Assembly (NCBI RefSeq): GCF_004006315.1
Contig: NZ_CP026530.1
Location: 920,501 to 984,500 of the forward strand
DNA: 64,000 nucleotides
Direction of reading: 5' to 3'
Source: Nautilia sp. PV-1
Lineage (GTDB): Bacteria > Campylobacterota > Campylobacteria > Campylobacterales > Nautiliaceae
Shown here: piece after piece, positions 1 to 64,000 of the stretch
Position numbering within the stretch: position 1 is the stretch's first letter
Layout: each line of letters begins with the position of its first letter
Position numbers and translations under genes: made by a program
The notes under the pieces: generated by a model
Database searches by the model: none
Seen by the model: only the letters and a program-made list of their open reading frames with translations
What the model was told of the DNA's origin: nothing

Positions 1-555
1 ATCTCCGCTTATTACGGCTATATCGCTGTTTGCACATAGAGCAACCACGTTTTCTATACTTCCCGTAGCTTCTTTAATGGCAATAATATTCTCAACATCG
101 TTAAAAAGTTTTATTGCTGTTTCCACATTTATATTGCTGCAGGTTCTTCCCGGCACGTTATATAAAACAACAGGAATTTTAATTGCGTTTGCAAGAGCTT
201 TATAGTGTTCGTAAAGTCCTCTTTGAGTAGGCTTGTTATAATACGGAGATACGCTGAGTACCGCATCCGCGCCTTTCGCTTCGGCAAATTTAGCCAAATC
301 TATACTTTCATGGGTAGAATTGCTTCCGGCCCCGGCTAAAACTTTAGTATTCGTTCCTCTACAAATCTCTACGGCTATTTCAATACATCTTTTATGCTCG
401 TCATGAGTCAGTGTAGCACTCTCTCCCGTAGTTCCAACCGGAACAACCCAGTCAATACCGTTGTCAATCTGCCTTTGTATAAGTGAGGCATATGTTTCTT
501 CGTCAACTTTTCCGTTTTTAAACGGAGTAATAAGAGCGGTCATTGCGCCTTGCAT
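1..555 (-). CDS. dapA: 4-hydroxy-tetrahydrodipicolinate synthase (partial, N-terminal 185 residues)
   Basis: The gene runs off the left edge, so only the N-terminal 185 residues are present. The enzyme condenses pyruvate with aspartate semialdehyde, the first committed step of lysine and diaminopimelate synthesis in the cytoplasm. Visible family motifs are [17 protein letters not shown] near residues 38-54, [11 protein letters not shown] (substrate tyrosine region) and [14 protein letters not shown] near residue 140, plus IAIKEATGS containing the Schiff-base lysine. I chose the ATG at 555 because GGACG lies just upstream; a second in-frame ATG at 543 is less well placed. A separate extended -10 promoter precedes it, so it may be transcribed apart from the upstream permease gene. 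Confidence 0.95.
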
Positions 556-575
556 AAAACGTCCTTTTTTACGAA

Positions 576-581
576 ATTATA
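576..581 (-). promoter_or_regulatory. Extended -10 promoter for dapA
   Basis: On the minus strand TATAAT is preceded by TGC, giving a TGnTATAAT extended -10 about 20 bases before the dapA ATG at 555. No good -35 is visible, which is common for the housekeeping sigma factor of Campylobacterota. The transcript leader would be about 15 bases and contains GGACG. Confidence 0.5.
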
Positions 582-608
582 GCATAATATATAAATTGGA
601 ATGGAAAA

Positions 609-1802
609 TTATTCATATCTTAAAGTTTCAAGCACATCGGTTTTACCGGCTTTAACGGCAGGATATATGCTTGATAGTATTACAATCACAAACGCACCCA
701 ATATTATAAGTCCGAAATCAACCGGGCTCAAATCTATAGGCAGTCTGCTGACGCCGTAAACGTCAGCCGGAAGCTTGATAATATCAAACGTTTTAAGAAT
801 CCAGATACCTATACCGCCTATTATTGCGCCGAATGTAATTCCCATCAGACCTATAAGTGTTCCGAGTTTCAGAAAAATAGATTTAATTTCCCTGTTGCTG
901 GCACCAAGGCTTAGCATAAGGGCAATCTCTTTTCTTTTACTCATTATCATCATAAGAAGGGAGCTTATTATATTTAAAGCCGCTACGATTATAATAAGCA
1001 TAAGCACCAGAAAAAGAGCTCTTTTTTCCATTTTTAAAGCTGCAAAAAAGTTTCCGTTCTGCTGCCACCAGCCTATTACTCCGACTCCCGGAGGCACGGC
1101 CTTTTTTATTTTTTCTATATCCTTAAACGGATTAGGACTCCATATATGTATCCCGCTGTAATAATTTTGGTGAAGAATTCTTTTAAGCCCGTTTATATTC
1201 ATATACGCTATGCCTTTATCGTATGCGATAAGTCCGCTTTTGAAGTAAGATACGACTTTGACCTTTTTAAGTATAGGTGAAATTCCAAAACCCAGAGGCG
1301 TCATTTTAGAAAAAATCATAATAACTTTTTCGCCTTTAACTATTCCAAGGTCGCCAAAAAGCCTGCTTCCGACTACTACGTCAAAAAGTCCCGGTTTTTT
1401 AATGTCTTTTATGGCGTTTTTAAAAATATAGTTGATTCCGGCTTCTTTTTTAAAATCTACACCGTAAAGCATAACACCGTATAAAGAGCTTTTCTGAATA
1501 ACGGCGCTGCTTTCGATATATGGCGAGTATTTGAAATTAGGGAATTTTTTTTCAAGTCTGTGAAGAAGAGTGTCGTCAACGTTTACCAAAGAAGAATATA
1601 CGGTAATGGGATAATTCATAACTTTAAGTTTTTTTTCAAACTCTTTATCCATACCGTTCATTATCCCCATCGCAATCATAAGCGTTGCTACACCGGTCAT
1701 AATGCCTAAAAAGGCAAGAATAAAGCTGATATATATAAACGGATGTTTTCTGTCAAAACGGAGGTATCTTTTAATTATAAAATTAACGAATTTTTTATTC
1801 AA
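609..1802 (-). CDS. LolC/LolE-type ABC transporter permease (lipoprotein release)
   Basis: This inner-membrane permease belongs to the FtsX/MacB_PCD superfamily and most resembles LolC/LolE, which extract lipoproteins from the inner membrane for LolA. The 397 residues show a first membrane helix near 22-47 (FILAFLGIMTGVATLMIAMG), a large periplasmic domain from about 50 to 260, and three C-terminal helices near 262-290, 310-345 and 360-385, the classic FtsX layout. The KRKEIALMLSLGAS stretch is the usual coupling segment. The start is a TTG at 1802 with AAAGG nine bases upstream. A LolA-like gene lies beyond secA at 4558. No LolD-like ATPase is adjacent, although one for the efflux pump sits at 16810. 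Confidence 0.85.
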   Translation of the reverse strand: MNKKFVNFIIKRYLRFDRKHPFIYISFILAFLGIMTGVATLMIAMGIMNGMDKEFEKKLKVMNYPITVYSSLVNVDDTLLHRLEKKFPNFKYSPYIESSAVIQKSSLYGVMLYGVDFKKEAGINYIFKNAIKDIKKPGLFDVVVGSRLFGDLGIVKGEKVIMIFSKMTPLGFGISPILKKVKVVSYFKSGLIAYDKGIAYMNINGLKRILHQNYYSGIHIWSPNPFKDIEKIKKAVPPGVGVIGWWQQNGNFFAALKMEKRALFLVLMLIIIVAALNIISSLLMMIMSKRKEIALMLSLGASNREIKSIFLKLGTLIGLMGITFGAIIGGIGIWILKTFDIIKLPADVYGVSRLPIDLSPVDFGLIILGAFVIVILSSIYPAVKAGKTDVLETLRYE

Positions 1803-1839
1803 CCTGTTCTGCCTTTACGTCCGTTTTAATTTTTCATCA

Positions 1840-4491
1840 TTAAAATTTAGGACTTTTACCGCAGCAGTCTTTATATTTTTTACCGCTGCCGCAAGGACAC
1901 GGATCGTTTCTTTTTACTCTTTTTTTCTGCTGTTTCGCTTCAAATTCAGCCTTTAAAGCTTCTGTCTGGCTTTCAAGCTGTTTCATAATCTCGTCCATAT
2001 CGGCCTGTTCCATCTCTTCCGGAATTTCAGGGATGTTTTTAAGTATTTCGTCAATATTTTTACCCTTAATGGCATCCATAAACTCCGCAATGTCAGGATC
2101 TATTTCCGGCTGCTGATATTCAATCTGAAGATTATGGAGAACTTTCATACTTTCCACTTTAACTCTTTGAATAAGTTCCTGGAACAGATTAAAGCTTTCT
2201 TTTTTGTATTCAACAAGAGGGTCTTTTTGGTTGTAACCCCTTAGTCCTATACCGGTTTTCAGGATATCCATCATATACAGATGGTCTCTCCAGCTCTCAT
2301 CAAGAACCTGAAGCATAACCTGTCTTTGAATTCTGTTCTTGTCCTCATCACTGGCTTCTGCAAATTTTTTCTCATATTCTTCTTTTAATCTGTTTACCAG
2401 ATACTCTTTAAGAGTTTCATAGTCTTTGCCGCTCAGCTCTTCTTTTGTAAATTCTATTCCGGTGTATTCTTTCAGATGTGCAATTAAATTATCATAATCA
2501 AAATCTTCTTCAAGAGAATGAGGAAAAATCTCAGCTTCAGATAAAATATATTCAACAAACTCTTCTCTTATTTCCTCTATTTTTTTATCTATATCAAACT
2601 CTGGATCTAAAAGCTGATCACGGAAAGCATAAATAACTTTTCTCTGCTCATTCGCAACGTCGTCGTATTTAAGAATATGTTTTCTGGCTTCAAAATGCAT
2701 TGTTTCAACTTTTTTCTGTGCGTTTTCAATAGCACGCGAAACAATCTTACTGTCAATATGCTCGCCTCTGTCTATTCCGAGCCTGTCCATAATATTCTTA
2801 ATTCTTTCGCTTCCGAATATTCTTAGAAGATCGTCTTCCAAAGAAAGATAGAACTGGCTCTCACCCGGATCTCCCTGACGACCCGAACGTCCTCTTAACT
2901 GATTGTCAATCCTTCTACTCTCATGTCTTTCTGTACCGATAATGTAAAGACCGCCGAGTTCTCTTACTTCATCATCGATTTTAATATCGACACCCCTACC
3001 GGCCATATTCGTAGCAACGGTAACAGCGCCTTTTTTACCTGCTTCCGCAATAATCTGCGCCTCTTTTTCGTGATTTTTCGCATTAAGCACCGTATGAGGG
3101 ATTTTTTCTTTTTTAAGAAGACGGCTTAAATATTCACTTTTTTCCACGCTTGTAGTACCGACAAGCACCGGCTGGCCTTTTTTGTGCAGTTCTTTTATTT
3201 TTTTAACGACCGCTTCGAATTTTTCTTCTTCTGTTTTATAAACAAGGTCGTTTTTATCGGCTCTGATTACAGGTTTGTTCGTAGGGATAGATATAACTTC
3301 AAGACCGTAAATTTCAATAAATTCGGTCGCTTCGGTCTGAGCCGTACCGGTCATACCAGCAAGTTTTTTATAAAGTCTGAAATAGTTCTGATAAGTGGTT
3401 TCCGCAAAAGTCTGTGATTCTTCCTGAATTTCCACGCCTTCTTTGGCTTCTAATGCCTGGTGGAGCCCTTCGCTGAATCTTCTTCCTTCCGCAATTCTTC
3501 CCGTAAACTCGTCAACTATTAAAACTTCGCCTTTTCTTACGATATAATCTTTTCCTTCCTGGAACAGATAGTTCGCTTTAAGAGCCTGATCCAAATGATG
3601 TGCAAGTATTGCGTTTTCAGGAGTATAAAGGTTGTCAACCTCAAAAAGCTCTTCAGCCCTTCTTATACCTTCTTCCGTTAAAAGAACGACTTTGTCTTTT
3701 TCATCCACTTTAAAATGTTTGTCTTTTTCAAGCTGTTTTGCAACTTTATCTGCTCTTACATAATCTTCAACCCTTTTATTAGCCGGACCTGAAATAATAA
3801 GAGGCGTTCTTGCTTCATCAATTAAAATAGAATCGACTTCATCGACGATTGCATAATAATGCCCTCTTTGAACTTTGTCGTTAATATCAAATGTCATATT
3901 GTCTCTAAGATAATCAAAACCGAATTCGGAATTCGTTCCGTATGTTACGTCACACTGATATGCCTGTTTTCTTTCATAATCTTCCATACCGCCCACTACG
4001 CATCCTGTAGTAAAGCCGAAAAATTCATAAAGTCTGCCCATATCGTTGGCGTCACGCTGTGCAAGGTAATCGTTTACAGTTACAACATGTACGCCTTTGC
4101 CAAGCACCGCATTTAATACAACAGGCAGCGTAGCAACGAGTGTTTTACCCTCACCCGTTTTCATTTCCGCTATTTTGCCTTCGTGTAAAACCATACCACC
4201 TACAAGCTGTACGTCGAAATGTCTCATTCCGAGAACTCGCTTTCCGGCTTCTCTGACCATTGCAAAAACGTCGTTTAAATATTTATTGAGCGTCTCCTGC
4301 TCATCGGCTCCGTTTTTTACTTCTTCCAAAATCTGATTTTTAATTTTTTCAAATTCGTTCTTAATTTCATCATCGCTCATTTTTTCATATTTTTCTTCTA
4401 AAGCGTTTATTTCTTTTACTCTTGCGAAATATTTTTTGAGCTCTCTGTCGTTTTTTGTTCCAAAAATTTTTCTAAATACGTGTTTAACCAT
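1840..4491 (-). CDS. secA: Preprotein translocase ATPase SecA
   Basis: SecA is the motor that drives unfolded preproteins through SecYEG. At 883 residues it has the full domain set: nucleotide-binding domain 1 with [14 protein letters not shown] (Walker A) near residue 110, [19 protein letters not shown] (Walker B/DEAD-like) near 215-235, the preprotein cross-linking domain, nucleotide-binding domain 2 with [12 protein letters not shown] near 495 and the [11 protein letters not shown] motif near 535, and a helical scaffold. The C-terminus carries a SEC-C zinc motif, [14 protein letters not shown], the SecB/lipid contact element. The ATG at 4491 has AAAGG upstream. It is divergent from the LolA-like gene, with a 66-base AT-rich region between. 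Confidence 0.98.
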
Positions 4492-4518
4492 AAAAAAAGC
4501 CTTTGCAAAGTTTTTTGT

Positions 4519-4524
4519 TATAAT
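4519..4524 (+). promoter_or_regulatory. -10 element upstream of the LolA-like gene
   Basis: A perfect TATAAT lies in the short divergent gap between secA and the LolA-like gene, 33 bases before the TTG start at 4558. The run of T before it is typical of Campylobacterota promoters. No matching -35 was found at 16-18 bases. Confidence 0.45.
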
Positions 4525-4540
4525 AACATAAATTAATTTA

Positions 4541-4567
4541 AGAATGGAGATTCATAATTGAGAATTA
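4541..4567 (+). repeat. GA-rich start-associated repeat, copy 1
   Basis: A degenerate copy of the element GGAGA-N7/8-TTGAGAATT supplies both the Shine-Dalgarno sequence and the TTG start of the LolA-like gene. Related copies are at 5806-5843, 37190-37230 and 51871-51905. Confidence 0.55.
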
Positions 4568-5055
4568 TATTAATTAATATAGCGTTAATTTTAAACCTGT
4601 TTGCTTTAAAACTTCCTCATTATTTTTCTGCGGATTTTACGCAAAAAATACAGCAGGACAACCATACATTAATATACAAAGGAAAAATCTATACCGATTC
4701 AAAAAACGTATTCTGGCAGTATACCTACCCGAACGAAAAAAAAATCTGGATTAACGACAGGGTGTATATCTATGAACCGGATCTTATGCAGGTAACGATT
4801 TCCAAAAAACCGAAATTCAATCTATTCAATGCTCTTAAAAACGCCAAAAAAATCAAAAACAACGAATATGTTGCGGAAGTTCAAAACAAAAAAGTATATT
4901 TTAAATATGGAAAAACTTTAGAAAAAGCCTGGTACACCGATGATGTAGGAAATAAAGTGGAAATTTTATTTTCAAACCAGTCGGAAAAGAAAATCGCCCC
5001 TTCCGTATTTATACCCACATATCCGAAAGATATAGACGTTATATATCAGGATTAA
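4558..5055 (+). CDS. LolA-like outer-membrane lipoprotein carrier protein
   Basis: This is a periplasmic lipoprotein carrier of the LolA family that would ferry lipoproteins from the LolCDE complex to the outer membrane. Of 165 residues, the first 17 (MRIILINIALILNLFA) form a short signal peptide. The mature part shows SADFTQKIQQDNHTLIYKGKIY, the conserved LolA opening, then FWQYTYPNEKKIWINDRVYIYEPDLMQV. The family is usually around 180-200 residues, so this is a compact member. The start is TTG, with GGAG eight bases upstream, inside a copy of a repeat that also provides the starts at 5819 and 51889. Its TAA overlaps the opposing gene's TAA in a TTAA tetramer. Confidence 0.85.
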   Translation: MRIILINIALILNLFALKLPHYFSADFTQKIQQDNHTLIYKGKIYTDSKNVFWQYTYPNEKKIWINDRVYIYEPDLMQVTISKKPKFNLFNALKNAKKIKNNEYVAEVQNKKVYFKYGKTLEKAWYTDDVGNKVEILFSNQSEKKIAPSVFIPTYPKDIDVIYQD

Positions 5056-5819
5056 AGAAGACTTAGAAGATCTTCATGTATCAGGTCGTTTGTAGCGACT
5101 ATGCATTTATCGTTAAACATATCAAATTCCCCGCCTCTGTCGTTTGTAACTTTGCCTCCGGCTTCGTTCACTATTAATATCCCGGCGCTTACGTCCCACG
5201 GTTTGAGATTTATTTCATAAAACCCTTCATATTTACCTTCCGCCACATAGCATAGATCCAGCGCGGCGCTTCCGAGTCTTCTTATGTCCTGACATTTCGG
5301 AAGAACGTTATGAAGCCTATTTATTACAAGATCGAGATCTTCCGTATTGTCTGCGCTTGAATACGGAAATCCCGTTCCGATTAAAGCTCTTTGAAAATAA
5401 TCGTTTTTACTGACATTTATTTTCTTACCGTTTTTATAAGCGCCCTCGCCCGCAACAGCCGTATAAAATTCATTAAGCACAGGATTGTATACAAAAGCGA
5501 ATTTCGGTTTTTTGTTTTCATAAACCCCGACACTTATGGCACAGTGAGGTATCTGATGCGCGAAATTGGTAGTACCGTCAATCGGATCGATTATTATGGA
5601 ATTTCCAAACTTGTCTTTAACGGATTCTTCCGCAATAATAGAATAATCAAATTTTTTAAACTCTTCTTTTAAAAACTCTTCGATTTTCACGTCGTATTCA
5701 GTTACTAAATCTTTTTTGCCTTTAAGGGTGATTTCCTTGGAGGAGTAAAACCCCTCTTTGAAAATCTCCCCGGCTTTAATTATTATTGATTTTATTTCTT
5801 CAAATTCTTTAATTCTCAA
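5052..5819 (-). CDS. Inositol monophosphatase family phosphatase (SuhB-like)
   Basis: A lithium-sensitive, Mg-dependent phosphatase of the inositol monophosphatase/fructose-1,6-bisphosphatase superfamily. It probably hydrolyses inositol-1-phosphate or related sugar phosphates in the cytosol; the true substrate cannot be read from sequence. Motifs present are the E of IIAEESVKD, IDPIDGTTNFAHQIP (metal site) and the C-terminal WDVSAGILIVNEAGGKV. The open frame extends to a TTG at 5840 directly after the htpX stop. The better start is the TTG at 5819, because GGAG lies nine bases upstream and the arrangement matches two other genes here; an ATG at 5834 is also possible. It forms an operon with htpX. 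Confidence 0.85.
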   Translation of the reverse strand: MRIKEFEEIKSIIIKAGEIFKEGFYSSKEITLKGKKDLVTEYDVKIEEFLKEEFKKFDYSIIAEESVKDKFGNSIIIDPIDGTTNFAHQIPHCAISVGVYENKKPKFAFVYNPVLNEFYTAVAGEGAYKNGKKINVSKNDYFQRALIGTGFPYSSADNTEDLDLVINRLHNVLPKCQDIRRLGSAALDLCYVAEGKYEGFYEINLKPWDVSAGILIVNEAGGKVTNDRGGEFDMFNDKCIVATNDLIHEDLLSLL

Positions 5820-5843
5820 TTCTGCATTCTCCATTCTCAATTA
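5806..5843 (-). repeat. GA-rich start-associated repeat, copy 2
   Basis: This copy lies exactly at the htpX/SuhB-like junction. On the minus strand it contains tandem GAGAATGGAGAATG and AATTGAGAATT units, so that GGAG, a nine-base spacer and TTG AGA ATT appear in the same arrangement as at 51876-51897. Confidence 0.6.
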
Positions 5844-6719
5844 TATGTTGTATCCCATCTCTCTTGCAACCTGTTTAATGTTTTCAAGTCTTTTTTCAAT
5901 AGGCGGATGCGAACTGAAAAGATCCAAAAATCCAACTATTCCGAATGCTTTCATATCTTTAGGAAGTGCAACCTGCTCTTTTGGAATCTGTCCGAGTTTT
6001 GCAAGAGCGTAATATATCCCTTCCGGTCCGTCGAGTCTTACGGCTCCAGCATCCGCTTTATATTCCCTGTATCTGCTGAACCACATCGCAAGCATTGTCG
6101 CAAATATACTCAAAAGCATCTCAAGCGCAAAACTTATAGCCATATATGCAAAAGGATTTTCATTTCCTTCTTCGTCTTTAGGCGAAATAATACTCGCAAT
6201 CAAACGCGATACGAAAAACACAAATGTATTTAAAACACCCTGTAAAAGCGTCATTGTTATCATATCGCCGTGTTTGATATGGCTGATTTCGTGTGCAAGC
6301 ACACCTTCTATTTCTTTTGTATCCATTAAATCAAAAAGACTTGTAGAAACCGCTACAAGCGCATCGTTTCTGTTCCATCCTGTGGCAAACGCGTTAGGAG
6401 GCCCGTCAAATATACCTACTTCCGGCATCCCAATACCGGCTTCTTTAGCAAGCTTGGCCACCGTGTTTACAAGCCACGCTTCGGCATCATTGCTCGGAGT
6501 TTCTATTACCCTGACTCCCGCACTCATTTTTGCCATCCATTTAGATAAAAACAGCGAAATCAAAGCGCCGCTGAATCCCACTATAAAAGACAAAATCAAA
6601 AGTCCGCTGATAGTTCCCTGATCCAGTCTGACACCGAAAAACGCCTCAATTAAAAATATAGTTAAATAAATCGATGCCATTACCGCTACGTTCATTAAAA
6701 TAAGCATAATTATTGCCAT
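5841..6719 (-). CDS. htpX: Membrane protease HtpX (M48 family)
   Basis: A zinc metalloprotease embedded in the inner membrane that degrades damaged membrane proteins. The 292 residues show two N-terminal membrane helices (about 3-26 and 38-58), the catalytic HEISH in GVLAHEISHIKHGDMI near residue 145, two further hydrophobic segments near 160-180 and 195-215, and the downstream glutamate in YREYKADAGAVRL that completes the zinc site. The C-terminal LFSSHPPIEKRLENI is also typical. The ATG at 6719 follows AAAGGAG. Upstream, a perfect palindrome overlaps its -10 element, suggesting repressor control. The SuhB-like gene follows with no gap. Confidence 0.97.
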   Translation of the reverse strand: MAIIMLILMNVAVMASIYLTIFLIEAFFGVRLDQGTISGLLILSFIVGFSGALISLFLSKWMAKMSAGVRVIETPSNDAEAWLVNTVAKLAKEAGIGMPEVGIFDGPPNAFATGWNRNDALVAVSTSLFDLMDTKEIEGVLAHEISHIKHGDMITMTLLQGVLNTFVFFVSRLIASIISPKDEEGNENPFAYMAISFALEMLLSIFATMLAMWFSRYREYKADAGAVRLDGPEGIYYALAKLGQIPKEQVALPKDMKAFGIVGFLDLFSSHPPIEKRLENIKQVAREMGYNI

Positions 6720-6751
6720 ACTTTATTCTCCTTTACTCAAGTTTTTTTAGT

Positions 6752-6770
6752 ATTATAACTAAAAGTTATA
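6752..6770 (-). promoter_or_regulatory. htpX promoter -10 overlapped by a 17-bp palindrome
   Basis: On the minus strand a TATAAT (6757-6752) overlaps the perfect inverted repeat TATAACT-AAA-AGTTATA at 6754-6770. A dyad in this position is a good operator candidate for a repressor of htpX. The binding protein is unknown. Confidence 0.4.
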
Positions 6771-6818
6771 TGTTCGTCAACATTTTAAGCTTAAATTTTA
6801 TTTTTTTTATAAATATTA

Positions 6819-8333
6819 TTATTTTTTCTTAACAACCATTAAATAATAAATAGTAACAATCGGTATCGTTACGTTTAAAACAGTGACAATTATCATCAAA
6901 ATTCCAAGTTTGCTGTAATCCTGAGGCATTATAACGTGTCCGTTTTCAACGACTTTACGGCTGACTACGAATATTTCGTTTAAATATTTCGTAAAGAGTC
7001 CTCCGGCGGTGAGAGCCAGGTTCATAAGGCTTGCCATAAGGGCAAACCAGGTAGCTCTTTTGCCTTCCGGCGCATAAATGGCTATGAGTGTAAGAAGCGG
7101 AATCATACTAAGCTGTGCAAAAGGAGACTCCACCGCTGTGTCTATAACGGCTACTGTTTTTGGAGAGAGTCCCCAGCTCTGAGGTATACCGTAATATAGC
7201 CCGATAATCGGTAAAAAGAGTATAGTAGTAATGACAGTCAGCCATATAAGCGTATAATGGACAGGCTTTTTAGCTATAAAATCACTGAAAAGCCACATTC
7301 CGAGGATCGAAAGAACGGCACCGATTTGAGAAAGCGTTCCAAAAAAAGCTTTATCGAAATGCAGTATATCGATTTCCCACCACTGAAGCCCGGGACCTAC
7401 ACTCGGCATTGCACGGTATACGAAAATAATAATTGCCGTTTTGATAATAAAGCTTTTTGTTTTCGGGTCTATATCTTTTAAAAGAAGAGACAGCATATAA
7501 ACAATTACACTGAAACTGACTAAAAACACAATTTCCTGAGAATACTTAAATACAAAAGCAACTATGTGATTTTGCCAGTGTTGATACTGCCCGTATCCCA
7601 TAAGCACGACAAATACGGCAAAAGCCAAACCGCCGCAGAGAATTTTACAGTTGATGGGGCTCGGTTTGGCAACGTCAAGTTTTACTATCGTAACTCCGAT
7701 AATGGAAATCAAAGGAATAATTAAAGAAATTTCGAAAATAGTTTTATAAGACAAAATCTGAGCAAGCCACCCTGAAAGACCGGCCACAAGAACTCCGGCA
7801 AATGAAATGGCAAGACGGCCCAAAATCTGCACATACGCAAGCTCTTCCTGGACAATTTCCTCGGGCTGGTTACGGTCGACTACTTCCGTACTCATAGTAT
7901 CGGCCACAACATCCTGCAAAACAAATCCGATTACGCTTAAAAGTGCGGAAATAATATACACGTTTTCCTTGCTGGCAAATTTAGCCCACGGATAATCACC
8001 GGCAAGACCTATTAAAAGCACCGTCCCGGCAGCTATTAAACTGGCCCCGATATAAACATACGCCCTTCTTTGTGAACCCAGTATCGGCACACTGTCCACA
8101 AGCTGCCCGAACACCATTTTAATGGTCCACGGAATACTTAACCATACACCCAAACTCACCAGTGCTGTCGCGGAAAGATTTAATTGCTCTTTTACCCAGA
8201 ATGTTTCCGCCACACCGCTTATTCCGCTTGCACCGTAAGCAAAATATATCATCAAAAGCGGCAGATATCTTAGTCTGAAATGCCTGATTGGATTTAAAAG
8301 TGATTTTTTAATAGCTTCTTTTATATTTATCAT
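6819..8333 (-). CDS. BT1/folate-biopterin-type major facilitator transporter
   Basis: A 12-14-helix inner-membrane carrier. The opening RHFRLRYLPLLMIYFAYGASG, the SIPWTIKMVFGQLVDSVPILGSQRR loop and VVADTMSTEVVDRNQ resemble the BT1 (folate-biopterin transporter) branch of the major facilitator superfamily; the substrate is not predictable. The open frame reaches 8363, but the ATG at 8333 has GGAG seven bases upstream and yields a 504-residue protein starting MINIKEAIKKSLLNP, so I use that. Hydrophobic segments cover most of the length, with charged loops near 165-180 and 240-260. It sits alone between htpX and bioA. Confidence 0.8.
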   Translation of the reverse strand: MINIKEAIKKSLLNPIRHFRLRYLPLLMIYFAYGASGISGVAETFWVKEQLNLSATALVSLGVWLSIPWTIKMVFGQLVDSVPILGSQRRAYVYIGASLIAAGTVLLIGLAGDYPWAKFASKENVYIISALLSVIGFVLQDVVADTMSTEVVDRNQPEEIVQEELAYVQILGRLAISFAGVLVAGLSGWLAQILSYKTIFEISLIIPLISIIGVTIVKLDVAKPSPINCKILCGGLAFAVFVVLMGYGQYQHWQNHIVAFVFKYSQEIVFLVSFSVIVYMLSLLLKDIDPKTKSFIIKTAIIIFVYRAMPSVGPGLQWWEIDILHFDKAFFGTLSQIGAVLSILGMWLFSDFIAKKPVHYTLIWLTVITTILFLPIIGLYYGIPQSWGLSPKTVAVIDTAVESPFAQLSMIPLLTLIAIYAPEGKRATWFALMASLMNLALTAGGLFTKYLNEIFVVSRKVVENGHVIMPQDYSKLGILMIIVTVLNVTIPIVTIYYLMVVKKK

Positions 8334-8446
8334 TTTATATCTCCGGTTAAAATTATTATTCAAACTATATACAATATTGATTAATTTATCATTGAAAATT
8401 TAAAATTCATATTTTATTTCATAATCTTTCACTGCAGCTTTATATA

Positions 8447-9772
8447 TCAATTTTCTATACTCTTAATCCCCTCATACGCCACATCTGTCATTTTATCAAT
8501 TTCATCATATTCAATTACATACGGCGGCATAAAATATATCACGTTTCCGAGTGGTCTTAGCAACACTCCGTTTTTCAGACCGTATTCGTAAACTTTAAGC
8601 CCTTTTCTCTCCTGCCACGGATAATCTATCATTTCTACAGCCGTAATCATTCCCGTTTGGCGTATATCTTTTACATTCGGAAGGTCTTTGAACTTTTGCA
8701 CTTTGTCCCAGATATATTTTGATAATTTCTTATTTCTTTCCAGTACAGAATACCATTTCCCCTCTTCATATTTCCACTGTTTCATTTCAAAAATGTCAAG
8801 TACGGCGTTAGCCGCCGCAATCCCGAGAGGATTCGCCGTATACGAATGCGAGTGCAAAAACGCCTTTAGTTCAGTGTAATCGCAATAAAACGCCCTGTAA
8901 ATATCATCCGTCGTAAGCACTACGCTAAGCGGCAGATATCCACCGGTAAGCCCTTTACTCAGACACATAAAATCAGGCTTGATTCCGGCCAGTTCGCATG
9001 CAAACATACTGCCCGTTCTGCCGAATCCCACGGCAATCTCATCTGCAATCATCAGGATATTGTATTTATCGCAAAGCTCCCTTAGCCCTTTAACAAACAG
9101 AGGCGAGTGCATTTTCATATATCCCGCACACTGCACAAGAGGTTCGATTATAAGCGACGAAATGTTTTTATGATGTTTTTCGAAAATATTCTCGGCTTCT
9201 TTCAAAGCTTTCTGCGCTTCTTCTTCGCTCTGATCTTCAGGTATAGGGATAGTAATGTTTTTAATCAGTATTTCTTTATAGGTATCTTTATAAAGCCCCA
9301 CATCTCCGACGCTTAAAGCGCCTATGGTTTCACCGTGATATGAATTTTTAAGACTCAGAAAAAGCTCTCTCACCTGGCCTTTGTTTTTCCAGTAGTGAAA
9401 AGCCATTTTAATGGCGACTTCCACAGCGCTGCTTCCGTTATCTGCATAAAAAACCTTGTCAAACCCGCTGAGTCTGCAAAGTCTCTCACCGAGCCTTACC
9501 GCTCCTTCATGTGTAAACCCTGCAAAAATTACGTGTTCGAGCGTTTCAAGCTGCTGTGAGATTTTTTTATTTATATATTCGTTAGAATGTCCTAAAATAT
9601 TAACCCACCAGCTGCTTATGGCGTCTATATATCTGTTTCCTTCAAAATCTTCGAGCCAGACGCCTTTTGCTTTTTTTATAGGAATAATTGGTAAAAATTC
9701 GTGATCTTTCATCTGAGTGCAAGGATGCCAGTTGAATTTTAAATCTTTTTGCATAATTTCTTGATTTTTCAT
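8447..9772 (-). CDS. bioA: Adenosylmethionine-8-amino-7-oxononanoate aminotransferase
   Basis: A PLP-dependent class III aminotransferase that converts KAPA to DAPA with S-adenosylmethionine as amino donor, a late step of biotin synthesis. BioA signatures are WHPCTQMKDHE near residue 17, YIDAISSWWVNILGHSN near 50, and YHGETIGALSVGD near 145. DEIAVGFGRTGSMFACE contains the PLP aspartate and LSKGLTGGYLPLSVV the PLP lysine. The ATG at 9772 is preceded by GAAGGG; the TTG just before it is less likely. No other bio genes are adjacent. It is divergent from the PpiD-like gene, sharing a symmetric ATTATAAT promoter region at 9804-9811. Confidence 0.96.
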   Translation of the reverse strand: MKNQEIMQKDLKFNWHPCTQMKDHEFLPIIPIKKAKGVWLEDFEGNRYIDAISSWWVNILGHSNEYINKKISQQLETLEHVIFAGFTHEGAVRLGERLCRLSGFDKVFYADNGSSAVEVAIKMAFHYWKNKGQVRELFLSLKNSYHGETIGALSVGDVGLYKDTYKEILIKNITIPIPEDQSEEEAQKALKEAENIFEKHHKNISSLIIEPLVQCAGYMKMHSPLFVKGLRELCDKYNILMIADEIAVGFGRTGSMFACELAGIKPDFMCLSKGLTGGYLPLSVVLTTDDIYRAFYCDYTELKAFLHSHSYTANPLGIAAANAVLDIFEMKQWKYEEGKWYSVLERNKKLSKYIWDKVQKFKDLPNVKDIRQTGMITAVEMIDYPWQERKGLKVYEYGLKNGVLLRPLGNVIYFMPPYVIEYDEIDKMTDVAYEGIKSIEN

Positions 9773-9803
9773 CAAAAATCCCTTCTTTAGGACGTTTTTT
9801 TTT

Positions 9804-9811
9804 ATTATAAT
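9804..9811. promoter_or_regulatory. Bidirectional -10 region between bioA and the PpiD-like gene
   Basis: The octamer ATTATAAT reads as TATAAT on both strands and lies between the divergent genes. Either or both may use it; T-rich tracts flank it and no clear -35 boxes were found. Confidence 0.35.
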
Positions 9812-9849
9812 ATCAAAAAACGTGTTAGAATTTATAACAAAGGAAAAAT

Positions 9850-11289
9850 ATGATCGAATGGATGCAGACGCATAGAAAATGGCTTGTAATAACTATATGG
9901 ATAGCTACAGTGGCATTTATAGGAGCCGGATTTGTAGGATGGGGACAGTTTCAGTTCGGAAGAAAAAGCTCAACCGTGGCTAAAATAAAAAATACCGAAG
10001 TGAGTATTCAGGATGTACAGCAGATATATAACAATCTTTTTCAGGAAATGAATAAAAAACTCGGCGGAACGCTTGACGACGCAACCGCAGAAAAAATGGG
10101 ATTAAAAAAACAGGCTTTTCAAATGGCAATTCAGCAAGGCGTACTCAGACAGTATGCCAAAGACCTGGGAATGTACGTTACCGAAAAAGAAATAGCGGAA
10201 CAGATTCTTAAATATTTCAAAGACAAAAAAACATATATGCTTTACCTAAGACAGACAGGCCAAAAAGCAAAAGAATTCGAATCAAACCTGAGAAAACAGC
10301 TTTTAGTTCAGAAACTTCTTACAGCTCTTCACATAACACCTTCTGAAACATTAAAACTTACATTCGGAAGCGCGTTATACAACAGCGACAGTTTAAAAAT
10401 AAAAATAATCAACAAATCATCAGTAAAAGTAAATTTAAGTGAAGACGAAATAAAAGCTTTCTGGGAAAAAAACAAAAACAGATACCAGTCGCCTACCATG
10501 TATAAAATCGCAATAGTGACTACACCTATAAAAGGTGTTGCAACCGAAAAAGAACTAAAAGAATACTACAGCGAAAACAGAAACGATTATAAAAACGACA
10601 AAGGCGAAATTTTAACTTTCGACCAGGCTAAAAAACTGGTAAAAAGAGACTATCTTGCGAAACTTTCTAAAAAAGACGCGATTCTTGCGTATAAAAAACT
10701 TAAAGAAGGCGCTGAAAACTACAGACTGCTTACTTTAACATTAAACAACAGCATAATACCTGAAGACAAAATGAAACAGCTTATTCAAAACGGATATGTA
10801 AAACCTTTTATCGATCAAAACGAATACATAAGCGCAAAACTTGTTGAAGAAATCAAACCAAAACCTCTTCCTTTCGAAAAAGCTAAAGCCGACGTAATCA
10901 AAGACCTGTTAAACATTAAAACGCTTCAGGCTTTGGAAAACAACGCAAAAGAAGCTTTAAAAGGAGATTTCAAAGGATACAAAACAGGTTTTGTTACAAA
11001 ATACGACGCCAATAAAATAAAAGGCCTTTCTCCTGCAGAAGCAACAGAATTTTTATTTACAGAATTCAGTCTTCAAAAAGCTAAAAATTATCTGTTGATT
11101 CCGGCTACAAACCCTCAAAAAGCCGTTGTTTATCAAGTTTTGGAACAAAAGTTGCTGGATAAAGCTAAATATGAAAAAAACAAACAGCAGGTTGCCGCTA
11201 TGGCGGATGCCACTTTAAACGCTGCACTGCTTGACGATTTAATTAAAGATTTAATGACAAAATACAATATTGTAAGTTACGTAAAATAA
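9850..11289 (+). CDS. PpiD-like membrane-anchored periplasmic foldase (SurA_N/parvulin family)
   Basis: A 479-residue protein with one N-terminal membrane anchor (about 10-32, WLVITIWIATVAFIGAGFVGWG) and a large periplasmic part, matching PpiD/SurA-type chaperones that help outer-membrane and secreted proteins fold. The SurA-like N-terminal helices cover about 45-170 (IKNTEVSIQDVQQIYNNLFQ), and the later region 215-370 has a parvulin-like pattern but no clearly conserved catalytic residues. It may therefore act as a chaperone rather than an isomerase. It immediately precedes ftsA and ftsZ, a conserved order in Campylobacterota, and is probably co-transcribed with them. The start ATG has AAAGGA. 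Confidence 0.85.
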   Translation: MIEWMQTHRKWLVITIWIATVAFIGAGFVGWGQFQFGRKSSTVAKIKNTEVSIQDVQQIYNNLFQEMNKKLGGTLDDATAEKMGLKKQAFQMAIQQGVLRQYAKDLGMYVTEKEIAEQILKYFKDKKTYMLYLRQTGQKAKEFESNLRKQLLVQKLLTALHITPSETLKLTFGSALYNSDSLKIKIINKSSVKVNLSEDEIKAFWEKNKNRYQSPTMYKIAIVTTPIKGVATEKELKEYYSENRNDYKNDKGEILTFDQAKKLVKRDYLAKLSKKDAILAYKKLKEGAENYRLLTLTLNNSIIPEDKMKQLIQNGYVKPFIDQNEYISAKLVEEIKPKPLPFEKAKADVIKDLLNIKTLQALENNAKEALKGDFKGYKTGFVTKYDANKIKGLSPAEATEFLFTEFSLQKAKNYLLIPATNPQKAVVYQVLEQKLLDKAKYEKNKQQVAAMADATLNAALLDDLIKDLMTKYNIVSYVK

Positions 11290-11299
11290 AGGAACGACA

Positions 11300-12616
11300 T
11301 TGAAATCAATTTTAGCTATTGATGTAGGCAGTTTCAAAACAATTGCGATTATTGCAAATGTTGACGAGGAACTATCTATCAGCGGGGTGGGAATAGCAAA
11401 AAGCAAAGGTATTAAAAAAGGCGCTATCACAAATATTGACGAAGCGGCAAAATCTATAAAACAGGCTCTTAGCGACGCAAAAAGAATTGCCGGAATAGAA
11501 ATCAACAAAGCAATCGTTTCTATTTCGTCTACATATACTCAGAGTATCAAAAGCAACGGTATAGTAAACATACCGGGTAACGAAGTAACACTTAAAGAAA
11601 TAAACAGAGCAATTCAAACGGCATTATACAATGCCACAATACCAAACGATTATGTTGTTCTTCAGGCGATTCCTTATGATTTTAAAGTAGACGAGCTCAG
11701 CGAAATAGAAGACCCTCAGGGAATGAGCGGAAGCAGACTTGAAGTTTCCCTGCATATAATAATAGCTCAGAAATCGGGAATGGAAAATCTTAAAAAAACA
11801 TTCAAACAGGCAGGAATTGAAATCGTAAACATCGTAAACGCAGGATACGCCAGCGCTCTTGCGGTGCTAAACGAAGACGAAAAAGAACTTGGCGTTGCAG
11901 TAATAGACATAGGAGCGACTACTTCTGATTTAGCGATATATTTAAACAAAGCCTTAAGATATACAGATTTTCTTGCAGTCGGAAGCCATCATATAACAAG
12001 TGACCTTTCAATGGCGCTTCACACTACTCCTAGCGAAGCCGAATATATTAAAACACATTTTGAAGAACTTATAAAAACTGAAGAAGACCTTATTGAGATT
12101 TCAGTTATAGGAAACGAAAACGAAAAACAAAAAGCATCACTCAGCACAATTACACAGGTTATCAGCGCAAGGGTGGAAGAAACATTTTTACTTCTAAACA
12201 AAGAAATAGAAAGAAGCGGACTAAAAGCCAAACTAGGCGCCGGAATAGTTTTAACCGGAGGATTTACTAATTTTTATAATGTAAAAGAGATTGCGTCTCA
12301 GTTTTTTGACGGGCATCCTGTAAGAGTCGGAAAGCCTAAAGTTATAAACGGGCTTGTTGAAAATCTTCAGGCTCCGGAATACGCCACTGTGATAGGTTTA
12401 TTATTATACGGTAACGGTGAAAACAACAAATATGAAAAAGATTCAAATCAGCAGTTCAAATCTGAACACGTATTTGATATTCAGTTTGACGATGAAATGC
12501 AAAAAGAACAAAAACAAGTTGATGAAAAGGAGGAATTGGCAAATATCGCATCTCAAAAACCACAAAAAATCAATCCATTCAGAAAATTCATAACTTGGTT
12601 AAATAATCTATTTTAA
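11300..12616 (+). CDS. ftsA: Cell division protein FtsA
   Basis: An actin-like ATPase that tethers FtsZ filaments to the membrane at the division site. The 438 residues show the phosphate-binding opening SILAIDVGSFKT, the 1C domain (VSISSTYTQSIKSNGIVNIP), AVIDIGATTSDLAIY near residue 205 and GAGIVLTGGFTNF near 320. The C-terminus NPFRKFITWLNNLF is the amphipathic membrane-targeting helix. The linker at 380-425 is charged and poorly conserved. The start is TTG at 11300, with AAAGGAA upstream, eleven bases after the PpiD-like stop. ftsZ follows nine bases later. Confidence 0.97.
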   Translation: MKSILAIDVGSFKTIAIIANVDEELSISGVGIAKSKGIKKGAITNIDEAAKSIKQALSDAKRIAGIEINKAIVSISSTYTQSIKSNGIVNIPGNEVTLKEINRAIQTALYNATIPNDYVVLQAIPYDFKVDELSEIEDPQGMSGSRLEVSLHIIIAQKSGMENLKKTFKQAGIEIVNIVNAGYASALAVLNEDEKELGVAVIDIGATTSDLAIYLNKALRYTDFLAVGSHHITSDLSMALHTTPSEAEYIKTHFEELIKTEEDLIEISVIGNENEKQKASLSTITQVISARVEETFLLLNKEIERSGLKAKLGAGIVLTGGFTNFYNVKEIASQFFDGHPVRVGKPKVINGLVENLQAPEYATVIGLLLYGNGENNKYEKDSNQQFKSEHVFDIQFDDEMQKEQKQVDEKEELANIASQKPQKINPFRKFITWLNNLF

Positions 12617-12625
12617 GGGGAGAAA

Positions 12626-13732
12626 ATGAACGAACTATTCAAAATCAATGAAACAGTAGACGGACCTGTAATAAAAGTAATAGGTGTCGGAGGCGGCGGA
12701 AACAATATGATAAATTATATCGCCACTCAAGGTATAAAAGGAGTGGAACTAATAGCCGCGAACACTGATATACAAGCGTTAAAAACAAGCAAAGCTCATA
12801 AAAAAATACAGCTTGGCTCACGCCTCACAAACGGTCTTGGAGCCGGAATGAAACCGGAAATCGGAATGAAAGCGGCTGAAGAGACTTATGAAGAGCTAAA
12901 AGAAGCGCTTCAGGGAGCAGACTTGGTATTTATATCTGCAGGAATGGGCGGAGGAACCGGTACAGGTGCCGCTCCCGTAATAGCAAGAGCTGCAAAAGAA
13001 GTGGGAGCTCTTACTATAGGCGTCGTAACAAAACCTTTTCCTTTTGAAGGGCCTAAAAGAAAAAAACTTGCAGAATCGGGAACAACCGAACTAAAACAGG
13101 AAGCAAACTCTATCGTAGTTATTCCAAATGAGAAACTTCTTACTATTATCGACAGAAAAGTCGGAAGAAGAGAAGCGTTTGCACTTGTAGATGATGTTTT
13201 ATATCAGGCTGTAGGCGGTATTTCTAATATGGTTATCAGCTATGGCGAAAATGATATCAATGTTGACTTCAACGACCTTAGAACTGTTATGTCTCATCAG
13301 GGTCTTGCTCTTATGGGTATGGGACAGGATCAGGGTGAAAATGCGGCATTTAACGCAATTAAAAAAGCAATAGAATCACCGCTTCTTGATAATTTATCAA
13401 TTGACGGGGCAATGGGTGTACTTGTTCACTTTACATTACATGACGACTATCCTTTGGCTGAAATTGACGAAGGTATGAATATAGTTTACGAAAAAGCTGA
13501 CGAAGACGCTGATATTATTTTCGGTACCACAACAGACAATTCTCTGGCACCTGATGAAATAAAAGTCACAATCGTAGCTACAGGATTTGAAAAAAGCAAA
13601 GTTGAGAAAAAACCTGTAAACGACATAAAAGACGAAATCATGCAGTCATTTACTAAAAAAGTCGTAGGCGGTATAGAGCTTGACAGCGACGCTTTAGATA
13701 TTCCTGCTTATTTAAGAAGAATGAAGGATTAA
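12626..13732 (+). CDS. ftsZ: Cell division GTPase FtsZ
   Basis: The tubulin-like GTPase that forms the division ring. The 368 residues contain IGVGGGGNNMINYI (first nucleotide loop), the tubulin signature MGGGTGTGAAPVIARAAKE near 110, the T7 loop region YGENDINVDFNDLRTVM near 205-220, and the conserved C-terminal peptide LDIPAYLRRMKD that binds FtsA. The spacer between the core and the tail is short, about 30 residues. The ATG follows GGGGAG. It is the last gene of the ppiD-like/ftsA/ftsZ operon, and the MlaE-like permease gene converges five bases downstream without an obvious terminator. Confidence 0.99.
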   Translation: MNELFKINETVDGPVIKVIGVGGGGNNMINYIATQGIKGVELIAANTDIQALKTSKAHKKIQLGSRLTNGLGAGMKPEIGMKAAEETYEELKEALQGADLVFISAGMGGGTGTGAAPVIARAAKEVGALTIGVVTKPFPFEGPKRKKLAESGTTELKQEANSIVVIPNEKLLTIIDRKVGRREAFALVDDVLYQAVGGISNMVISYGENDINVDFNDLRTVMSHQGLALMGMGQDQGENAAFNAIKKAIESPLLDNLSIDGAMGVLVHFTLHDDYPLAEIDEGMNIVYEKADEDADIIFGTTTDNSLAPDEIKVTIVATGFEKSKVEKKPVNDIKDEIMQSFTKKVVGGIELDSDALDIPAYLRRMKD

Positions 13733-13737
13733 TTCCT

Positions 13738-14517
13738 TCAGAAGATTAAATAAAAAGCCGATACGACGTAATCGGCTACAAATATTAATATAGATGCGAT
13801 TACAACGGCTTTAGTCGTACTAACACCGACTCCTTTGGCTCCCCCTGTAGTGTTATATCCGATATATGTACCAACGGCGCTAATTAAATATCCGAACACT
13901 AAACCTTTTACAATACCTTCACTGAAATCTTTTATATCACCGAACTGTTTTATGTTTTCTATATATGTGTAACCGTTTACGTCAAGTGTATAAACGGAAA
14001 TAAGATAAGCACCTATATTCGCTACCGCGTCAAAAAACAGTATCAGCAGAGGCAATGAAATAATAGTTCCGAGTATTCTTGGAATAATAAGATACTGTTT
14101 TGAATCAACAGCCATAACGTCAAGAGCGTCAATCTGCTCGGTAACTCTCATACTTCCTAGTTCCGCGGCATAAGCGCTAACTCCCCTGCTCACCACCATA
14201 AGAGCTGCAAATACGGGACCCAGTTCCTTACAAATTGATATAAAAATAGTATATCCCATAAAATCCTCTACTCCGAATTTATGAAACCCATTATACAGCT
14301 GTACAGCCTCAACCAGTCCCGTAAAAAACGACGTAAGAAAAATAACCCCCAAACTTCCGAATCCCATAAAATTTATCTGTTCGAAAATCTGCTTGATTCT
14401 AAAAGGAGGTTTAAACAGAAGCGGCAGAAGTTTTATCTGAAATATGGTAAATTTCCCCAGCCCCGCTATAAAATCAATGGTACTTTTACCGATTATATAA
14501 AAGAAGTCGCTTATCAA
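13738..14517 (-). CDS. MlaE-family ABC transporter permease
   Basis: An inner-membrane permease of the MlaE/TTG2B family that takes part in phospholipid transport between inner and outer membranes. The 259 residues have about five membrane helices, with LGVIFLTSFFTGLVEAVQLY, the conserved ELGPVFAALMVVSRGVSAYAAELGSMRVTEQIDAL segment (read here in parts) at about 90-125, and ISAVGTYIGYNTTGGAKGVG near 215. The start is TTG at 14517 with AAGG six bases upstream. The MlaF ATPase and MlaD partners are not next to it in this window. It is divergent from fliL. Confidence 0.9.
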   Translation of the reverse strand: MISDFFYIIGKSTIDFIAGLGKFTIFQIKLLPLLFKPPFRIKQIFEQINFMGFGSLGVIFLTSFFTGLVEAVQLYNGFHKFGVEDFMGYTIFISICKELGPVFAALMVVSRGVSAYAAELGSMRVTEQIDALDVMAVDSKQYLIIPRILGTIISLPLLILFFDAVANIGAYLISVYTLDVNGYTYIENIKQFGDIKDFSEGIVKGLVFGYLISAVGTYIGYNTTGGAKGVGVSTTKAVVIASILIFVADYVVSAFYLIF

Positions 14518-14566
14518 ATTAGACCTTTTTTGCTAAAATTATAACAAACTTACACAAAGGATGAAA

Positions 14567-15088
14567 ATGGCTGAAGAAAAAGAAAATCAGGAAACTCAGG
14601 AAGAGAAAAAAGAAGGCGGGAGTAAATTACTTTTAATCGTTATTATTGTGTTACTGCTGATACTTCTTATTGTAGGAGGTTTAGTGGCCTATTTCCTATT
14701 AAGCGGAAACGATGAACCTCAAGCTGATCAACCGCAGGCACCTCAAAAAATAGAGAAAAAGAAAAAAGTAGAAAACATGGCTGAAATCGGCCCTATTTAT
14801 CCGTTAGACCAGTTTATCGTCAACCTTGTATCCAACAACGCAAACAGATACTTAAAATGTAAAATAGACCTTGAAATGGACTCACCGGACTTACAAAAAG
14901 AACTTGATAAAAAACTTCCGGCAATCAGAGATTTGATTATAAGAATACTTTCAAGTAAAACAGTTGAAGAAATACAAACTTCAAGAGGAAAAGAAAAACT
15001 TAAAGAAGAAATAAAAAGAAAAATTAATGAAATTTTGACAACCGGAGAAATAAGACACGTATACTTTACGGAGTTTGTTATACAGTAA
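14567..15088 (+). CDS. fliL: Flagellar basal-body-associated protein FliL
   Basis: FliL is a single-pass inner-membrane protein that surrounds the stator and modulates motor torque. From the ATG at 14567 it has 173 residues. A charged cytoplasmic head (EEKENQETQEEKKEGG) leads into one helix, LLLIVIIVLLLILLIVGGLVAYFLL, at about 20-45. A proline-rich linker follows, then the periplasmic stomatin-like domain beginning YPLDQFIVNLVSNNANRYLK and ending GEIRHVYFTEFVIQ. An ATG six bases earlier sits directly on AAAGG and is a poor start. Its stop overlaps the acpS ATG by one base, so the two are translationally coupled. Confidence 0.93.
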   Translation: MAEEKENQETQEEKKEGGSKLLLIVIIVLLLILLIVGGLVAYFLLSGNDEPQADQPQAPQKIEKKKKVENMAEIGPIYPLDQFIVNLVSNNANRYLKCKIDLEMDSPDLQKELDKKLPAIRDLIIRILSSKTVEEIQTSRGKEKLKEEIKRKINEILTTGEIRHVYFTEFVIQ

Positions 15089-15429
15089 TGATCGGTATTG
15101 ATGTAATATCAGTTTCAAGAATTGAAAATATGATAAATAAATTCGGCGATAAAGCCTTAAAAAGATATCTTAACGACAATGAAATAAAACTTATTAAATC
15201 TCCTCATACTGCAGCCGGTTTCTGGGCTGCAAAAGAAGCTTTTTCAAAAGCATTAGGGACAGGCATAGGAGAGGAATGTTCTTTTTTGGATATAGAAATA
15301 ATAAAAGACAAAAAAGGCAAGCCTTGTTTTTCTTCATCCACTCTTGAAAAGTTTAATTTAAAACAAGCCGACGTATCAATATCTCACGACGGAGGCTTTG
15401 CAATTGCCGCAGTAATTATTATGAAATGA
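15088..15429 (+). CDS. acpS: Holo-[acyl-carrier-protein] synthase
   Basis: Transfers 4'-phosphopantetheine from CoA to apo-ACP, activating fatty-acid synthesis. The 113 residues show IGIDVISVSRIENM with the Mg-binding aspartate, FWAAKEAFSKALGTGI with the conserved WxxKEA core, and the C-terminal VSISHDGGFAIAAV. It is coupled to fliL by a TAATG overlap, an arrangement seen in other Campylobacterota. The tRNA-Arg gene begins 43 bases after its stop, with its own promoter. Confidence 0.97.
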   Translation: MIGIDVISVSRIENMINKFGDKALKRYLNDNEIKLIKSPHTAAGFWAAKEAFSKALGTGIGEECSFLDIEIIKDKKGKPCFSSSTLEKFNLKQADVSISHDGGFAIAAVIIMK

Positions 15430-15430
15430 T

Positions 15431-15459
15431 TTTACATTTTCCGTTTTACATTGTATAAT
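15431..15459 (+). promoter_or_regulatory. Promoter of tRNA-Arg
   Basis: TTTACA (15431-15436) and TATAAT (15454-15459) are spaced by 17 bases, a near-consensus housekeeping promoter. The predicted start is a few bases before the mature tRNA at 15473. Confidence 0.65.
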
Positions 15460-15472
15460 TTCATCTCTAAAT

Positions 15473-15549
15473 GTCCCCGTAGCTCAGCTGGATAGAGCAC
15501 CACCCTGCGGAGGTGGGGGTCGTGCGTTCGAATCGCGCCGGGGACGCCA
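15473..15549 (+). tRNA. tRNA-Arg (anticodon GCG)
   Basis: A complete 77-base cloverleaf with encoded CCA. The acceptor GTCCCCG pairs with CGGGGAC, the D stem is GCTC/GAGC, the anticodon stem is CCACC/GGTGG, and the T stem GTGCG/CGCGC closes the TTCGAAT loop. The anticodon loop CTGCGGA places GCG at positions 34-36, which reads CGC and CGU arginine codons. The discriminator is G. The opposing TolC-like gene's stop codon begins at the very next base, so there is no spacer after CCA. Confidence 0.97.
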
Positions 15550-16800
15550 TTACTTCAATAAACTCAAAAGCTTTTTATAATCTATACCGCTTTTAAGGTA
15601 ATATTCCATTTTTATAATCTGAAGTTCGTTTTGAGCCTGTTTGTAAAGTGCAATATAGTATATTTTTTTGCTTAGGGCATCAAGGTAAGTGATATTGTCC
15701 ACAAGTCCGTTTTCGTATTTGATTTTAACTGTATTATATACGCTGTTTGCCATATCCACCGCACTTTGCAGGGATTTTATTTTTTCTTTTTGTGTGAGTA
15801 ATTTCTGTCTGGCAAGTTCAAAATCGGTTTTGGCCTGTTTTTTTGCAAATTCAAGCCTGCTGGCAGTTGCAAGTTTTATATATTTTGAAGATTCGACTTT
15901 CGATTTAGTCGAAGTGTCGAAAATATTAAACGTCAGACTTATATTCAGCTGATTTTGTTTATCAGGCAGATCGCTTAAAAGTTTTTCATTATAATCGCTG
16001 TATCTGTAATAACTTAGCGTATCTTCGATTTTTAACTGCGGTTTTTTTGAAGATTTTGCAATATTTATACTTTCTTCCGACGCTTTTAAATTCTCTTCAA
16101 GAGCTTTAATATCGCTCGTAGTGGAATATTTTACGTTTGTATCGGGAATTACGCTTGTATCAAGTCTGGATACTTTTACACCGCTGTAAAGCTCTATATT
16201 TTTAATAAGCTGCATTTTCTGATATTTCAGTTCTTCAATAGTATAAAGGTTTGCCTCATATTCGCTTTTTAATTTCAAAACATCTTCTTGCGTTGCCATT
16301 TTTAAGTCGTATTTGCTTTTTATTCTTTCATACTGGGCTTTTAACGCCCTGCCTTTTTCTTTATAAACTTCAATATTTTCTTTAATGGTTTTCAGATTAA
16401 AATACAAAGTAACAACATTCAAAATAGTCTGATTTACATTGCTGATATTTTGATATTTCTGGGCCTTGTATTCATACAGTTTCTGGTTTTTTAAAGCTCT
16501 GTTTTTACCTCCGTCATACAAATCCATGCTAAATTTGACAAAAGCCGCAGCAGTATTGACAACCTGCGTGTTTCTTACATCCAGATCCAGCCTGTTATAA
16601 TTTAAACCGCCGGTAAGTTTCGGATTATAAATATTCCTGACACTCTGAAAAGACTTTTGTTTTGCTTCCTGATAATATCTGTCCGCTTTTAAATTTTGGT
16701 TGTTTTTCAATGTGTCGGTAATCAGCACTTTTAAATCCACCGCGTTTGACGCAGTTATAAATACCGCTGCCGCCAGTGCCGTTTTCATTAAACTTTTCAT
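15550..16800 (-). CDS. TolC-family outer-membrane efflux channel
   Basis: The outer-membrane duct of a tripartite exporter. The 416 residues start with a signal peptide (MKSLMKTALAAAVFITASNA). Two homologous halves rich in long heptad helices follow, with the pattern NQTILNVVTLYFNLKTIKENIEVYKEKG in the first and KKQAKTDFELARQKLLTQKEKI in the second, as in TolC alpha-barrel segments. Between them lies the membrane strand region (LNISLTFNIFDTS). The ATP-binding, permease and membrane-fusion genes lie directly upstream on the same strand, so the four form one operon for MacAB- or DevBCA-like export. The substrate is unknown. Confidence 0.9.
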   Translation of the reverse strand: MKSLMKTALAAAVFITASNAVDLKVLITDTLKNNQNLKADRYYQEAKQKSFQSVRNIYNPKLTGGLNYNRLDLDVRNTQVVNTAAAFVKFSMDLYDGGKNRALKNQKLYEYKAQKYQNISNVNQTILNVVTLYFNLKTIKENIEVYKEKGRALKAQYERIKSKYDLKMATQEDVLKLKSEYEANLYTIEELKYQKMQLIKNIELYSGVKVSRLDTSVIPDTNVKYSTTSDIKALEENLKASEESINIAKSSKKPQLKIEDTLSYYRYSDYNEKLLSDLPDKQNQLNISLTFNIFDTSTKSKVESSKYIKLATASRLEFAKKQAKTDFELARQKLLTQKEKIKSLQSAVDMANSVYNTVKIKYENGLVDNITYLDALSKKIYYIALYKQAQNELQIIKMEYYLKSGIDYKKLLSLLK

Positions 16801-16809
16801 AATTTCTCC

Positions 16810-17517
16810 TTAAATAATATGCTCTTTTAACTGGTCTTTTACCACTATTTTTTTATCTTCTATACTCAACACCTTATCGCAGTATGGTAAAAGGCTTTCG
16901 TCGTGCGTAACCATAATAATCGATACGTTATGCTCTCTCGTTATCTGTTTAAGAAGTTTTACGACGTTTTGAGCCATTACTTTATCAAGCGCCGCGGTAG
17001 GTTCGTCTGCAAGGATAATATCCGGGTTGTTTGCAAGCGCCCTGGCTATGGCAACCCTCTGGTTCTGTCCTCCGCTGAGTTCACTCGGCATTGATTTTAT
17101 TTTTTCCAAAATATCCAGGTAATCCAGCAGTTTTTCGACTCTCGGCTTTACTACGTTTTTCGGCTCTCCGTTTTGATAAGGCAAAAGACTTACATTCTCT
17201 TCGACATTCAAAAACGGTATAAGATAATGCGCCTGAAAAATAAACCCGAGTTTGCTTCTTCTAAGTTTCCTGTCGTCTTTAATAAGCCATTTATTGTTAT
17301 ATACGATTTCATCGCCTATTTGAATCATTCCGCTTGTAGGCTCAAGCACACATCCGAGCATCATAAGAAGCGTCGTTTTCCCGGCACCGCTTGGAGCAAC
17401 AAGAGCTGCGAATTCACCTTTATTAAGTGTAAATTCCGCTCCGTCTATTACAACTACCTCACTGCTTCCCTGTCCGAATTTTTTAACCAGTTTTTCTACT
17501 TTAATCGCAACTGACAC
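16810..17517 (-). CDS. ABC exporter ATP-binding subunit (MacB/DevA/LolD type)
   Basis: A 235-residue cytoplasmic ATPase. It has Walker A VAPSGAGKTTLLMMLG near residue 42, the Q-loop in GFIFQAHYLIPFLNV, the signature LSGGQNQRVAIARALANNP, Walker B DIILADEPTAALDK and the switch histidine in IIMVTHDESLL. The LolD/MacB/DevA branch is indicated by the DEPTAALDKVMAQNVVKLL run and by an FtsX-type permease partner next door. It lies one base after the permease stop and just before the TolC gene, so translation is likely coupled. It powers export or mechanotransmission rather than substrate import. Confidence 0.92.
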   Translation of the reverse strand: MSVAIKVEKLVKKFGQGSSEVVVIDGAEFTLNKGEFAALVAPSGAGKTTLLMMLGCVLEPTSGMIQIGDEIVYNNKWLIKDDRKLRRSKLGFIFQAHYLIPFLNVEENVSLLPYQNGEPKNVVKPRVEKLLDYLDILEKIKSMPSELSGGQNQRVAIARALANNPDIILADEPTAALDKVMAQNVVKLLKQITREHNVSIIMVTHDESLLPYCDKVLSIEDKKIVVKDQLKEHII

Positions 17518-17518
17518 A

Positions 17519-18664
17519 TTATCCTCCTATCGCCTGCGTTGGGTCTGTTTTCATAACCTTGTAAATCCCGAAGAAAGACGCGAAAATCGAAAATATCAGA
17601 ATAATTACAAACAGCATAAACGAATCGCTCGAAAGCAAAACAATTCTTTTCGGAAACCGTCCGCTTATCATATGCGCAAAAATATTTCCGGAAATAAAAG
17701 CCAAAACTCCCAAAATAACCGTTTCTTGAATAATCATCGAAGCTATGGTTGAATTTGGTATCCCTATTAATTTCATAATTGAAAGTTCTTTCATTTTTTC
17801 AAGCGTCATCGTATAAATAATAAGCGCTATAATAACCACGGATACTACTATCAGAATAACCGTAAAAGTCCCTATCTGTTTTGAGGACTTCTTTATTACC
17901 CTCTGAAGCAGCAAAACAAGCTCCTGCGGAGTGGTATATACGGATTTGTGGGTATTTTCCTCTATTCTTTTGGCTACTTCTTTTGGATCGTACCCCTGTT
18001 TTACTTTAGCTATTATCGCATTCACAAGATGAGGGTTTGTGCCTTTTATACCGCGTTTCTCATCGCTTCTTATTCTTTCGTTGGTATATGTAAACTGAAG
18101 TATCTGAGCGTCTTTGAGACTGACAAACACAAGATAGTCCCCTCCGTTTGAGACGGTGTCTTTCGTAATACCCACAACCGTATAATAATCCCTTCCGAGT
18201 TTTATTTTTTCGCCCAGTTTATAATGAGTTTTGTCACTGACAACTATTTCGTAATGCTCTTTATTAAGAGTTCTTCCGGCAATAAGTTTTTCAGGATTTA
18301 CGGCGGATATTTTTCCAAACGGATCATATCCCACTATCATAGCCTTAAAACTTCCGTATCTGTTTGACATTTGAACGTTTTGAAATGTTATGGCTTCAGC
18401 GGACTTGATACCTTCCTGATAAGAAATTCTGTTCTTTAAATCTTCATGTATTTTTGAAGTTTCCGCAAAAGGGCCGAGCGTATCCTGCTGGACAACCCAG
18501 ATATCCACATCTAAATCATTCGTCAAAGCCTTTGCGTCATATATCATCCCTCTGTAAAGGCCGATCATTACGATTACGATTCCAAGAAGAATCCCGACAC
18601 TCATAGCCGTAATTATAAACTTGGAAAAAGAATGGCTTATGTCTTTAAAAGCAAGATTAATCAT
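17519..18664 (-). CDS. ABC exporter permease (DevC/MacB-like, FtsX domain)
   Basis: An inner-membrane permease with the FtsX layout. There is one helix near 17-38 (IITAMSVGILLGIVIVMIGL), a periplasmic domain from about 45 to 255, then three helices near 262-288, 305-328 and 342-370. MKELSIMKLIGIPNSTIA is the cytoplasmic coupling stretch. Unlike MacB, the ATPase is a separate polypeptide, as in DevC/DevA systems of cyanobacteria. Its ATG at 18664 overlaps the end of the membrane-fusion gene by eight bases, showing operon organisation. Confidence 0.9.
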   Translation of the reverse strand: MINLAFKDISHSFSKFIITAMSVGILLGIVIVMIGLYRGMIYDAKALTNDLDVDIWVVQQDTLGPFAETSKIHEDLKNRISYQEGIKSAEAITFQNVQMSNRYGSFKAMIVGYDPFGKISAVNPEKLIAGRTLNKEHYEIVVSDKTHYKLGEKIKLGRDYYTVVGITKDTVSNGGDYLVFVSLKDAQILQFTYTNERIRSDEKRGIKGTNPHLVNAIIAKVKQGYDPKEVAKRIEENTHKSVYTTPQELVLLLQRVIKKSSKQIGTFTVILIVVSVVIIALIIYTMTLEKMKELSIMKLIGIPNSTIASMIIQETVILGVLAFISGNIFAHMISGRFPKRIVLLSSDSFMLFVIILIFSIFASFFGIYKVMKTDPTQAIGG

Positions 18665-19787
18665 TATATATTTTCATCCCTTCTTTTAACGTTTTCTTTT
18701 TCGGATCCGGAATAATAACCGTTATGTCGCCTTTATCAATCGCAACTTTATTCCCTGAACGGGATAATATTTTAACGGGAATAAAATGAGCTTTTCCGTT
18801 TTTAAGAATCCATACGCCCTCTTTTTGAGAATAAAACGCAATGGCTTTTGCCGGAATTGTATTCATATTTTTAAGATCTGCCGTTTTAATATTTACGATT
18901 GCCTGCTCGTTAAGATAAAACGGAACGGGAGTCTTGTTGAATTTTACAAATATTTCCCTTTCGTTTGTAACGGCATTATTTACCGGATTTATTTTATAGA
19001 CATATCCTTTAAGATTTTTTCCTGAACGGAGATGAATAAATGCTTTGTCGTTTATTTTAACTCCTCCGCTGATTCTGGTATCGATAAAAGTATCAACCCA
19101 AACATCTTTTGGAGAAACAACATCTATTATAGGTTGGGAATTGCCGATCACATCATGATTGGATATATATTTTTTAGTAACATATCCGCTAACCGTAGCT
19201 TTGATTGTATATCTTTTAAGTTTTTCTTCAAGAGCGGCTATATTTGCTTCCGACTGTTTGATCTGATTTTGAAGCGATACTATTTTTTGTCCGATTGAAC
19301 TCACTTTAAGCTTGGCAACGTCTCTGTTTGTAAGATATTTTCTGTATTCAAGCTCGGAAATCGCTTTTTTTTGATAAAGCTTTCTGTTTTTTTTGAGCAC
19401 GTCTTCCTGATACAGATAGTCTTTATAAGAAGATTCTTTATCGGCTTTTAAGCTTTGTATGTTTGCTTTAATTACTTTTATGTTTTCTTTAATGGACTGA
19501 ATCTGTTTGTTCAAATCAACACTGTCGATTTTTGCTATCAGCTGGTTTTTATTGACATACTCACCTACCGAAATATTAAAATCGTTAACCCTGCCGCCGA
19601 AAACAGCGCTTACTTTATATATGTTTTCGCTTCCGACGTTTCCTACGCCTTCGATTTTAACTTTCATATCCGCTTTTTGAACGGTTGTCGTTTTAAATGT
19701 ATGTTTCGGAATATAAACCTTTTTATAAAACAGCAGTCCGGCTCCTGCTGCAATTACTGCCAAAACGGCATATTTTAATACTTTCAT
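18657..19787 (-). CDS. Membrane fusion protein of the ABC efflux system (HlyD/MacA/DevB type)
   Basis: A periplasmic adaptor bridging permease and TolC-like channel. The 376 residues begin with a membrane anchor (about 5-22, YAVLAVIAAGAGLLFYKKVY). Then come the lipoyl half-motif (KIEGVGNVGSENIYKVSAVFG... GEYVNKNQLIAKID), a long coiled-coil hairpin from about 95 to 185 (NIQSLKADKESSYKDYLYQ), the second lipoyl half (TIKATVSGYVTKKYIS) and beta-barrel and membrane-proximal domains to the end. It is the first gene of the four-gene efflux operon, divergent from the LPP20 gene. Confidence 0.92.
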   Translation of the reverse strand: MKVLKYAVLAVIAAGAGLLFYKKVYIPKHTFKTTTVQKADMKVKIEGVGNVGSENIYKVSAVFGGRVNDFNISVGEYVNKNQLIAKIDSVDLNKQIQSIKENIKVIKANIQSLKADKESSYKDYLYQEDVLKKNRKLYQKKAISELEYRKYLTNRDVAKLKVSSIGQKIVSLQNQIKQSEANIAALEEKLKRYTIKATVSGYVTKKYISNHDVIGNSQPIIDVVSPKDVWVDTFIDTRISGGVKINDKAFIHLRSGKNLKGYVYKINPVNNAVTNEREIFVKFNKTPVPFYLNEQAIVNIKTADLKNMNTIPAKAIAFYSQKEGVWILKNGKAHFIPVKILSRSGNKVAIDKGDITVIIPDPKKKTLKEGMKIYND

Positions 19788-19869
19788 AATAATCCTTCAA
19801 AGTTTTGAACATTATATGTATTTAATATCAACCGTTCTTAAACTCAAAGTTTATATTAGATAATTGTGT

Positions 19870-19875
19870 TATAAT
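19870..19875 (+). promoter_or_regulatory. Extended -10 promoter of the LPP20-like gene
   Basis: TATAAT preceded by TGT forms a TGnTATAAT extended -10, 21 bases before the ATG at 19896. AAAGGAT serves as Shine-Dalgarno. Confidence 0.5.
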
Positions 19876-19895
19876 TTTCACAAAAAGGATTTAGG

Positions 19896-20471
19896 ATGAA
19901 AAAAATAATTTTAGCTACTGGTATTGCTTTACTTTTTCTCGGCTGTTCCTCAAAAGAAGCTCCTAAACCCACAACCCCGCAGGTCAGCGGCGAATGTGTG
20001 ATTCAAAACACGGAAGCTCCTAAATGGGTATGCACGGGCGGAGATATTAAAGATTACGTAACAGCAGTCGGAAGCGCTAAACCGACCCCGTTGGGATTCA
20101 GTTTTCAAAGAAGCGAAGCTATGGCTATAGCAAGAGACGAAATAGCAAAACAGCTTCAGATTAAAGTTAAAAACATGTTCAAAAATTACATGGCGACTAC
20201 CGGGGCAAATACAGATTCTGTTGAGAAAGCGACACAGTATGTTTCAAAACAGTTGGCAAAACAGACTCTTATAGGCTCTAAACAGCTTAATATGTGGATT
20301 GCACCTGACAAAACATTATATGTGCTTGTAGGAGTTCCTTTAAACGCACAAAAGGCAAAAGAGGTAATCAAGTCATCATTACATAACCAGGAAGCTTTAT
20401 GGCAGCAGATTCAAGCGGATAAAGCGCAAAAAGAACTTGATAAAGAAATAGAAAAAGAATTCGGTAATTAA
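19896..20471 (+). CDS. LPP20-family lipoprotein
   Basis: A 191-residue secreted lipoprotein of the LPP20 family typical of Campylobacterota (named for the Helicobacter pylori outer-membrane lipoprotein). A lipobox, ALLFLGC with Cys17, ends the signal peptide. The mature domain contains APKWVCTGGDIKDYVTAVGSA and then SEAMAIARDEIAKQLQIKVKNMF, the conserved LPP20 helix. The tail is charged and probably helical. Its function is not established. It is a single gene between two divergent or convergent neighbours and has its own extended -10 promoter. Confidence 0.88.
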   Translation: MKKIILATGIALLFLGCSSKEAPKPTTPQVSGECVIQNTEAPKWVCTGGDIKDYVTAVGSAKPTPLGFSFQRSEAMAIARDEIAKQLQIKVKNMFKNYMATTGANTDSVEKATQYVSKQLAKQTLIGSKQLNMWIAPDKTLYVLVGVPLNAQKAKEVIKSSLHNQEALWQQIQADKAQKELDKEIEKEFGN

Positions 20472-20474
20472 ACT

Positions 20475-21269
20475 TTATTCTTTTTCTTTAAGCCATTTTT
20501 GCAGTATTTTCTTTCTTAATCCGCTTTTATCCAGTTTTTCTATTTCACTGTTTAATTCTTTCAACAGCTCTTTAGCTTTAGGATACTGTTTAGAAATAAA
20601 AAGTCTGAATTTAGAAACTTTTAATTTAGGATAAGCCACATAAGATATGTCTTTTGGAATTTTACATTTACCAATCATTTCATAACCTAAAACAGCTTCT
20701 TTTGAAGCAACCATTATATCACACCTGTCTGCCGATATCTTTTTAAGAACGGCACATTGACTAGTGGCTTCCTGATTAATGGTTTTGTTTTTATCAAGAT
20801 TAAAAACGGTATAGTAAAATGCGGTATTATATCCGTTAACATCACAAATTCTTAAAGAATTGATATCGTTTTTTACTTTATTTAATATCTCTTTTTTTGT
20901 AAATCTTTTTTTAGAATACCATATAACCTGATGCGTCGTATAAATAGGTTTTGTTATATACAAAACTTTTGCTCTTTTTTCAGAATACAGCCCCGGAAAA
21001 ATAATATATTTTTTTGCCCTTGCATAATGACTTACCAGATAGGTACATCTTTTCCAGGGCACCAGATCAAGTTTATACGTCATATTCAAATCTTTAAACA
21101 TAACGTTATACATATCAACCAAAGCACCTACTATCTTGCTTTTGTCCACTCTTCCGTCCACTCTTTTATAAAACACAAACGGCGGCCATTCAGCACCGTC
21201 GTCACATATATGTATCACATCTTTAGCATATAAACTTACAAACATAATCAGCGCAAGCAAAATTTTCAT
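20475..21269 (-). CDS. Periplasmic substrate-binding protein (family 3-like)
   Basis: A 264-residue exported protein with a signal peptide ending near residue 15 (ILLALIMFVSLYAK). Its fold pattern follows family 3 solute-binding proteins: WPPFVFYKRVDGRVDKSKIVGALVDMYNVMFKDL near the start, FPGLYSEKRAKVLYITKPIYTTHQVIWYSK mid-protein and a helical C-terminus. Cysteines in HICDDGAEW, KRCTYLV, LRICDVN, QCAVLKK and DRCDIMV could form disulfides. No transporter genes are adjacent. The SpoIIE-type sensor gene lies three bases upstream, so this protein may present a ligand to that sensor. The other SpoIIE protein in the window has such a domain built in. Confidence 0.75.
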   Translation of the reverse strand: MKILLALIMFVSLYAKDVIHICDDGAEWPPFVFYKRVDGRVDKSKIVGALVDMYNVMFKDLNMTYKLDLVPWKRCTYLVSHYARAKKYIIFPGLYSEKRAKVLYITKPIYTTHQVIWYSKKRFTKKEILNKVKNDINSLRICDVNGYNTAFYYTVFNLDKNKTINQEATSQCAVLKKISADRCDIMVASKEAVLGYEMIGKCKIPKDISYVAYPKLKVSKFRLFISKQYPKAKELLKELNSEIEKLDKSGLRKKILQKWLKEKE

Positions 21270-21272
21270 TTT

Positions 21273-23309
21273 TTACCCCCTCTTTATCTTAAATCCTATT
21301 ACCGTAATATCATCGGTTCTCAATTCGTCTTTTTGATATTTTTTTAATTCTTCCCAAAACAGTTCTTTTTGAATTTCAAACTTACTGTTATGATATTTTT
21401 CAATAAGCTGTTTAAACCTTTTTTTACCAAACGGCAATTCGCGCTCACCGCCTATCTGATCTAAAAATCCGTCGGTAGTTACATAAAATTTCATTCCGTT
21501 AAATAATTTTATGTCATACTCTTTGTATTTATAATTAATATCGGTATATACATCTCCCACAGAACGTCTGTCGCCCTTTATTGTTTCAATTTCTCCTTTT
21601 TCGTTTAAATAAAACAACGGAACGTTTGCACTTGAAAAAGTCAAAATATTTTCATTTTTATTATAATAAATTATAGCACCGTCAAATCCGGCATTGGAGT
21701 TTGAATCTTTCGTATACTGTTTCAATATAGATTTTATGGATATATTAAACTGTGTCAAAATTTCTGAAGGGGATATTTTTTTGGACGAAAGATTTAACTC
21801 GTTTATTATATGCATTTGTATGGCTTTAACGAGCATTGTCATTAACGCTCCGTGTACACCGTGTCCCGTACAGTCTATAACCATTAATAAAAACTCATTT
21901 TTTCTAACTTCGTCTAAAAAGTATATATCTCCGCCTAGCACGTCTTTAGGTTCCCATATAATAAAATAATCTTCAAACGATTTATCAAACGCCTTTACAG
22001 ACGGAAGAATCGATTTTTGTATTAAAGAAGCATATCTTATACTCTCTTCCGTCATATCAAGAAGTGCTTTTATTTTACTTGTTTTTTGCTCTACAAGATC
22101 TTCTAAATGATTCTTCAGCTCTTCAAGTTCTTTTTTGTCGGTAATATTGTATGAAATCATAATATATTTGCAGTCTTCGTTATCAAACATGCATTTTTTA
22201 GTCATATGTGAATACAGCCAGTATTCTTTACCGCTTTTGGTGACGCATTTCACTTCCCCGTTCCAAGAACCGTTTTTATTTACTTTTTCAATCAGTTCAT
22301 TTAATCTTACGTTTTTAAACAGTTGGTGTTTGTTATTAAGCAGTTCTTCTTTTGAATATCCGCAAGTTTCACAAAAAGCTTTCGTAACGTCAATCACTTC
22401 GCCTTTTTCATTAAATTCGCTTATTATTACATACTGATTAATAACATTCATAAGTTCTGACAATTCTCTGTGCAGTTTTGAACTGACGGCAATGCCTTTA
22501 TTTGTAAATTCCGCTATTTCGCCGAATTCGTCTTTGGTGTTTATTTTAATCGGCTTAATTGATTGTTTAGGATTGGCTAAAAAGTCAAAAAACCTTTTAA
22601 GACCTTTTCTTATCTCTTTTAAAGGTTTGTTTATAAATTCGTTCAAAGTAAACACTAACACCACAATAGTAAAAAGAGCCGCAATTATAAAATAAAACAG
22701 TAATATTTTCTCTTTTTGAAGAGTGCTTTTGTATATTTTATTAAATTTCTCATTTACAAGAGCCAGCTCTTTTTTTTCTATTTCATTTAAATGTTTAAGT
22801 ACAGGACCCAAATCATAGTAAATTTTCACATAGCCTATCGGTTCGTTGTTGTAAATAAGCTCTTTTTTTATAAATTTATATTTTTTGAATTTAGGAGGCA
22901 AAGGTGCTGAAGAAAAAACTTTTTTACCGTTTTCTTTGTAAGCTGATAAAAAAACGCCTCTGGCTACAGTGTCATAAATAATTACTGCCTTTATAACATC
23001 ATCTTCCAGCAACACGTCTTTTACAACTTTTTTAGCAGCTTCTTCCTGGTAGTTAAATAAAGAATAGCTTAATGTAGTTGCGGAAAAATTTATTAGTTTT
23101 TTTAAATTATAAAGCGTTTTTTCTTTTGTTTTTTGTTTCTGTTCTTCTATAAAACTGACAACAAACTGTTTTTGCTGAGTATTAAGAGTTTTTAGTATAT
23201 TAGACTGGTGCGATTTGATTGACGAAGCAATCCATATCCATATTATACTTTGCATAACTATAATGAGGAGAAGAACTTTGAATACGATACTGTTTCTAAA
23301 TTTTACCAT
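21273..23309 (-). CDS. Membrane sensor with HAMP, PAS and SpoIIE-type phosphatase domains
   Basis: A 678-residue signalling protein (start ATG at 23309, GAGG upstream; the frame extends 12 bases further to a TTG). Order: membrane helix about 10-30, periplasmic sensor to about 200, second helix about 203-225, HAMP about 225-285, PAS about 290-405 (QYVIISEFNEKGEVIDVTKAF), coiled coil, then a PP2C/SpoIIE phosphatase from about 445. Metal-site motifs are VLGGDIYFLDE, VIDCTGHGVHGALMTML, TTDGFLDQIGGERELPFG and TDDITVIG. It would dephosphorylate a serine or threonine on an anti-anti-sigma-like partner. The C-terminus is closely similar to that of the 1141-residue protein at 40771, whose neighbours are SiaB and SiaC, so SiaC may be a shared substrate. 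Confidence 0.88.
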   Translation of the reverse strand: MVKFRNSIVFKVLLLIIVMQSIIWIWIASSIKSHQSNILKTLNTQQKQFVVSFIEEQKQKTKEKTLYNLKKLINFSATTLSYSLFNYQEEAAKKVVKDVLLEDDVIKAVIIYDTVARGVFLSAYKENGKKVFSSAPLPPKFKKYKFIKKELIYNNEPIGYVKIYYDLGPVLKHLNEIEKKELALVNEKFNKIYKSTLQKEKILLFYFIIAALFTIVVLVFTLNEFINKPLKEIRKGLKRFFDFLANPKQSIKPIKINTKDEFGEIAEFTNKGIAVSSKLHRELSELMNVINQYVIISEFNEKGEVIDVTKAFCETCGYSKEELLNNKHQLFKNVRLNELIEKVNKNGSWNGEVKCVTKSGKEYWLYSHMTKKCMFDNEDCKYIMISYNITDKKELEELKNHLEDLVEQKTSKIKALLDMTEESIRYASLIQKSILPSVKAFDKSFEDYFIIWEPKDVLGGDIYFLDEVRKNEFLLMVIDCTGHGVHGALMTMLVKAIQMHIINELNLSSKKISPSEILTQFNISIKSILKQYTKDSNSNAGFDGAIIYYNKNENILTFSSANVPLFYLNEKGEIETIKGDRRSVGDVYTDINYKYKEYDIKLFNGMKFYVTTDGFLDQIGGERELPFGKKRFKQLIEKYHNSKFEIQKELFWEELKKYQKDELRTDDITVIGFKIKRG

Positions 23310-23355
23310 AAAAAGCCTCAATGTTTTTCTTTATTATATCATATATTAAATATGG

Positions 23356-23385
23356 TAAAAAAGAAACTTTTTAAGACCCGGGAGG
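23356..23385 (-). terminator. T-rich end of the 6S-like RNA
   Basis: On the minus strand the 3' half of the closing stem (CCTCCCGGG) is followed by TCTTAAAAAG and a T-rich run, TTTCTTTTTT. It may end the transcript, although the long closing stem is not a compact terminator hairpin. Confidence 0.4.
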
Positions 23386-23546
23386 GCGTTCACGCAGTGA
23401 CTTTGGGCTCCGCCAAGTCACACGTTTGAGGATAGGAGGGCCGGTTTAGGGGCGGCATAAGCCGCCGCACACCCCGACCCTACCGTCTCCTCCATAAAAT
23501 TGGTTGTAGGGCCCCAAAATGTGCGGGTAGCGACACCTCCCAGGTT
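23370..23546 (-). ncRNA. ssrS: Probable 6S RNA (ssrS-like structured RNA)
   Basis: This 302-base gene-free gap holds a GC-rich island in AT-rich surroundings. On the minus strand a strong promoter precedes it and a T-rich tract follows it. The ends pair (23536-23544 with 23377-23385, eight of nine pairs). Inside are an apical hairpin GGCGGC-ATAA-GCCGCC (23451-23466) and a side hairpin on the 3' arm (GTGACTT/AAGTCAC, 23397-23421). A closing stem, open centre, 3'-arm hairpin and apical stem, at about 175-185 bases, match 6S RNA, which binds RNA polymerase holoenzyme. The GGTGTCGC after the 5' closing stem also resembles known 6S RNAs. It lacks tmRNA, SRP and RNase P consensus segments. The identity is inference. 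Confidence 0.6.
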
Positions 23547-23553
23547 GAGCGGA

Positions 23554-23582
23554 ATTGTATCAGAAAGTCTGAGTAAAATCAA
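23554..23582 (-). promoter_or_regulatory. Promoter of the 6S-like RNA
   Basis: On the minus strand TTGATT (23582-23577), a 17-base spacer and TACAAT (23559-23554), with TGA directly before the -10. The predicted transcript start is near 23546, right at the closing stem of the RNA. Confidence 0.6.
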
Positions 23583-23623
23583 GCAAATCCGAAGAATTTC
23601 AATGAACTTTTATATGTTTAATT

Positions 23624-24265
23624 TTACCTTATTTTTAGGGATTTTGCAAGTTTAATACATTCATTAATTGAAGGTTTATTCGCAACGTATACTTTATTTA
23701 TATATTTATAAAGTTCTTTTTGGGTTTTTTTGCCTATCGCAACTGCAAATATGTTTTCAAAATTCTCTATTTTAGCAAAACAGCTTGCGGTTGAAGGAGA
23801 AGTAAATATCACTACGGAAGGTTTTATTAATATGGTATCGGGTCTGTTACACAATGTTTCATAAATTATCACTTCTTTTAAAGTATTGTTTATAAACTCT
23901 TTTTCGATATTTGAGACCAGTTTCTTTGCCCTGAAAAAAAGGAAGGTTTTATTTTGATATCTTTGATTAATTTCTTTAGCAAACTCGTCTCCGTACGCGT
24001 TTTTTGCAATATATTCCACCCTGCCGCCAAGTTTTTCTATTTCAGCAGCTGTTGCTTTTCCTATTGCCAAAGACGGATATTTTTTCCACTCATCCGTCAA
24101 TTTATCAACTGCTCTTACACCGTTTTTAGAAGTAAAAATAAGATAATCAGTATTTTCAAAAGAAAAAGAGGGAGAGAGAAAATTTATTTTGATTACCGGA
24201 TAATTCAATACACCGTCAATTTTCTGATCAGTTAAAAGATATACAGGTAAATTTTCACTCTTCAC
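23624..24265 (-). CDS. hemD: Uroporphyrinogen-III synthase
   Basis: Cyclises hydroxymethylbilane with inversion of ring D in tetrapyrrole synthesis. The family is very divergent. The 213 residues nonetheless show the typical bidomain pattern: VYLLTDQKIDGVLNYPVIKI, DYLIFTSKNGVRAVDKL, SLAIGKATAAEIEKLGG, TFLFFRAKKLVSNIEKEF, then VVIFTSPSTASCFAKI and IFAVAIGKKTQKEL. The start is a GTG at 24265 inside a GTGAA-type degenerate repeat that fills the gap after guaA; no strong Shine-Dalgarno is visible, so a coupled start is likely. It is the second gene of a guaA-hemD operon. Confidence 0.88.
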   Translation of the reverse strand: MKSENLPVYLLTDQKIDGVLNYPVIKINFLSPSFSFENTDYLIFTSKNGVRAVDKLTDEWKKYPSLAIGKATAAEIEKLGGRVEYIAKNAYGDEFAKEINQRYQNKTFLFFRAKKLVSNIEKEFINNTLKEVIIYETLCNRPDTILIKPSVVIFTSPSTASCFAKIENFENIFAVAIGKKTQKELYKYINKVYVANKPSINECIKLAKSLKIR

Positions 24266-24285
24266 TTTTAACTTTTCACTTCAAT
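24256..24285 (-). repeat. GTGAA-type degenerate repeat at the guaA/hemD junction
   Basis: On the minus strand, units of GAAGTGAAAAGTTAAAAG and TGAAGAGTGAAAA fill the space between the guaA stop and hemD and supply the GTG start. It is low-complexity and distinct in sequence from the GAGAATTG family. Confidence 0.5.
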
Positions 24286-25820
24286 TATTCCCACTCTATT
24301 GTTGCAGGAGGCTTACTTGAAATATCGTATACTACTCTGTTTATTCCGTCAACCTCGTTGATAATTCTAGTACTTACCCTCTCAAGAAAATCGTGCGGGA
24401 GATGACTAAACGTTGCCGTCATACCGTCTGTCGAACTTACGCACCTGATTGCAACCGTGTTGTCATAAGTTCTGTTATCGCCCATTACTCCGACGCTTCT
24501 TACGTTAAGAAGTACAGCAAACGCCTGCCATACATCATTGTATAGTCCCCATGCTTTAAGTTCCTGAATCAAAATTGCGTCCGCTTCTCTTAAGATATTC
24601 AAATCTTCCTCATTCACTTCACCCATAATTCTTATCGCAAGTCCAGGTCCAGGGAACGGATGTCTGTAAACCAGCTCGCTAGGCAGACCAAGCTCAAGAC
24701 CTAATTTTCTGACTTCGTCTTTAAAAAGTTCTCTTAACGGTTCTATAAGCTCAAACTGCATCCAATCAGGAAGACCACCAACATTATGATGGGATTTTAT
24801 TGTTTTAGAAGGACCTTTTACGCTTACACTTTCAATTACGTCAGGATACAGTGTTCCCTGTGCAAGGAATTTAGCGTCTTTGTGTTTTTTTGCTTCTTCG
24901 TCAAACACTTCGATAAACGTATGTCCGATTATTTTTCTTTTCTTTTCAGGGTCCACAACCCCTTTTAGTTTGCTTAAAAATCTTTCTCTTGCATCTATAG
25001 TAATTAAAGGCACGTGAAGCACGTTTTTAAACGCATATTCTACTTCTTCTCTTTCATTTTTTCTAAGAAGTCCGGTATCAACAAAAATAGGAACAAGTTT
25101 ATCTCCGATAGCTTCATGTAATAGCGCTGCTGTTACTGAGCTGTCAACACCGCCGCTTAGAGCACATATAACTTTATTGTCGCCGACCTGCTCTCTGATT
25201 TTTTTAATCTGTTCTTTTGCGAAATGAGCCATATCCCATTTGCTTGTAACACCGCAGACGTTTCTTGCAAAGTTTCTTAAGATTTTCTGCCCTTCAACAC
25301 TGTGAGTTACTTCAGGGTGAAACTGAATAGCGTATATTTCTTTTTCTTCATTTACTATTGCCGCATAAGGGGCATTTGAAGTATGCGCAATTCTTTTAAA
25401 TCCGGGAGCGAGCTTCTCAACCCTGTCTCCGTGGCTCATCCAAACTACGGTAGGATTTTGCAAGTCTTCAAATATTTTATGCGGTTCATCTATAAATAAT
25501 TCCGCTTTACCGTATTCATGATGATCCGCTCTTACAACTTCTCCGCCAAAATCTACGGTAATGAGCTGCATTCCGTAACATATACCTAAAATAGGAAGAC
25601 CGAGCTCATATATTTCCTTATCTACCCTGTATGCGTCTTTTTCGTATACACTAGCAGGTCCGCCGCTGAAAATTATACCTTTCGGTTTTTTCTCTTTAGC
25701 GGCTTTCAACCCGTCAAAATAAGGAACTATTTCACTGTAAACACCCTCTTCTCTTAATCTTCTAGCTATTAATTGAGTATACTGGCTGCCAAAATCAAGT
25801 ATTAATATTTCAACTTGCAT
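24285..25820 (-). CDS. guaA: GMP synthase (glutamine-hydrolysing)
   Basis: Converts XMP, glutamine and ATP to GMP. The 511 residues comprise an N-terminal class I glutamine amidotransferase ([12 protein letters not shown] with the catalytic cysteine near residue 79, and [10 protein letters not shown] with histidine and glutamate near 170), and an ATP pyrophosphatase domain with the P-loop [15 protein letters not shown] near 223. The C-terminal dimerisation domain follows ([17 protein letters not shown] and the final [11 protein letters not shown], the universal GuaA ending). The ATG at 25820 has AAAGGA upstream. It leads an operon with hemD. Confidence 0.99.
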
Positions 25821-25892
25821 ATATTTCCTTTTTTAATGTAATTGTAACAAATTAATCAACTATTTATAATGGTAAAAAGAGAAAAAGAGGGA

Positions 25893-27203
25893 TTAATAGA
25901 ATTTAAGAATTTCAAACTGGAAGTACCATATAACAATACTTAATATATATCCTGCTAAAACAGTCCATGCATATTTCATATGGCTTCCGAATGTATAAAT
26001 ACCTCTCATTCTTCCCATTACACCGACACCTGCGGCACTACCAAAACTGATTAAGCTTCCACCTATACCGGCAGTCATAGTCACAAGCATCCACTGATCG
26101 TGTCCCATAGGAGGATTTGCTTTAAGAATCGCAGCCATTACCGGAACATTGTCAATTATGGCACTGATAAATCCTACCCCGATATTACCCCATGTAGGTC
26201 CTATTAAATCAAACAGTTTAGTAACGTAAATCAGCCAGCCTAGGAAATATAACGCTCCAACCGCTGATAAGATACCAAAGAAGAATAAAAGCGTATCGTT
26301 TTCTACTTTTGCCATATTTACAAAAATATTAATATGTTCTTTATGTTTTCTTTTATGATAAAAAGTATAAAGCTGTAACAGTGCCAAACCGAACATCATA
26401 CCCCACATTGCAGGAAAATGTAAGAAGATATGTCCGAGAACAGCTATAGTAATCGTTAAAGCTCCAAGCCAAATTACAGCTTTTCCTCCAACTTTCATTT
26501 CAACTTTTGGTGTTGTTAACACATCAAAATGCGGTTCGCCTTTTGGTACAAACATACTCAAAAGCCATCCTGTAAGTAGCCATCCGAAAAATGCAGCAGG
26601 AAATAAAGCAATAAAATCTATAAAATCACCTTTTCCAGCTGTCCAAGCCATTAATGTTGTAATATCACCGAACGGTGACCATGCACCCCCGGCATTGGCT
26701 GCAACCACTATATTAATAGCTCCCGGAACCAGGAAATTTATGTTCTTTTTATCAATCGTATATAAAACGGTAGATAAAATCAAAGCCGTAGTAAGGTTAT
26801 CTGCAACAGGAGAAATCCAAAAAGCCAAAGCTCCGGTAATCCAAAAAAGTTTTTTATAACTGTAGCCTCTGGAAATAAGCCTGTATTTCAAAGCATCGAA
26901 AACACCTCTTTCAATCAAACTCTCAATATAGGTCATTGCAACAAATAAGAAGAAGAAAATTTCAGCAATTTCCAGTATAAGTTTTTGCATCTCATGATGC
27001 AGAGGCGTAGGGTCAAGCCCGTTAATCGCAAAATAAATACCGATAAGCATAAAAGAAAAAGTACCGATAAACAACGCCGGCTTAGCTTTGTTTATTTCAA
27101 ACTTTTCCTCAGTAGCAATAAAGTAATACCCCAACACAAAAATCATTAAAACTAAGTAACCAACCCATGTATGCGTAAAATCATGAATTAATGTTTCATG
27201 CAT
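25893..27203 (-). CDS. nhaD: NhaD-type sodium/proton antiporter
   Basis: An inner-membrane Na+/H+ antiporter of the NhaD/ArsB-like ion transporter superfamily, useful in saline, hydrothermal-type habitats. About twelve hydrophobic segments are visible. Family stretches include WISPVADNLTTALILSTVLY near residue 130, NAGGAWSPFGDITTLMAW near 170 and IDNVPVMAAILKANPPMG near 345. The frame begins at 27209, but the ATG at 27203 sits six bases after AAAGG and overlaps the nadB stop (ATGCATGA), implying translational coupling with nadB. Confidence 0.92.
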   Translation of the reverse strand: MHETLIHDFTHTWVGYLVLMIFVLGYYFIATEEKFEINKAKPALFIGTFSFMLIGIYFAINGLDPTPLHHEMQKLILEIAEIFFFLFVAMTYIESLIERGVFDALKYRLISRGYSYKKLFWITGALAFWISPVADNLTTALILSTVLYTIDKKNINFLVPGAINIVVAANAGGAWSPFGDITTLMAWTAGKGDFIDFIALFPAAFFGWLLTGWLLSMFVPKGEPHFDVLTTPKVEMKVGGKAVIWLGALTITIAVLGHIFLHFPAMWGMMFGLALLQLYTFYHKRKHKEHINIFVNMAKVENDTLLFFFGILSAVGALYFLGWLIYVTKLFDLIGPTWGNIGVGFISAIIDNVPVMAAILKANPPMGHDQWMLVTMTAGIGGSLISFGSAAGVGVMGRMRGIYTFGSHMKYAWTVLAGYILSIVIWYFQFEILKFY

Positions 27204-28623
27204 GTTCATCCTTTCTGTAATGTGCTCCTAAAGAATTTTTTCTTTCCAGCGCCGCTTTGACGATTTCTCGCGCCGTATAAAATCTCAGTTTTGCCAATCT
27301 TCCGAGTTCCGGAATTGTTTTTTCTATAAAATCGAGAGCTTCTTTTAAACCGCTTTCTTTACGTATTATACCAACATTTTTCCACATATGCTCTCTTAAA
27401 AGATTTTTATAATATTTATCTTTTTCCTTAAACAGTTCTTCATTATTTATGTCAAAATCAGTCTTTTTAGTTTTGAAGTTTTCTTTTATTATATTTTGAG
27501 CCGCTTTTCTGGCAAATACAAAACATTCAAGAAGCGAGTTGCTTGCAAGTCTGTTTGCACCGTGAACCCCTGTGTTTGCAACTTCTCCTACCGCATAAAG
27601 GTTCATAAATCCCGGAACTTTTGAATTACAGTCTACTTCAATACCTCCCATAAAATAATGAAATGCGGGTGATATAGGTATTTTTTCATGAGGAACGTTA
27701 ATATCGTAATCTCTGAGTTTATTATATATAGTAGGAAAACGGTTTTTAAAAAATTCTTCGTCAAACATACTTACGTCAAGAAATACTTTATGCCCTTTTT
27801 GCTGATGCATAAAAATTGCGCGGCTTACTATATCGCGGCCTGCCAGTTCCCCTCTCTCGTCATATTCGAAAACAAATCTTTCACCGTTTTCATCTACAAT
27901 ATGGGCACCTTCACCTCTTAACGCTTCTGTCAGAAGCATTTTTTGGGATGTTTTCATTTCAATAAACACTGTAGGGTGGAACTGTGTCATTTCCATGTCT
28001 CTGAGTTTAATTCCTTTTTCAACGGCAATACCCTGCATATCTCCGGAAATAGTTCTTGCATTAGTATCAAATTTATATAACGCCCCTATCCCTCCGCTGG
28101 CTAAAATAACATTGTCGGCATATATATTAAACTTTTCCCCTTTTCTTAAAACAGACACGCCGTAAGCCGTGTCATCTTTTATCAAAAGATCAAAAACCAC
28201 GGTTTCATCAATAAGAAAACTGTTGTCTTTTTTTAATAAAAACTTGTGAAGCTCTCTTCCGGTGGCGTCTCCCCCGGCGTGATAAACACGGCTTACGCTG
28301 TGCGCGGCTTCTTTTGTGATTTCCGGATCGAATTCAAAACCGTAATTCATTATTTCTTCTTTAAGCTTTAAAGAAAGTTTACTTAAAATCTCAACCATCT
28401 CTTTTTTATTATGAAAAACTCCGGCTTTAAGCGTATCTTCAATATGTAGAGGAACGTCTTCTTCGTCCAGGGCCATCGTTACGCCTCCCTGGGCATAAAA
28501 ACTGTTAGCGTCCCATACCTGGTTTTTTGTTATTATCAGTGTTTTAAAATCTTTTTCATTTAAAAATTTAGCACACCATATTCCGGCAATACCGCTGCCT
28601 ATAACCACTGCATCAAATTTCAT
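27196..28623 (-). CDS. nadB: L-aspartate oxidase
   Basis: A FAD enzyme that oxidises aspartate to iminoaspartate in de novo NAD synthesis; in anaerobes fumarate can serve as electron acceptor. The 475 residues show the FAD-binding VVIGSGIAGIWCAKFL, NSFYAQGGVTMALDEED, SRVYHAGGDATGRELH, ILASGGIGALYKFDTNARTISG, MTQFHPTVFIE, EALRGEGAHIVDENG and HYFMGGIEVDCNS. It is shorter than many NadB proteins, which is common in this phylum. No nadA or nadC is adjacent here. It overlaps nhaD downstream, and a small lipoprotein gene lies eleven bases upstream. Confidence 0.95.
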   Translation of the reverse strand: MKFDAVVIGSGIAGIWCAKFLNEKDFKTLIITKNQVWDANSFYAQGGVTMALDEEDVPLHIEDTLKAGVFHNKKEMVEILSKLSLKLKEEIMNYGFEFDPEITKEAAHSVSRVYHAGGDATGRELHKFLLKKDNSFLIDETVVFDLLIKDDTAYGVSVLRKGEKFNIYADNVILASGGIGALYKFDTNARTISGDMQGIAVEKGIKLRDMEMTQFHPTVFIEMKTSQKMLLTEALRGEGAHIVDENGERFVFEYDERGELAGRDIVSRAIFMHQQKGHKVFLDVSMFDEEFFKNRFPTIYNKLRDYDINVPHEKIPISPAFHYFMGGIEVDCNSKVPGFMNLYAVGEVANTGVHGANRLASNSLLECFVFARKAAQNIIKENFKTKKTDFDINNEELFKEKDKYYKNLLREHMWKNVGIIRKESGLKEALDFIEKTIPELGRLAKLRFYTAREIVKAALERKNSLGAHYRKDEHA

Positions 28624-28633
28624 ATAGCCTCAC

Positions 28634-28801
28634 TTATTTTATATTAATGGTATTGTTAATATCTATAATTTTCAAATCGCTCTGATTCACTTCTTTATTC
28701 TGTTTCGTACCCGGCCATACCGGATCTGCTTTATATCCGCATCCGGCCAAAAAAAACGCTATAATTACGACATGAAAAAAGCGAATGAAATAATAAACCA
28801 T
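28634..28801 (-). CDS. Small lipoprotein (LptM/YifL-like)
   Basis: A 55-residue predicted lipoprotein. From the ATG at 28801 (AAGGA eight bases upstream) the sequence MVYYFIRFFHVVIIAFFLAGC ends in a lipobox with Cys21. The mature peptide GYKADPVWPGTKQNKEVNQ resembles LptM/YifL proteins, which in other bacteria help the LptDE translocon mature; this is an analogy from the CGxK-x-P pattern only. The frame extends upstream to 28834, but that start lacks a ribosome site. The first 30 coding bases overlap the divergent DciA-like gene in antisense. nadB follows in the same direction. Confidence 0.65.
   Translation of the reverse strand: MVYYFIRFFHVVIIAFFLAGCGYKADPVWPGTKQNKEVNQSDLKIIDINNTINIK
28760..28765 (+). 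promoter_or_regulatory. -10 element placing the transcript start at the DciA-like ATG
   Basis: TATAAT ends seven bases before the ATG at 28772. A start at the usual distance would make the mRNA leaderless or nearly so, consistent with the absence of a Shine-Dalgarno sequence. No -35 was identified. Confidence 0.4.
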
Positions 28802-29194
28802 ATACTTAGTCCTTATTCGGATAAAATTCAACAAAAACGTTGTTTAAAAAAAATTATATCATTACTGCCCCCAAAATACAACAAATATATAACATCCTTA
28901 CAGTTAAAAGGTGAAATTTTATTCATCAATGTATCGCACCAGGCAATAAAACAGGAACTGTATTACAACAGAAACCTGATATTTTCAATTATAAAAACAA
29001 TGCACAGCGCAAATATGTGTACGAATATAAAACCCTCAAAAATAATTACAAATTACAAATACTCACCTAAACCGAAACCGTCTAAAATATATAAATTCTA
29101 TATAAAACCCGCCGGAAATTTTGAAATTAAAGCAAAGAAAAAAGAGATAAAAGAAAAATTTGAAGAAATAAAAAAGCTACTCAAAAGAAATTGA
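28772..29194 (+). CDS. DUF721/DciA-like protein
   Basis: A 140-residue, lysine-rich protein with the DUF721 pattern: IINHILSPYSDKIQQKRCLKKIISLLPPKYNKYITSL followed by LKGEILFINVSHQAIKQELYYNRNLIFSIIK, the small alpha-beta domain shared with DciA helicase-loading proteins. The C-terminal third is basic and low-complexity. I infer a nucleic-acid-related role without direct evidence. The 5' end overlaps the divergent small lipoprotein gene by 30 bases, and the 3' end overlaps the convergent ACT gene by 18 bases, so it is squeezed on both sides. Confidence 0.7.
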   Translation: MKKANEIINHILSPYSDKIQQKRCLKKIISLLPPKYNKYITSLQLKGEILFINVSHQAIKQELYYNRNLIFSIIKTMHSANMCTNIKPSKIITNYKYSPKPKPSKIYKFYIKPAGNFEIKAKKKEIKEKFEEIKKLLKRN

Positions 29195-29578
29195 ATTCTC
29201 TTCAAGCAGCTTTTTTGCTTTGTTTAAAAGAGCAGTGTTTATTTTAAAAATAAAACTTCCTTTCATTTCACTGTTAAGTGTATAGCAATACTCAATGTCT
29301 ATTCCGTTGTCGCTGAAAAGACTTACCACCCTGCTGAGCGCCCCTATTTCATCATCAATTTCAACCTTTAACACATCCGTAAGTGTTAAAGAAAAACCGT
29401 TTTTTTCAATTGCTTCGCAGGCTTTTACGATATCATCCGTTATAACCCTTAAAAGTCCGAAATCACTGGATTCCACCAAATCCACCGCTTTAATAGACAC
29501 GCTGGCTTCAGCCAAAACCGAAGTAATTTCTTTTAATTTGCCGTGTTTTTTTTCCAAAAAAATAGTAATCTGTTTCAT
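29177..29578 (-). CDS. ACT-domain protein linked to phenylacetate-CoA ligase
   Basis: A 133-residue protein with two tandem ACT domains: KQITIFLEKKHGKLKEITSVLAEASVSIKAVDLV at 2-35 and VLKVEIDDEIGALSRVVSLFSDNGIDIEYCYT near 68-100. Small double-ACT proteins of this kind are commonly encoded next to paaK and ior genes and probably sense an aromatic amino acid or aryl acid. The ATG at 29578 uses the AGGA within the paaK stop region (AAAAGGAAATAAAATG), so it is coupled to paaK; the frame upstream of that ATG is not needed. Confidence 0.85.
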   Translation of the reverse strand: MKQITIFLEKKHGKLKEITSVLAEASVSIKAVDLVESSDFGLLRVITDDIVKACEAIEKNGFSLTLTDVLKVEIDDEIGALSRVVSLFSDNGIDIEYCYTLNSEMKGSFIFKINTALLNKAKKLLEENSISFE

Positions 29579-29579
29579 T

Positions 29580-30875
29580 TTATTTCCTTTTATCAACGAT
29601 TCTGACCGCTTTACCCATACTTCTTTCTATTGTTTTAGGCTCAACCAGAATAATATTGGCATTTATATAAAGATTGTTTAATAAAGCCTGCTGCAGGTCT
29701 TTTTTGATTTTCTCAAGAGCGGCAACATTATCCATCATAATATCGTCACTCACTTCCACTAAAATTTCAAGTTTGTCGAGGTGTCCCTTTTTATCCGCTA
29801 CTATCTGATAATTCAGCGTAACACCTTCCGTATTTGCTATAACATGCTCAACCTGTGAAGGATATACGTTTACACCGTTGATAATCAGCATATCATCCGC
29901 ACGCCCTAGCACGCTTTCCATTCTTACCGTTGTTCTACCGCACGCACAAGGTTCCCTGTAAAGTTTGGTAATGTCACCGGTTCTGTATCTTATAATAGGC
30001 AGCGCCTGTTTTGTCAAAGTCGTAATTACAAGCTCTCCCTCTTCTCCGTCAGGAAGCACTTCTCCCGTTTTAGGATCTATTATCTCCGGATAAAAATGAT
30101 CTTCGTTTATATGAAGTCCTCTTCCTTTGTTACAGCTGCAACTGACACCAGGCCCTATAATTTCACTGAGCCCGTAAACTTCATAATAATCGATATCCCA
30201 GGCTTCAGCCACTTCTTTTCTTAATCCTTCACTTGTAGGCTCGGCACCGAAAAACCCGCATCTGAGTTTATAGTCTTTTCTGAAGTCAGGTCCTGCGGCT
30301 CTCGCTTTTTCCGCCAGGTGCAGTGCAAATGAAGGTGTTGCGAATAATACTGTCGCTCCAAAATCACGCATCAGCATAAGCTGTCTGTCGGTAAATCCTC
30401 CGCTTGCCGGTACTATCGCCGCTCCAATTTTCTGGGCAGCCTCGTGAAATCCAAGCCCGCCTGTAAACAGCCCATATCCGTAAGCATTATGGCATACGTC
30501 TTTTGAATTAACATCGCCCATTGAAAGACATCTCATCATTACTTCATCCCATACTTCCATATCATGTTCGGTATAACCCACAACTGTAGGTTTACCTGTT
30601 GTTCCGGAAGAGCTGTGAATTCTTACAACTTCGTTCATAGGAACAGTAAAAAGTCCAAACGGATAATTGTCTCTCAAATCCTGTTTTTTCGTAAACGGAA
30701 GTTTTTGAATATCTTCAAGAGATTTGATATCATCCGGCGCAATTCCGAGCTCGTCAAATTTCTGCTTGTAAAAGGGACTCAGCGCATACACCCTTGTAAC
30801 AACTTCTTTTAATCTTTTCAGCTGTACTTTTTCTATATCTTCTCTTTTCGCACTTTCTATTTTATTCCAAATCAT
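29580..30875 (-). CDS. paaK: Phenylacetate-CoA ligase
   Basis: An adenylate-forming ligase that activates phenylacetate or related aryl acids to CoA thioesters. The 431 residues carry the AMP-binding P-loop HSSSGTTGKPTVVGYTEHD near 85-105, YGLFTGGLGFHEAAQKIGA, YEVYGLSEIIGPGVS, ITTLTKQALPIIRYRTGDI and RADDMLIINGVNVYPSQVEHV (the C-terminal A10-region). A CxC pair in REPCACGRTTVR may bind zinc or be structural. The ATG at 30875 follows AAAGGAG. Its neighbours ACT, thioesterase and iorBA point to interconversion of aryl-pyruvates, aryl-acetyl-CoA and aryl-acetates. Confidence 0.93.
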   Translation of the reverse strand: MIWNKIESAKREDIEKVQLKRLKEVVTRVYALSPFYKQKFDELGIAPDDIKSLEDIQKLPFTKKQDLRDNYPFGLFTVPMNEVVRIHSSSGTTGKPTVVGYTEHDMEVWDEVMMRCLSMGDVNSKDVCHNAYGYGLFTGGLGFHEAAQKIGAAIVPASGGFTDRQLMLMRDFGATVLFATPSFALHLAEKARAAGPDFRKDYKLRCGFFGAEPTSEGLRKEVAEAWDIDYYEVYGLSEIIGPGVSCSCNKGRGLHINEDHFYPEIIDPKTGEVLPDGEEGELVITTLTKQALPIIRYRTGDITKLYREPCACGRTTVRMESVLGRADDMLIINGVNVYPSQVEHVIANTEGVTLNYQIVADKKGHLDKLEILVEVSDDIMMDNVAALEKIKKDLQQALLNNLYINANIILVEPKTIERSMGKAVRIVDKRK

Positions 30876-30890
30876 TTTATCTCCTTTTCA

Positions 30891-31003
30891 TTAGTTGGTA
30901 GTGGGTAGTAAGTAGTAGGTAATCTTTATATTTAAATTGCTTCTTTTATTTAACCGACAAATTTATACTGACAACTACTCACTACTCACTACCCATTACT
31001 CAC
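30891..31003 (-). repeat. Inverted pair of GTAGTGAGTAG-type degenerate repeats
   Basis: Between the thioesterase stop and paaK lie two low-complexity blocks, 30971-31003 and 30891-30923, that are imperfect reverse complements built from GTGAGTAG/GTAGTAAG units. The intervening 47 bases are AT-rich. The RNA could fold into a long imperfect hairpin. The rest of this gap carries only the paaK ribosome site. Confidence 0.6.
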
Positions 31004-31400
31004 TTAAAACATCCCTGCTCGTCTTATAAACAGTCCCCGTAAAAAACGCTATTTTCTTTTCACCGTTTGTTATTATCACTTCGTAAGTTCCGAGTCTGTT
31101 GCTCTCATCCACAAGTTTTGCCTCCGCAATAAGCTCATCTCCGAGTTTTCCTGCATGTATAAAAGATATTGAGGTATTGATTGCAAGTGAAACTTTCCCG
31201 AATGAATTACTAGCAACTGCAAAGGCGAAATCGGCAAGGGTAAATATAGCCCCGCCGTGTGCCACACCCGCCTGATTAAGATGAAACTCCGTTATTTTCA
31301 GCTTGGCCTTTGCATATCCCCAGTGGACTTCTAATAGTTCTATTCCTATATTTTTAGAAAAATCCCTGCCTTCTGTAAAAAAGGTTTTAATTTTTTCCAT
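30996..31400 (-). CDS. Hotdog-fold thioesterase (PaaI-like)
   Basis: A 134-residue single hotdog-domain protein of the PaaI/YbgC-like acyl-CoA thioesterase group. The pattern AGVAHGGAIFTLADFAFAVASNS contains the HGG helix-start motif that holds the CoA thioester, and LAINTSISFIHAGKLGDELIAEAKL and KKIAFFTGTVYK form the sheet. In this operon it plausibly releases CoA from aryl-acetyl-CoA. The ATG at 31400 overlaps the iorB 3' end by 14 bases; an earlier TTG two codons upstream is possible. The stop codon lies inside one arm of the downstream inverted repeat. Confidence 0.85.
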   Translation of the reverse strand: MEKIKTFFTEGRDFSKNIGIELLEVHWGYAKAKLKITEFHLNQAGVAHGGAIFTLADFAFAVASNSFGKVSLAINTSISFIHAGKLGDELIAEAKLVDESNRLGTYEVIITNGEKKIAFFTGTVYKTSRDVLSE

Positions 31401-31911
31401 ATTCAAGAGCTTTTTCTAAAATATCAAAGTTTTGAGGCGCAAATTTAGGGTTTATCTCCTCAATTGCAGCTTTTACCTCATCTATGCTGAAAGGAAAATC
31501 TTTTACCCTTGCAAGAGTAAGCCCAAGCATAAACACATTCAGTCCTTTAGCGTCAAAAACACCCTCTTCCGCTAACTCATTCGCATCTACTGCAAACACA
31601 TTTGCATCAATTTCCGGGAATTCATCGGCATTTACCACTACGTTCCCGCCTCTTTTAAGATAAGGAAGATTAAGTATTGCTTCATCCTTGTCAAGCCCTA
31701 TAAGCAGATCAGCCTGGGCAAGGTCTATCAAAGGATTGTAAAAATCTCCTATTTTAATGTGAGAACTTACACTTCCTCCTCTCTGGCTCATTCCGTGATT
31801 TTCTGTTCCTAAAAATTTATATCCTTTTTTACCTGCGCATATACTTAATACCTTAACCAAAAAGACAACTCCCTGTCCTCCGAATCCCGCAACTACTATC
31901 TGATATCTCAT
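31387..31911 (-). CDS. iorB: Indolepyruvate:ferredoxin oxidoreductase beta subunit
   Basis: The gamma-type domain subunit of an arylpyruvate:ferredoxin oxidoreductase. The 174 residues open with VVAGFGGQGVVFLVKVL, the standard glycine-rich start of this family, then GTENHGMSQRGGSVSSHIKIG and a C-terminal helix pair. With IorA it oxidatively decarboxylates aryl-pyruvates to aryl-acetyl-CoA, or runs in reverse to make aromatic amino acids from aryl acids. Its ATG overlaps the iorA stop (ATGA), so expression is coupled. Confidence 0.95.
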   Translation of the reverse strand: MRYQIVVAGFGGQGVVFLVKVLSICAGKKGYKFLGTENHGMSQRGGSVSSHIKIGDFYNPLIDLAQADLLIGLDKDEAILNLPYLKRGGNVVVNADEFPEIDANVFAVDANELAEEGVFDAKGLNVFMLGLTLARVKDFPFSIDEVKAAIEEINPKFAPQNFDILEKALEYGKN

Positions 31912-33716
31912 TTTTCATCCTTTCTTGGAATAAATGCGTCTGTAGGACATATACCGCTTATACATACACCGCACCCGATACAAAGAAGCGGATCGATTTC
32001 TATTTTACCTCTTTCATTATAAGCCATTGGAGGACATACATATTGAGTCGTACACACATCACAAGCCACACATTTCTCTTCATCAACGGTAGCGAAAATA
32101 CCCGGAAGAAACTGCGTAGCTCTTTCTTTATCAAGAACACAGTACTGTCTGCTTACAACCACAAGAGGTCTGTCGGTTTCCTCATATCTTTTTTTCACTT
32201 CTTTAAAGAAATTAATCGTTTCGTTTATATCAGGCTTGTAAAAGTATTCCATTACTTCCGCGCCGCACCCTTCGGCCACTTTTTTAATATCAACTTCTCC
32301 GCTTGTAGCCCTTTCAGGAGTAGTCTGACGCCCGGTCATTGCCGTAGTTGAGTTATCAAGTATTACAAGTATGAATTTGGCTTTTTGATATACGGCGTTG
32401 ATTAGAGGTGCCGTGCCGGAATGGAAAAACGTAGAATCCCCGATAGTAGCGATTACCGTTTTATTTTTATCGGCTATTGCAAATCCGTGAGCCATTGAAA
32501 CGCTTCCGCCCATACATAAAACCGTATCAATAGCGTCAAGGTTTATTCCGAGTGTATAACACCCTATATCGGAAGGATAAATGGATTTTTTCGGTCTAAA
32601 AACTTTTTTAATTGCAAAATATACATCCCTGTGAGGACATCCCGGGCACAGATTCGGTTTTCTTGTTTTAGCATTCTCTACGCTAAATACGGGTTTATAA
32701 ATATTTTTACCTTCATAAAATCCTATTTTAGTAAGTGCCTCAAGCACCCTTTCTTTGTTCATTTCATCAATTTGATGCATATGCCCGCTCATTCTGCCGT
32801 AAACATTCTCGCTTCTTAACTCTTCTTCTATTACAGGATAAGTTTCTTCCACCACAAGGACTTTATTATACTTTTTAACCAGTTCTTTTAATTTATCTAC
32901 CGGCAGAGGATATGGCATATCTATTTTTAAAAGATCAATATCAAGTCCTAACTCTTCAAGAACCTCTTTTACGTATCCGTAAGCCGTCCCGCTTGATATG
33001 ATTAAATTTTCCGTATCTTTAAGCTCATCAATTTTAGGCTTTATCAGTTCGTTATAGTTATATTCTCTTATTTTATTTATTCTGTCTAACTGCTCATATG
33101 CCTGTTTCAGTCTTCCTGCTCTCGGAACGGCAGCCCATCTAGGAATATCACGCTCAAAATTTCCTTCAATGTCTTTATATTCAAAATTACCGTCAATCTC
33201 TACGATTTCCCTTGAATGAGAAACCCTCATAACGGTTCTTAACATTACAGGTATTTCAAAATGTTTTGAAATTTTGCTTGCAAGTTTTGTAAAATCATAC
33301 GCTTCCTGAGGAGTAGCCGGATCAACAACCGGTATTCTCGCAAATCTTGCAAACTCTCTGCTGTCCTGTTCTGTCTGTGATGAGTTAAATCCGGGATCAT
33401 CCGCCACTATTAGAACAAACGCGCCTTTATTTCCTATAAAACTTGCACTCATAAGTGCGTCGCTAGCCACGTTAAGTCCCACCTGTTTCATAGTGGCTGC
33501 AGCGTTTACACCGGCTATCGCTCCGGCATACGCGACTTCAAAACCCACTTTTTCATTTGTAGCCCACTCTGCGTATACAGGCAGATCTTTTTTTATTTTC
33601 TGTACGGTTGTAAGTATCTCGCTCGAGGGAGTACCCGGATAACCGCTAACCATTTTAGTATTTGAATGCAAAAGCCCGTAAGCAATCGCTTCATTTCCCA
33701 TTAATGTCAACTTCAT
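31908..33716 (-). CDS. iorA: Indolepyruvate:ferredoxin oxidoreductase alpha subunit
   Basis: The 602-residue catalytic subunit holds the pyrimidine- and pyrophosphate-binding thiamine domains and two [4Fe-4S] clusters. It shows MVSGYPGTPSSEIL at the N-terminus, LCPGCPHRDVYFAI near 365, IATIGDSTFFHSG (thiamine pyrophosphate site) near 440, and ferredoxin motifs CVACDVCTTQYVCPP and CIGCGVCISGICP at the C-terminus. The enzyme uses ferredoxin and CoA, typical of strict anaerobes. AAAGGTG precedes the ATG at 33716. It is the first gene of the iorA-iorB-thioesterase-paaK-ACT operon. Confidence 0.97.
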   Translation of the reverse strand: MKLTLMGNEAIAYGLLHSNTKMVSGYPGTPSSEILTTVQKIKKDLPVYAEWATNEKVGFEVAYAGAIAGVNAAATMKQVGLNVASDALMSASFIGNKGAFVLIVADDPGFNSSQTEQDSREFARFARIPVVDPATPQEAYDFTKLASKISKHFEIPVMLRTVMRVSHSREIVEIDGNFEYKDIEGNFERDIPRWAAVPRAGRLKQAYEQLDRINKIREYNYNELIKPKIDELKDTENLIISSGTAYGYVKEVLEELGLDIDLLKIDMPYPLPVDKLKELVKKYNKVLVVEETYPVIEEELRSENVYGRMSGHMHQIDEMNKERVLEALTKIGFYEGKNIYKPVFSVENAKTRKPNLCPGCPHRDVYFAIKKVFRPKKSIYPSDIGCYTLGINLDAIDTVLCMGGSVSMAHGFAIADKNKTVIATIGDSTFFHSGTAPLINAVYQKAKFILVILDNSTTAMTGRQTTPERATSGEVDIKKVAEGCGAEVMEYFYKPDINETINFFKEVKKRYEETDRPLVVVSRQYCVLDKERATQFLPGIFATVDEEKCVACDVCTTQYVCPPMAYNERGKIEIDPLLCIGCGVCISGICPTDAFIPRKDEK

Positions 33717-33829
33717 ACTTCACCTTTGTGTAGAATTTAAACAATAATATCAAAAATTTTTTTAATTTTTACTTAACAATGAAAAATTTAGGTAAAATTT
33801 AATTGACATGACAATAAAAAGGAGTAAAA

Positions 33830-34003
33830 ATGTCGCATTTTGACACAGGTGTCAGTCTTGCATTCTGGCTGACAATACTTAGCGCTTTACTGTGTGTAGT
33901 ATACGGAATTATCAATTGGAACAAAGGTGATGAGGAAAGTAATGAAGTCCTACTTGCTAAATGGGCCGAAGAAGAAAAAGAGATTAATGAGGAGTTATTA
34001 TGA
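33830..34003 (+). CDS. Symporter small accessory protein (57 residues)
   Basis: A short gene starting at an ATG with AAAGGAG upstream and ending in an ATGA overlap with the symporter gene. The peptide has one membrane helix, LAFWLTILSALLCVVYGIIN at about 10-29, a conserved-looking WNKG just after it and an acidic helical tail (LAKWAEEEKEINEELL). Its position and layout match the small accessory proteins found directly before sodium:solute symporters. It probably assembles with the transporter; this is inference. Confidence 0.85.
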   Translation: MSHFDTGVSLAFWLTILSALLCVVYGIINWNKGDEESNEVLLAKWAEEEKEINEELL

Positions 34004-35643
34004 GTTTTTTAGAAATTGCAATAATAATCCTTTATCTTGTAGCCGTAGGATGGCTTGGATGGATGGGTTATTCAAAAACTAAAACATCAACAGATTACCT
34101 GCTTGCAGGGCGTGACACGCACCCTTTCGTTATGGCTTTAAGCTACGGTGCGACGTTTATTTCGACTGCCGCAATAGTCGGATTCGGCGGTGTTGCGGCA
34201 TGGCTTGGCAACTCACTGTTGTGGCTTACTTTTCTTAACATCTTCGTAGGTATATTTATTGCGTTCGTATTTATCGGAAACCCTACAAGAAAGATGGGAT
34301 TAAGACTTGACGCACATACTTTTCCTGAATTTCTTGGAAAAAGATTTGATTCTAAATTTATTCAGATATTCGCGGCTGTAATTATTTTGGCGTTTATGCC
34401 GCTTTACGCAACTGCGGTATTAATCGGCGGTGTTCAGTTTTTAAGCGTTTATTTCGGTGTTAATTACCACATTGCTCTTCTTATATTTTCATTAATTATT
34501 ACTGCATACGTTCTTGCCGGAGGGCTTAAAGGGGTAATGTATACAGATGCCCTTCAGGGAACTATTATGTTTATAGCTATGGTGTTTTTAATTGTAATGG
34601 TTGTAAGCTCGCTCGGCGGAATCGACGCTGCGTTTGCAAAGCTTGATCACGTTTGGCAAATAACAGTAATAGACAGATTAAGCGGCGTTTCATTAAAAGA
34701 CCTTGTTCCGGGAAGCGGCGATTTTATGATGAAATTATCACAGCTTTGGGGATTTGAAGGCTGGAATAAAATGCCGGTATTCATGTCTCCTGGATGGCTG
34801 TTTGTTATTACTACAATTACACTCGGGGTAGGTATCGGTGTTCTTGCTCAGCCTCAGCTGATAGTCAGATTTATGACAGTAAAAAGCAAAAAAGAACTTA
34901 ACCGCGCCGTACTTGTCGGAGGCGTGTTTATTTTAGCAATGACAGGGGTTATTTTTATAGTAGGTTCGCTAACAAATGCATGGTATTTTGAACATATGGG
35001 AGGCAAAAACGCTCTGGAAGCGGCAGGAAGTATTGGAAAAGTTATTCCTCATTTCATAAACAGCGCAATGCCTCACTGGTTTAGTTTCATATTCCTGTTT
35101 GCACTCATTTCAGCTGCAATGTCAACACTTTCAAGCCAGTTCCATACAATGGGTACGGCTGTCGGAAGAGATATATTCGAAAGCCTTGGAGCAGACAAGG
35201 AAAAAACAACTCTTTGGACTAAAATCGGTATTGTTATAGTGATTTTATTCTCAGTATTCTTAGCTTACAAATTCCAAAAAGCTCCTGCTATTATCGCAAG
35301 AAGTACCGCAATATTCTTCGCACTGTGTGCTTCAATATTTTTACCGAGTTTCATATTCGGACTTTTCAGTAAAAGAATCACAAAACCTGCGGCAATCGCA
35401 AGTATGCTTGTAGGATTTTTCGCATCATCATTCTGGCTTCTATTCTGCCACTTCAAAGAAGCTAAATCTTTGGGTATTGCAAAAGCGCTTTTCGGAGTTA
35501 ATTCAATTCTCGGACACAGTAAATGGGCGTTTGTCGACGCGCTCGTAATTGCACTTCCGCTTTCTACCCTTACACTTCTAATCGTAACCGCTCTTACAAA
35601 ACCTGATGAAAACATCATCAAAAGAGCATTCGGAAGAAACTGA
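34000..35643 (+). CDS. Sodium:solute symporter family transporter
   Basis: A 547-residue SSS-family carrier with about thirteen membrane helices. Family features are LAGRDTHPFVMALSYGATFIST near 35-57, LRLDAHTFPEFLGKRFDS near 103, GGLKGVMYTDALQGTIMF near 175 and LISAAMSTLSSQFHTMGTAVGRDIF near 365, the Na2 region. ActP-like acetate carriers and proline carriers share this fold; the substrate is not determined by sequence alone. An acs gene is in the window but 18 kb away. It is coupled to the small accessory gene through ATGA. Confidence 0.9.
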   Translation: MSFLEIAIIILYLVAVGWLGWMGYSKTKTSTDYLLAGRDTHPFVMALSYGATFISTAAIVGFGGVAAWLGNSLLWLTFLNIFVGIFIAFVFIGNPTRKMGLRLDAHTFPEFLGKRFDSKFIQIFAAVIILAFMPLYATAVLIGGVQFLSVYFGVNYHIALLIFSLIITAYVLAGGLKGVMYTDALQGTIMFIAMVFLIVMVVSSLGGIDAAFAKLDHVWQITVIDRLSGVSLKDLVPGSGDFMMKLSQLWGFEGWNKMPVFMSPGWLFVITTITLGVGIGVLAQPQLIVRFMTVKSKKELNRAVLVGGVFILAMTGVIFIVGSLTNAWYFEHMGGKNALEAAGSIGKVIPHFINSAMPHWFSFIFLFALISAAMSTLSSQFHTMGTAVGRDIFESLGADKEKTTLWTKIGIVIVILFSVFLAYKFQKAPAIIARSTAIFFALCASIFLPSFIFGLFSKRITKPAAIASMLVGFFASSFWLLFCHFKEAKSLGIAKALFGVNSILGHSKWAFVDALVIALPLSTLTLLIVTALTKPDENIIKRAFGRN

Positions 35644-35660
35644 TTTTCTTCCTTTTTTAT

Positions 35661-35666
35661 TATAAT
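35661..35666 (+). promoter_or_regulatory. -10 element upstream of uvrC
   Basis: TATAAT lies 20 bases before the TTG start of uvrC, after a T-rich tract. AAGG follows as Shine-Dalgarno. No -35 was recognised. Confidence 0.4.
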
Positions 35667-35686
35667 TTCACTAAAAAAGGCCTGCC

Positions 35687-37522
35687 TTGTCATTTAGTGA
35701 AAAAATCAAATCCTTACCCGATCAGCCAGGAATTTATCAGTATTTTGACGAAAACGGTAAACTTCTGTATATCGGAAAGGCGAAAAGCCTTAAAAAACGT
35801 GTAAAAAGCTACTTCAGATTTAATCCGTTCAGACCTGCGGACAATTTATCTCCAAGAATTTATAAAATGATAAGCGAGGCAAAAGATCTGAACTATATCG
35901 TAGTGGAGAGTGAAAACGACGCTTTAATTTTGGAAAACTCTCTAATCAAACAACTTAAACCTAAATATAATATATTACTCAGAGATGACAAAACATACCC
36001 GTATATTTATATAAACCTTGACGAGCCATTTCCGATGCCGCAGATTACCCGTAAGGTTGTAAAAGGCAAGAACATCAAATATTTCGGACCGTTCAGCAGC
36101 GGTGCGTCTGCAATTCTTAAAACAATATACGAAGAAATACCTCTCGTTCAGTCCAAAAGTTGCCTCAAAAGCGGCAAAGCATGCCTGTATCACCAGATAG
36201 GAAGATGTTTGGCTCCATGCATTGGCAAGGTTACAAGCCGCGAATATATGAAATATATCGATCAGGCTATAAAGCTTATACACGACAAAGAAAAAATACT
36301 TGAAATACTAAATCAAAAAATGCAAAAATACGCCGAAAACCTGCAGTTTGAAGAAGCGGCGGAAATAAGGGACAGGATTAAATCGATAGAGAGTGCAGAG
36401 ATTTATTCCCATGTGGATCTTGCAAAACTGGAAGATCTTGATATATTTGCCGTTGAAATATTCAACAAAAAAGCGATTGTTATAAGAATATTCGTACGTC
36501 AGGGAAAAGTGGTAGCCAGCAGCAATTCGGTAATTAATTCACAAACAGTCCCGGAAATAGGAGAAATATACACAAGGGCGATACTTGAATTTTATTCAAC
36601 CGAAACACCTTTTACCTCAAGTAAGATTTTAGTTGGTGACGACTTTGAAGAAAGGGAGTGGCTAAGCCAGGTGTTAAGCGAAAAATTCGGCAAAAAGATT
36701 AGCATCATAACCCCTACCACCAAAGAGAGAAAAAGCCTTATCAAACTCGCTAAATTAAATGCTCTTGAAGTTATCAAAAACCAAAAAGAAAACTCCGTTT
36801 TGGATGAGCTGAAAATTCTCTTCAATCTCCAAAACACACCTTATAAAATAGAAGTTTTCGACACATCGCACATGCAGGGTGAGGCAACGGTCGGGGCGAT
36901 GGTCGTATGGGAAGACGGAAAATTCAAAAAGAGCGACTACAGACACTACCACCTTGAAGGAAAAGACGAATATTCTCAAATGAGAGAGCTTCTCACAAGA
37001 AGGGCGCAGAGTTTTGAAAAATCCCCTCCTCCCGACCTGTGGCTGATAGACGGCGGAAAGGTGCAGCTGAACCTTGCCAAAGAGATTATTGATTCAACCG
37101 GAGCAAATATCGACGTACTTGCGATATCCAAAGAAAAAATCGACGCAAAAGCGCACAGGGCCAAAGGTAAGGCGAAGGACACAATTTACGAATTGAGAAT
37201 TGAGAATGGAGAATGGAGAATTGATAAATTAAAACTAAGTGAGAGTGATAAGAGATTGCAGTTTTTACAAATGCTGAGGGATGAGGTGCACAGGTTCGCC
37301 ATAGAATTCCACAGAAAAACAAAACGCAAAAAAGACACCCAAATAGATCTTTTACAGGTTAAAGGTATCGGAAAGGCTAAAATGACAAAACTTTTGAATT
37401 ATTTCGGAAGTTTTGAAAACATAAAAAAAGCCTCGTTTGAAGAACTTAAAGATATTTTAAATGAAAAAGACGCAAAAGAAATTATTAAATTTTTTCAAAA
37501 TAAAACCTGTCCAGATAAATAA
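35687..37522 (+). CDS. uvrC: UvrABC system protein C (excinuclease subunit)
   Basis: Makes both incisions during nucleotide excision repair. The 611 residues include the GIY-YIG nuclease (PGIYQYFDENGKLLYIGKAKSLKKRVKSYF, read in parts, 14-45), the UvrB-binding UVR motif (KYAENLQFEEAAEIRDRIKSIE near 205-225), and the RNase-H-like C-terminal nuclease beginning IEVFDTSHMQGEATVGAMVV near 385. A helix-hairpin-helix pair (LLQVKGIGKAKMTKLLNYFGS and following) closes the protein. The start is TTG. Residues near 501-516 (LRIENGEWRID) are encoded by the GA-rich repeat and look inserted into a variable loop. The 3' end overlaps the convergent DUF389 gene by 38 bases. Confidence 0.97.
   Translation: MSFSEKIKSLPDQPGIYQYFDENGKLLYIGKAKSLKKRVKSYFRFNPFRPADNLSPRIYKMISEAKDLNYIVVESENDALILENSLIKQLKPKYNILLRDDKTYPYIYINLDEPFPMPQITRKVVKGKNIKYFGPFSSGASAILKTIYEEIPLVQSKSCLKSGKACLYHQIGRCLAPCIGKVTSREYMKYIDQAIKLIHDKEKILEILNQKMQKYAENLQFEEAAEIRDRIKSIESAEIYSHVDLAKLEDLDIFAVEIFNKKAIVIRIFVRQGKVVASSNSVINSQTVPEIGEIYTRAILEFYSTETPFTSSKILVGDDFEEREWLSQVLSEKFGKKISIITPTTKERKSLIKLAKLNALEVIKNQKENSVLDELKILFNLQNTPYKIEVFDTSHMQGEATVGAMVVWEDGKFKKSDYRHYHLEGKDEYSQMRELLTRRAQSFEKSPPPDLWLIDGGKVQLNLAKEIIDSTGANIDVLAISKEKIDAKAHRAKGKAKDTIYELRIENGEWRIDKLKLSESDKRLQFLQMLRDEVHRFAIEFHRKTKRKKDTQIDLLQVKGIGKAKMTKLLNYFGSFENIKKASFEELKDILNEKDAKEIIKFFQNKTCPDK
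37190..37230 (+). repeat. GA-rich repeat inside uvrC
   Basis: Tandem units AATTGAG, AATTGAG, AATGGAG, AATGGAG, AATTGA lie in frame within uvrC and encode ELRIENGEWRID. It is the same family as the start-associated repeats at 4541, 5806 and 51871. Confidence 0.6.
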
Positions 37523-38465
37523 TCAATACAAGCACCAACAGTAAAAGAGCCCATATAAACATAGCCTTTTTTCTGTGTTCTTTGGCTTTTTTTTCTTCCC
37601 ACCAGTTTTTTGCTTTTATACCCTGATAAGTAAACATCAGTATACCGGCAAGATTAAGACTTACAAAATTTTCCAAAAAAAGCATAAAGCTTTTAAGGGA
37701 ATAAAAATAATCCGCATTTGCAAACAGCAGTCCCGAAGCAACCACAGGAGGAAGCAAAGATATAGCAACCATAACACCTACCAGACTCTCAGAAGCTCCC
37801 GCGGTAAATGCAAGAACGCCGGCAAGACCTGACGCTACGGCAATAACTATTTCCGTAACGTTTAAAGAAACCCTTGAAATTATCTGGGGATTGCTGATAT
37901 CCAAATGATAAAAAAGCCCTATTAAAAAAGAAAAAACGAATGCTATCAAAACGCCTGCAGACAATACCTTAAATGCGGATTTTTCAAGCTCCACGTCTCC
38001 AATTACACTTGCGAACGATATTGCAATATTCGGACCTAAAAGAGGTGCGATAACCATTGCGCCTATAATAACGGGTATGTTGTTGCTTATTATTCCAAAT
38101 GCCGCTATTACCGTTGAGAGAATCATCATAATGACATAAATATAATTTATTTCCGAATAACTGATTATTTTAGAATATATCTCTTCCCTGCTTATTTTTA
38201 TTTTTTTTAAACTCTTTTTTTCTTCAATGGGAACGGTGGCCTCGACATCCAGAACAACTATTCTGAACCTGTCGTCTTTTGAAAAATTTTTCTGCAGTCT
38301 GTCAATTAATATTTGGGAATATTCCGTTTTTGTGAGGATTTTATATATTATTTTATCCTGATAGCTCTCTTCACGCCAATAATCCAGAATATTTCTGTTG
38401 TTTAGAATATTTTCTATTTTTTCATTGTCTTTTTTGGCAATGACCACTTCTATTAATCTGTACAT
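37485..38465 (-). CDS. DUF389 family membrane protein
   Basis: A 326-residue protein of the DUF389 (TIGR00341-like) family, function unknown. It has an N-terminal soluble domain (1-100, YRLIEVVIAKKDNEKIENIL) followed by six or so membrane helices. The conserved segment IPVIIGAMVIAPLLGPNIAISFASVIGD (read in parts, about 128-155) and GASESLVGVMVAISLLPPVVASG near 222-245 are the family hallmarks. The C-terminus ends in a helix LLVLVLIIYLDRFYF. It overlaps the uvrC 3' end in antisense and is divergent from the PEBP-family gene. Confidence 0.9.
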   Translation of the reverse strand: MYRLIEVVIAKKDNEKIENILNNRNILDYWREESYQDKIIYKILTKTEYSQILIDRLQKNFSKDDRFRIVVLDVEATVPIEEKKSLKKIKISREEIYSKIISYSEINYIYVIMMILSTVIAAFGIISNNIPVIIGAMVIAPLLGPNIAISFASVIGDVELEKSAFKVLSAGVLIAFVFSFLIGLFYHLDISNPQIISRVSLNVTEIVIAVASGLAGVLAFTAGASESLVGVMVAISLLPPVVASGLLFANADYFYSLKSFMLFLENFVSLNLAGILMFTYQGIKAKNWWEEKKAKEHRKKAMFIWALLLLVLVLIIYLDRFYFEKI

Positions 38466-38514
38466 TTTCAGCCTTTATTATATAATAATAACAAAAAATC
38501 CTAAAAGGCCGCAA

Positions 38515-39012
38515 ATGAAAAAAATGATAATTTTTATTTCGTCTTTACTTTTTGCGTTTAATATCTACTCTCCCGCTTTTAAACAGAATTCGTTTATACC
38601 TGCAAAATACACCTGTGACGGGGAAGATATATCTATACCCTTGATTATTTCGAATGTTCCCAAAAACACCGAGGAACTGGCCGTAATTATGCAAGACCCG
38701 GACGCGCCTTACGGAGTGTTTACACACTGGATTTTATACAACATAAAACCGAACACTAAAATAATCCCCAAAAACCTACCTAAAACATCCGTTACAAATA
38801 TAGGATACCAGGGAATCAACAGTTTTGGAAAAATCGGATACGGAGGTCCGTGTCCACCCAAAGGCCAGACCCACAGATATATTATCACGGCAGTGGCTTT
38901 AAATAAAAAAATCTTGCTTAATCCTGACTTAACAATCAGAGAGTTTTTAGATAAAATTAGACCATATGTTTTTGCTACGGCACAGTATATCGGATTATAT
39001 AAAAGGAGATAA
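38515..39012 (+). CDS. YbhB/YbcL-family (PEBP) exported protein
   Basis: A 165-residue phosphatidylethanolamine-binding-protein family member with a signal peptide (KKMIIFISSLLFAFNIYS). Family motifs are SFIPAKYTCDGEDISIPL, AVIMQDPDAPYGVFTHWILYN and GYGGPCPPKGQTHRYIITAVAL. Bacterial members are small and their ligands are unknown. The reading frame extends 117 bases upstream, but the ATG at 38515 has AAAAGG six bases before it and gives a normal-length protein. It precedes the SprA-like gene, whose Shine-Dalgarno lies in its last codons. Confidence 0.92.
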   Translation: MKKMIIFISSLLFAFNIYSPAFKQNSFIPAKYTCDGEDISIPLIISNVPKNTEELAVIMQDPDAPYGVFTHWILYNIKPNTKIIPKNLPKTSVTNIGYQGINSFGKIGYGGPCPPKGQTHRYIITAVALNKKILLNPDLTIREFLDKIRPYVFATAQYIGLYKRR

Positions 39013-39014
39013 AA

Positions 39015-39476
39015 ATAGTTCTTAATGCAATCGGAGGAAACAGCTACACTGTAACATCTGCACCGCTTGATAACAAAAAAACCGAAAACATTATAACAGA
39101 CCCAAAAATTCAGCAGGAAATTTCAAAACTGCAGGCAACCGACAGTAAAGTCAGAGCTCACGAAATGGCCCATCAGGCTGCCGGAGGTGGATTTGCAGGT
39201 GCTCCGAGCTATACTACCGTAAAAGGTCCCGACGGTAAAGAATACGCCGTTGGCGGAGAGGTTCCGATTAAAATAGTAAAAGGCAAAACACCGGATGAAA
39301 CAATTAAAAACATGCGGCAGATAAAAGCTGCGGCTCTAGCTCCCGCAGACCCAAGCCCTCAGGATTTGAAAGTAGCGCAAACGGCTGATTTGATAGCTTC
39401 AAAAGCTGAACAGGAAAAAAACCAGCAAAACTCAAACGACACTCAGACAACTCATAAAATAGACTTTTACGCATGA
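39015..39476 (+). CDS. SprA-related putative metalloprotease with HEMAH motif (apparent AUA start)
   Basis: A 153-residue protein of the SprA-related family (PF12118-like), often annotated as putative metalloprotease in Campylobacterota. The HExxH motif lies in VRAHEMAHQAAGGGFAG, followed by YTTVKGPDGKEYAVGGEVPIKI. Most of the protein is polar. The first in-frame ATG (39165) falls inside the HEMAH motif and cannot be the start. The frame opens just after the previous stop, with AGGAG at 39004-39008 and, six bases later, ATA GTT CTT AAT. AUA is the only initiator-like codon in the right place. The stop overlaps the ribF start (ATGA). Confidence 0.75.
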   Translation: MVLNAIGGNSYTVTSAPLDNKKTENIITDPKIQQEISKLQATDSKVRAHEMAHQAAGGGFAGAPSYTTVKGPDGKEYAVGGEVPIKIVKGKTPDETIKNMRQIKAAALAPADPSPQDLKVAQTADLIASKAEQEKNQQNSNDTQTTHKIDFYA

Positions 39477-40249
39477 CAGTTACAATAGGAGGCTTTGACG
39501 GAATGCACGTAGGGCATCAGGCCCTGATATGCAAAGCGCAAAAGCTCATTGTTATCGAAAAAGGAAGCAACCTCACCCCGGGTGATGACAGATGCGAATA
39601 TACCGACCTTCCCTGCCATTTTTTTAATTTAAACGAAATCAAAAATCTTGAAGCGGAAAAATTTATAAATATCTTAAAAAATTTAAACACCACAAAAGTA
39701 GTCATAGGAGAAGATTTTAAATTCGGAAAAGAAAGAAAAGGAGATGCCTCTCTTTTAAAAAAACATTTCGCTGTAGAAGTAATAAAAGAGGTTAAAATAG
39801 ACGGAATAGGCGTACATTCTCAAATAATAAGAGAATTTTTAAAAAAAGGTCTCATAAAAAAAGCGACAAAATTTTTAGGACACCTATATAAAATAAAAGG
39901 CAGGCAAATCAAAGGACAGGGCCTAGGAGGCAAAGAACTGGTTCCGACAATAAATATAACTCCCGTCAAAAACTATTTAATTCCCAAAGAAGGCGTTTAT
40001 ATTACGCTTACAGGTTCAAAGCCGTCTTTGACATTTATAGGTATCAGATCCACAGATAACAAATTCAGCATTGAAACGCATATTCTTAATCAAAATTATA
40101 GTATTGTAAACGAACCCGTTAAAATTGAATTTTTGGAATTTTTAAGGGAAAATAAGAAATTCGAAAGTATCGAAGCATTAAAAAACCAGATTAAAAAAGA
40201 TCTTTCAGAAGCAGAAAATTACGCTTTTCCGATAACCGCCTTAAACTGA
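39473..40249 (+). CDS. ribF: Bifunctional riboflavin kinase/FAD synthetase
   Basis: Phosphorylates riboflavin to FMN and adenylates FMN to FAD. The N-terminal nucleotidyltransferase shows TIGGFDGMHVGHQALI, VVIGEDFKFGKERKGD and the later SQIIREFLKKG. The riboflavin kinase domain has GRQIKGQGLGGKELVPTIN, the PTxN motif, and the EGVYI strand. At 258 residues it is shorter than the usual 300 or so, as is normal in this phylum. It starts within an ATGA overlap with the preceding gene. The 3' end overlaps the convergent SiaB-like gene by 31 bases. Confidence 0.93.
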   Translation: MTVTIGGFDGMHVGHQALICKAQKLIVIEKGSNLTPGDDRCEYTDLPCHFFNLNEIKNLEAEKFINILKNLNTTKVVIGEDFKFGKERKGDASLLKKHFAVEVIKEVKIDGIGVHSQIIREFLKKGLIKKATKFLGHLYKIKGRQIKGQGLGGKELVPTINITPVKNYLIPKEGVYITLTGSKPSLTFIGIRSTDNKFSIETHILNQNYSIVNEPVKIEFLEFLRENKKFESIEALKNQIKKDLSEAENYAFPITALN

Positions 40250-40752
40250 AAGTAATACATTTCATCGCCTGCGTCGACAAATCCGTATTCTATTTTTTCA
40301 CTTTTTTTGGCAATTTCATAAAACCCTATCCCGCCTCCTTTTGAATGAGCGTCTTTACCGCTTTTTCTGGCTTCTCTGTACAGCTTTTTGATTTCTTCTT
40401 TATTTAATGGAATAATCTTTTTTAGCTTTTTTTCTATTTTATCTTTATCGTCTTTATTTACGATATTTTGCGCATATACATAATAATACCCGTCTTTCGT
40501 TTTTCCTACTAAAATCAGTCCTTTCGGATCAAAGCCTTCTTTATTCATTCTTTTTGAATAGTTCATCATATTTTGGGCAAGCTCAATAAATATGGTAAAA
40601 ATTTTACTTGCAAGCCCCATCGAAAGTTCGGCATTTTCAGTTTCTTTTTCCAAAGCTTCCGTCATAGCCACTATCAAAGACTGTGTCAGTGTCCCGCCGT
40701 ATGTTAAAAAAATTATGCCGTCTTTTTCTAAAATTTTTTCTAATGCGTTCAT
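40219..40752 (-). CDS. SiaB-family protein kinase
   Basis: A protein of about 177 residues of the SiaB family: GHKL-fold ATP-binding serine/threonine kinases that, in Pseudomonas, phosphorylate SiaC. Visible features are LSMGLASKIFTIFIELAQNMMNYSKR (N-box-like helix with the conserved asparagine, about 43-68), YYVYAQNIVNKDD, and SKGGGIGFYEIAKKS (glycine-rich ATP lid region near 142-156). Starts at 40752 (ATG, MNALEKILEKDG) or 40761 are both possible; GAGAGGG lies upstream. It follows the SiaA-like phosphatase by about ten bases and completes a kinase/phosphatase pair with SiaC encoded at 47873. Confidence 0.85.
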   Translation of the reverse strand: MNALEKILEKDGIIFLTYGGTLTQSLIVAMTEALEKETENAELSMGLASKIFTIFIELAQNMMNYSKRMNKEGFDPKGLILVGKTKDGYYYVYAQNIVNKDDKDKIEKKLKKIIPLNKEEIKKLYREARKSGKDAHSKGGGIGFYEIAKKSEKIEYGFVDAGDEMYYFQFKAVIGKA

Positions 40753-40770
40753 ATTAAGCATTCCCTCTCC

Positions 40771-43700
40771 TTATAATTTCATACCAACTAGAGTTATGTC
40801 GTCATTTTGTTCGTTATTTTGACATTTTTTCATAAATTCTTCCAATGTTTTTATAAACAGCTTTTTCTGTTCCGAAAACGGTAAATCTTTCACTTCCATA
40901 ATCAGCTGTTTAAATCTTTTTTTTCCAAAAGGGAAACATTTTTCTCCGCCCAACTGATCTAAAAACCCGTCTGTCGTAAAGTACAATAACATATTTTTTT
41001 CAATATTAAAAGTAAATTCCTTATAGACAAAATCAGCATCATTTTTCTTATATCCTACGGAATATCTGTCCCCTTTGATAACTTCTATTTCATCTTTCAC
41101 TATAAACAGCGGTGTTTTGGCAGATGAATATTTAATAATATTTTTCTTTTTGTTTATATATAAAACCCCTCCGTCAAATCCAGCATTTGAAGTACTAGTA
41201 ATGTCTTCCTGTTTCAAAAGTTTTTTTATTGTTTTGTTAAAATAGCTTAATATATACGAAGGAGAAACATCCAAATCACTCTCTTTATATTTAGATATTA
41301 TTTCACGCTCGATTGCTTTTACGATCATTGTTACAAATGCTCCCGGAACTCCGTGCCCTGTACAGTCGATAAGCATTAAAATGCATTCGCCATCTCTTAT
41401 TTTTTCAAACAGCCATATATCACCGCCGACGATATCCTTAGGTTTCCAAATCACAAAACTGTCTTCAAAACATTTTTTTAACTCTTCTTCATGAGGTATC
41501 AGGGCATCCTGAAGCATTGAAGCAAATTCAATGGATTCCTGTGTATGTTTATGTATGATTTCTATCTCTTTTTTTGCTTCTTCTAAGGATTTGGTGCGCT
41601 CTTTAACCAGAGTTTCAAGTTTTACGTTAAAACTTTCAAGCTCGATATTTTTCTCTTCAAGCTCTTTTTTGCTTTTATTTGTAAACCATACAATAAAAAC
41701 CATCAAAATAATCACAAATGAAACTACACTGAAAAGAGCATAATAAATTGTAGTTTTTGTATTTAAAAACGACTGCATTGCTTCTTTTTCGTCAATTTCG
41801 GTAACTATTGCTATATTATAATCATTATCCCATTCCCACGCCCCGAAAACTTTAATTCCCCTGTAATCTTTATACCCGCTGGTATTTATGCCGTTAATGT
41901 GTTTCAAAGCGCTTCTGGAGGCTAAAGTGTCCACTTTTATATTCAAAAACGAACTCTGTCCTTTTTTCAACAGCCCCAATTTTCTAAGCTCATTATCAAA
42001 TCTGCTTTGCGACACCATCTGTTTATGTGTATTTACAAGATAAGTTTCTCCGCTTTGCCCCATTCTGCCTTTTTCCAAAACTGACTGAAGTATATTTTTA
42101 TTTATTGCCACCGCAATATATCTTACGGGAACAAAATCTTTATATACGGTTTTAATAAAAAATATATTTTGCAGAGGTTTGATTGACTGTTTTACAGGGA
42201 AAATCAGACTGTATCCGTACTCTTTGGCTTTTTTTATACCTTGAATAAAATTTTTATTGTCAATTACACTTATATCGAAACTGCTGTTTAAAACATGATA
42301 ACTGGGATCTATAACAATATATCCGTTAACAAAATCAAGATATTTTATTTTTTCAAGTGTTTGGATAGAATCGTTCTGCAAAATCATATTCAAATAATCT
42401 TCCTGTGAAAGCAGTATTTTCCTCAAAGCTTCATGAGTGGTGTTTAAAATAGTGTTTAAAGAATAAGAAAGCTCCGATTTTTTAATTTTTTCAAGATTCT
42501 TAACAGAAATTACGGTAATTAAAATTATAAAAAATAAAAACACGCCTACGAATGCAAAAACGCTTACACCTAAAGCAATGTTTTTTTTCTTTTTAAAATA
42601 ATTCAGCATAATAAGCAGTACGAGTATTAAAAACACGCCTATTATCAGCATTTGCCTTAAAGGAAGCACATCCAGCAAAGAATACGTTTTATCAGAAATC
42701 TGCAAAGTCTTATCGTTATAATTAATCCATTTATCGTAAATTTTGTTTAATTCGTCTTTTGTGATGGTTCCTAACGCTTTGTCTATTATATTTAAAATAA
42801 TTTTAGGCTCGTCTTTTCTAAGAGCTATTTTGAGTTTAAATTTATAATTCAGTTTTTTTGCAACTTTCAAATCATTATATCCGAGTTTGTTAATATAATA
42901 TTTGGCAATAATGATATTATTAACGAAATAATCTATTTTTCCGTTTCTTAAAGCATTCAAACCGTCTTTAAGGGAGTTAAAATAAAAAATTTCAGCTTTA
43001 GGATAATGCTGTTTTATATAGTCGGTTAAAACATATCCTCTTTTTATACCTATTTTAGAAGTTTCAATCGGCTTTTTGCAGTTTTTTCTGCCAATCAGCA
43101 CGGCATCATATGAAAAAATGGTATGCTTGGTAAAATTTAAATATTTTTTTCTTTTTTTATTTTCCGTTATTGCGCTGAACATATCGGCTTTTTTTTCTTT
43201 AACAAGTTTTTTCGCCTCAGACCAGCTGTCAGTTGCTACAGGAATTAAATTTAAGTTTGTTTTGGCTTTGATAATTTTTATAATGTCCGCAATTATTCCT
43301 CTGTGCTCACCGATTTCATCTTTAAACTCAAAAGGTTTCCAGTTAGGGTCAAATACATATCGTATCTGTTTATGCTGAATTATAAATTCTTTTTCTTTAT
43401 CATTAAAAAGTGACTCTTTTCGGCTTTTTTTAATGATAATATATAAAAAATCCCTTTCCAGCTGCTGTATATTTTTAATCTTTAAAGTTATAAGTTTTTC
43501 GTAAGTGGCAATATCTATATTTTCTTTTTCGTTTTTTATTTTTTTCAATATCCTGGCTTCGAGCTCGGAGAGTTTATTAAAATAAGAACTGTTATTGTAA
43601 CTGTGCCATTCTTTAAATAATTTACGCATAAGCGTTTTATCAATAACGTCATAAAAAATTTTTTCTTTTGTGGAAGAAGAAAGATAAAAATTACTGATTT

Positions 43701-44196
43701 TTTTTATATCTTTTAATTTTAAAAAAGCTTTAATTTCAAGCTTTTTCTCCCATATACTTTCTTCATACATCATTAAAATAGAATATTGATAAAGCAGGTT
43801 TTTATAATTGGAGTATTCGCTGATTCTGGAAAGAAGATCCAAAAACTGTGATACCGTCATCGTATAATAAGAAAAAACATCTTTGCATTTAGCATTTGAA
43901 TTAAGCAGTTTTTTTCTTATAGACCTTAAGTTTGTAAGATCCGATTTTATATTTAAATCTTTTTTTTCAATATAACTTTTTAATATTTTAAGTGTTTTAT
44001 CTGTATTTTTAATGGAAATTTTATATTTGTTTAAATTTTTTTCAGATTTCTCAAATACATAGTCACACGCATCTGCCCTTTCTATCTGCAGATCATGGAT
44101 AGTATTTGTTAACAGTTTTGTAAGAGTTATATTTACATCGGCGTAAATGTTCACCGCAAATAAAAAAAAGACTAACAGTCTAATCATTTTCTTCAA
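40771..44196 (-). CDS. SiaA-like sensor phosphatase: periplasmic binding domain, Cache, SpoIIE
   Basis: A 1141-residue transmembrane protein. Order: signal peptide (1-19), an all-helical periplasmic region to about 260, a family 3 solute-binding domain (about 265-495, RYVFDPNWKPFEFKDEIGEH), membrane helices near 517-537 and 545-565, a Cache-like extracytoplasmic domain (about 570-820), a helix near 830-850, a coiled coil, then a PP2C/SpoIIE phosphatase from about 905. Phosphatase motifs: IVGGDIWLFEK, LIDCTGHGVPGAFVTM, TTDGFLDQLGGEKCFPFG, NDDITLVG. By analogy to SiaA it would dephosphorylate SiaC, controlled by an extracellular ligand. It overlaps the receiver gene by 17 bases. Confidence 0.88.
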   Translation of the reverse strand: MKKMIRLLVFFLFAVNIYADVNITLTKLLTNTIHDLQIERADACDYVFEKSEKNLNKYKISIKNTDKTLKILKSYIEKKDLNIKSDLTNLRSIRKKLLNSNAKCKDVFSYYTMTVSQFLDLLSRISEYSNYKNLLYQYSILMMYEESIWEKKLEIKAFLKLKDIKKISNFYLSSSTKEKIFYDVIDKTLMRKLFKEWHSYNNSSYFNKLSELEARILKKIKNEKENIDIATYEKLITLKIKNIQQLERDFLYIIIKKSRKESLFNDKEKEFIIQHKQIRYVFDPNWKPFEFKDEIGEHRGIIADIIKIIKAKTNLNLIPVATDSWSEAKKLVKEKKADMFSAITENKKRKKYLNFTKHTIFSYDAVLIGRKNCKKPIETSKIGIKRGYVLTDYIKQHYPKAEIFYFNSLKDGLNALRNGKIDYFVNNIIIAKYYINKLGYNDLKVAKKLNYKFKLKIALRKDEPKIILNIIDKALGTITKDELNKIYDKWINYNDKTLQISDKTYSLLDVLPLRQMLIIGVFLILVLLIMLNYFKKKKNIALGVSVFAFVGVFLFFIILITVISVKNLEKIKKSELSYSLNTILNTTHEALRKILLSQEDYLNMILQNDSIQTLEKIKYLDFVNGYIVIDPSYHVLNSSFDISVIDNKNFIQGIKKAKEYGYSLIFPVKQSIKPLQNIFFIKTVYKDFVPVRYIAVAINKNILQSVLEKGRMGQSGETYLVNTHKQMVSQSRFDNELRKLGLLKKGQSSFLNIKVDTLASRSALKHINGINTSGYKDYRGIKVFGAWEWDNDYNIAIVTEIDEKEAMQSFLNTKTTIYYALFSVVSFVIILMVFIVWFTNKSKKELEEKNIELESFNVKLETLVKERTKSLEEAKKEIEIIHKHTQESIEFASMLQDALIPHEEELKKCFEDSFVIWKPKDIVGGDIWLFEKIRDGECILMLIDCTGHGVPGAFVTMIVKAIEREIISKYKESDLDVSPSYILSYFNKTIKKLLKQEDITSTSNAGFDGGVLYINKKKNIIKYSSAKTPLFIVKDEIEVIKGDRYSVGYKKNDADFVYKEFTFNIEKNMLLYFTTDGFLDQLGGEKCFPFGKKRFKQLIMEVKDLPFSEQKKLFIKTLEEFMKKCQNNEQNDDITLVGMKL

Positions 44197-44563
44197 GTCC
44201 TATTTTATTTAACACTTCTTGCAGTTTTTCAATAGTAAACGGTTTTAAAATATAGTTTTTGGCTCCCGCCCTGATCGCACTTATAACCATTTCTTCCTCA
44301 CCGTGAGAAGTAACCATAATTATTTTGGCGTCTTTATCCAGTTTTAAAATTTCTTTTACGGCTTCAATTCCGTCTTTCATTCTGTTTCTCATAGGCATTG
44401 TTATATCCATAGTCACCAGATCGGGTTTATATTTTTTATACGCTTCCACAGCTGCGTGAGCACAGTCTGCCTCGGCCACTATGGTATGACCCAGTTCTTT
44501 TAACATTTTACTTAAATTGTATCTCATTATTTTTATATCGTCTACAATTAAAACCCTCGCCAT
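44180..44563 (-). CDS. CheY-like response regulator
   Basis: A 127-residue stand-alone receiver. Acidic pair D8/D9, phospho-acceptor D53 in LVTMDITMP, the T/S in MVTSHGEEEM, and K107 in YILKPF are all present. The MPMRNRMKDGIEAVKEIL loop is longer than usual by about four residues. With no output domain it would act by protein contacts. It lies between the hybrid HPt/ATPase/CheX protein, which could phosphorylate and dephosphorylate it, and the SpoIIE phosphatase, which it may control. Confidence 0.92.
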   Translation of the reverse strand: MARVLIVDDIKIMRYNLSKMLKELGHTIVAEADCAHAAVEAYKKYKPDLVTMDITMPMRNRMKDGIEAVKEILKLDKDAKIIMVTSHGEEEMVISAIRAGAKNYILKPFTIEKLQEVLNKIGLEEND

Positions 44564-44564
44564 T

Positions 44565-46526
44565 TCACACCTTTATTCCTATTGATATTGAAAAATTTGA
44601 AAAAACGATATCTTTTTTATATGCTTTAAACGTTTTTTCATAAAAAAAAGGAGTACTGATATCAGCATTGATATTATAATCCTGCAAAGTTTTGATAGCC
44701 TTTCCGGCTAATATGTTTACTACTTCTTTTAAAACATCTTCTTTATGTTCTTCTATAACACTGCTGTCAACATTTCCGTAAAGAACAGTTTTAGCTATTT
44801 CATATACGCCTTTGCTGTCACATTGAATAAAAATCATATTTTCCGCATCGCCTTTAAAATAAATACTGCTGCTGAATTTATTGCATTTATAATTGGCGTT
44901 ATATTCGTATTTTTCAGTAATGTACCTGCATTCTCTAAACAGATTTTTCAATTCCTCGCTTAAAACATCCAAAATCAGCTCTTCGCGTTCATGTTCTATA
45001 AAAGGCAGTTTGATAATAAACTCTGCTCCGTCGTTTATTTTATTTTTAACAAATACAGAGCCGTTTAATTTTTTAACTTCTTCATAAACGCTGTAAAGTC
45101 CCACCCCTCTGCCTGAAACCAGATCCGCTTCTTCATTAGTACTGAACCCTTCTTGAAATATATATTCAGCTATCTGCTCGTCTGTAACTTTTCTCCCGGC
45201 TTTTTTAGAAATTTTATCTGTATCTATTCCTCTGCCGTCGTCTTTTATGCTGACGATAATCTCTTTTCCGTTTCTTACCGCTTTAAATTTTACCGTTCCT
45301 TCGGTTTTTTTACCTTTTTCCATTCTCTCGTATTCATCTTCGATCCCGTGATAAACGCTGTTTCGGAACACATGTACCAGAGACATAAAAAAAGATTTAT
45401 ATATATCGGGCAAAAACAGATCACATTCATAAATAAACTTTATTTTTTTATTGTATTTTTCGGCTAAATCGTTTATTAAACTGTTAAAAGGTTTTACGAA
45501 TTCATATACGTTAAAATACATAAGCTCTTTTAATTCAGTAAGAATATTTACATCCGTACCCAGCAGCTGTGCTTTGGAATAAAGTTTTTTTAAACGTTTT
45601 TTTTCAATAAATTTATAATTAAACTTTTCAAAAAAGTCGTCTCCTAAAATACGTTTTATTTCTTCTATGTCTTTTTCGACCGGCTCCGTAAGTTCTCTGT
45701 AAGTTAAAGCGGATATATATTCTGTATTGTCAGCGTCTATCTGTGTTTCAATAAAATGAATTTTGTTAACCGCGTGTTTCATATGCTTTTGTGCAAAAAG
45801 CCCTTTAAACGTATGGAGTTTGGCTTTAAATGCAGACATGTCTTTAAGATAATAATCCAGGCTTTTTACAAATTCGTCGTATTCAAATTTTATTTCCAAA
45901 AACTGTTCTATCGAGGAAACCACCTCAACTATCATTTTTAATTTTTCTTTTTCCTCTTTGGCCTGCTGCTGAAGATATTTTTTTTCAGTTATATCTCTTA
46001 AAACAATCATAAATGAACCGTTTTCCAGTTTTTTATATTCAATACTGATAATTTTACCGTTTATCTCTTTTTCTTTAGGCAGCAAAGAAAGTAAAACCTC
46101 GGCTTTTAAATCGTCAGAACTTAATATTTCCGATAATACTTCTTTATAAAAATTTTTCTTATCAAACAAGATATCGTAAATGTATTTTCCTGAAATATCA
46201 TACTCAAAAATATTCTTAACAACTTTGGAATATACCGGTTCAATTTTCAAATCTCCGTTTACATATAAAAAACCTTCGTTGGCATTATCCAAAAGCAGTT
46301 TTAACTGAAAATTGGTTTTTTCTAATTTTTCTTTTAATTTTAGAAGTTCAAACTGTTGCGAATCGGAAAGATTTAAAATTTTATTATAGCGTTGAAGCGT
46401 TTTTTTTGTTTTTTTTAAAAAATCAGGAAGCTTTTCATGCACGTTCTGATTATTATTGTTTAATAATTCTTTTTCGATTTCCTCTAATAATATTAAATTT
46501 TTATCATTCACCGAACATTTCCTCAT
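44565..46526 (-). CDS. Hybrid sensor protein: coiled coil, PAS, HPt-like, CheA-like ATPase, CheX-like
   Basis: A 653-residue cytoplasmic protein with no membrane helix. Residues 30-80 form a coiled coil related to the N-termini of the two nearby HD-GYP proteins. A PAS domain follows (80-185). An HPt-like helix pair has H238 in AKLHTFKGLFAQKHMKHA. The CheA-like ATPase spans about 315-510, with VHVFRNSVYHGIED (N389), DDGRGID and SGRGVGLYSV. The end (about 515-653) resembles CheC/CheX phosphatases, with EDVLKEVVNILAGKAIKTLQ near 597. This combines phospho-donor, kinase and aspartyl-phosphatase parts in one chain. It overlaps the HD-GYP gene by 23 bases. Confidence 0.8.
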   Translation of the reverse strand: MRKCSVNDKNLILLEEIEKELLNNNNQNVHEKLPDFLKKTKKTLQRYNKILNLSDSQQFELLKLKEKLEKTNFQLKLLLDNANEGFLYVNGDLKIEPVYSKVVKNIFEYDISGKYIYDILFDKKNFYKEVLSEILSSDDLKAEVLLSLLPKEKEINGKIISIEYKKLENGSFMIVLRDITEKKYLQQQAKEEKEKLKMIVEVVSSIEQFLEIKFEYDEFVKSLDYYLKDMSAFKAKLHTFKGLFAQKHMKHAVNKIHFIETQIDADNTEYISALTYRELTEPVEKDIEEIKRILGDDFFEKFNYKFIEKKRLKKLYSKAQLLGTDVNILTELKELMYFNVYEFVKPFNSLINDLAEKYNKKIKFIYECDLFLPDIYKSFFMSLVHVFRNSVYHGIEDEYERMEKGKKTEGTVKFKAVRNGKEIIVSIKDDGRGIDTDKISKKAGRKVTDEQIAEYIFQEGFSTNEEADLVSGRGVGLYSVYEEVKKLNGSVFVKNKINDGAEFIIKLPFIEHEREELILDVLSEELKNLFRECRYITEKYEYNANYKCNKFSSSIYFKGDAENMIFIQCDSKGVYEIAKTVLYGNVDSSVIEEHKEDVLKEVVNILAGKAIKTLQDYNINADISTPFFYEKTFKAYKKDIVFSNFSISIGIKV

Positions 46527-47862
46527 AATACTTTACGTCAACTTCATCAATCTGCTCAGGTTTCAGATATTTTTTTGCATAATCTAAATATGCCCCGCTG
46601 GTTAAAAACAGCAAAAACAGATCTTTGTCAATTTTATTCTCTTTTGCCATTTCGGATAATATTCTTACCGCATCTGAAAGTTTTTTTGGAGTTTTATACG
46701 GCCTGTCGTCCGCAGTTAACGCTTCAAAAATATCCGCAATAGCCATTATTCTGGCAGGTATAGGAATTTCACCGTTTTTTAGTTTTCTCGGATATCCCGT
46801 TCCGTCTAAAGTTTCATGATGAGCACCGGCATACAGAGGAACGTTTTTCAAATCATCAGGGAAAGGAAGCCTTTCAAGCATTTTAATAGTTCTAACGGCA
46901 TGTTCTTGTATTTTAAATATTTCCTCTTTTGTAAGCGTTCCTTTTTTAATACTCAAATTATATACTTCGCCGTAGTTATATAAATTTTCAGGAATTTCCA
47001 TTTTAACCCCGTGCTTTTTAAAATCTTCTATATCCTCTTTTGACCTTTTTACTATATGTCTTTTTTTGTCGGACAGAAGTTTCTCTTTAACGGGCAGTTT
47101 TACTTTCAGTTCTTCTTCACTAATTCTGGATTTTTCGTCTTCGCTAAGACCGATGGTGTCGTCAAAATATCTTAACCATTCTCTGTTTGCAATTTTTTTA
47201 AGTTTTTCGATGTCTTTATCGTCAACAAAGTCATTGCCTATATTCATACGAGCAATAAACTCAAATTCTTCTTTTAATTTTTCCGTCTCTTCAGAAAACC
47301 ATAAATCGACTTCTTCCGGATTTTCACCTTTTAATTTTCTTTTTAAAGCTTCAATTTCCAGGTCCCTGTATACAACTTCGAATCTCATGCGTATTTCATG
47401 AATTCTGTTGTATATAGTCTCAAGTTTTACCGCCTTATCCATTACATATTCGGGAATAACGATTTTCCCGCAGTCATGAAGCCATGCGGCTATCGATATT
47501 TCTCTTTTTTGCTCTTCATTTTCTATTTTAAATTCAAACTTGTCGCTTTTGCTGGCTTCTTCTGCAAGTCTGATTGCTATTTCCGGAACTCTTCTGCAGT
47601 GGCCTCCGGTATATCTGCTTTTAGCATCAATTGTTTCGGCAATAAGTTTTATAAAAGCGTCAATCAGCTCTTTTTGAGCCTGCTGTAATTTTAAAACTTC
47701 TTTTAATTTTTCCTGAAGTTCGTCATACTCTTTTCTTTGCCTTTTATCGGCATTTAGCATTATTTTATTATGCCGCTTTATATCTTTGGCTATTTTGTCC
47801 AGCAGTTTATTAAAATTTTCTTTAGCCTGTTCTATTTCGTCTAACAGCTTGTCTTCCATCAT
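46504..47862 (-). CDS. HD-GYP domain protein with large internal insertion (copy A)
   Basis: A 452-residue cytoplasmic protein. N-terminal coiled coil (1-75), then an HD-GYP phosphodiesterase fold: HCRRVPEIAIRLA, H129-D130 in AAWLHDCGKI, the second histidine pair in AGAHHETLDGTGYPRKL (348-359) and IMAIADIFEALTADDRPYK. Metal-binding residues look intact, so c-di-GMP hydrolysis is plausible. Between the HD helix and the GTLTKEEIFKIQEH helix, where normal family members have about ten residues, there are about 155 mostly charged, helical residues. Copy B at 48315 has the same insertion. SiaC is encoded ten bases upstream. Confidence 0.88.
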   Translation of the reverse strand: MMEDKLLDEIEQAKENFNKLLDKIAKDIKRHNKIMLNADKRQRKEYDELQEKLKEVLKLQQAQKELIDAFIKLIAETIDAKSRYTGGHCRRVPEIAIRLAEEASKSDKFEFKIENEEQKREISIAAWLHDCGKIVIPEYVMDKAVKLETIYNRIHEIRMRFEVVYRDLEIEALKRKLKGENPEEVDLWFSEETEKLKEEFEFIARMNIGNDFVDDKDIEKLKKIANREWLRYFDDTIGLSEDEKSRISEEELKVKLPVKEKLLSDKKRHIVKRSKEDIEDFKKHGVKMEIPENLYNYGEVYNLSIKKGTLTKEEIFKIQEHAVRTIKMLERLPFPDDLKNVPLYAGAHHETLDGTGYPRKLKNGEIPIPARIMAIADIFEALTADDRPYKTPKKLSDAVRILSEMAKENKIDKDLFLLFLTSGAYLDYAKKYLKPEQIDEVDVKYYEEMFGE

Positions 47863-47872
47863 AGGAAAAACC

Positions 47873-48250
47873 TTATTTTTTAATTAAATTTATATTCAGA
47901 TCCTTAAAATCCTCTATAAAATCCTCACCGGCTTCTTCCGCACTTTCATTTTCCTCGTCATATATCCAGTTGATCGTAATGTTATATTTATCTTTTACTT
48001 CGTCAAAAAGATCAAAAAGATCAAAAAACAGTTTTGATGTGCTGGAATTAAAATATATAATTTCCATATTTACCGTGATATCGCCTTTTACGCAGCATTT
48101 GAGATATTCGTCAATCCATTTGATTACAGGCTCGTAAAATTCAAACGTATTTTCAGGATATGATTTCCCTTTTATTTCTATTAGCCCTTTTTCCGGGTCA
48201 AGCGATATTTCCGGAGTATATTTTGTAGCAGGTATATATAACTTTTCCAT
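47873..48250 (-). CDS. SiaC-family (DUF1987) partner-switch protein
   Basis: A 125-residue anti-anti-sigma-like protein of the DUF1987/SiaC family. The N-terminal IPATKYTPEISLDPEKGLIEIKGKSYPENTFEFYEPVIKWIDEYL (read in parts, 6-50) is the family signature, and YFNSSTSKLFFDLFDLFD contains T71 in the place of the regulatory threonine phosphorylated by SiaB in Pseudomonas. The acidic loop ENESAEEAGEDF is unusual. It lies between the two HD-GYP genes and is the likely substrate of the SiaB-like kinase and SpoIIE phosphatase encoded downstream. AAAGGAAAGAG precedes the ATG. Confidence 0.9.
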   Translation of the reverse strand: MEKLYIPATKYTPEISLDPEKGLIEIKGKSYPENTFEFYEPVIKWIDEYLKCCVKGDITVNMEIIYFNSSTSKLFFDLFDLFDEVKDKYNITINWIYDEENESAEEAGEDFIEDFKDLNINLIKK

Positions 48251-48314
48251 CTCTTTCCTTTTTAGATTATAAATATTATTATATAAAAAATTTTTAAAAC
48301 TTTAAATCGTTTAA

Positions 48315-49670
48315 TTATTTCAGTTTTTTAATATACGAGTCAATATCGACTTCATCGAAATTTTCTTTTAAAAGATACATTTCTCCGTATTTTTTATACA
48401 GTCCCGATTCTAAAAACACCCTTAAAATATCTTTGTCAAGCTTTCCTGCCAATGCCATTGAAACAAGAATTTCAATAGTTTCAGAAAGTTTTTTCTGTCT
48501 TTTATACGGTCTGTCTTTCGCAGTCAACGCTTCGAAAATATCTGCGATGGCCATAATTCTTGCCGGTATAGGAATTTCATCGCCTTTTAGTCTTCTAGGA
48601 TATCCCGTTCCGTCTAAAGCTTCATGGTGAGCTCCTGCATAAAGAGGCACGTTTTTTAATTTTTCAGGAAAAGGAAGACTTTCAAGCATTTTTATCGTCA
48701 TAATAACGTGTTCTTGAATTTTGAAATATTCTTCTTTTGTCAGAGTTCCTTTTTTTATACTTAAATTATAAATTTCTCCCAGATTGTAAAGGTTTTCAGG
48801 TATTTCGATTTTAAATCCGTATTTCTTAAACTCTTCTATTTCTTTTTTGCTTCTTTTTATTATATGTCTTTGCTTATCCGCTAAAAGAGACTCTTTTACC
48901 GGAAGTTCCTGATTAAGTTCTTCTTTGGAAATTCTTTTTTTCTCGTCTTTGGATATACCGATTGTGTCGTCAAAATACCTGTACCATGTTCTTTGTGAAA
49001 TTTCTTTAAGTCTTTCTATTTTTTCTTCATCCAGATCTTCGTCCCCGATATTAAGTTCGGCTATAAATTCAAAATCCTCATGAAGTTTCTGCAGTTCCTC
49101 ATTAAGCCATTTATCAACTTTTTCTTTATCCTCACCGTTTATAATCCTGTCTTTTGCATCAATAATAAGATCTCTTCTTATAACCTCAAATCTTGTTCTT
49201 ATTTCATGTATTCTGTTATAAACGGTTTCGAGTTTTACGGCTTTATCCATTACGAATTCGGGAGTGATTATTTTTCCGCAGTCGTGAAGCCACGCCGCCG
49301 CTGCTATTTCCCTCTCTTCATCCTCGTTTTTAATTTCAAAATCCACATCTTTTGATTTACTGACTTCCTTCGCCAGCATCATCGTAAGCTGAGGCACCCG
49401 TTCACAGTGACTGCCCATATATTCACTTTTGGCGTCAATTGATTCGGCTATAAGTTTAATAAAAGAATCAATTAACTCCTGCTGCGCCTTTTGCAGTTTC
49501 TGAACTTCTTTTAATTTTTCCTGAAGTTCGTCGTACTCTTTTCTCTGCCTTTTATCGGATAAAAGTAAAATTTTTTCTTCTCTTTTTAGATTCTTGATAA
49601 GTTTATCCATTAATTTGTCGAAATCTTCTTTTATCCTTTCCGCCTCTAAAATACGCTCGGTATTAAACAT
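48315..49670 (-). CDS. HD-GYP domain protein with large internal insertion (copy B)
   Basis: A 451-residue paralogue of the 46504-47862 protein, with the same plan: N-terminal coiled coil with LSDKRQRKEYDELQEKLKEVQ, HD motif in AAWLHDCGKI, an insertion of roughly the same length, GTLTKEEYFKIQEH, then AGAHHEALDGTGYPRRL and IMAIADIFEALTAKDRPYK. Catalytic residues appear intact. The frame extends eight codons to a TTG, but the ATG at 49670 has AAGGGG eight bases upstream. It is the first gene of the seven-gene cluster; 64 bases separate it from SiaC, the largest gap in the cluster. Tandem duplication of the pair is likely. Confidence 0.88.
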   Translation of the reverse strand: MFNTERILEAERIKEDFDKLMDKLIKNLKREEKILLLSDKRQRKEYDELQEKLKEVQKLQKAQQELIDSFIKLIAESIDAKSEYMGSHCERVPQLTMMLAKEVSKSKDVDFEIKNEDEEREIAAAAWLHDCGKIITPEFVMDKAVKLETVYNRIHEIRTRFEVIRRDLIIDAKDRIINGEDKEKVDKWLNEELQKLHEDFEFIAELNIGDEDLDEEKIERLKEISQRTWYRYFDDTIGISKDEKKRISKEELNQELPVKESLLADKQRHIIKRSKKEIEEFKKYGFKIEIPENLYNLGEIYNLSIKKGTLTKEEYFKIQEHVIMTIKMLESLPFPEKLKNVPLYAGAHHEALDGTGYPRRLKGDEIPIPARIMAIADIFEALTAKDRPYKRQKKLSETIEILVSMALAGKLDKDILRVFLESGLYKKYGEMYLLKENFDEVDIDSYIKKLK

Positions 49671-49773
49671 AAATAAATCCCCTTTTTGTTTCAATAAATT
49701 AATTATACAAAAAATTTTGAGGTAAATTTAAACGAGAGGCAAAAACTGCTCTTCAAAGTGAAAAAGAGTTACA

Positions 49774-49796
49774 TTTCAGGTTTAAACGGCCTGAAA
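49774..49796 (-). terminator. Hairpin overlapping the microprotein stop codon
   Basis: TTTCAGG and CCTGAAA pair perfectly around a nine-base loop that contains the stop codon of the 24-residue ORF. On the minus strand a T-rich stretch (CTCTTTTTC) follows a few bases later. It may terminate a short transcript or affect release. Confidence 0.4.
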
Positions 49797-49856
49797 CAAG
49801 CTTAAACTTGCAATAAGAAGTGTTGCCGCCGCAGCAGTCATAACGTCGATTTTCAT
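49782..49856 (-). CDS. 24-residue hydrophobic microprotein
   Basis: A short ORF, MKIDVMTAAAATLLIASLSL followed by FQAV, starting at the ATG at 49856 with a strong Shine-Dalgarno (AAAGGAGG) five bases upstream. A TATACT -10 lies about 30 bases before the start. One hydrophobic segment spans residues 5-22, suggesting membrane insertion. A hairpin at 49774-49796 covers the stop. It sits alone, just upstream of the signalling cluster on the same strand. I do not recognise a family; it could be a small membrane regulator, a leader peptide or a type I toxin-like peptide. Confidence 0.5.
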   Translation of the reverse strand: MKIDVMTAAAATLLIASLSLFQAV

Positions 49857-49944
49857 TTTTCCTCCTTTTTTTATATTTCCGGAAGTATAATTTATTTAAA
49901 TTACAATTTGGTATCATTTCACAACAAAACAAACAAGGAACAAA

Positions 49945-51885
49945 ATGGCTTTAATAGACCTTTTGGATGTTAGTAAAAAATTTGAAGCTCAGAAAATTTT
50001 ATGTAATGTCGAATTTCATTTAGACGAAGGTGAAAGAGTCGCCCTTATAGGTAAAAACGGAAGCGGAAAATCCACACTTATGAAAATAATAGACAAAACC
50101 ATTGAACCCGACAGCGGAGAAATAATTACCAAAAACGGAATTAAAATTAAAAGACTTCTTCAGACTCCTAAATTCCAGGAAAATCTTACAGTAAGAGACG
50201 CCATTGAAAACGAACTGACCGAATTTAAAGAAGCTTATCAGAGATATTTAAAATTAACAGAAGAATTTGCCGCAGAGCCTGATAACAAAACTATTCAAAG
50301 CGAAATGGATAAAATCAGCAAATTCCTTGATTTTCACAATGCATGGAACCTTGACGACAGAATTGAAAGAATAATGCAGGAATTTGATCTTAAAAAATAC
50401 GAAAATAAAGACATTTCTCTTCTCAGCGGAGGAGAACAGAGAAGAGTAGCCCTTGCATCCCTACTTCTTCAAAAACCCGACGTATTGCTTTTAGACGAGC
50501 CGACGAACCATCTTGACGTATATATGACGGAATTTCTGGAAGAAACACTGCTAAAGGAAAAATATACGTTTATCGTAGTCAGCCACGACAGATATTTTAT
50601 AGACAGAATCGCTACAAGGGTCGTGGAACTGGAAAACTGTCGACTTAGAAGTTTCAAAGGCGGTTATGCAGATTATATCCGTCAAAAAGAAGAACTGCTT
50701 AAAGCCAAAGAAAAAGAATACGAAAACGAACTGAGACTTCTAAAAAGAGAAGAAGAATGGCTAAGCCGCGGCGTTAAGGCAAGACTTAAAAGAAACGAAG
50801 GCAGAAAAAAAAGAGTACTCGAACTGCGTGATAAAGTAAAACAGGACAGAAGTGAAATCAGACAGATTGAAATGCAGCTCAAACGTGAACTTCTTTCAAA
50901 AGAAGAAGAAAAAATAAACCGTAAAAAAGTAATGTTCGAAATAGAACATTTGACAAAAAGTATCGGAAACAAACTGCTCATAAAAGATTTTTCAACGCGT
51001 ATACTGCAAAAAGACAAAATTGCGATAGTAGGTAAAAACGGAAGCGGAAAATCCACACTTTTAAAAATATTAATAGGTGAAGAAAAACCTGACGGCGGTA
51101 TTATAAAAATCGGCGAAAACGTTAAAATTGGATATCTGGACCAGCGAAAATCAATGCTCAGCGACGATAAAGACCTGATAGAAACGTTCTGTCCGCAGGG
51201 CGGAGACCATGTTAACGTAAAAGGAAGAAACATACATGTATACGGATATTTAAGAGAGTTCCTGTTTCCTCCGGAATACCTGAGCAAAAAAATAGGAGTT
51301 TTAAGCGGCGGTGAAAAAACAAGAGTCGCATTGGCTTTGCTTTTTACCAAAGACTTTGACGTGCTTATATTAGACGAGCCTACGAACGATTTGGATATTC
51401 CGACCATTAATATTTTGGAAGAATATCTGATAGATTTCGAAGGAAGCGTGATTTTCGTCAGCCACGACAGATATTTCGTAGACAAACTGGCAAAAAAAAT
51501 GTTTATCTTTAAAGGCGACGGTATAGTGGAAGAGAGCCATATCCCTTATACGGAATATCTGGAAATAGAAAAAGAGATTAAATTAATTGAAAATGTAAAA
51601 CGCAAAATAGAAAATGAAGAAAAACAAAAACCGAAAAACAGAAAACAGAAAAAACTCTCTTATAAAGAACAAAGAGAGCTCGAAGAGCTTCCGAAACTGA
51701 TAGAAGAGCTTGAAATAACAATAGCAGAAATTGAAGAATGTCTAGCAAATCCCGACTGTTATCAGGAAAAAGGGCTTGTGACTTTAAGCGAAGAACTTGA
51801 AGAAATTAAAAAAATATACGATAATAAAGTTGAAAGATATCTTGAGCTTGAGGAAAAAAAAGAAGCTCTTGAAATGGAGAATTGA
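49945..51885 (+). CDS. ABC-F family ATPase (Uup-like)
   Basis: A 646-residue tandem ATPase without membrane helices, of the ABC-F translation-factor family. Walker A GKNGSGKST occurs twice (near 35 and 365), with signatures LSGGEQRRVALASLL and LSGGEKTRVALALLF, and Walker B LLLDEPTNHLD and LILDEPTNDLD. The inter-domain arm spans about 230-330. A C-terminal coiled coil (about 540-646, ELEELPKLIEELEITIAEIEE) is the mark of Uup. It probably acts on ribosomes or branched DNA. The ATG has AAGGAA upstream. Its last codons lie within a GA-rich repeat that starts the next gene. Confidence 0.9.
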   Translation: MALIDLLDVSKKFEAQKILCNVEFHLDEGERVALIGKNGSGKSTLMKIIDKTIEPDSGEIITKNGIKIKRLLQTPKFQENLTVRDAIENELTEFKEAYQRYLKLTEEFAAEPDNKTIQSEMDKISKFLDFHNAWNLDDRIERIMQEFDLKKYENKDISLLSGGEQRRVALASLLLQKPDVLLLDEPTNHLDVYMTEFLEETLLKEKYTFIVVSHDRYFIDRIATRVVELENCRLRSFKGGYADYIRQKEELLKAKEKEYENELRLLKREEEWLSRGVKARLKRNEGRKKRVLELRDKVKQDRSEIRQIEMQLKRELLSKEEEKINRKKVMFEIEHLTKSIGNKLLIKDFSTRILQKDKIAIVGKNGSGKSTLLKILIGEEKPDGGIIKIGENVKIGYLDQRKSMLSDDKDLIETFCPQGGDHVNVKGRNIHVYGYLREFLFPPEYLSKKIGVLSGGEKTRVALALLFTKDFDVLILDEPTNDLDIPTINILEEYLIDFEGSVIFVSHDRYFVDKLAKKMFIFKGDGIVEESHIPYTEYLEIEKEIKLIENVKRKIENEEKQKPKNRKQKKLSYKEQRELEELPKLIEELEITIAEIEECLANPDCYQEKGLVTLSEELEEIKKIYDNKVERYLELEEKKEALEMEN

Positions 51886-51905
51886 GAATTGAGAATTGAG
51901 AATTA
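51871..51905 (+). repeat. GA-rich start-associated repeat, copy 4
   Basis: Units AATGGAG, AATTGAG, AATTGAG, AATTGAG, AATT span the ABC-F/YihY junction. They encode the ABC-F C-terminus and stop, provide GGAG at 51876-51879, and provide the TTG start at 51889. Confidence 0.6.
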
Positions 51906-53223
51906 TTTAAAATATCTTAAAACAATCGATTTTAAAAAATTAAAAGACACTGTTAACAATATAACTCTGTATTCGGCAGCTTTAAGTTTTTATACTATTT
52001 TTTCCCTTGTGCCGCTTATTCTGATCGTGCTTACTATATTTGCAAGCACACCGTTTTTTGCAGACTTTTATACTAAACTGGAACATTTTATCAGTTCAAA
52101 CCTTCTTCCGACTAATCAGGAAATGATTTCCGTATATCTTAAAAACTTTCTATCCAATTCATCTAAAATGGGTATACTCGGAGGTTTTTACGTTTTAATT
52201 ACCTCCATACTGTTTTTTGACAACTACGAAACGATAATTTCAAAAATATTCGGGCAGGAAAAAAGAAACCTGTGGGAAAAAATAAAACTTTACTGGACAA
52301 TGCTTACCCTGTTCCCTATTATGTTTGCGGCGGCAATGTTTATTTCTATAAAACTGCAGTTTTTCCTAGACAAATCTAGCTATACCTCATGGATTAACTT
52401 CGCCAAAATGGCGCCTTTTATAATTATATGGCTTACTTTTTTCCTTTCTTATAAAATGACGCTTCAAAACGAAACCACCAAATCCGCTCTTCTTGCGTCT
52501 TTTATGGTTTCAATGACTTTTATAATATCCAAAAACGTTTTTATTTATTACGTACTTATAAATAAAACATATTCAACCATATACGGTTCGATTTCTCTTT
52601 TAATGTTTCTGTTTTTATGGATTTATATCAACTGGATAATTTATATTGCCGGAATTTATTTAATCAAATATCTTGATATAATGTCACAAAAAAAAGGAGA
52701 ACAAATGGACATCAGTAAAATCAAACCCGGAAATCCTGAAGAATATGTAAATGCTGTAATTGAAATTCCTCAGGGAAGCAATATTAAATACGAACTTGAC
52801 AAAGAAAGCGGAGCAATCTTTTTAGACAGAATTCTATACGGAGCCAATTACTATCCTGCAAACTACGGTTTTGTTCCTAACACTTTGGCAGATGACGGAG
52901 ACCCTATTGACGTATTGGTTATTTCAAGTGAAAGCGTTGTTCCTGGGACAGTTATAAAATCAAGAGTTATTGGCGTCCTTATTATGGAAGACGAAAGCGG
53001 TAAAGATGAAAAAATCGTAGCTGTGCCGACTGTTAAACTTGACCCTAAAATGGCTAAAATAAACGATTTAAGCGATTTACCTGAAATCGAACTTAACCAA
53101 ATTAAACACTTTTTCGAAACATACAAAGACCTTGAACCTGGAAAATGGGTAAAAGTTACAGGTTATGAAGGTAGAGACAAAGCAATAGAACTTATCCAAA
53201 AAGCTATCGACAACTATAAGTAA
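51889..53223 (+). CDS. In-frame fusion of YihY/BrkB membrane protein and inorganic pyrophosphatase
   Basis: One 444-residue frame encodes two proteins normally separate. Residues 1-272 are a YihY/BrkB-family membrane protein with six helices ([23 protein letters not shown] at the start, [22 protein letters not shown] at the end). Residues 273-444 are a complete family I inorganic pyrophosphatase: [44 protein letters not shown] and VPTVKLDP. The join reads [16 protein letters not shown]. The ATG at 52705 has AAAGGAG six bases upstream, so free pyrophosphatase can be made internally. An eight-A run at 52688-52695 lies at the junction. The start is TTG within the GA-rich repeat. Confidence 0.85.
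52705..53223 (+). CDS. ppa: Inorganic pyrophosphatase (internal initiation product)
   Basis: Hydrolyses pyrophosphate to drive biosynthesis. From the ATG at 52705 the product has 172 residues, the usual bacterial family I length, and begins MDISKIKPG. The metal-binding DDGDPIDVL and the [12 protein letters not shown] motif are intact. The strong AAAGGAG before this ATG, in the correct position, argues that the cell translates this protein independently even though no stop codon separates it from the YihY part. The inverted repeat at 53231-53307 follows. Confidence 0.85.
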
Positions 53224-53230
53224 GCAGAAA

Positions 53231-53307
53231 AGTTGCTAAGTAGGTAAGTTGTGAAGGAAAAATATAAAAGCCTTCACCACTTCGCCACTTAACTACTTTA
53301 TAACTTC
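53231..53307 (+). repeat. Inverted degenerate repeat after ppa
   Basis: The 196-base gap between ppa and acs starts with two imperfect reverse-complement arms of AAGTAGGTAAGTTG-type units (53231-53257 and 53271-53307) around an AT-rich loop, with GTGAAGG/CCTTCAC next to the loop. It could act as a terminator for ppa. The remaining 110 bases hold only the AT-rich acs leader with an AAAGGAG ribosome site. Confidence 0.55.
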
Positions 53308-53419
53308 AATGTTACCAATCTACACAACATCTTTAAGCGAAAATTAAATTCGCGATTACTGCTATATCAATATTCAACTTTTACATTATTATAAATAAAA
53401 AAGCGTAAAAGGAGCATGA

Positions 53420-55375
53420 ATGTTAAATGAAGTATATTATCCAAAAAAAGAAATGTTTAAAGATCCCGTATTCAGAAATATGTGCGAATACAGGGAAATG
53501 GTAGAAGAATTCGAAAAAGACTACGAAGGAACCTGGGCAAAACTCGCCCGTGAAAAAATCACATGGTTTGAAGATTTCAAACAAACGTTAGACACATCTA
53601 ACGCTCCGTTTTACAAATGGTTTGTCGGCGGACAGTTAAACGTAGCATATCAGTGTATAGACAGACATCTCGATTCTAAAAAAAATAAAGCCGCTATTAT
53701 TTGGGAAGGCGACAACGGAGAAAAAAGAATTATTACTTATTTAGAACTCTACAGAGAAGTTAACAGATTTGCAAACCTTTTAAAATCGTTGGGCGTAAAA
53801 AAAGGAGACAGGGTAGTAATTTATATGCCTATGATTCCTGAAGCCGCTTTTGCAATGCTAGCATGTGCAAGAATCGGTGCAATACACAGCGTTGTATTCG
53901 GAGGATTCAGTGCGGAAGCGCTTAAAGACAGAATTCTTGACGCAGAAGCAAAAGTCGTAATAACGGCAGACGGGGCATTCAGAAAAGGAAGCCCGTATAT
54001 GCTAAAGCCTACTGTAGATAAAGCTCTTGAAGGCGTGGACATAGTGGAAAAAGTAATAGTAGTGGAAAGAAACAATGAAGATATTGAATGGGTGGAAGGC
54101 AGAGATATTAGCTATAACGATTTAATTGGAAATCAAAGCGACGAATGTCCGGCAGAAATTATGGAAAGCGAAGACCCTCTGTTTTTACTTTATACTTCCG
54201 GAAGTACAGGAAAACCGAAAGGCGTCCAGCATTCAACCGCAGGATATATCCTTTGGGCGCAGCTTACTATGGAGTGGGTATTCGATATTAAAGACAACGA
54301 CACATACTGGTGTACGGCCGATATCGGATGGATTACCGGGCACACGTATATCGTATACGGACCTCTGGCAGCAGGCGCAACGACTTTAATGTTCGAAGGA
54401 GTATTAACATATCCTGACAGCGGAAGAGCATGGAAAATGGTAGAAGAATACAAAGTAAACCAATTCTATACAGCTCCTACGGCTATAAGACTTCTTAATA
54501 AAATGGGACCTGACGAACCTAAAAAATACGATTTGAGTTCACTGAGAATATTAGGAACTGTCGGAGAGCCTATCGATCCTCCTGCATGGAAATGGTACTA
54601 TGAAGTGGTAGGAGGCGGAAGATGCTCAATTGTAGATACATGGTGGCAGACAGAAACGGGAGGACACATGATTACCCCTCTTCCGGCTGCAACACCGGTA
54701 AAACCGGCAAGCGCAACATTCCCTCTGCCTGGAATCTTTGCTGAAATAATTGATGAAACAGGTGAAAAAATGCCTGCACATGAAAAGGGTCTTTTGTGTA
54801 TTACAAAACCTTGGCCTAGTATGATAAGAACGATTTGGGGAGATCCTGAAAGATTCGTCAAAAGCTATTTTTCAACTGCGAAAAAATTCGGAGAGCCGGT
54901 ATACTTCTCAGGTGACGGAGCAATGTACGACGAAGACGGCTATATCTGGATTACCGGAAGGGTTGACGACGTTATAAACGTTTCAGGACACAGACTCGGA
55001 ACCGCAGAAATAGAAGCTGCTATCAAAAAACATCCTCTGATTGCGGAAGTTGCCGTTGTCGGAAGACCGGATGAAATAAAAGGTGAAAGCGTATTTGCAT
55101 ATGTTGTATTAAAAGGTGAAGACACCGTTGCGGAAGAAATGGAAATAATCAAAGAAATCAATGAAATAGTAAAAGAAGAAATCGGAGCCATCGCAAAAGT
55201 AGACACAGTCGCATTCGTACCGGGACTTCCTAAAACAAGAAGCGGTAAAATTATGAGAAGAATTTTAAGGGCAATCGCAAAAGGCGAACCTATCACACAA
55301 GATACTTCAACATTGGAAGATCCGAAAGTAGTAGAAGCAATTATAGAAGTAGTGAACAGCTGTATTTTAAAATAA
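53420..55375 (+). CDS. acs: Acetyl-CoA synthetase
   Basis: Activates acetate to acetyl-CoA through acetyl-AMP. The 651 residues show [19 protein letters not shown] near 70, the P-loop [18 protein letters not shown] near 255, [19 protein letters not shown]-type sequence (here [11 protein letters not shown]), [16 protein letters not shown] near 405, [20 protein letters not shown] near 500 and [19 protein letters not shown], with the catalytic and acetylatable lysine, near 610. Length and motifs match typical Acs. The ATG at 53420 has AAAGGAG. A perfect nine-base-pair hairpin covers its stop codon. Confidence 0.98.
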
Positions 55376-55393
55376 GGAGTTTTTCTCCTTATT
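55371..55393. terminator. Hairpin shared by acs and the convergent outer-membrane gene
   Basis: AATAAGGAG and CTCCTTATT form a perfect nine-pair stem with a five-base loop. The acs TAA and part of the outer-membrane gene's TAA are inside the arms. No long T run follows on either strand, so intrinsic termination is uncertain; it may instead protect 3' ends of both transcripts. Confidence 0.55.
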
Positions 55394-56144
55394 AAAATTT
55401 AAACAACACTCCTATACCTAGATACTGGTTTCTCGTATAACTCTCAGGCTCATAAATAGTAACCTGGCTTCCGTTTAACGTTATAACGGCAGGCTGACTA
55501 GGACTTATATGCCAAAACTGATATCTGTAAAAACATGTAATAAGCAGATTGTTATAAACGTAACCAAATTTCAATTCAGCCTTGTAACCTGTAGTTGTAC
55601 CTAAATCAAGAGTTGCCCCGCTTCCGATTTTAGCGTCAAGTTTTGGATTAATTGCATACTGGTATTCAATTTCCGGCAAAACAAAAAGTTTATTGATTTT
55701 AAAAACATAACTGTATCCAAAACTCATATACGGCCAGTAATAATACTCGTCATAATCCCCGGGATAATCACTGTAACCTCTGTCCCATCCTCTGTAACCG
55801 ACTCCAATATATAACGGACTTCTTCTTGGTGCAAGTGCCGCTTGTATATTTAATATCCAGGCATTGTTTTTTTTCAGGGTAAGAGGTGTTCCGGACCATG
55901 TCTGACCGTCATATGTCGTAGATCCGTACGCATACTCTCCTTTAATATAATATTTGATATTGGCATATGCATTATGGTATTTAACCCCTATTCCGTTCAG
56001 ATCTCCAAAACTGTTTGATTCTCCGTCAAGATATGCGCCGTTTGAGTCATATTCCCTGTAATCGACATTTACAGAGTATAAATATGTTTCAATATTCTGG
56101 GCAAACAAAAAAGTCGCGATCAATAAAAAGAAAATTTTTTTCAT
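55392..56144 (-). CDS. Outer-membrane beta-barrel protein
   Basis: A 250-residue exported protein. The signal peptide KKIFFLLIATFLFAQ is followed by a chain rich in alternating aromatic strands (GVGYRGWDRGYSDYPGDYDE, YWPYMSFGYSYVF, LPEIEYQYAINPKLDAKIG) ending QYLGIGVLFKF, with the C-terminal phenylalanine typical of barrel assembly. About ten strands can be counted. I do not assign a function. It overlaps the start of nothing downstream, and lies directly after the HD-domain gene, overlapping its stop by four bases. Confidence 0.8.
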   Translation of the reverse strand: MKKIFFLLIATFLFAQNIETYLYSVNVDYREYDSNGAYLDGESNSFGDLNGIGVKYHNAYANIKYYIKGEYAYGSTTYDGQTWSGTPLTLKKNNAWILNIQAALAPRRSPLYIGVGYRGWDRGYSDYPGDYDEYYYWPYMSFGYSYVFKINKLFVLPEIEYQYAINPKLDAKIGSGATLDLGTTTGYKAELKFGYVYNNLLITCFYRYQFWHISPSQPAVITLNGSQVTIYEPESYTRNQYLGIGVLFKF

Positions 56145-57286
56145 TTTAAAAATCCTTCACTAAAATATTTCGAAAGCTCAATACCGTATATTTTTGAATT
56201 TTTATATTTATTGCTTAATGTATCTACCGCTTTTAACAGTTCGGCAGACTTAATTCCGTGATTGATACTCATATAAGCTTCAACAAAAGCGGCAAAATGA
56301 TCGGCTACTTTTACTAAACTTCCGTCTATTCCTCTCATTCCCAGCAGATCTTCCGCAACATCGACTTTTTTTACCTGATTGTCAATAATAAGTTTATTGG
56401 CAAACTCATCGGTTATCAAAATTTTTAATTCGTTTCTTACGTTTTTAGGCACCAGCGGCAGTATTTTTTCCTCAATTAAAAAATTTTCATAATCTTTAAG
56501 TATTTCGTCAAGCCCCTGGACGTTATGTTTAACAGGAGCTATAATGTCTCTTGTAAGAGCTTCGGGCAGATCATGAAAAAGTCCCGTAAAAAAATTATAA
56601 TAAATTTTATAATTATTTCCCCCGTATTCTTTTGTAAGCAAAAAAGCCACAATAGCGACAAAAAGCATATGTCCAAGAACAGAAGTTTCAGGAACCCTGG
56701 GAGTGTTTGCCCATCTTTTTTGAAATCTGAGGTTACCGCAAAGAGATATAAAATCATAACTTTTTCTTTTAAGAGAGAGGACTTTTACGCCTTCGAGGTC
56801 GTAATAATCTTCAAGTTCGTTTTCTATATTTTCTTTTATTTCCCTCATTCCGTAAATATCCGGCGCAAAATTGTAAATCATGTCAAATTCCCATTTGCTC
56901 GCCAAATAGCTCGATGCCGAAAGAATTCTTTTTTCTTTGGAGCTGTCGGAATTAAATATCTTAACATAATATTCCAACTCTTCATCAACCAGCCCTTTTA
57001 GATTCTTAAGTACGAACTCGTCCAGCTCTTTGCCTTTTTTCTTTCTCAAATAGTGATATACCGGAGATTTCAGATCCGTAAGCACGGCTCTGTACAGTAT
57101 GCCAGCTATTCCTAAATGTATAAGTTTGTAAAAATCGACATCGTCTTCAAAATGAGCCAAAATGTAAGCTATAATCATTCTGTGCGCCTGTTTGTCAAGC
57201 TCTATAAACTTAACGGGACGCGGCAGATCGTTCCATCTTTCTATAGACGCGGTTGAAAAAAGCAGTTTAATAAGTTCTTTGTTCAT
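56141..57286 (-). CDS. HD-domain phosphohydrolase (YfbR-like fold)
   Basis: A 381-residue protein. The metal-binding HD set is in the C-terminal half: VLGHMLFVAIVAFLL, FFTGLFHDLPEALTRDIIAPVKHNV, and KVDVAEDLLGMRG, resembling the tetrahydrofolate-like HD_3/YfbR hydrolases that act on nucleoside monophosphates. The N-terminal 160 residues are another HD-like helical region with less clear motifs (HRMIIAYILAHFEDDVDF). The ATG at 57286 has GGGG upstream; the frame extends 14 codons further without a ribosome site. The substrate is unknown. Confidence 0.8.
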   Translation of the reverse strand: MNKELIKLLFSTASIERWNDLPRPVKFIELDKQAHRMIIAYILAHFEDDVDFYKLIHLGIAGILYRAVLTDLKSPVYHYLRKKKGKELDEFVLKNLKGLVDEELEYYVKIFNSDSSKEKRILSASSYLASKWEFDMIYNFAPDIYGMREIKENIENELEDYYDLEGVKVLSLKRKSYDFISLCGNLRFQKRWANTPRVPETSVLGHMLFVAIVAFLLTKEYGGNNYKIYYNFFTGLFHDLPEALTRDIIAPVKHNVQGLDEILKDYENFLIEEKILPLVPKNVRNELKILITDEFANKLIIDNQVKKVDVAEDLLGMRGIDGSLVKVADHFAAFVEAYMSINHGIKSAELLKAVDTLSNKYKNSKIYGIELSKYFSEGFLK

Positions 57287-57311
57287 TTTCCCCTCTTTTT
57301 TAAATATACGC

Positions 57312-57587
57312 TCAAGCCTTAATGTCAAGAAGCGTTTTTGTCATTTCATCCTGTGTTTTTATTGCAGGAATCTGAGCTTTAAATCCGTCTTCTATTACTA
57401 TCTGGTCTGTTAATTCTTTAGTTAAATCGGTTCCGCTTTGCGAAGTGTCGGCACTGATTTCAAGTCTGTCCACAATATGAGCATTCGTTGCTTTGAAATC
57501 TTCGGTATTTACGTTCGCTACGTTGTTTGCGTTTATGTCCATCAGTGTCTGATGTGCCTGCAGGGAGTTTAGGTTAGTATTAATCAT
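57312..57587 (-). CDS. Short flagellar basal-body-rod-like protein
   Basis: A 91-residue protein with the flagellar rod/hook N-terminal motif, [26 protein letters not shown] at 7-32, and a C-terminal helix [12 protein letters not shown] resembling the rod-protein C-terminus. Ordinary FlgB/FlgC are 130-145 residues, so the middle is shortened. The paired terminal helices suggest a rod or export-apparatus adaptor. No flagellar genes are adjacent; fliL is the only other one in the window. It is divergent from argH. Confidence 0.75.
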
Positions 57588-57608
57588 TGTAAGCCTTTAT
57601 GCTTTTGA

Positions 57609-57614
57609 TATAAT
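57609..57614 (+). promoter_or_regulatory. Extended -10 promoter of argH
   Basis: TATAAT preceded by TGA (TGnTATAAT) lies 22 bases before the argH ATG, followed by AAAAAAGG as Shine-Dalgarno. Confidence 0.5.
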
Positions 57615-57636
57615 TCTACCAAAAAAGGTAAAATAT

Positions 57637-59013
57637 ATGAAACTCTGGGGCGGCAGATTCAGCACGGGCACTGCAAAAATATTGGACGAGTTTAATGCTT
57701 CAATTCCTTTTGACAAAGAGCTTTATATTGAAGATATTGAAGGAAGTATAGCGCATTCTAAAATGCTTGCAAAACAAGGCATTTTAACCGAAAAAGAAGC
57801 TGAAAAAATAAAAGAAGGCCTTCTTAAAATCAAAAAAGAGATCGAAAACGGCGAATTTAAATGGGATATAGCCGATGAAGACATTCATATGGCCATCGAA
57901 AAAAGACTTATCGAAATAATAGGCGACACCGGCAAAAAACTGCATACGGCAAGAAGCAGAAACGACCAGGTGGCCGTGGATTTCAGAAGATGGACACTCA
58001 AAAGAAACATCGATATTGCACAAAAAATCAAAGATTTAATCGAAACGTTCGTAAATATCGCAAAAGAGCACAAAAACACCCTCCTTCCGGGTATGACTCA
58101 CCTTCAGCACGCACAGCCTATAAGCTTTGCATATCATATGCTGGCATATGCGAGTATGTTTAAAAGAGATTATGAAAGATTTATTGAAAGTTATAAAAGA
58201 AACAACAAAAATCCTCTTGGATGCGCCGCACTGGCAGGAACACCGCATCCTATAGACAGATACGAAACGACCAAGGAATTAGGCTTTGACGAACCGACCG
58301 TAAACTGCCTTGATACAGTAAGCGACAGGGACTTCGCACTTGAAATCCTTTTTAACATCTCTACACTGATGATGCACGCAAGCAGAATAAGCGAAGAGCT
58401 TGTTATCTGGTCAACAAGCGAATTCGGATTTATTACGCTGAGCGACGAATATTCAACCGGAAGCTCAATTATGCCTCAAAAGAAAAATCCGGACGTTCCG
58501 GAGCTTATAAGAGGAAAAACAGGCAGGGTTTACGGAAATCTTGTATCACTTTTAACGGTTATGAAAGGACTTCCTCTGGCATACAACAAAGATACCCAGG
58601 AAGACAAAGAAGGAGTGTTTGACAGTGTTAAAACAGCTTTGATTTCTATTACGATTTTAAATGAAACGCTCAAAACTATGAAAGTAAATAAAGAAAAAAT
58701 GTACGAAGCCTGCAAAAAAGGGCATCTGACTGCAACGGATCTTGCCGATTATCTTGTAAACAAGGGGATTCCGTTCAGAGAGGCGCATCATATAACCGGG
58801 CGCGCCGTTGCGCTTGCCGAAGAAAAAGGCGTTGATTTAAGCGATTTAAGTGCGGAAGAATTAAAAAGCATTGACAATAGAATCGGAAGCGATGTTGACT
58901 TAAGCCTTGAAAATTCTATGAACTCAAGACAGAGTTTAGGTGCCACGGCTCCAAACAGGGTGGAAGAGCAGATTAAATATTTCGAAAAGTTTTTAAAGGA
59001 AACAGATGATTAA
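57637..59013 (+). CDS. argH: Argininosuccinate lyase
   Basis: Cleaves argininosuccinate to arginine and fumarate. The 458 residues show [76 protein letters not shown], and the superfamily signature [20 protein letters not shown] near 280 with the mobile catalytic loop serine. All catalytic regions are intact. It overlaps the OsmC-family gene by eight bases, suggesting co-transcription. Confidence 0.98.
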
Positions 59014-59479
59014 AATAAGACATCTCAACGACCATTTATATGAAGCAAGCAACGGCAAAGACATAATTATAATAGACCCGAAAAAATACACTCCCATAGA
59101 TCTGTTTATAACGGGTCTTGGAAACTGTTCGGCATATGACGTGGTGGAAATGGCAAAAAACAAAGGCTATGAGCTTTCAAATTTCGAACTTGACATAGAA
59201 TACAAAAGAAAAGACACATTTCCAAAAATATTTACCGAATTTCATTTTATATATAAATTTAATTCAAACGCCGATACCATGACTGCAAGAAGATGGGTTT
59301 TAAGTTCTCTTGAAACATACTGCAGCACTATAAACACTATAAGAAACACCAGTAAAATTTATTATTCCATTATTCTAAACGACGATACTATAGCATATAA
59401 AGAAAGTATAATTTCCGGAGAAACTGCACATTCCCACGAATTTGAGGATGACGACGACGGTTTCGGCTGCGTAGCCTGA
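59006..59479 (+). CDS. OsmC family protein
   Basis: A 157-residue OsmC/Ohr-fold protein. [39 protein letters not shown] (read in parts, 31-70) carries the first conserved cysteine, while the second, near [16 protein letters not shown], lies in the usual place but with a non-classical context. Family members reduce organic peroxides or have unknown roles. The C-terminus is histidine- and aspartate-rich ([15 protein letters not shown]), possibly metal-binding. It overlaps argH upstream. Confidence 0.85.
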
Positions 59480-59491
59480 GGATAAACCAAG

Positions 59492-59506
59492 CTCCCGGGC
59501 CGGGAG
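59492..59506. repeat. 15-base GC palindrome
   Basis: CTCCCGGGCCGGGAG is a perfect inverted repeat around one central base in an otherwise AT-rich gap between the OsmC-family gene and the broken GGDEF gene. The loop is too short for a normal hairpin and no T run follows. Confidence 0.4.
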
Positions 59507-59535
59507 ATACAAATAAATAAACTCTAAGGACTAAA

Positions 59536-60732
59536 ATGCGCTTTGATATAAGAAAACTTATATATATTTTAATAGCCGTATTTGTCTCTTCAATCGCAGT
59601 AATCAGTTTTTACAATATTACTCTTTTAAAAGAAAAAATTTACAATGAAAAAAAGAAATCAATAAAAAACATTGTCCAAACTACTTTTTCGGCTATTGAA
59701 TACTATCAAAAACTGCCTATTCCTGACCAACAGAAAAAAAAGCTGATCAAACAGTTAATAAACAGTTTGAGATTTGAAAAAAACAACTATTTTTAGATAA
59801 TTACAGATACCTTGCCGCCAAAAATGGTAATACACCCGTTAGACAAAAACCTGAACGGAAAAACATTAACCTCAAAACAGTTCGACTGTGCCACAATGAT
59901 AGAATATAACAATACGGTAAAAAAACTAAATAATGAAAACTTATTTACCGCAATGGTCACTCTCGTTAAAAAAGCAGATAACGGCTATATAATCTACAAA
60001 TGGAAAAAGCCTGATTCAAATAAGTCTGTTCAAAAATTATCATATATTATCAAAATCCCTCATTATAACTGGATACTGGGCAGCGGCATATATATTGACG
60101 ATATCGAAAAAGAATATAAAAACACTTTATTTCAGTATCTAAAATTCATAATACCTCTGTTTTTCTTAATTATTATCCTTACTGCAGTTATTTTAAAAAA
60201 GATAAACACATTACAAAAAAAACTACATGCCAAGCAAAAAAGTATAGAAAACATAGCATATACAGACCAGCTGACAGAATTATTAAACAGAGCATCTTTT
60301 GATAAAAAATTTGAAGAAATTTTAAATGAAAGCTGCAAGAAAAATAAAAAATTCAGTATCCTGTTTTTAGACCTTGACAATTTTAAACCCATCAACGACA
60401 CTTACGGACATGACATAGGTGACAAAGTGCTGAAAATAGTAGCGAAAAGAGTAAAAAATTCTCTGAGAAAAAATGATATAATTGCAAGAATAGGCGGTGA
60501 CGAGTTTGTAGTGCTGCTGCCTGAGGTCAGTAAAGAAAATATTTCAGAAATAATAATGAAATTAAATAATGCGGTTAAAAAACCGATAAAAATAGATTCT
60601 TTATTAATACAGACATCCGTATCTATCGGATATTCCGTATATCCGGATGACGGCAAAAATAAATTCGATCTAATAAAAAAAGCCGATAAACTGATGTATT
60701 TGGACAAACAACAAAAAAAACAAAAGGATTAA
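59536..60732 (+). pseudogene. Cache-GGDEF diguanylate cyclase interrupted by one in-frame amber codon
   Basis: A 398-codon frame with a single internal TAG at 59794-59796. Before it: a membrane helix (about 7-27) and the start of a Cache sensor ending FEKNNYF. After it, in the same frame: ITDTLPPKMVIHPLDKNLNGK and PHYNWILGSGIYIDDIEKEY (Cache), a second helix near 208-228, and a GGDEF domain with FLDLDNFKPINDTYGHDIGD and RIGGDEFVVLLPE; RKND upstream matches the inhibitory RxxD site. In homologous Cache domains the residue after NYF is tryptophan, so TGG-to-TAG is the simplest cause. Either a recent null allele or amber read-through. A TTG at 59812 could start the C-terminal part. Confidence 0.85.
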
Positions 60733-60733
60733 A

Positions 60734-61138
60734 ATGAAAAAAATATTCTTAATATCTCTATTATCTGTATTTGCTCTTGCGAGTAATCACGGTCAGACTA
60801 AAGACCCTGATTTAAAACTGGCTCTTCAGGGTAAATATGCCCAGGCTTTAAAAGGGTTTGAAAAAAGATGTGACAATAAAAATGACGCTTACGCATGCGG
60901 AATGGTTGCCTATTTTTACAACAAAGGTTTCGGAACTCAAAAAAACATAAAAAAAGCCCTTAAATATTATGAAAAGGGATGTTCTTTAAACGATACCGAC
61001 AGCTGCACTATCCTCGGATATTACTATTACAAAGGCGAAATAGTAAAAAAAGATCCTGCAAAAGCAAAACAGCTCTTAAATAAAGCCTGTAAACTTGGAA
61101 ATAAAGACGCCTGTAACTACGCACATGCAATAAAGTAA
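60734..61138 (+). CDS. Sel1-repeat protein, exported
   Basis: A 134-residue secreted protein with a signal peptide (KKIFLISLLSVFALAS) and two to three Sel1-like repeats with paired cysteines: CGMVAYFYNKGFGTQKNIKKALKYYEKGC and CTILGYYYYKGEIVKKDPAKAKQLLNKAC (each read in parts). The pattern is that of Hcp-type cysteine-rich repeat proteins of Helicobacter and relatives. It likely mediates protein contacts in the periplasm. It starts one base after the broken GGDEF gene and is followed one base later by the phosphoesterase gene, so the three form an operon. Confidence 0.88.
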   Translation: MKKIFLISLLSVFALASNHGQTKDPDLKLALQGKYAQALKGFEKRCDNKNDAYACGMVAYFYNKGFGTQKNIKKALKYYEKGCSLNDTDSCTILGYYYYKGEIVKKDPAKAKQLLNKACKLGNKDACNYAHAIK

Positions 61139-61139
61139 C

Positions 61140-61829
61140 ATGAAATACGTTATCTATGGCGATATTCATGGATGCCTTGAAGAATGGGAGGAGCTTAGAC
61201 GGCTCATACCCAAAAATTCTTTTGAAATATGTCTTGGTGATATTTTAGACAAAGGCCCTTTTCCCGTAGAATCTCTCAGATATGCTCAAAAAAACAATAT
61301 ATTTTCCATCATGGGCAACCATGAATACAAACATCTTCGCAAACACTGGGGACGAAAAGTTGTTTTGGATGAAGATCAGCAAAAAGTGTATCCTCAATTA
61401 AAACAAAAAGATTTTGATTTTATAGAATCAATGCCGTTTTTCTTGAAATTAAACCATCTGACTCTTATTCATGCAGGAATAAGCAACAGGCTGTATCTAA
61501 ACAATCCGAAACTTAATTTAATGACTCTGCTTTTGTTTATGAGAGATGTAAATGAAGAAGGTAAATTTCTACCGCTAAACCATAATAATCCCAATGCAAG
61601 ATTTTGGGCCGACGTTTATAACGGCCATGAAGGCTTTGTAGTTTACGGACACTCTCCGTTTAAAGATCCTAATATAAAAAGAAATTCAGCAGGTATAGAC
61701 ACCGGATGTGTTTACGGTAATAAACTTACCGCCCTTATTATTTCAAACACGTTAAAACCTTGGGAAAACGAAATTGTACAGGTAGAGGCTAAGCAAAAAT
61801 ATGCCGAGCCTCACGTGCCGTTTTATTGA
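61140..61829 (+). CDS. Calcineurin-like metallophosphoesterase (PPP family)
   Basis: A 229-residue phosphoesterase with the PPP-type metal motifs YGDIHGCLEEW, CLGDILDKGPFP, IMGNHEYKH, and HAGISNRLY and YGHSPFKDP further on. These resemble bacterial protein-serine/threonine phosphatases and ApaH-like enzymes; the exact substrate is open. It overlaps the convergent YfdX-like gene by seven bases. Placement after the diguanylate cyclase remnant and the Sel1 protein suggests a signalling operon. Confidence 0.9.
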   Translation: MKYVIYGDIHGCLEEWEELRRLIPKNSFEICLGDILDKGPFPVESLRYAQKNNIFSIMGNHEYKHLRKHWGRKVVLDEDQQKVYPQLKQKDFDFIESMPFFLKLNHLTLIHAGISNRLYLNNPKLNLMTLLLFMRDVNEEGKFLPLNHNNPNARFWADVYNGHEGFVVYGHSPFKDPNIKRNSAGIDTGCVYGNKLTALIISNTLKPWENEIVQVEAKQKYAEPHVPFY

Positions 61830-62731
61830 TTTTTCTTCTCGTCTTTATTGTCTTCTTTATTATCTTCTTTTTTTGTAGGCATCTGTGTAGGATTTTTTAC
61901 TTTATTAAATCCGCTCATAAATGAACTTAATTTTGTTTTAAGATTTTCAAAAATTCCTTTTGTACCTTCCTCGCCTTTAAGTTTGTTTTCAATATTCTCT
62001 ATTTCTTCGAACAGATCTTTATAGTCAGTTTCAATTTTGCCGTATCCTAAAGCCTGTGCGAGTAACAGCTGTTCTTTTGCATATTCAAGAAGTTTGCTTA
62101 ATTCTTCTTTATTTGCTTTATCGTTTTCTTTTGTCATTTCACTGGCTTTTATTATAGTTTTTTCAGCTCTTAATATCGGTAAAGGAATTACTACTTTTTC
62201 AATAATTAATGTTTCAAGCGCTTCAACAATCAACGCTTTAGCCTCTTTAAATTTACCTTCTTCCACTAAAGGAATAATTGCTTTTATAACTACCGGATAT
62301 GTCCCTATCGGTAATGCTGTTATATAAATATCCAGTTCACTTGCAAGATTTAACATAATATCTCTCGCTAACGCAACTTCTCCCTTTTTAATTAACGCAA
62401 CAACTTCTGTTTTTGCAAGTTCAACGTCTTCAACTGTTCCCGGAAAATCAACAACTTCCTGTCTTACTCCCACAGGTACAGCCTGTAGTGTCGGATCTTT
62501 AGCAACCAATACTTCAAGTTTGCCAAGAACTTTTTCTATTTGTTCCAAAACTTCTTCTTTATTTTCTTTATCAAGTAGTTCAACTACCTTTACAACTGCA
62601 TTAATCGCCTCTGTAGCTTCTTTTGTTATTTTTTGCACTCTTTCATCAACGTAATTTTCTTTTGCCTCCTCTACATTTTTAGTAACTTCTTTGTTTTCTG
62701 TTACTTTATTTTCTTTTTTTACTTCTGCCAT
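61823..62731 (-). CDS. YfdX-family protein
   Basis: A 302-residue protein with the YfdX domain (about 28-225). Recognisable stretches are ATEAINAVVKVVELLDKENKEEVLEQIEKVLGKLEVLVAKDPTLQAVPV (read in parts), LAKTEVVALIKKGEVALARDIMLNLASELDIYITALPIGTYP and KASEMTKENDKANKEELSKLLEYAKEQLLLAQALGY. In enterobacteria YfdX is periplasmic and linked to acid and antibiotic tolerance. This one lacks a signal peptide and has charged, low-complexity ends (EVKKENKVTENKEVTKNVEE and a lysine/aspartate tail). The ATG at 62731 follows AAGGAGG. A near-consensus promoter suggests strong expression. Confidence 0.85.
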   Translation of the reverse strand: MAEVKKENKVTENKEVTKNVEEAKENYVDERVQKITKEATEAINAVVKVVELLDKENKEEVLEQIEKVLGKLEVLVAKDPTLQAVPVGVRQEVVDFPGTVEDVELAKTEVVALIKKGEVALARDIMLNLASELDIYITALPIGTYPVVIKAIIPLVEEGKFKEAKALIVEALETLIIEKVVIPLPILRAEKTIIKASEMTKENDKANKEELSKLLEYAKEQLLLAQALGYGKIETDYKDLFEEIENIENKLKGEEGTKGIFENLKTKLSSFMSGFNKVKNPTQMPTKKEDNKEDNKDEKKNQ

Positions 62732-62756
62732 TTTTTCCTCCTTAAAAGTTTTCAAA

Positions 62757-62786
62757 ATTATACAACATTGATATATACTTTGTCAA
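62757..62786 (-). promoter_or_regulatory. Near-consensus promoter of the YfdX-family gene
   Basis: On the minus strand TTGACA (62786-62781), an 18-base spacer and TATAAT (62762-62757). Both hexamers are perfect, unlike most promoters in the window. It is followed by a strong AAGGAGG ribosome site. Confidence 0.75.
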
Positions 62787-62900
62787 GTTTATTTAATCGT
62801 ATTATTTATGATATTTTACAAAGATAACTAAACTTTAAAACACTGAAATATTGTTTTAAGCTAATATATTAAAATAACAACAGTTAAAAAAGGAAAAAAA

Positions 62901-63494
62901 TTAAAAGACGGCTAAAGAAGCTTTGTATGCCGTATAGAATAAGCTTGCTGAAAAAAACAAAAACAGAGCGCTTGAAATCTTATTTACCGCATTCATAATT
63001 TTTTCTTCAATATTCAGTTTAGAGCTAAAATAGGCCGCTGTTAAAAAAGCTGCAGAAATACCTGCGTAAAGACTCACCAGACTTAACATAACATTCTTAC
63101 TCATGAACGGTGTTATTACTACTGCGAAAAATATCATCGCCTTGGGATTTGAAAGATTTAAAAAAAGAGCCTGTTTGTAAATATCAAACTTTTTATAATT
63201 GTCGCAGCTTTTTTCAATATGGACTTTTTCGTTAAACACCGCTACAGCAATACGAAAAAGATATATTCCGCCTAAAATTCCTACTGTCATCTGAAAATAC
63301 GGATTATGACCAATACTGCCAAGTCCTATTCCCACAAGTGTCAGATAGACTATATTACCGGTTAAAATACCTGCAACGGCCAAAAACGCGGAAACTCTCC
63401 CTTTGCACAGTCCCTGCCGTATGACATAAAAAATATCAGGTCCGGGAGTTAAAGCGGCAAAAAAACCCATACTTGCAAGTATTATATAATCCAT
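62901..63494 (-). CDS. LysE-family exporter
   Basis: A 197-residue inner-membrane exporter of the LysE/RhtB family with six helices. The N-terminal YIILASMGFFAALTPGPDIFYVIRQGLCKGR contains the conserved TPGP motif, and LNLSNPKAMIFFAVVITPFMS the NPK motif near 125. The family exports basic amino acids, threonine or homoserine; the substrate here is unknown. It is divergent from the aminotransferase gene at the right edge. The 169 bases before the YfdX-like start hold its promoter and otherwise AT-rich sequence. Confidence 0.92.
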   Translation of the reverse strand: MDYIILASMGFFAALTPGPDIFYVIRQGLCKGRVSAFLAVAGILTGNIVYLTLVGIGLGSIGHNPYFQMTVGILGGIYLFRIAVAVFNEKVHIEKSCDNYKKFDIYKQALFLNLSNPKAMIFFAVVITPFMSKNVMLSLVSLYAGISAAFLTAAYFSSKLNIEEKIMNAVNKISSALFLFFSASLFYTAYKASLAVF

Positions 63495-63534
63495 TTATAT
63501 CCTTTTTGATAAAATTATACAAAAAAGGCATATA

Positions 63535-64000
63535 ATGAAACCGTTTATAGTTATGGATGTTTTGAAAAAAGCAAGGGAGCTCGAAAATGTTATCCACTTA
63601 GAAATAGGAGAACCCGACCTTCTGCCCTCTCCAAAAGTAAAATCAGCACTCGAAATGTCAGTTAAAAACAACAGTTTTTTTTACACCGAAGCAAAAGGAC
63701 TTAAAAAATTAAGAGAAAAAATATCGGAACATTATAAAACTATGTATGACGTTAAAGTAAATCCTGAAAATATAATAGTAACCACCGGAACATCTACAGC
63801 GTTTTTAATAGCTTTTTATTTTTCAAAAATTATTGCCACCCCTACTCCTGGATATCCTTGCTATGAAAATTTTGCTGAGCTTGAAAATAAAAAATTCATT
63901 AAAATCCCTACCTGCTTTCCGGAATACAAATTAAACCCTAAAGATTTAAACAGGTACAATTTCGATACGCTTATGATATCTTCGCCAAACAATCCTACAG
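63535..64000 (+). CDS. Class I/II PLP-dependent aminotransferase (partial)
   Basis: The gene starts at an ATG with AAAAAAGG upstream and runs off the right edge after about 155 codons. The N-terminal part VIHLEIGEPDLLPSPKVKSALEMSV, FFYTEAKGLKKLREKISEHYKT, NIIVTTGTSTAFLIAFYF and ATPTPGYPCYENFAEL matches aspartate-type aminotransferases, and the last visible residues, ISSPNNPTG, are the conserved substrate loop. The PLP lysine would lie beyond the window, so the exact specificity is not determinable. Confidence 0.92.
   Translation, partial: MKPFIVMDVLKKARELENVIHLEIGEPDLLPSPKVKSALEMSVKNNSFFYTEAKGLKKLREKISEHYKTMYDVKVNPENIIVTTGTSTAFLIAFYFSKIIATPTPGYPCYENFAELENKKFIKIPTCFPEYKLNPKDLNRYNFDTLMISSPNNPT

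Follow-up and report, generated by a model that had tools for sequence, protein, structure and literature searches.

Judging from their sequences, seven genes in the window (by which we mean the whole stretch of 64,000 nucleotides analysed here) probably encode a SiaABC-type Ser/Thr switch in which two HD-GYP phosphodiesterases and a CheA-like hybrid kinase replace the diguanylate cyclase as effectors. The messenger in question, c-di-GMP, is a biofilm signal. The genes lie on the minus strand between positions 40219 and 49670, in the transcribed order HD-GYP1, SiaC, HD-GYP2, hybrid kinase, receiver, SiaA and SiaB, and are separated by +9, -17, +1, -23, +10 and +64 bases when gaps and overlaps are listed from the SiaB end. 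Such a set of co-oriented genes had been proposed from the letters alone in the original prediction, and domain matches confirm it at this position; the assignments are strong across the cluster with the exception of the HPt-like part of the hybrid kinase. A domain search found no GGDEF domain in the seven genes, so the operon lacks a SiaD diguanylate cyclase. Promoter and terminator scans gave nothing clear compared to shuffled sequence, and an Rfam search returned no match. The cluster is a variant of the SiaABC partner switch and not a separate category; a defence role was also considered and rejected, the sole match being a generic one to a receiver.

The SiaB-family kinase (40219–40761, minus strand, 180 aa) scores 137 bits against NF038262 (E 4e-40; cut-off 85 bits) and aligns with SiaB of structure 6kko (chain A, E 3e-17). 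The SiaA phosphatase (40771–44196, minus strand, 1141 aa) matches SpoIIE with E 3e-17 and the SiaA model with E 6e-67, the latter match spanning the PP2C part with a score under the full-length cut-off; the same part aligns with the SiaA structure 6k4e (E 1e-49). Besides SpoIIE/PP2C the protein contains NIT-like, SBP_bac_3 and Cache-like domains, which add to the earlier description. A second SiaA phosphatase (21273–23321, minus strand, 682 aa; SiaA model E 6e-63) is encoded outside the cluster. It shares 66% identity and synteny, on the guaA side, with the siaA gene of a relative, genome G039, where that gene adjoins siaB-siaC-HD-GYP, and therefore the single SiaC of the window may be served by two SiaA phosphatases with different sensors. 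The same-genus genome G038 also has a lone siaA equivalent to this one. Next to the second siaA lies a gene for a periplasmic binding protein (SBP_bac_3; 20475–21269, minus strand; PF00497 E 1e-9), with counterparts at the same place in G038 and G039, and its product is a possible sensor for the second SiaA.

SiaC (47873–48250, minus strand, 125 aa; PF09345 E 6e-42) aligns with the P. aeruginosa SiaC of 6kko and 7e6g and scores 106 bits, under the NCBI equivalog cut-off of 150. The residues Y65, N67, S69, D79 and D114, which contact SiaD in Pseudomonas SiaC, are found here as Y66, N68, S70, D80 and D114. In the crystal structure of the P. aeruginosa complex the motif bound by SiaC occurs in two copies on the helical SiaD stalk, where SiaC grips S82-D83-x-x-Q86; SiaC T68 hydrogen-bonds S82 and Q86, and its phosphorylation blocks binding (PMC8457831). 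In register with T68 the window SiaC has Ser69 (codon 48044–48046), and this position is a serine in 78 of the 79 aligned SiaCs, so that the phosphosite here is predicted to be Ser69. The site named originally, T71, aligns with Pseudomonas S70 and has to be given up. In a SiaC tree, which is built on few columns and leaves the deep forks unresolved, the window SiaC clusters with those of G038 and G039 in a region where most SiaCs are linked to HD-GYPs; that of Pseudomonas belongs to a separate, supported, GGDEF-linked group.

A counterpart of the SiaD motif is located near the N-terminus of three proteins of the cluster, on predicted SiaC-docking helices of HD-GYP1 (49503–49607, DKLIKNLKREEKILLLSDKRQRKEYDELQEKLKEV), HD-GYP2 (47695–47799, DKIAKDIKRHNKIMLNADKRQRKEYDELQEKLKEV) and the hybrid kinase (46314–46415, KKTKKTLQRYNKILNLSDSQQFELLKLKEKLEKTN), all on the minus strand. 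They match our profile A1, for which the helices of 20 HD-GYPs and kinases were used and cyclases left out, at E 7e-16, 3e-17 and 1e-11, respectively. The motif itself reads KILLLSDKRQRKEYDEL in HD-GYP1, KIMLNADKRQRKEYDEL in HD-GYP2 and KILNLSDSQQFELLKL in the kinase, that is, S-D-x-x-Q in HD-GYP1 and the kinase and A-D-x-x-Q in HD-GYP2, where alanine occupies the position of SiaD S82, as it also does in the helix proteins of loci L059, L075 and L101. Relative to the serine, the conserved residues of the helix are R -8, K -5, D +1 and Q +4, which correspond to the residues touching SiaC in the crystal. Against the PDB, profile A1 gives a single match at E<10, to SiaD itself (7e6g, E=5.2); weak taken alone, this match carries weight because it is the only one and falls on the correct residues, 67–88 (ERYHKQLRRLEKVARISDRYQQ), which form the proximal SiaC-binding motif. 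Searched against the window genome, the profile has three matches, all inside the seven-gene cluster, with no further protein at E<=0.1.

HD-GYP1 (48315–49670, minus strand, 451 aa from the ATG at 49670; HD_5 E 2e-45) and HD-GYP2 (46504–47862, minus strand, 452 aa; HD_5 E 1e-47) are 66% identical and share the same architecture, an N-terminal docking helix and an HD-GYP domain containing an insert of ~140 residues. A longer version of HD-GYP1 is possible from a TTG start at 49694. The HD and GYP motifs with their metal-binding His and Asp residues are intact in both proteins, and H96, H137-D138, H329, H356-H357, G364-Y-P and D385 are invariant among 21 aligned HD-GYPs. In the AF2 model of HD-GYP1 (mean pLDDT 83) residues 3–89 (459-aa numbering) form a single unbroken helix heading for the HD domain, and a Foldseek search with this model ranks PA4781 and DvhD highest, both of them HD-GYP c-di-GMP phosphodiesterases (target-based TM of at most 0.79). 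The best folds are thus c-di-GMP enzymes and the best PDB match by sequence is V-cGAP3; the substrate could be a cyclic dinucleotide other than c-di-GMP.

The hybrid kinase (44565–46526, minus strand, 653 aa; HATPase E 9e-15, CheX E 3e-9) consists, in this order, of the docking helix, a PAS-like domain, a putative HPt-like part (H238), a CheA-like ATPase and CheX (with ExxN at 601–604). Of the PAS/HPt/ATPase/CheX hybrid proposed at the outset, the ATPase (CheA models match residues 342–509) and CheX were matched; the HPt assignment, for which there is no Pfam HPt match, is based on H238 within HTFKGLF, which two homologues at other SiaC loci also have. Pfam gave no CheW-like domain either, and the structure model of this protein is of low confidence (pLDDT 57). 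Could this be the ordinary CheA of the phylum? We rejected this candidate, since the CheA-like matches in most genomes span only residues ~294–520 and the farther-reaching homologues mostly begin after the docking helix. Homologues are found at SiaC loci L067 (full-length, with CheX) and L043 (CheX-less). Elsewhere in the phylum they mostly align only from residue ~57–68 onward, past the docking helix, which suggests that the helix was joined to the kinase as an extra piece. The kinase is predicted to be a client of SiaC as well, which had gone unnoticed in the original prediction. The CheY-like receiver (44180–44563, minus strand; D53, K107; PF00072 E 2e-28) appears to belong to this kinase as its partner, because its closest relatives adjoin docking-helix kinases at the same two SiaC loci. 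Grouping it with the siaA-adjacent receivers of other loci was rejected, its nearest relatives being kinase-adjacent.

How would these parts work together then? What we infer for SiaC binding, phosphorylation, the regulatory sign and the output of the receiver is the following. SiaB would phosphorylate SiaC on Ser69, and the cluster SiaA (40771–44196), probably along with the second SiaA (21273–23321), would dephosphorylate it upon periplasmic signals. Unphosphorylated SiaC would bind the coiled-coil helix with which each of the two HD-GYPs and the hybrid kinase begins, in the way in which its Pseudomonas counterpart binds the SiaD stalk. Most likely such docking activates the HD-GYPs by stabilising their active dimer, so that SiaA signalling would lower c-di-GMP. 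On the kinase, SiaC docking may gate the HPt-to-receiver relay and could control autophosphorylation, and the CheX domain, through its ExxN motif, could dephosphorylate the receiver and so reset the relay. There is also the less likely possibility of an opposite sign, in which SiaC docks on the HD-GYPs yet inhibits or sequesters them, and SiaA signalling raises c-di-GMP as it does in Pseudomonas. The docking evidence for it is identical, and keeping the physiological sign while swapping the enzyme would need inhibition. However, SiaC binding to SiaD promotes the active dimer (PMC8457831), and in the AF2 model the HD-GYP helix enters the catalytic part with SiaD-like topology, so we consider inhibition rather unlikely and prefer activation via the dimer.

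Both signs require the helix to be a SiaC docking site, and helices of this kind are common in signalling proteins, with the PDB match (E=5.2) being weak alone; it could then be a coiled coil of a general kind, serving dimerisation or signalling, in genes that are mere neighbours of siaC. However, a search of 397 Campylobacterota genomes finds the helix (E<=1e-4) in 18 and SiaC in 20, with both in 16 (Fisher p 5e-23; the training set of profile A1 partly overlaps the genomes counted, which leaves the near absence of the helix from the 377 SiaC-less genomes unaffected). Most of the matches lie within 2 kb of siaC and nearly all within 5 kb, and only two genomes, G342 and G134, have the helix without SiaC. 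This near-confinement to SiaC-carrying genomes and loci, the conservation of just those residues that touch SiaC in the crystal, and the absence of the helix from the third HD-GYP of the window genome, which is encoded away from SiaC, make a generic coiled coil improbable. In G038 and G039 all HD_5-type HD-GYPs sit within the SiaC cluster. Of 274 Gammaproteobacteria, nine have SiaC and two the helix, both of these with SiaC; several of the other gammaproteobacterial siaC genes adjoin GGDEF proteins, two of which bear the SiaD-type motif IARVSDGYQ or LVRISDRYQ. That SiaC controls, as in Pseudomonas, a GGDEF protein, here encoded elsewhere among the 29 GGDEF matches of the window genome, with the HD-GYPs regulated otherwise, is very improbable, as no protein outside the cluster has the helix at E<=0.1 and the cluster is without GGDEF. 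The original prediction that SiaC switches c-di-GMP breakdown is strongly, if indirectly, supported by the docking helix shared with SiaD, the genome-wide co-occurrence and the conserved neighbourhood.

A scan of bacterial genomes with the window SiaC returned 59 loci, 58 of which have a recognisable SiaC ORF. A helix protein is present at 43 of the 58, and 37 helix proteins are HD-GYPs, proportions that are biased to close relatives of the query and do not represent the SiaC family at large. The commonest order, SiaA-(receiver)-SiaB-SiaC-HD-GYP, occurs in Sulfurimonas, Arcobacter and relatives, Vibrio, Marinobacterium, Pseudoalteromonas and Mariprofundaceae. The other helix proteins at SiaC loci include histidine kinases (L028, L055, L091, L044 and L092), a PAS-GGDEF protein (L061) and a class III cyclase (L094). 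SiaC beside a helix-bearing HD-GYP is hence widespread and not peculiar to the window. The original claim of an undescribed combination was too strong and holds only in part: the SiaC-HD-GYP pairing turns out to be common in Campylobacterota and several Gammaproteobacteria, although no description of it was found in the literature searched, which covered a minority of the subscription journals. What is rarer is that two HD-GYPs share a single SiaC and that a kinase with the docking helix comes with a receiver of its own; kinase-receiver pairs related to this one are found at two other SiaC loci.

In G038 the same site, between ribF and an ABC-F gene, carries two SiaC-HD-GYP pairs and SiaB, and G039 has a single HD-GYP-SiaC-SiaB-SiaA set. 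A lack of joint conservation in relatives had been named as refuting the original prediction; this applies to the full seven-gene set, which is absent from both genomes, but not to the core of SiaC, HD-GYP and SiaB, which is kept in them. The window cluster probably derives from a two-pair ancestor after the loss of one SiaC.

We lean towards the view that the docking helix is a portable plug through which SiaABC is joined to enzymes whose functions are opposed or unrelated to each other, from HD-GYPs and GGDEF cyclases to a nucleotide cyclase of class III, ordinary histidine kinases and CheA/CheX hybrids, with one SiaC commanding three clients here. If so, a three-client SiaC would couple Ser phosphorylation both to c-di-GMP breakdown and to a His-Asp relay, and the helix would represent a readable rule for recognising SiaC clients in the sequence of whatever genome is at hand. 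The predicted clients here include enzymes destroying the very messenger that the Pseudomonas target makes, and it is predicted as well that a Ser/Thr partner switch connects directly to signalling by histidine kinases. In the literature that we found, experimental work on SiaC is confined to its role as the activator of one Pseudomonas cyclase; the structural study did suggest that DUF1987 proteins modulate adjacent proteins (PMC8457831), a suggestion to which the helix would give the form of such a rule.

The closest known system is SiaABCD of P. aeruginosa, with which the window cluster shares the SiaA PP2C phosphatase, the SiaB kinase, the contact residues of SiaC and the stalk motif on the effector. 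In contrast, the effector is a cyclase there and two HD-GYPs with a hybrid kinase here, where also the phosphosite is a serine, a receiver and CheX are added and there are two SiaA proteins. HptB-HptR-HsbA-HsbD and BgrSTUWV are partner switches in which a STAS-domain partner controls a c-di-GMP enzyme (cited in PMC8457831); unlike the window cluster, they target diguanylate cyclases, via the STAS proteins HsbA and BgrV and not via SiaC. The HD-GYPs resemble the phosphodiesterases PA4781, DvhD and PmGH in fold and in HD/GYP motifs but have the N-terminal docking helix in place of a recognisable sensor domain, and the ~140-residue insert in the HD domain. Similarly, the hybrid kinase has the CheA-type ATPase, adjacent CheY-like receiver and CheX ExxN motif of CheA kinases and CheX phosphatases, together with a putative HPt-like histidine, but with kinase and phosphatase fused, with a docking helix and PAS at the N-terminus, and with no CheW-like domain by Pfam.

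In both HD-GYP proteins of the main cluster, the predicted c-di-GMP phosphodiesterases HD-GYP1 (window 48315-49670, minus strand) and HD-GYP2 (46504-47862, minus strand), an insert of ~140 residues (KLETIYNRIHEIRTRFEV...) separates the HD motif from the GTLTKEE segment; this insert is present in the long SiaC-linked HD-GYPs and absent from the short ones of 265 aa. Upstream of HD-GYP1 lies a small ORF, MKIDVMTAAAATLLIASLSLFQAV (49782-49856, minus strand), with a good ribosome-binding site; no counterpart was found in the other SiaC loci compared. In a single frame at 51889-53223 (plus strand), a YihY-like membrane protein appears, from inspection of the sequence by eye, to be continuous with an inorganic-pyrophosphatase-like domain, the fusion being either real or a sequencing error.

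A second SiaA phosphatase, standing alone, and a periplasmic SBP_bac_3 protein (20475-23321) adjoin guaA, 17-27 kb from siaB/siaC.

In two SiaC loci of other bacterial genomes (L094 and L095), the predicted SiaC-docking helix is found on a class III adenylate/guanylate cyclase (L094:685-1683, minus strand), with the SiaC gene nearby. In a third (L061), a PAS-GGDEF protein with the helix variant ITTQGDRQQ (L061:10411-11406) is encoded immediately downstream of SiaC, and is possibly an analogue of the diguanylate cyclase SiaD outside Pseudomonas.
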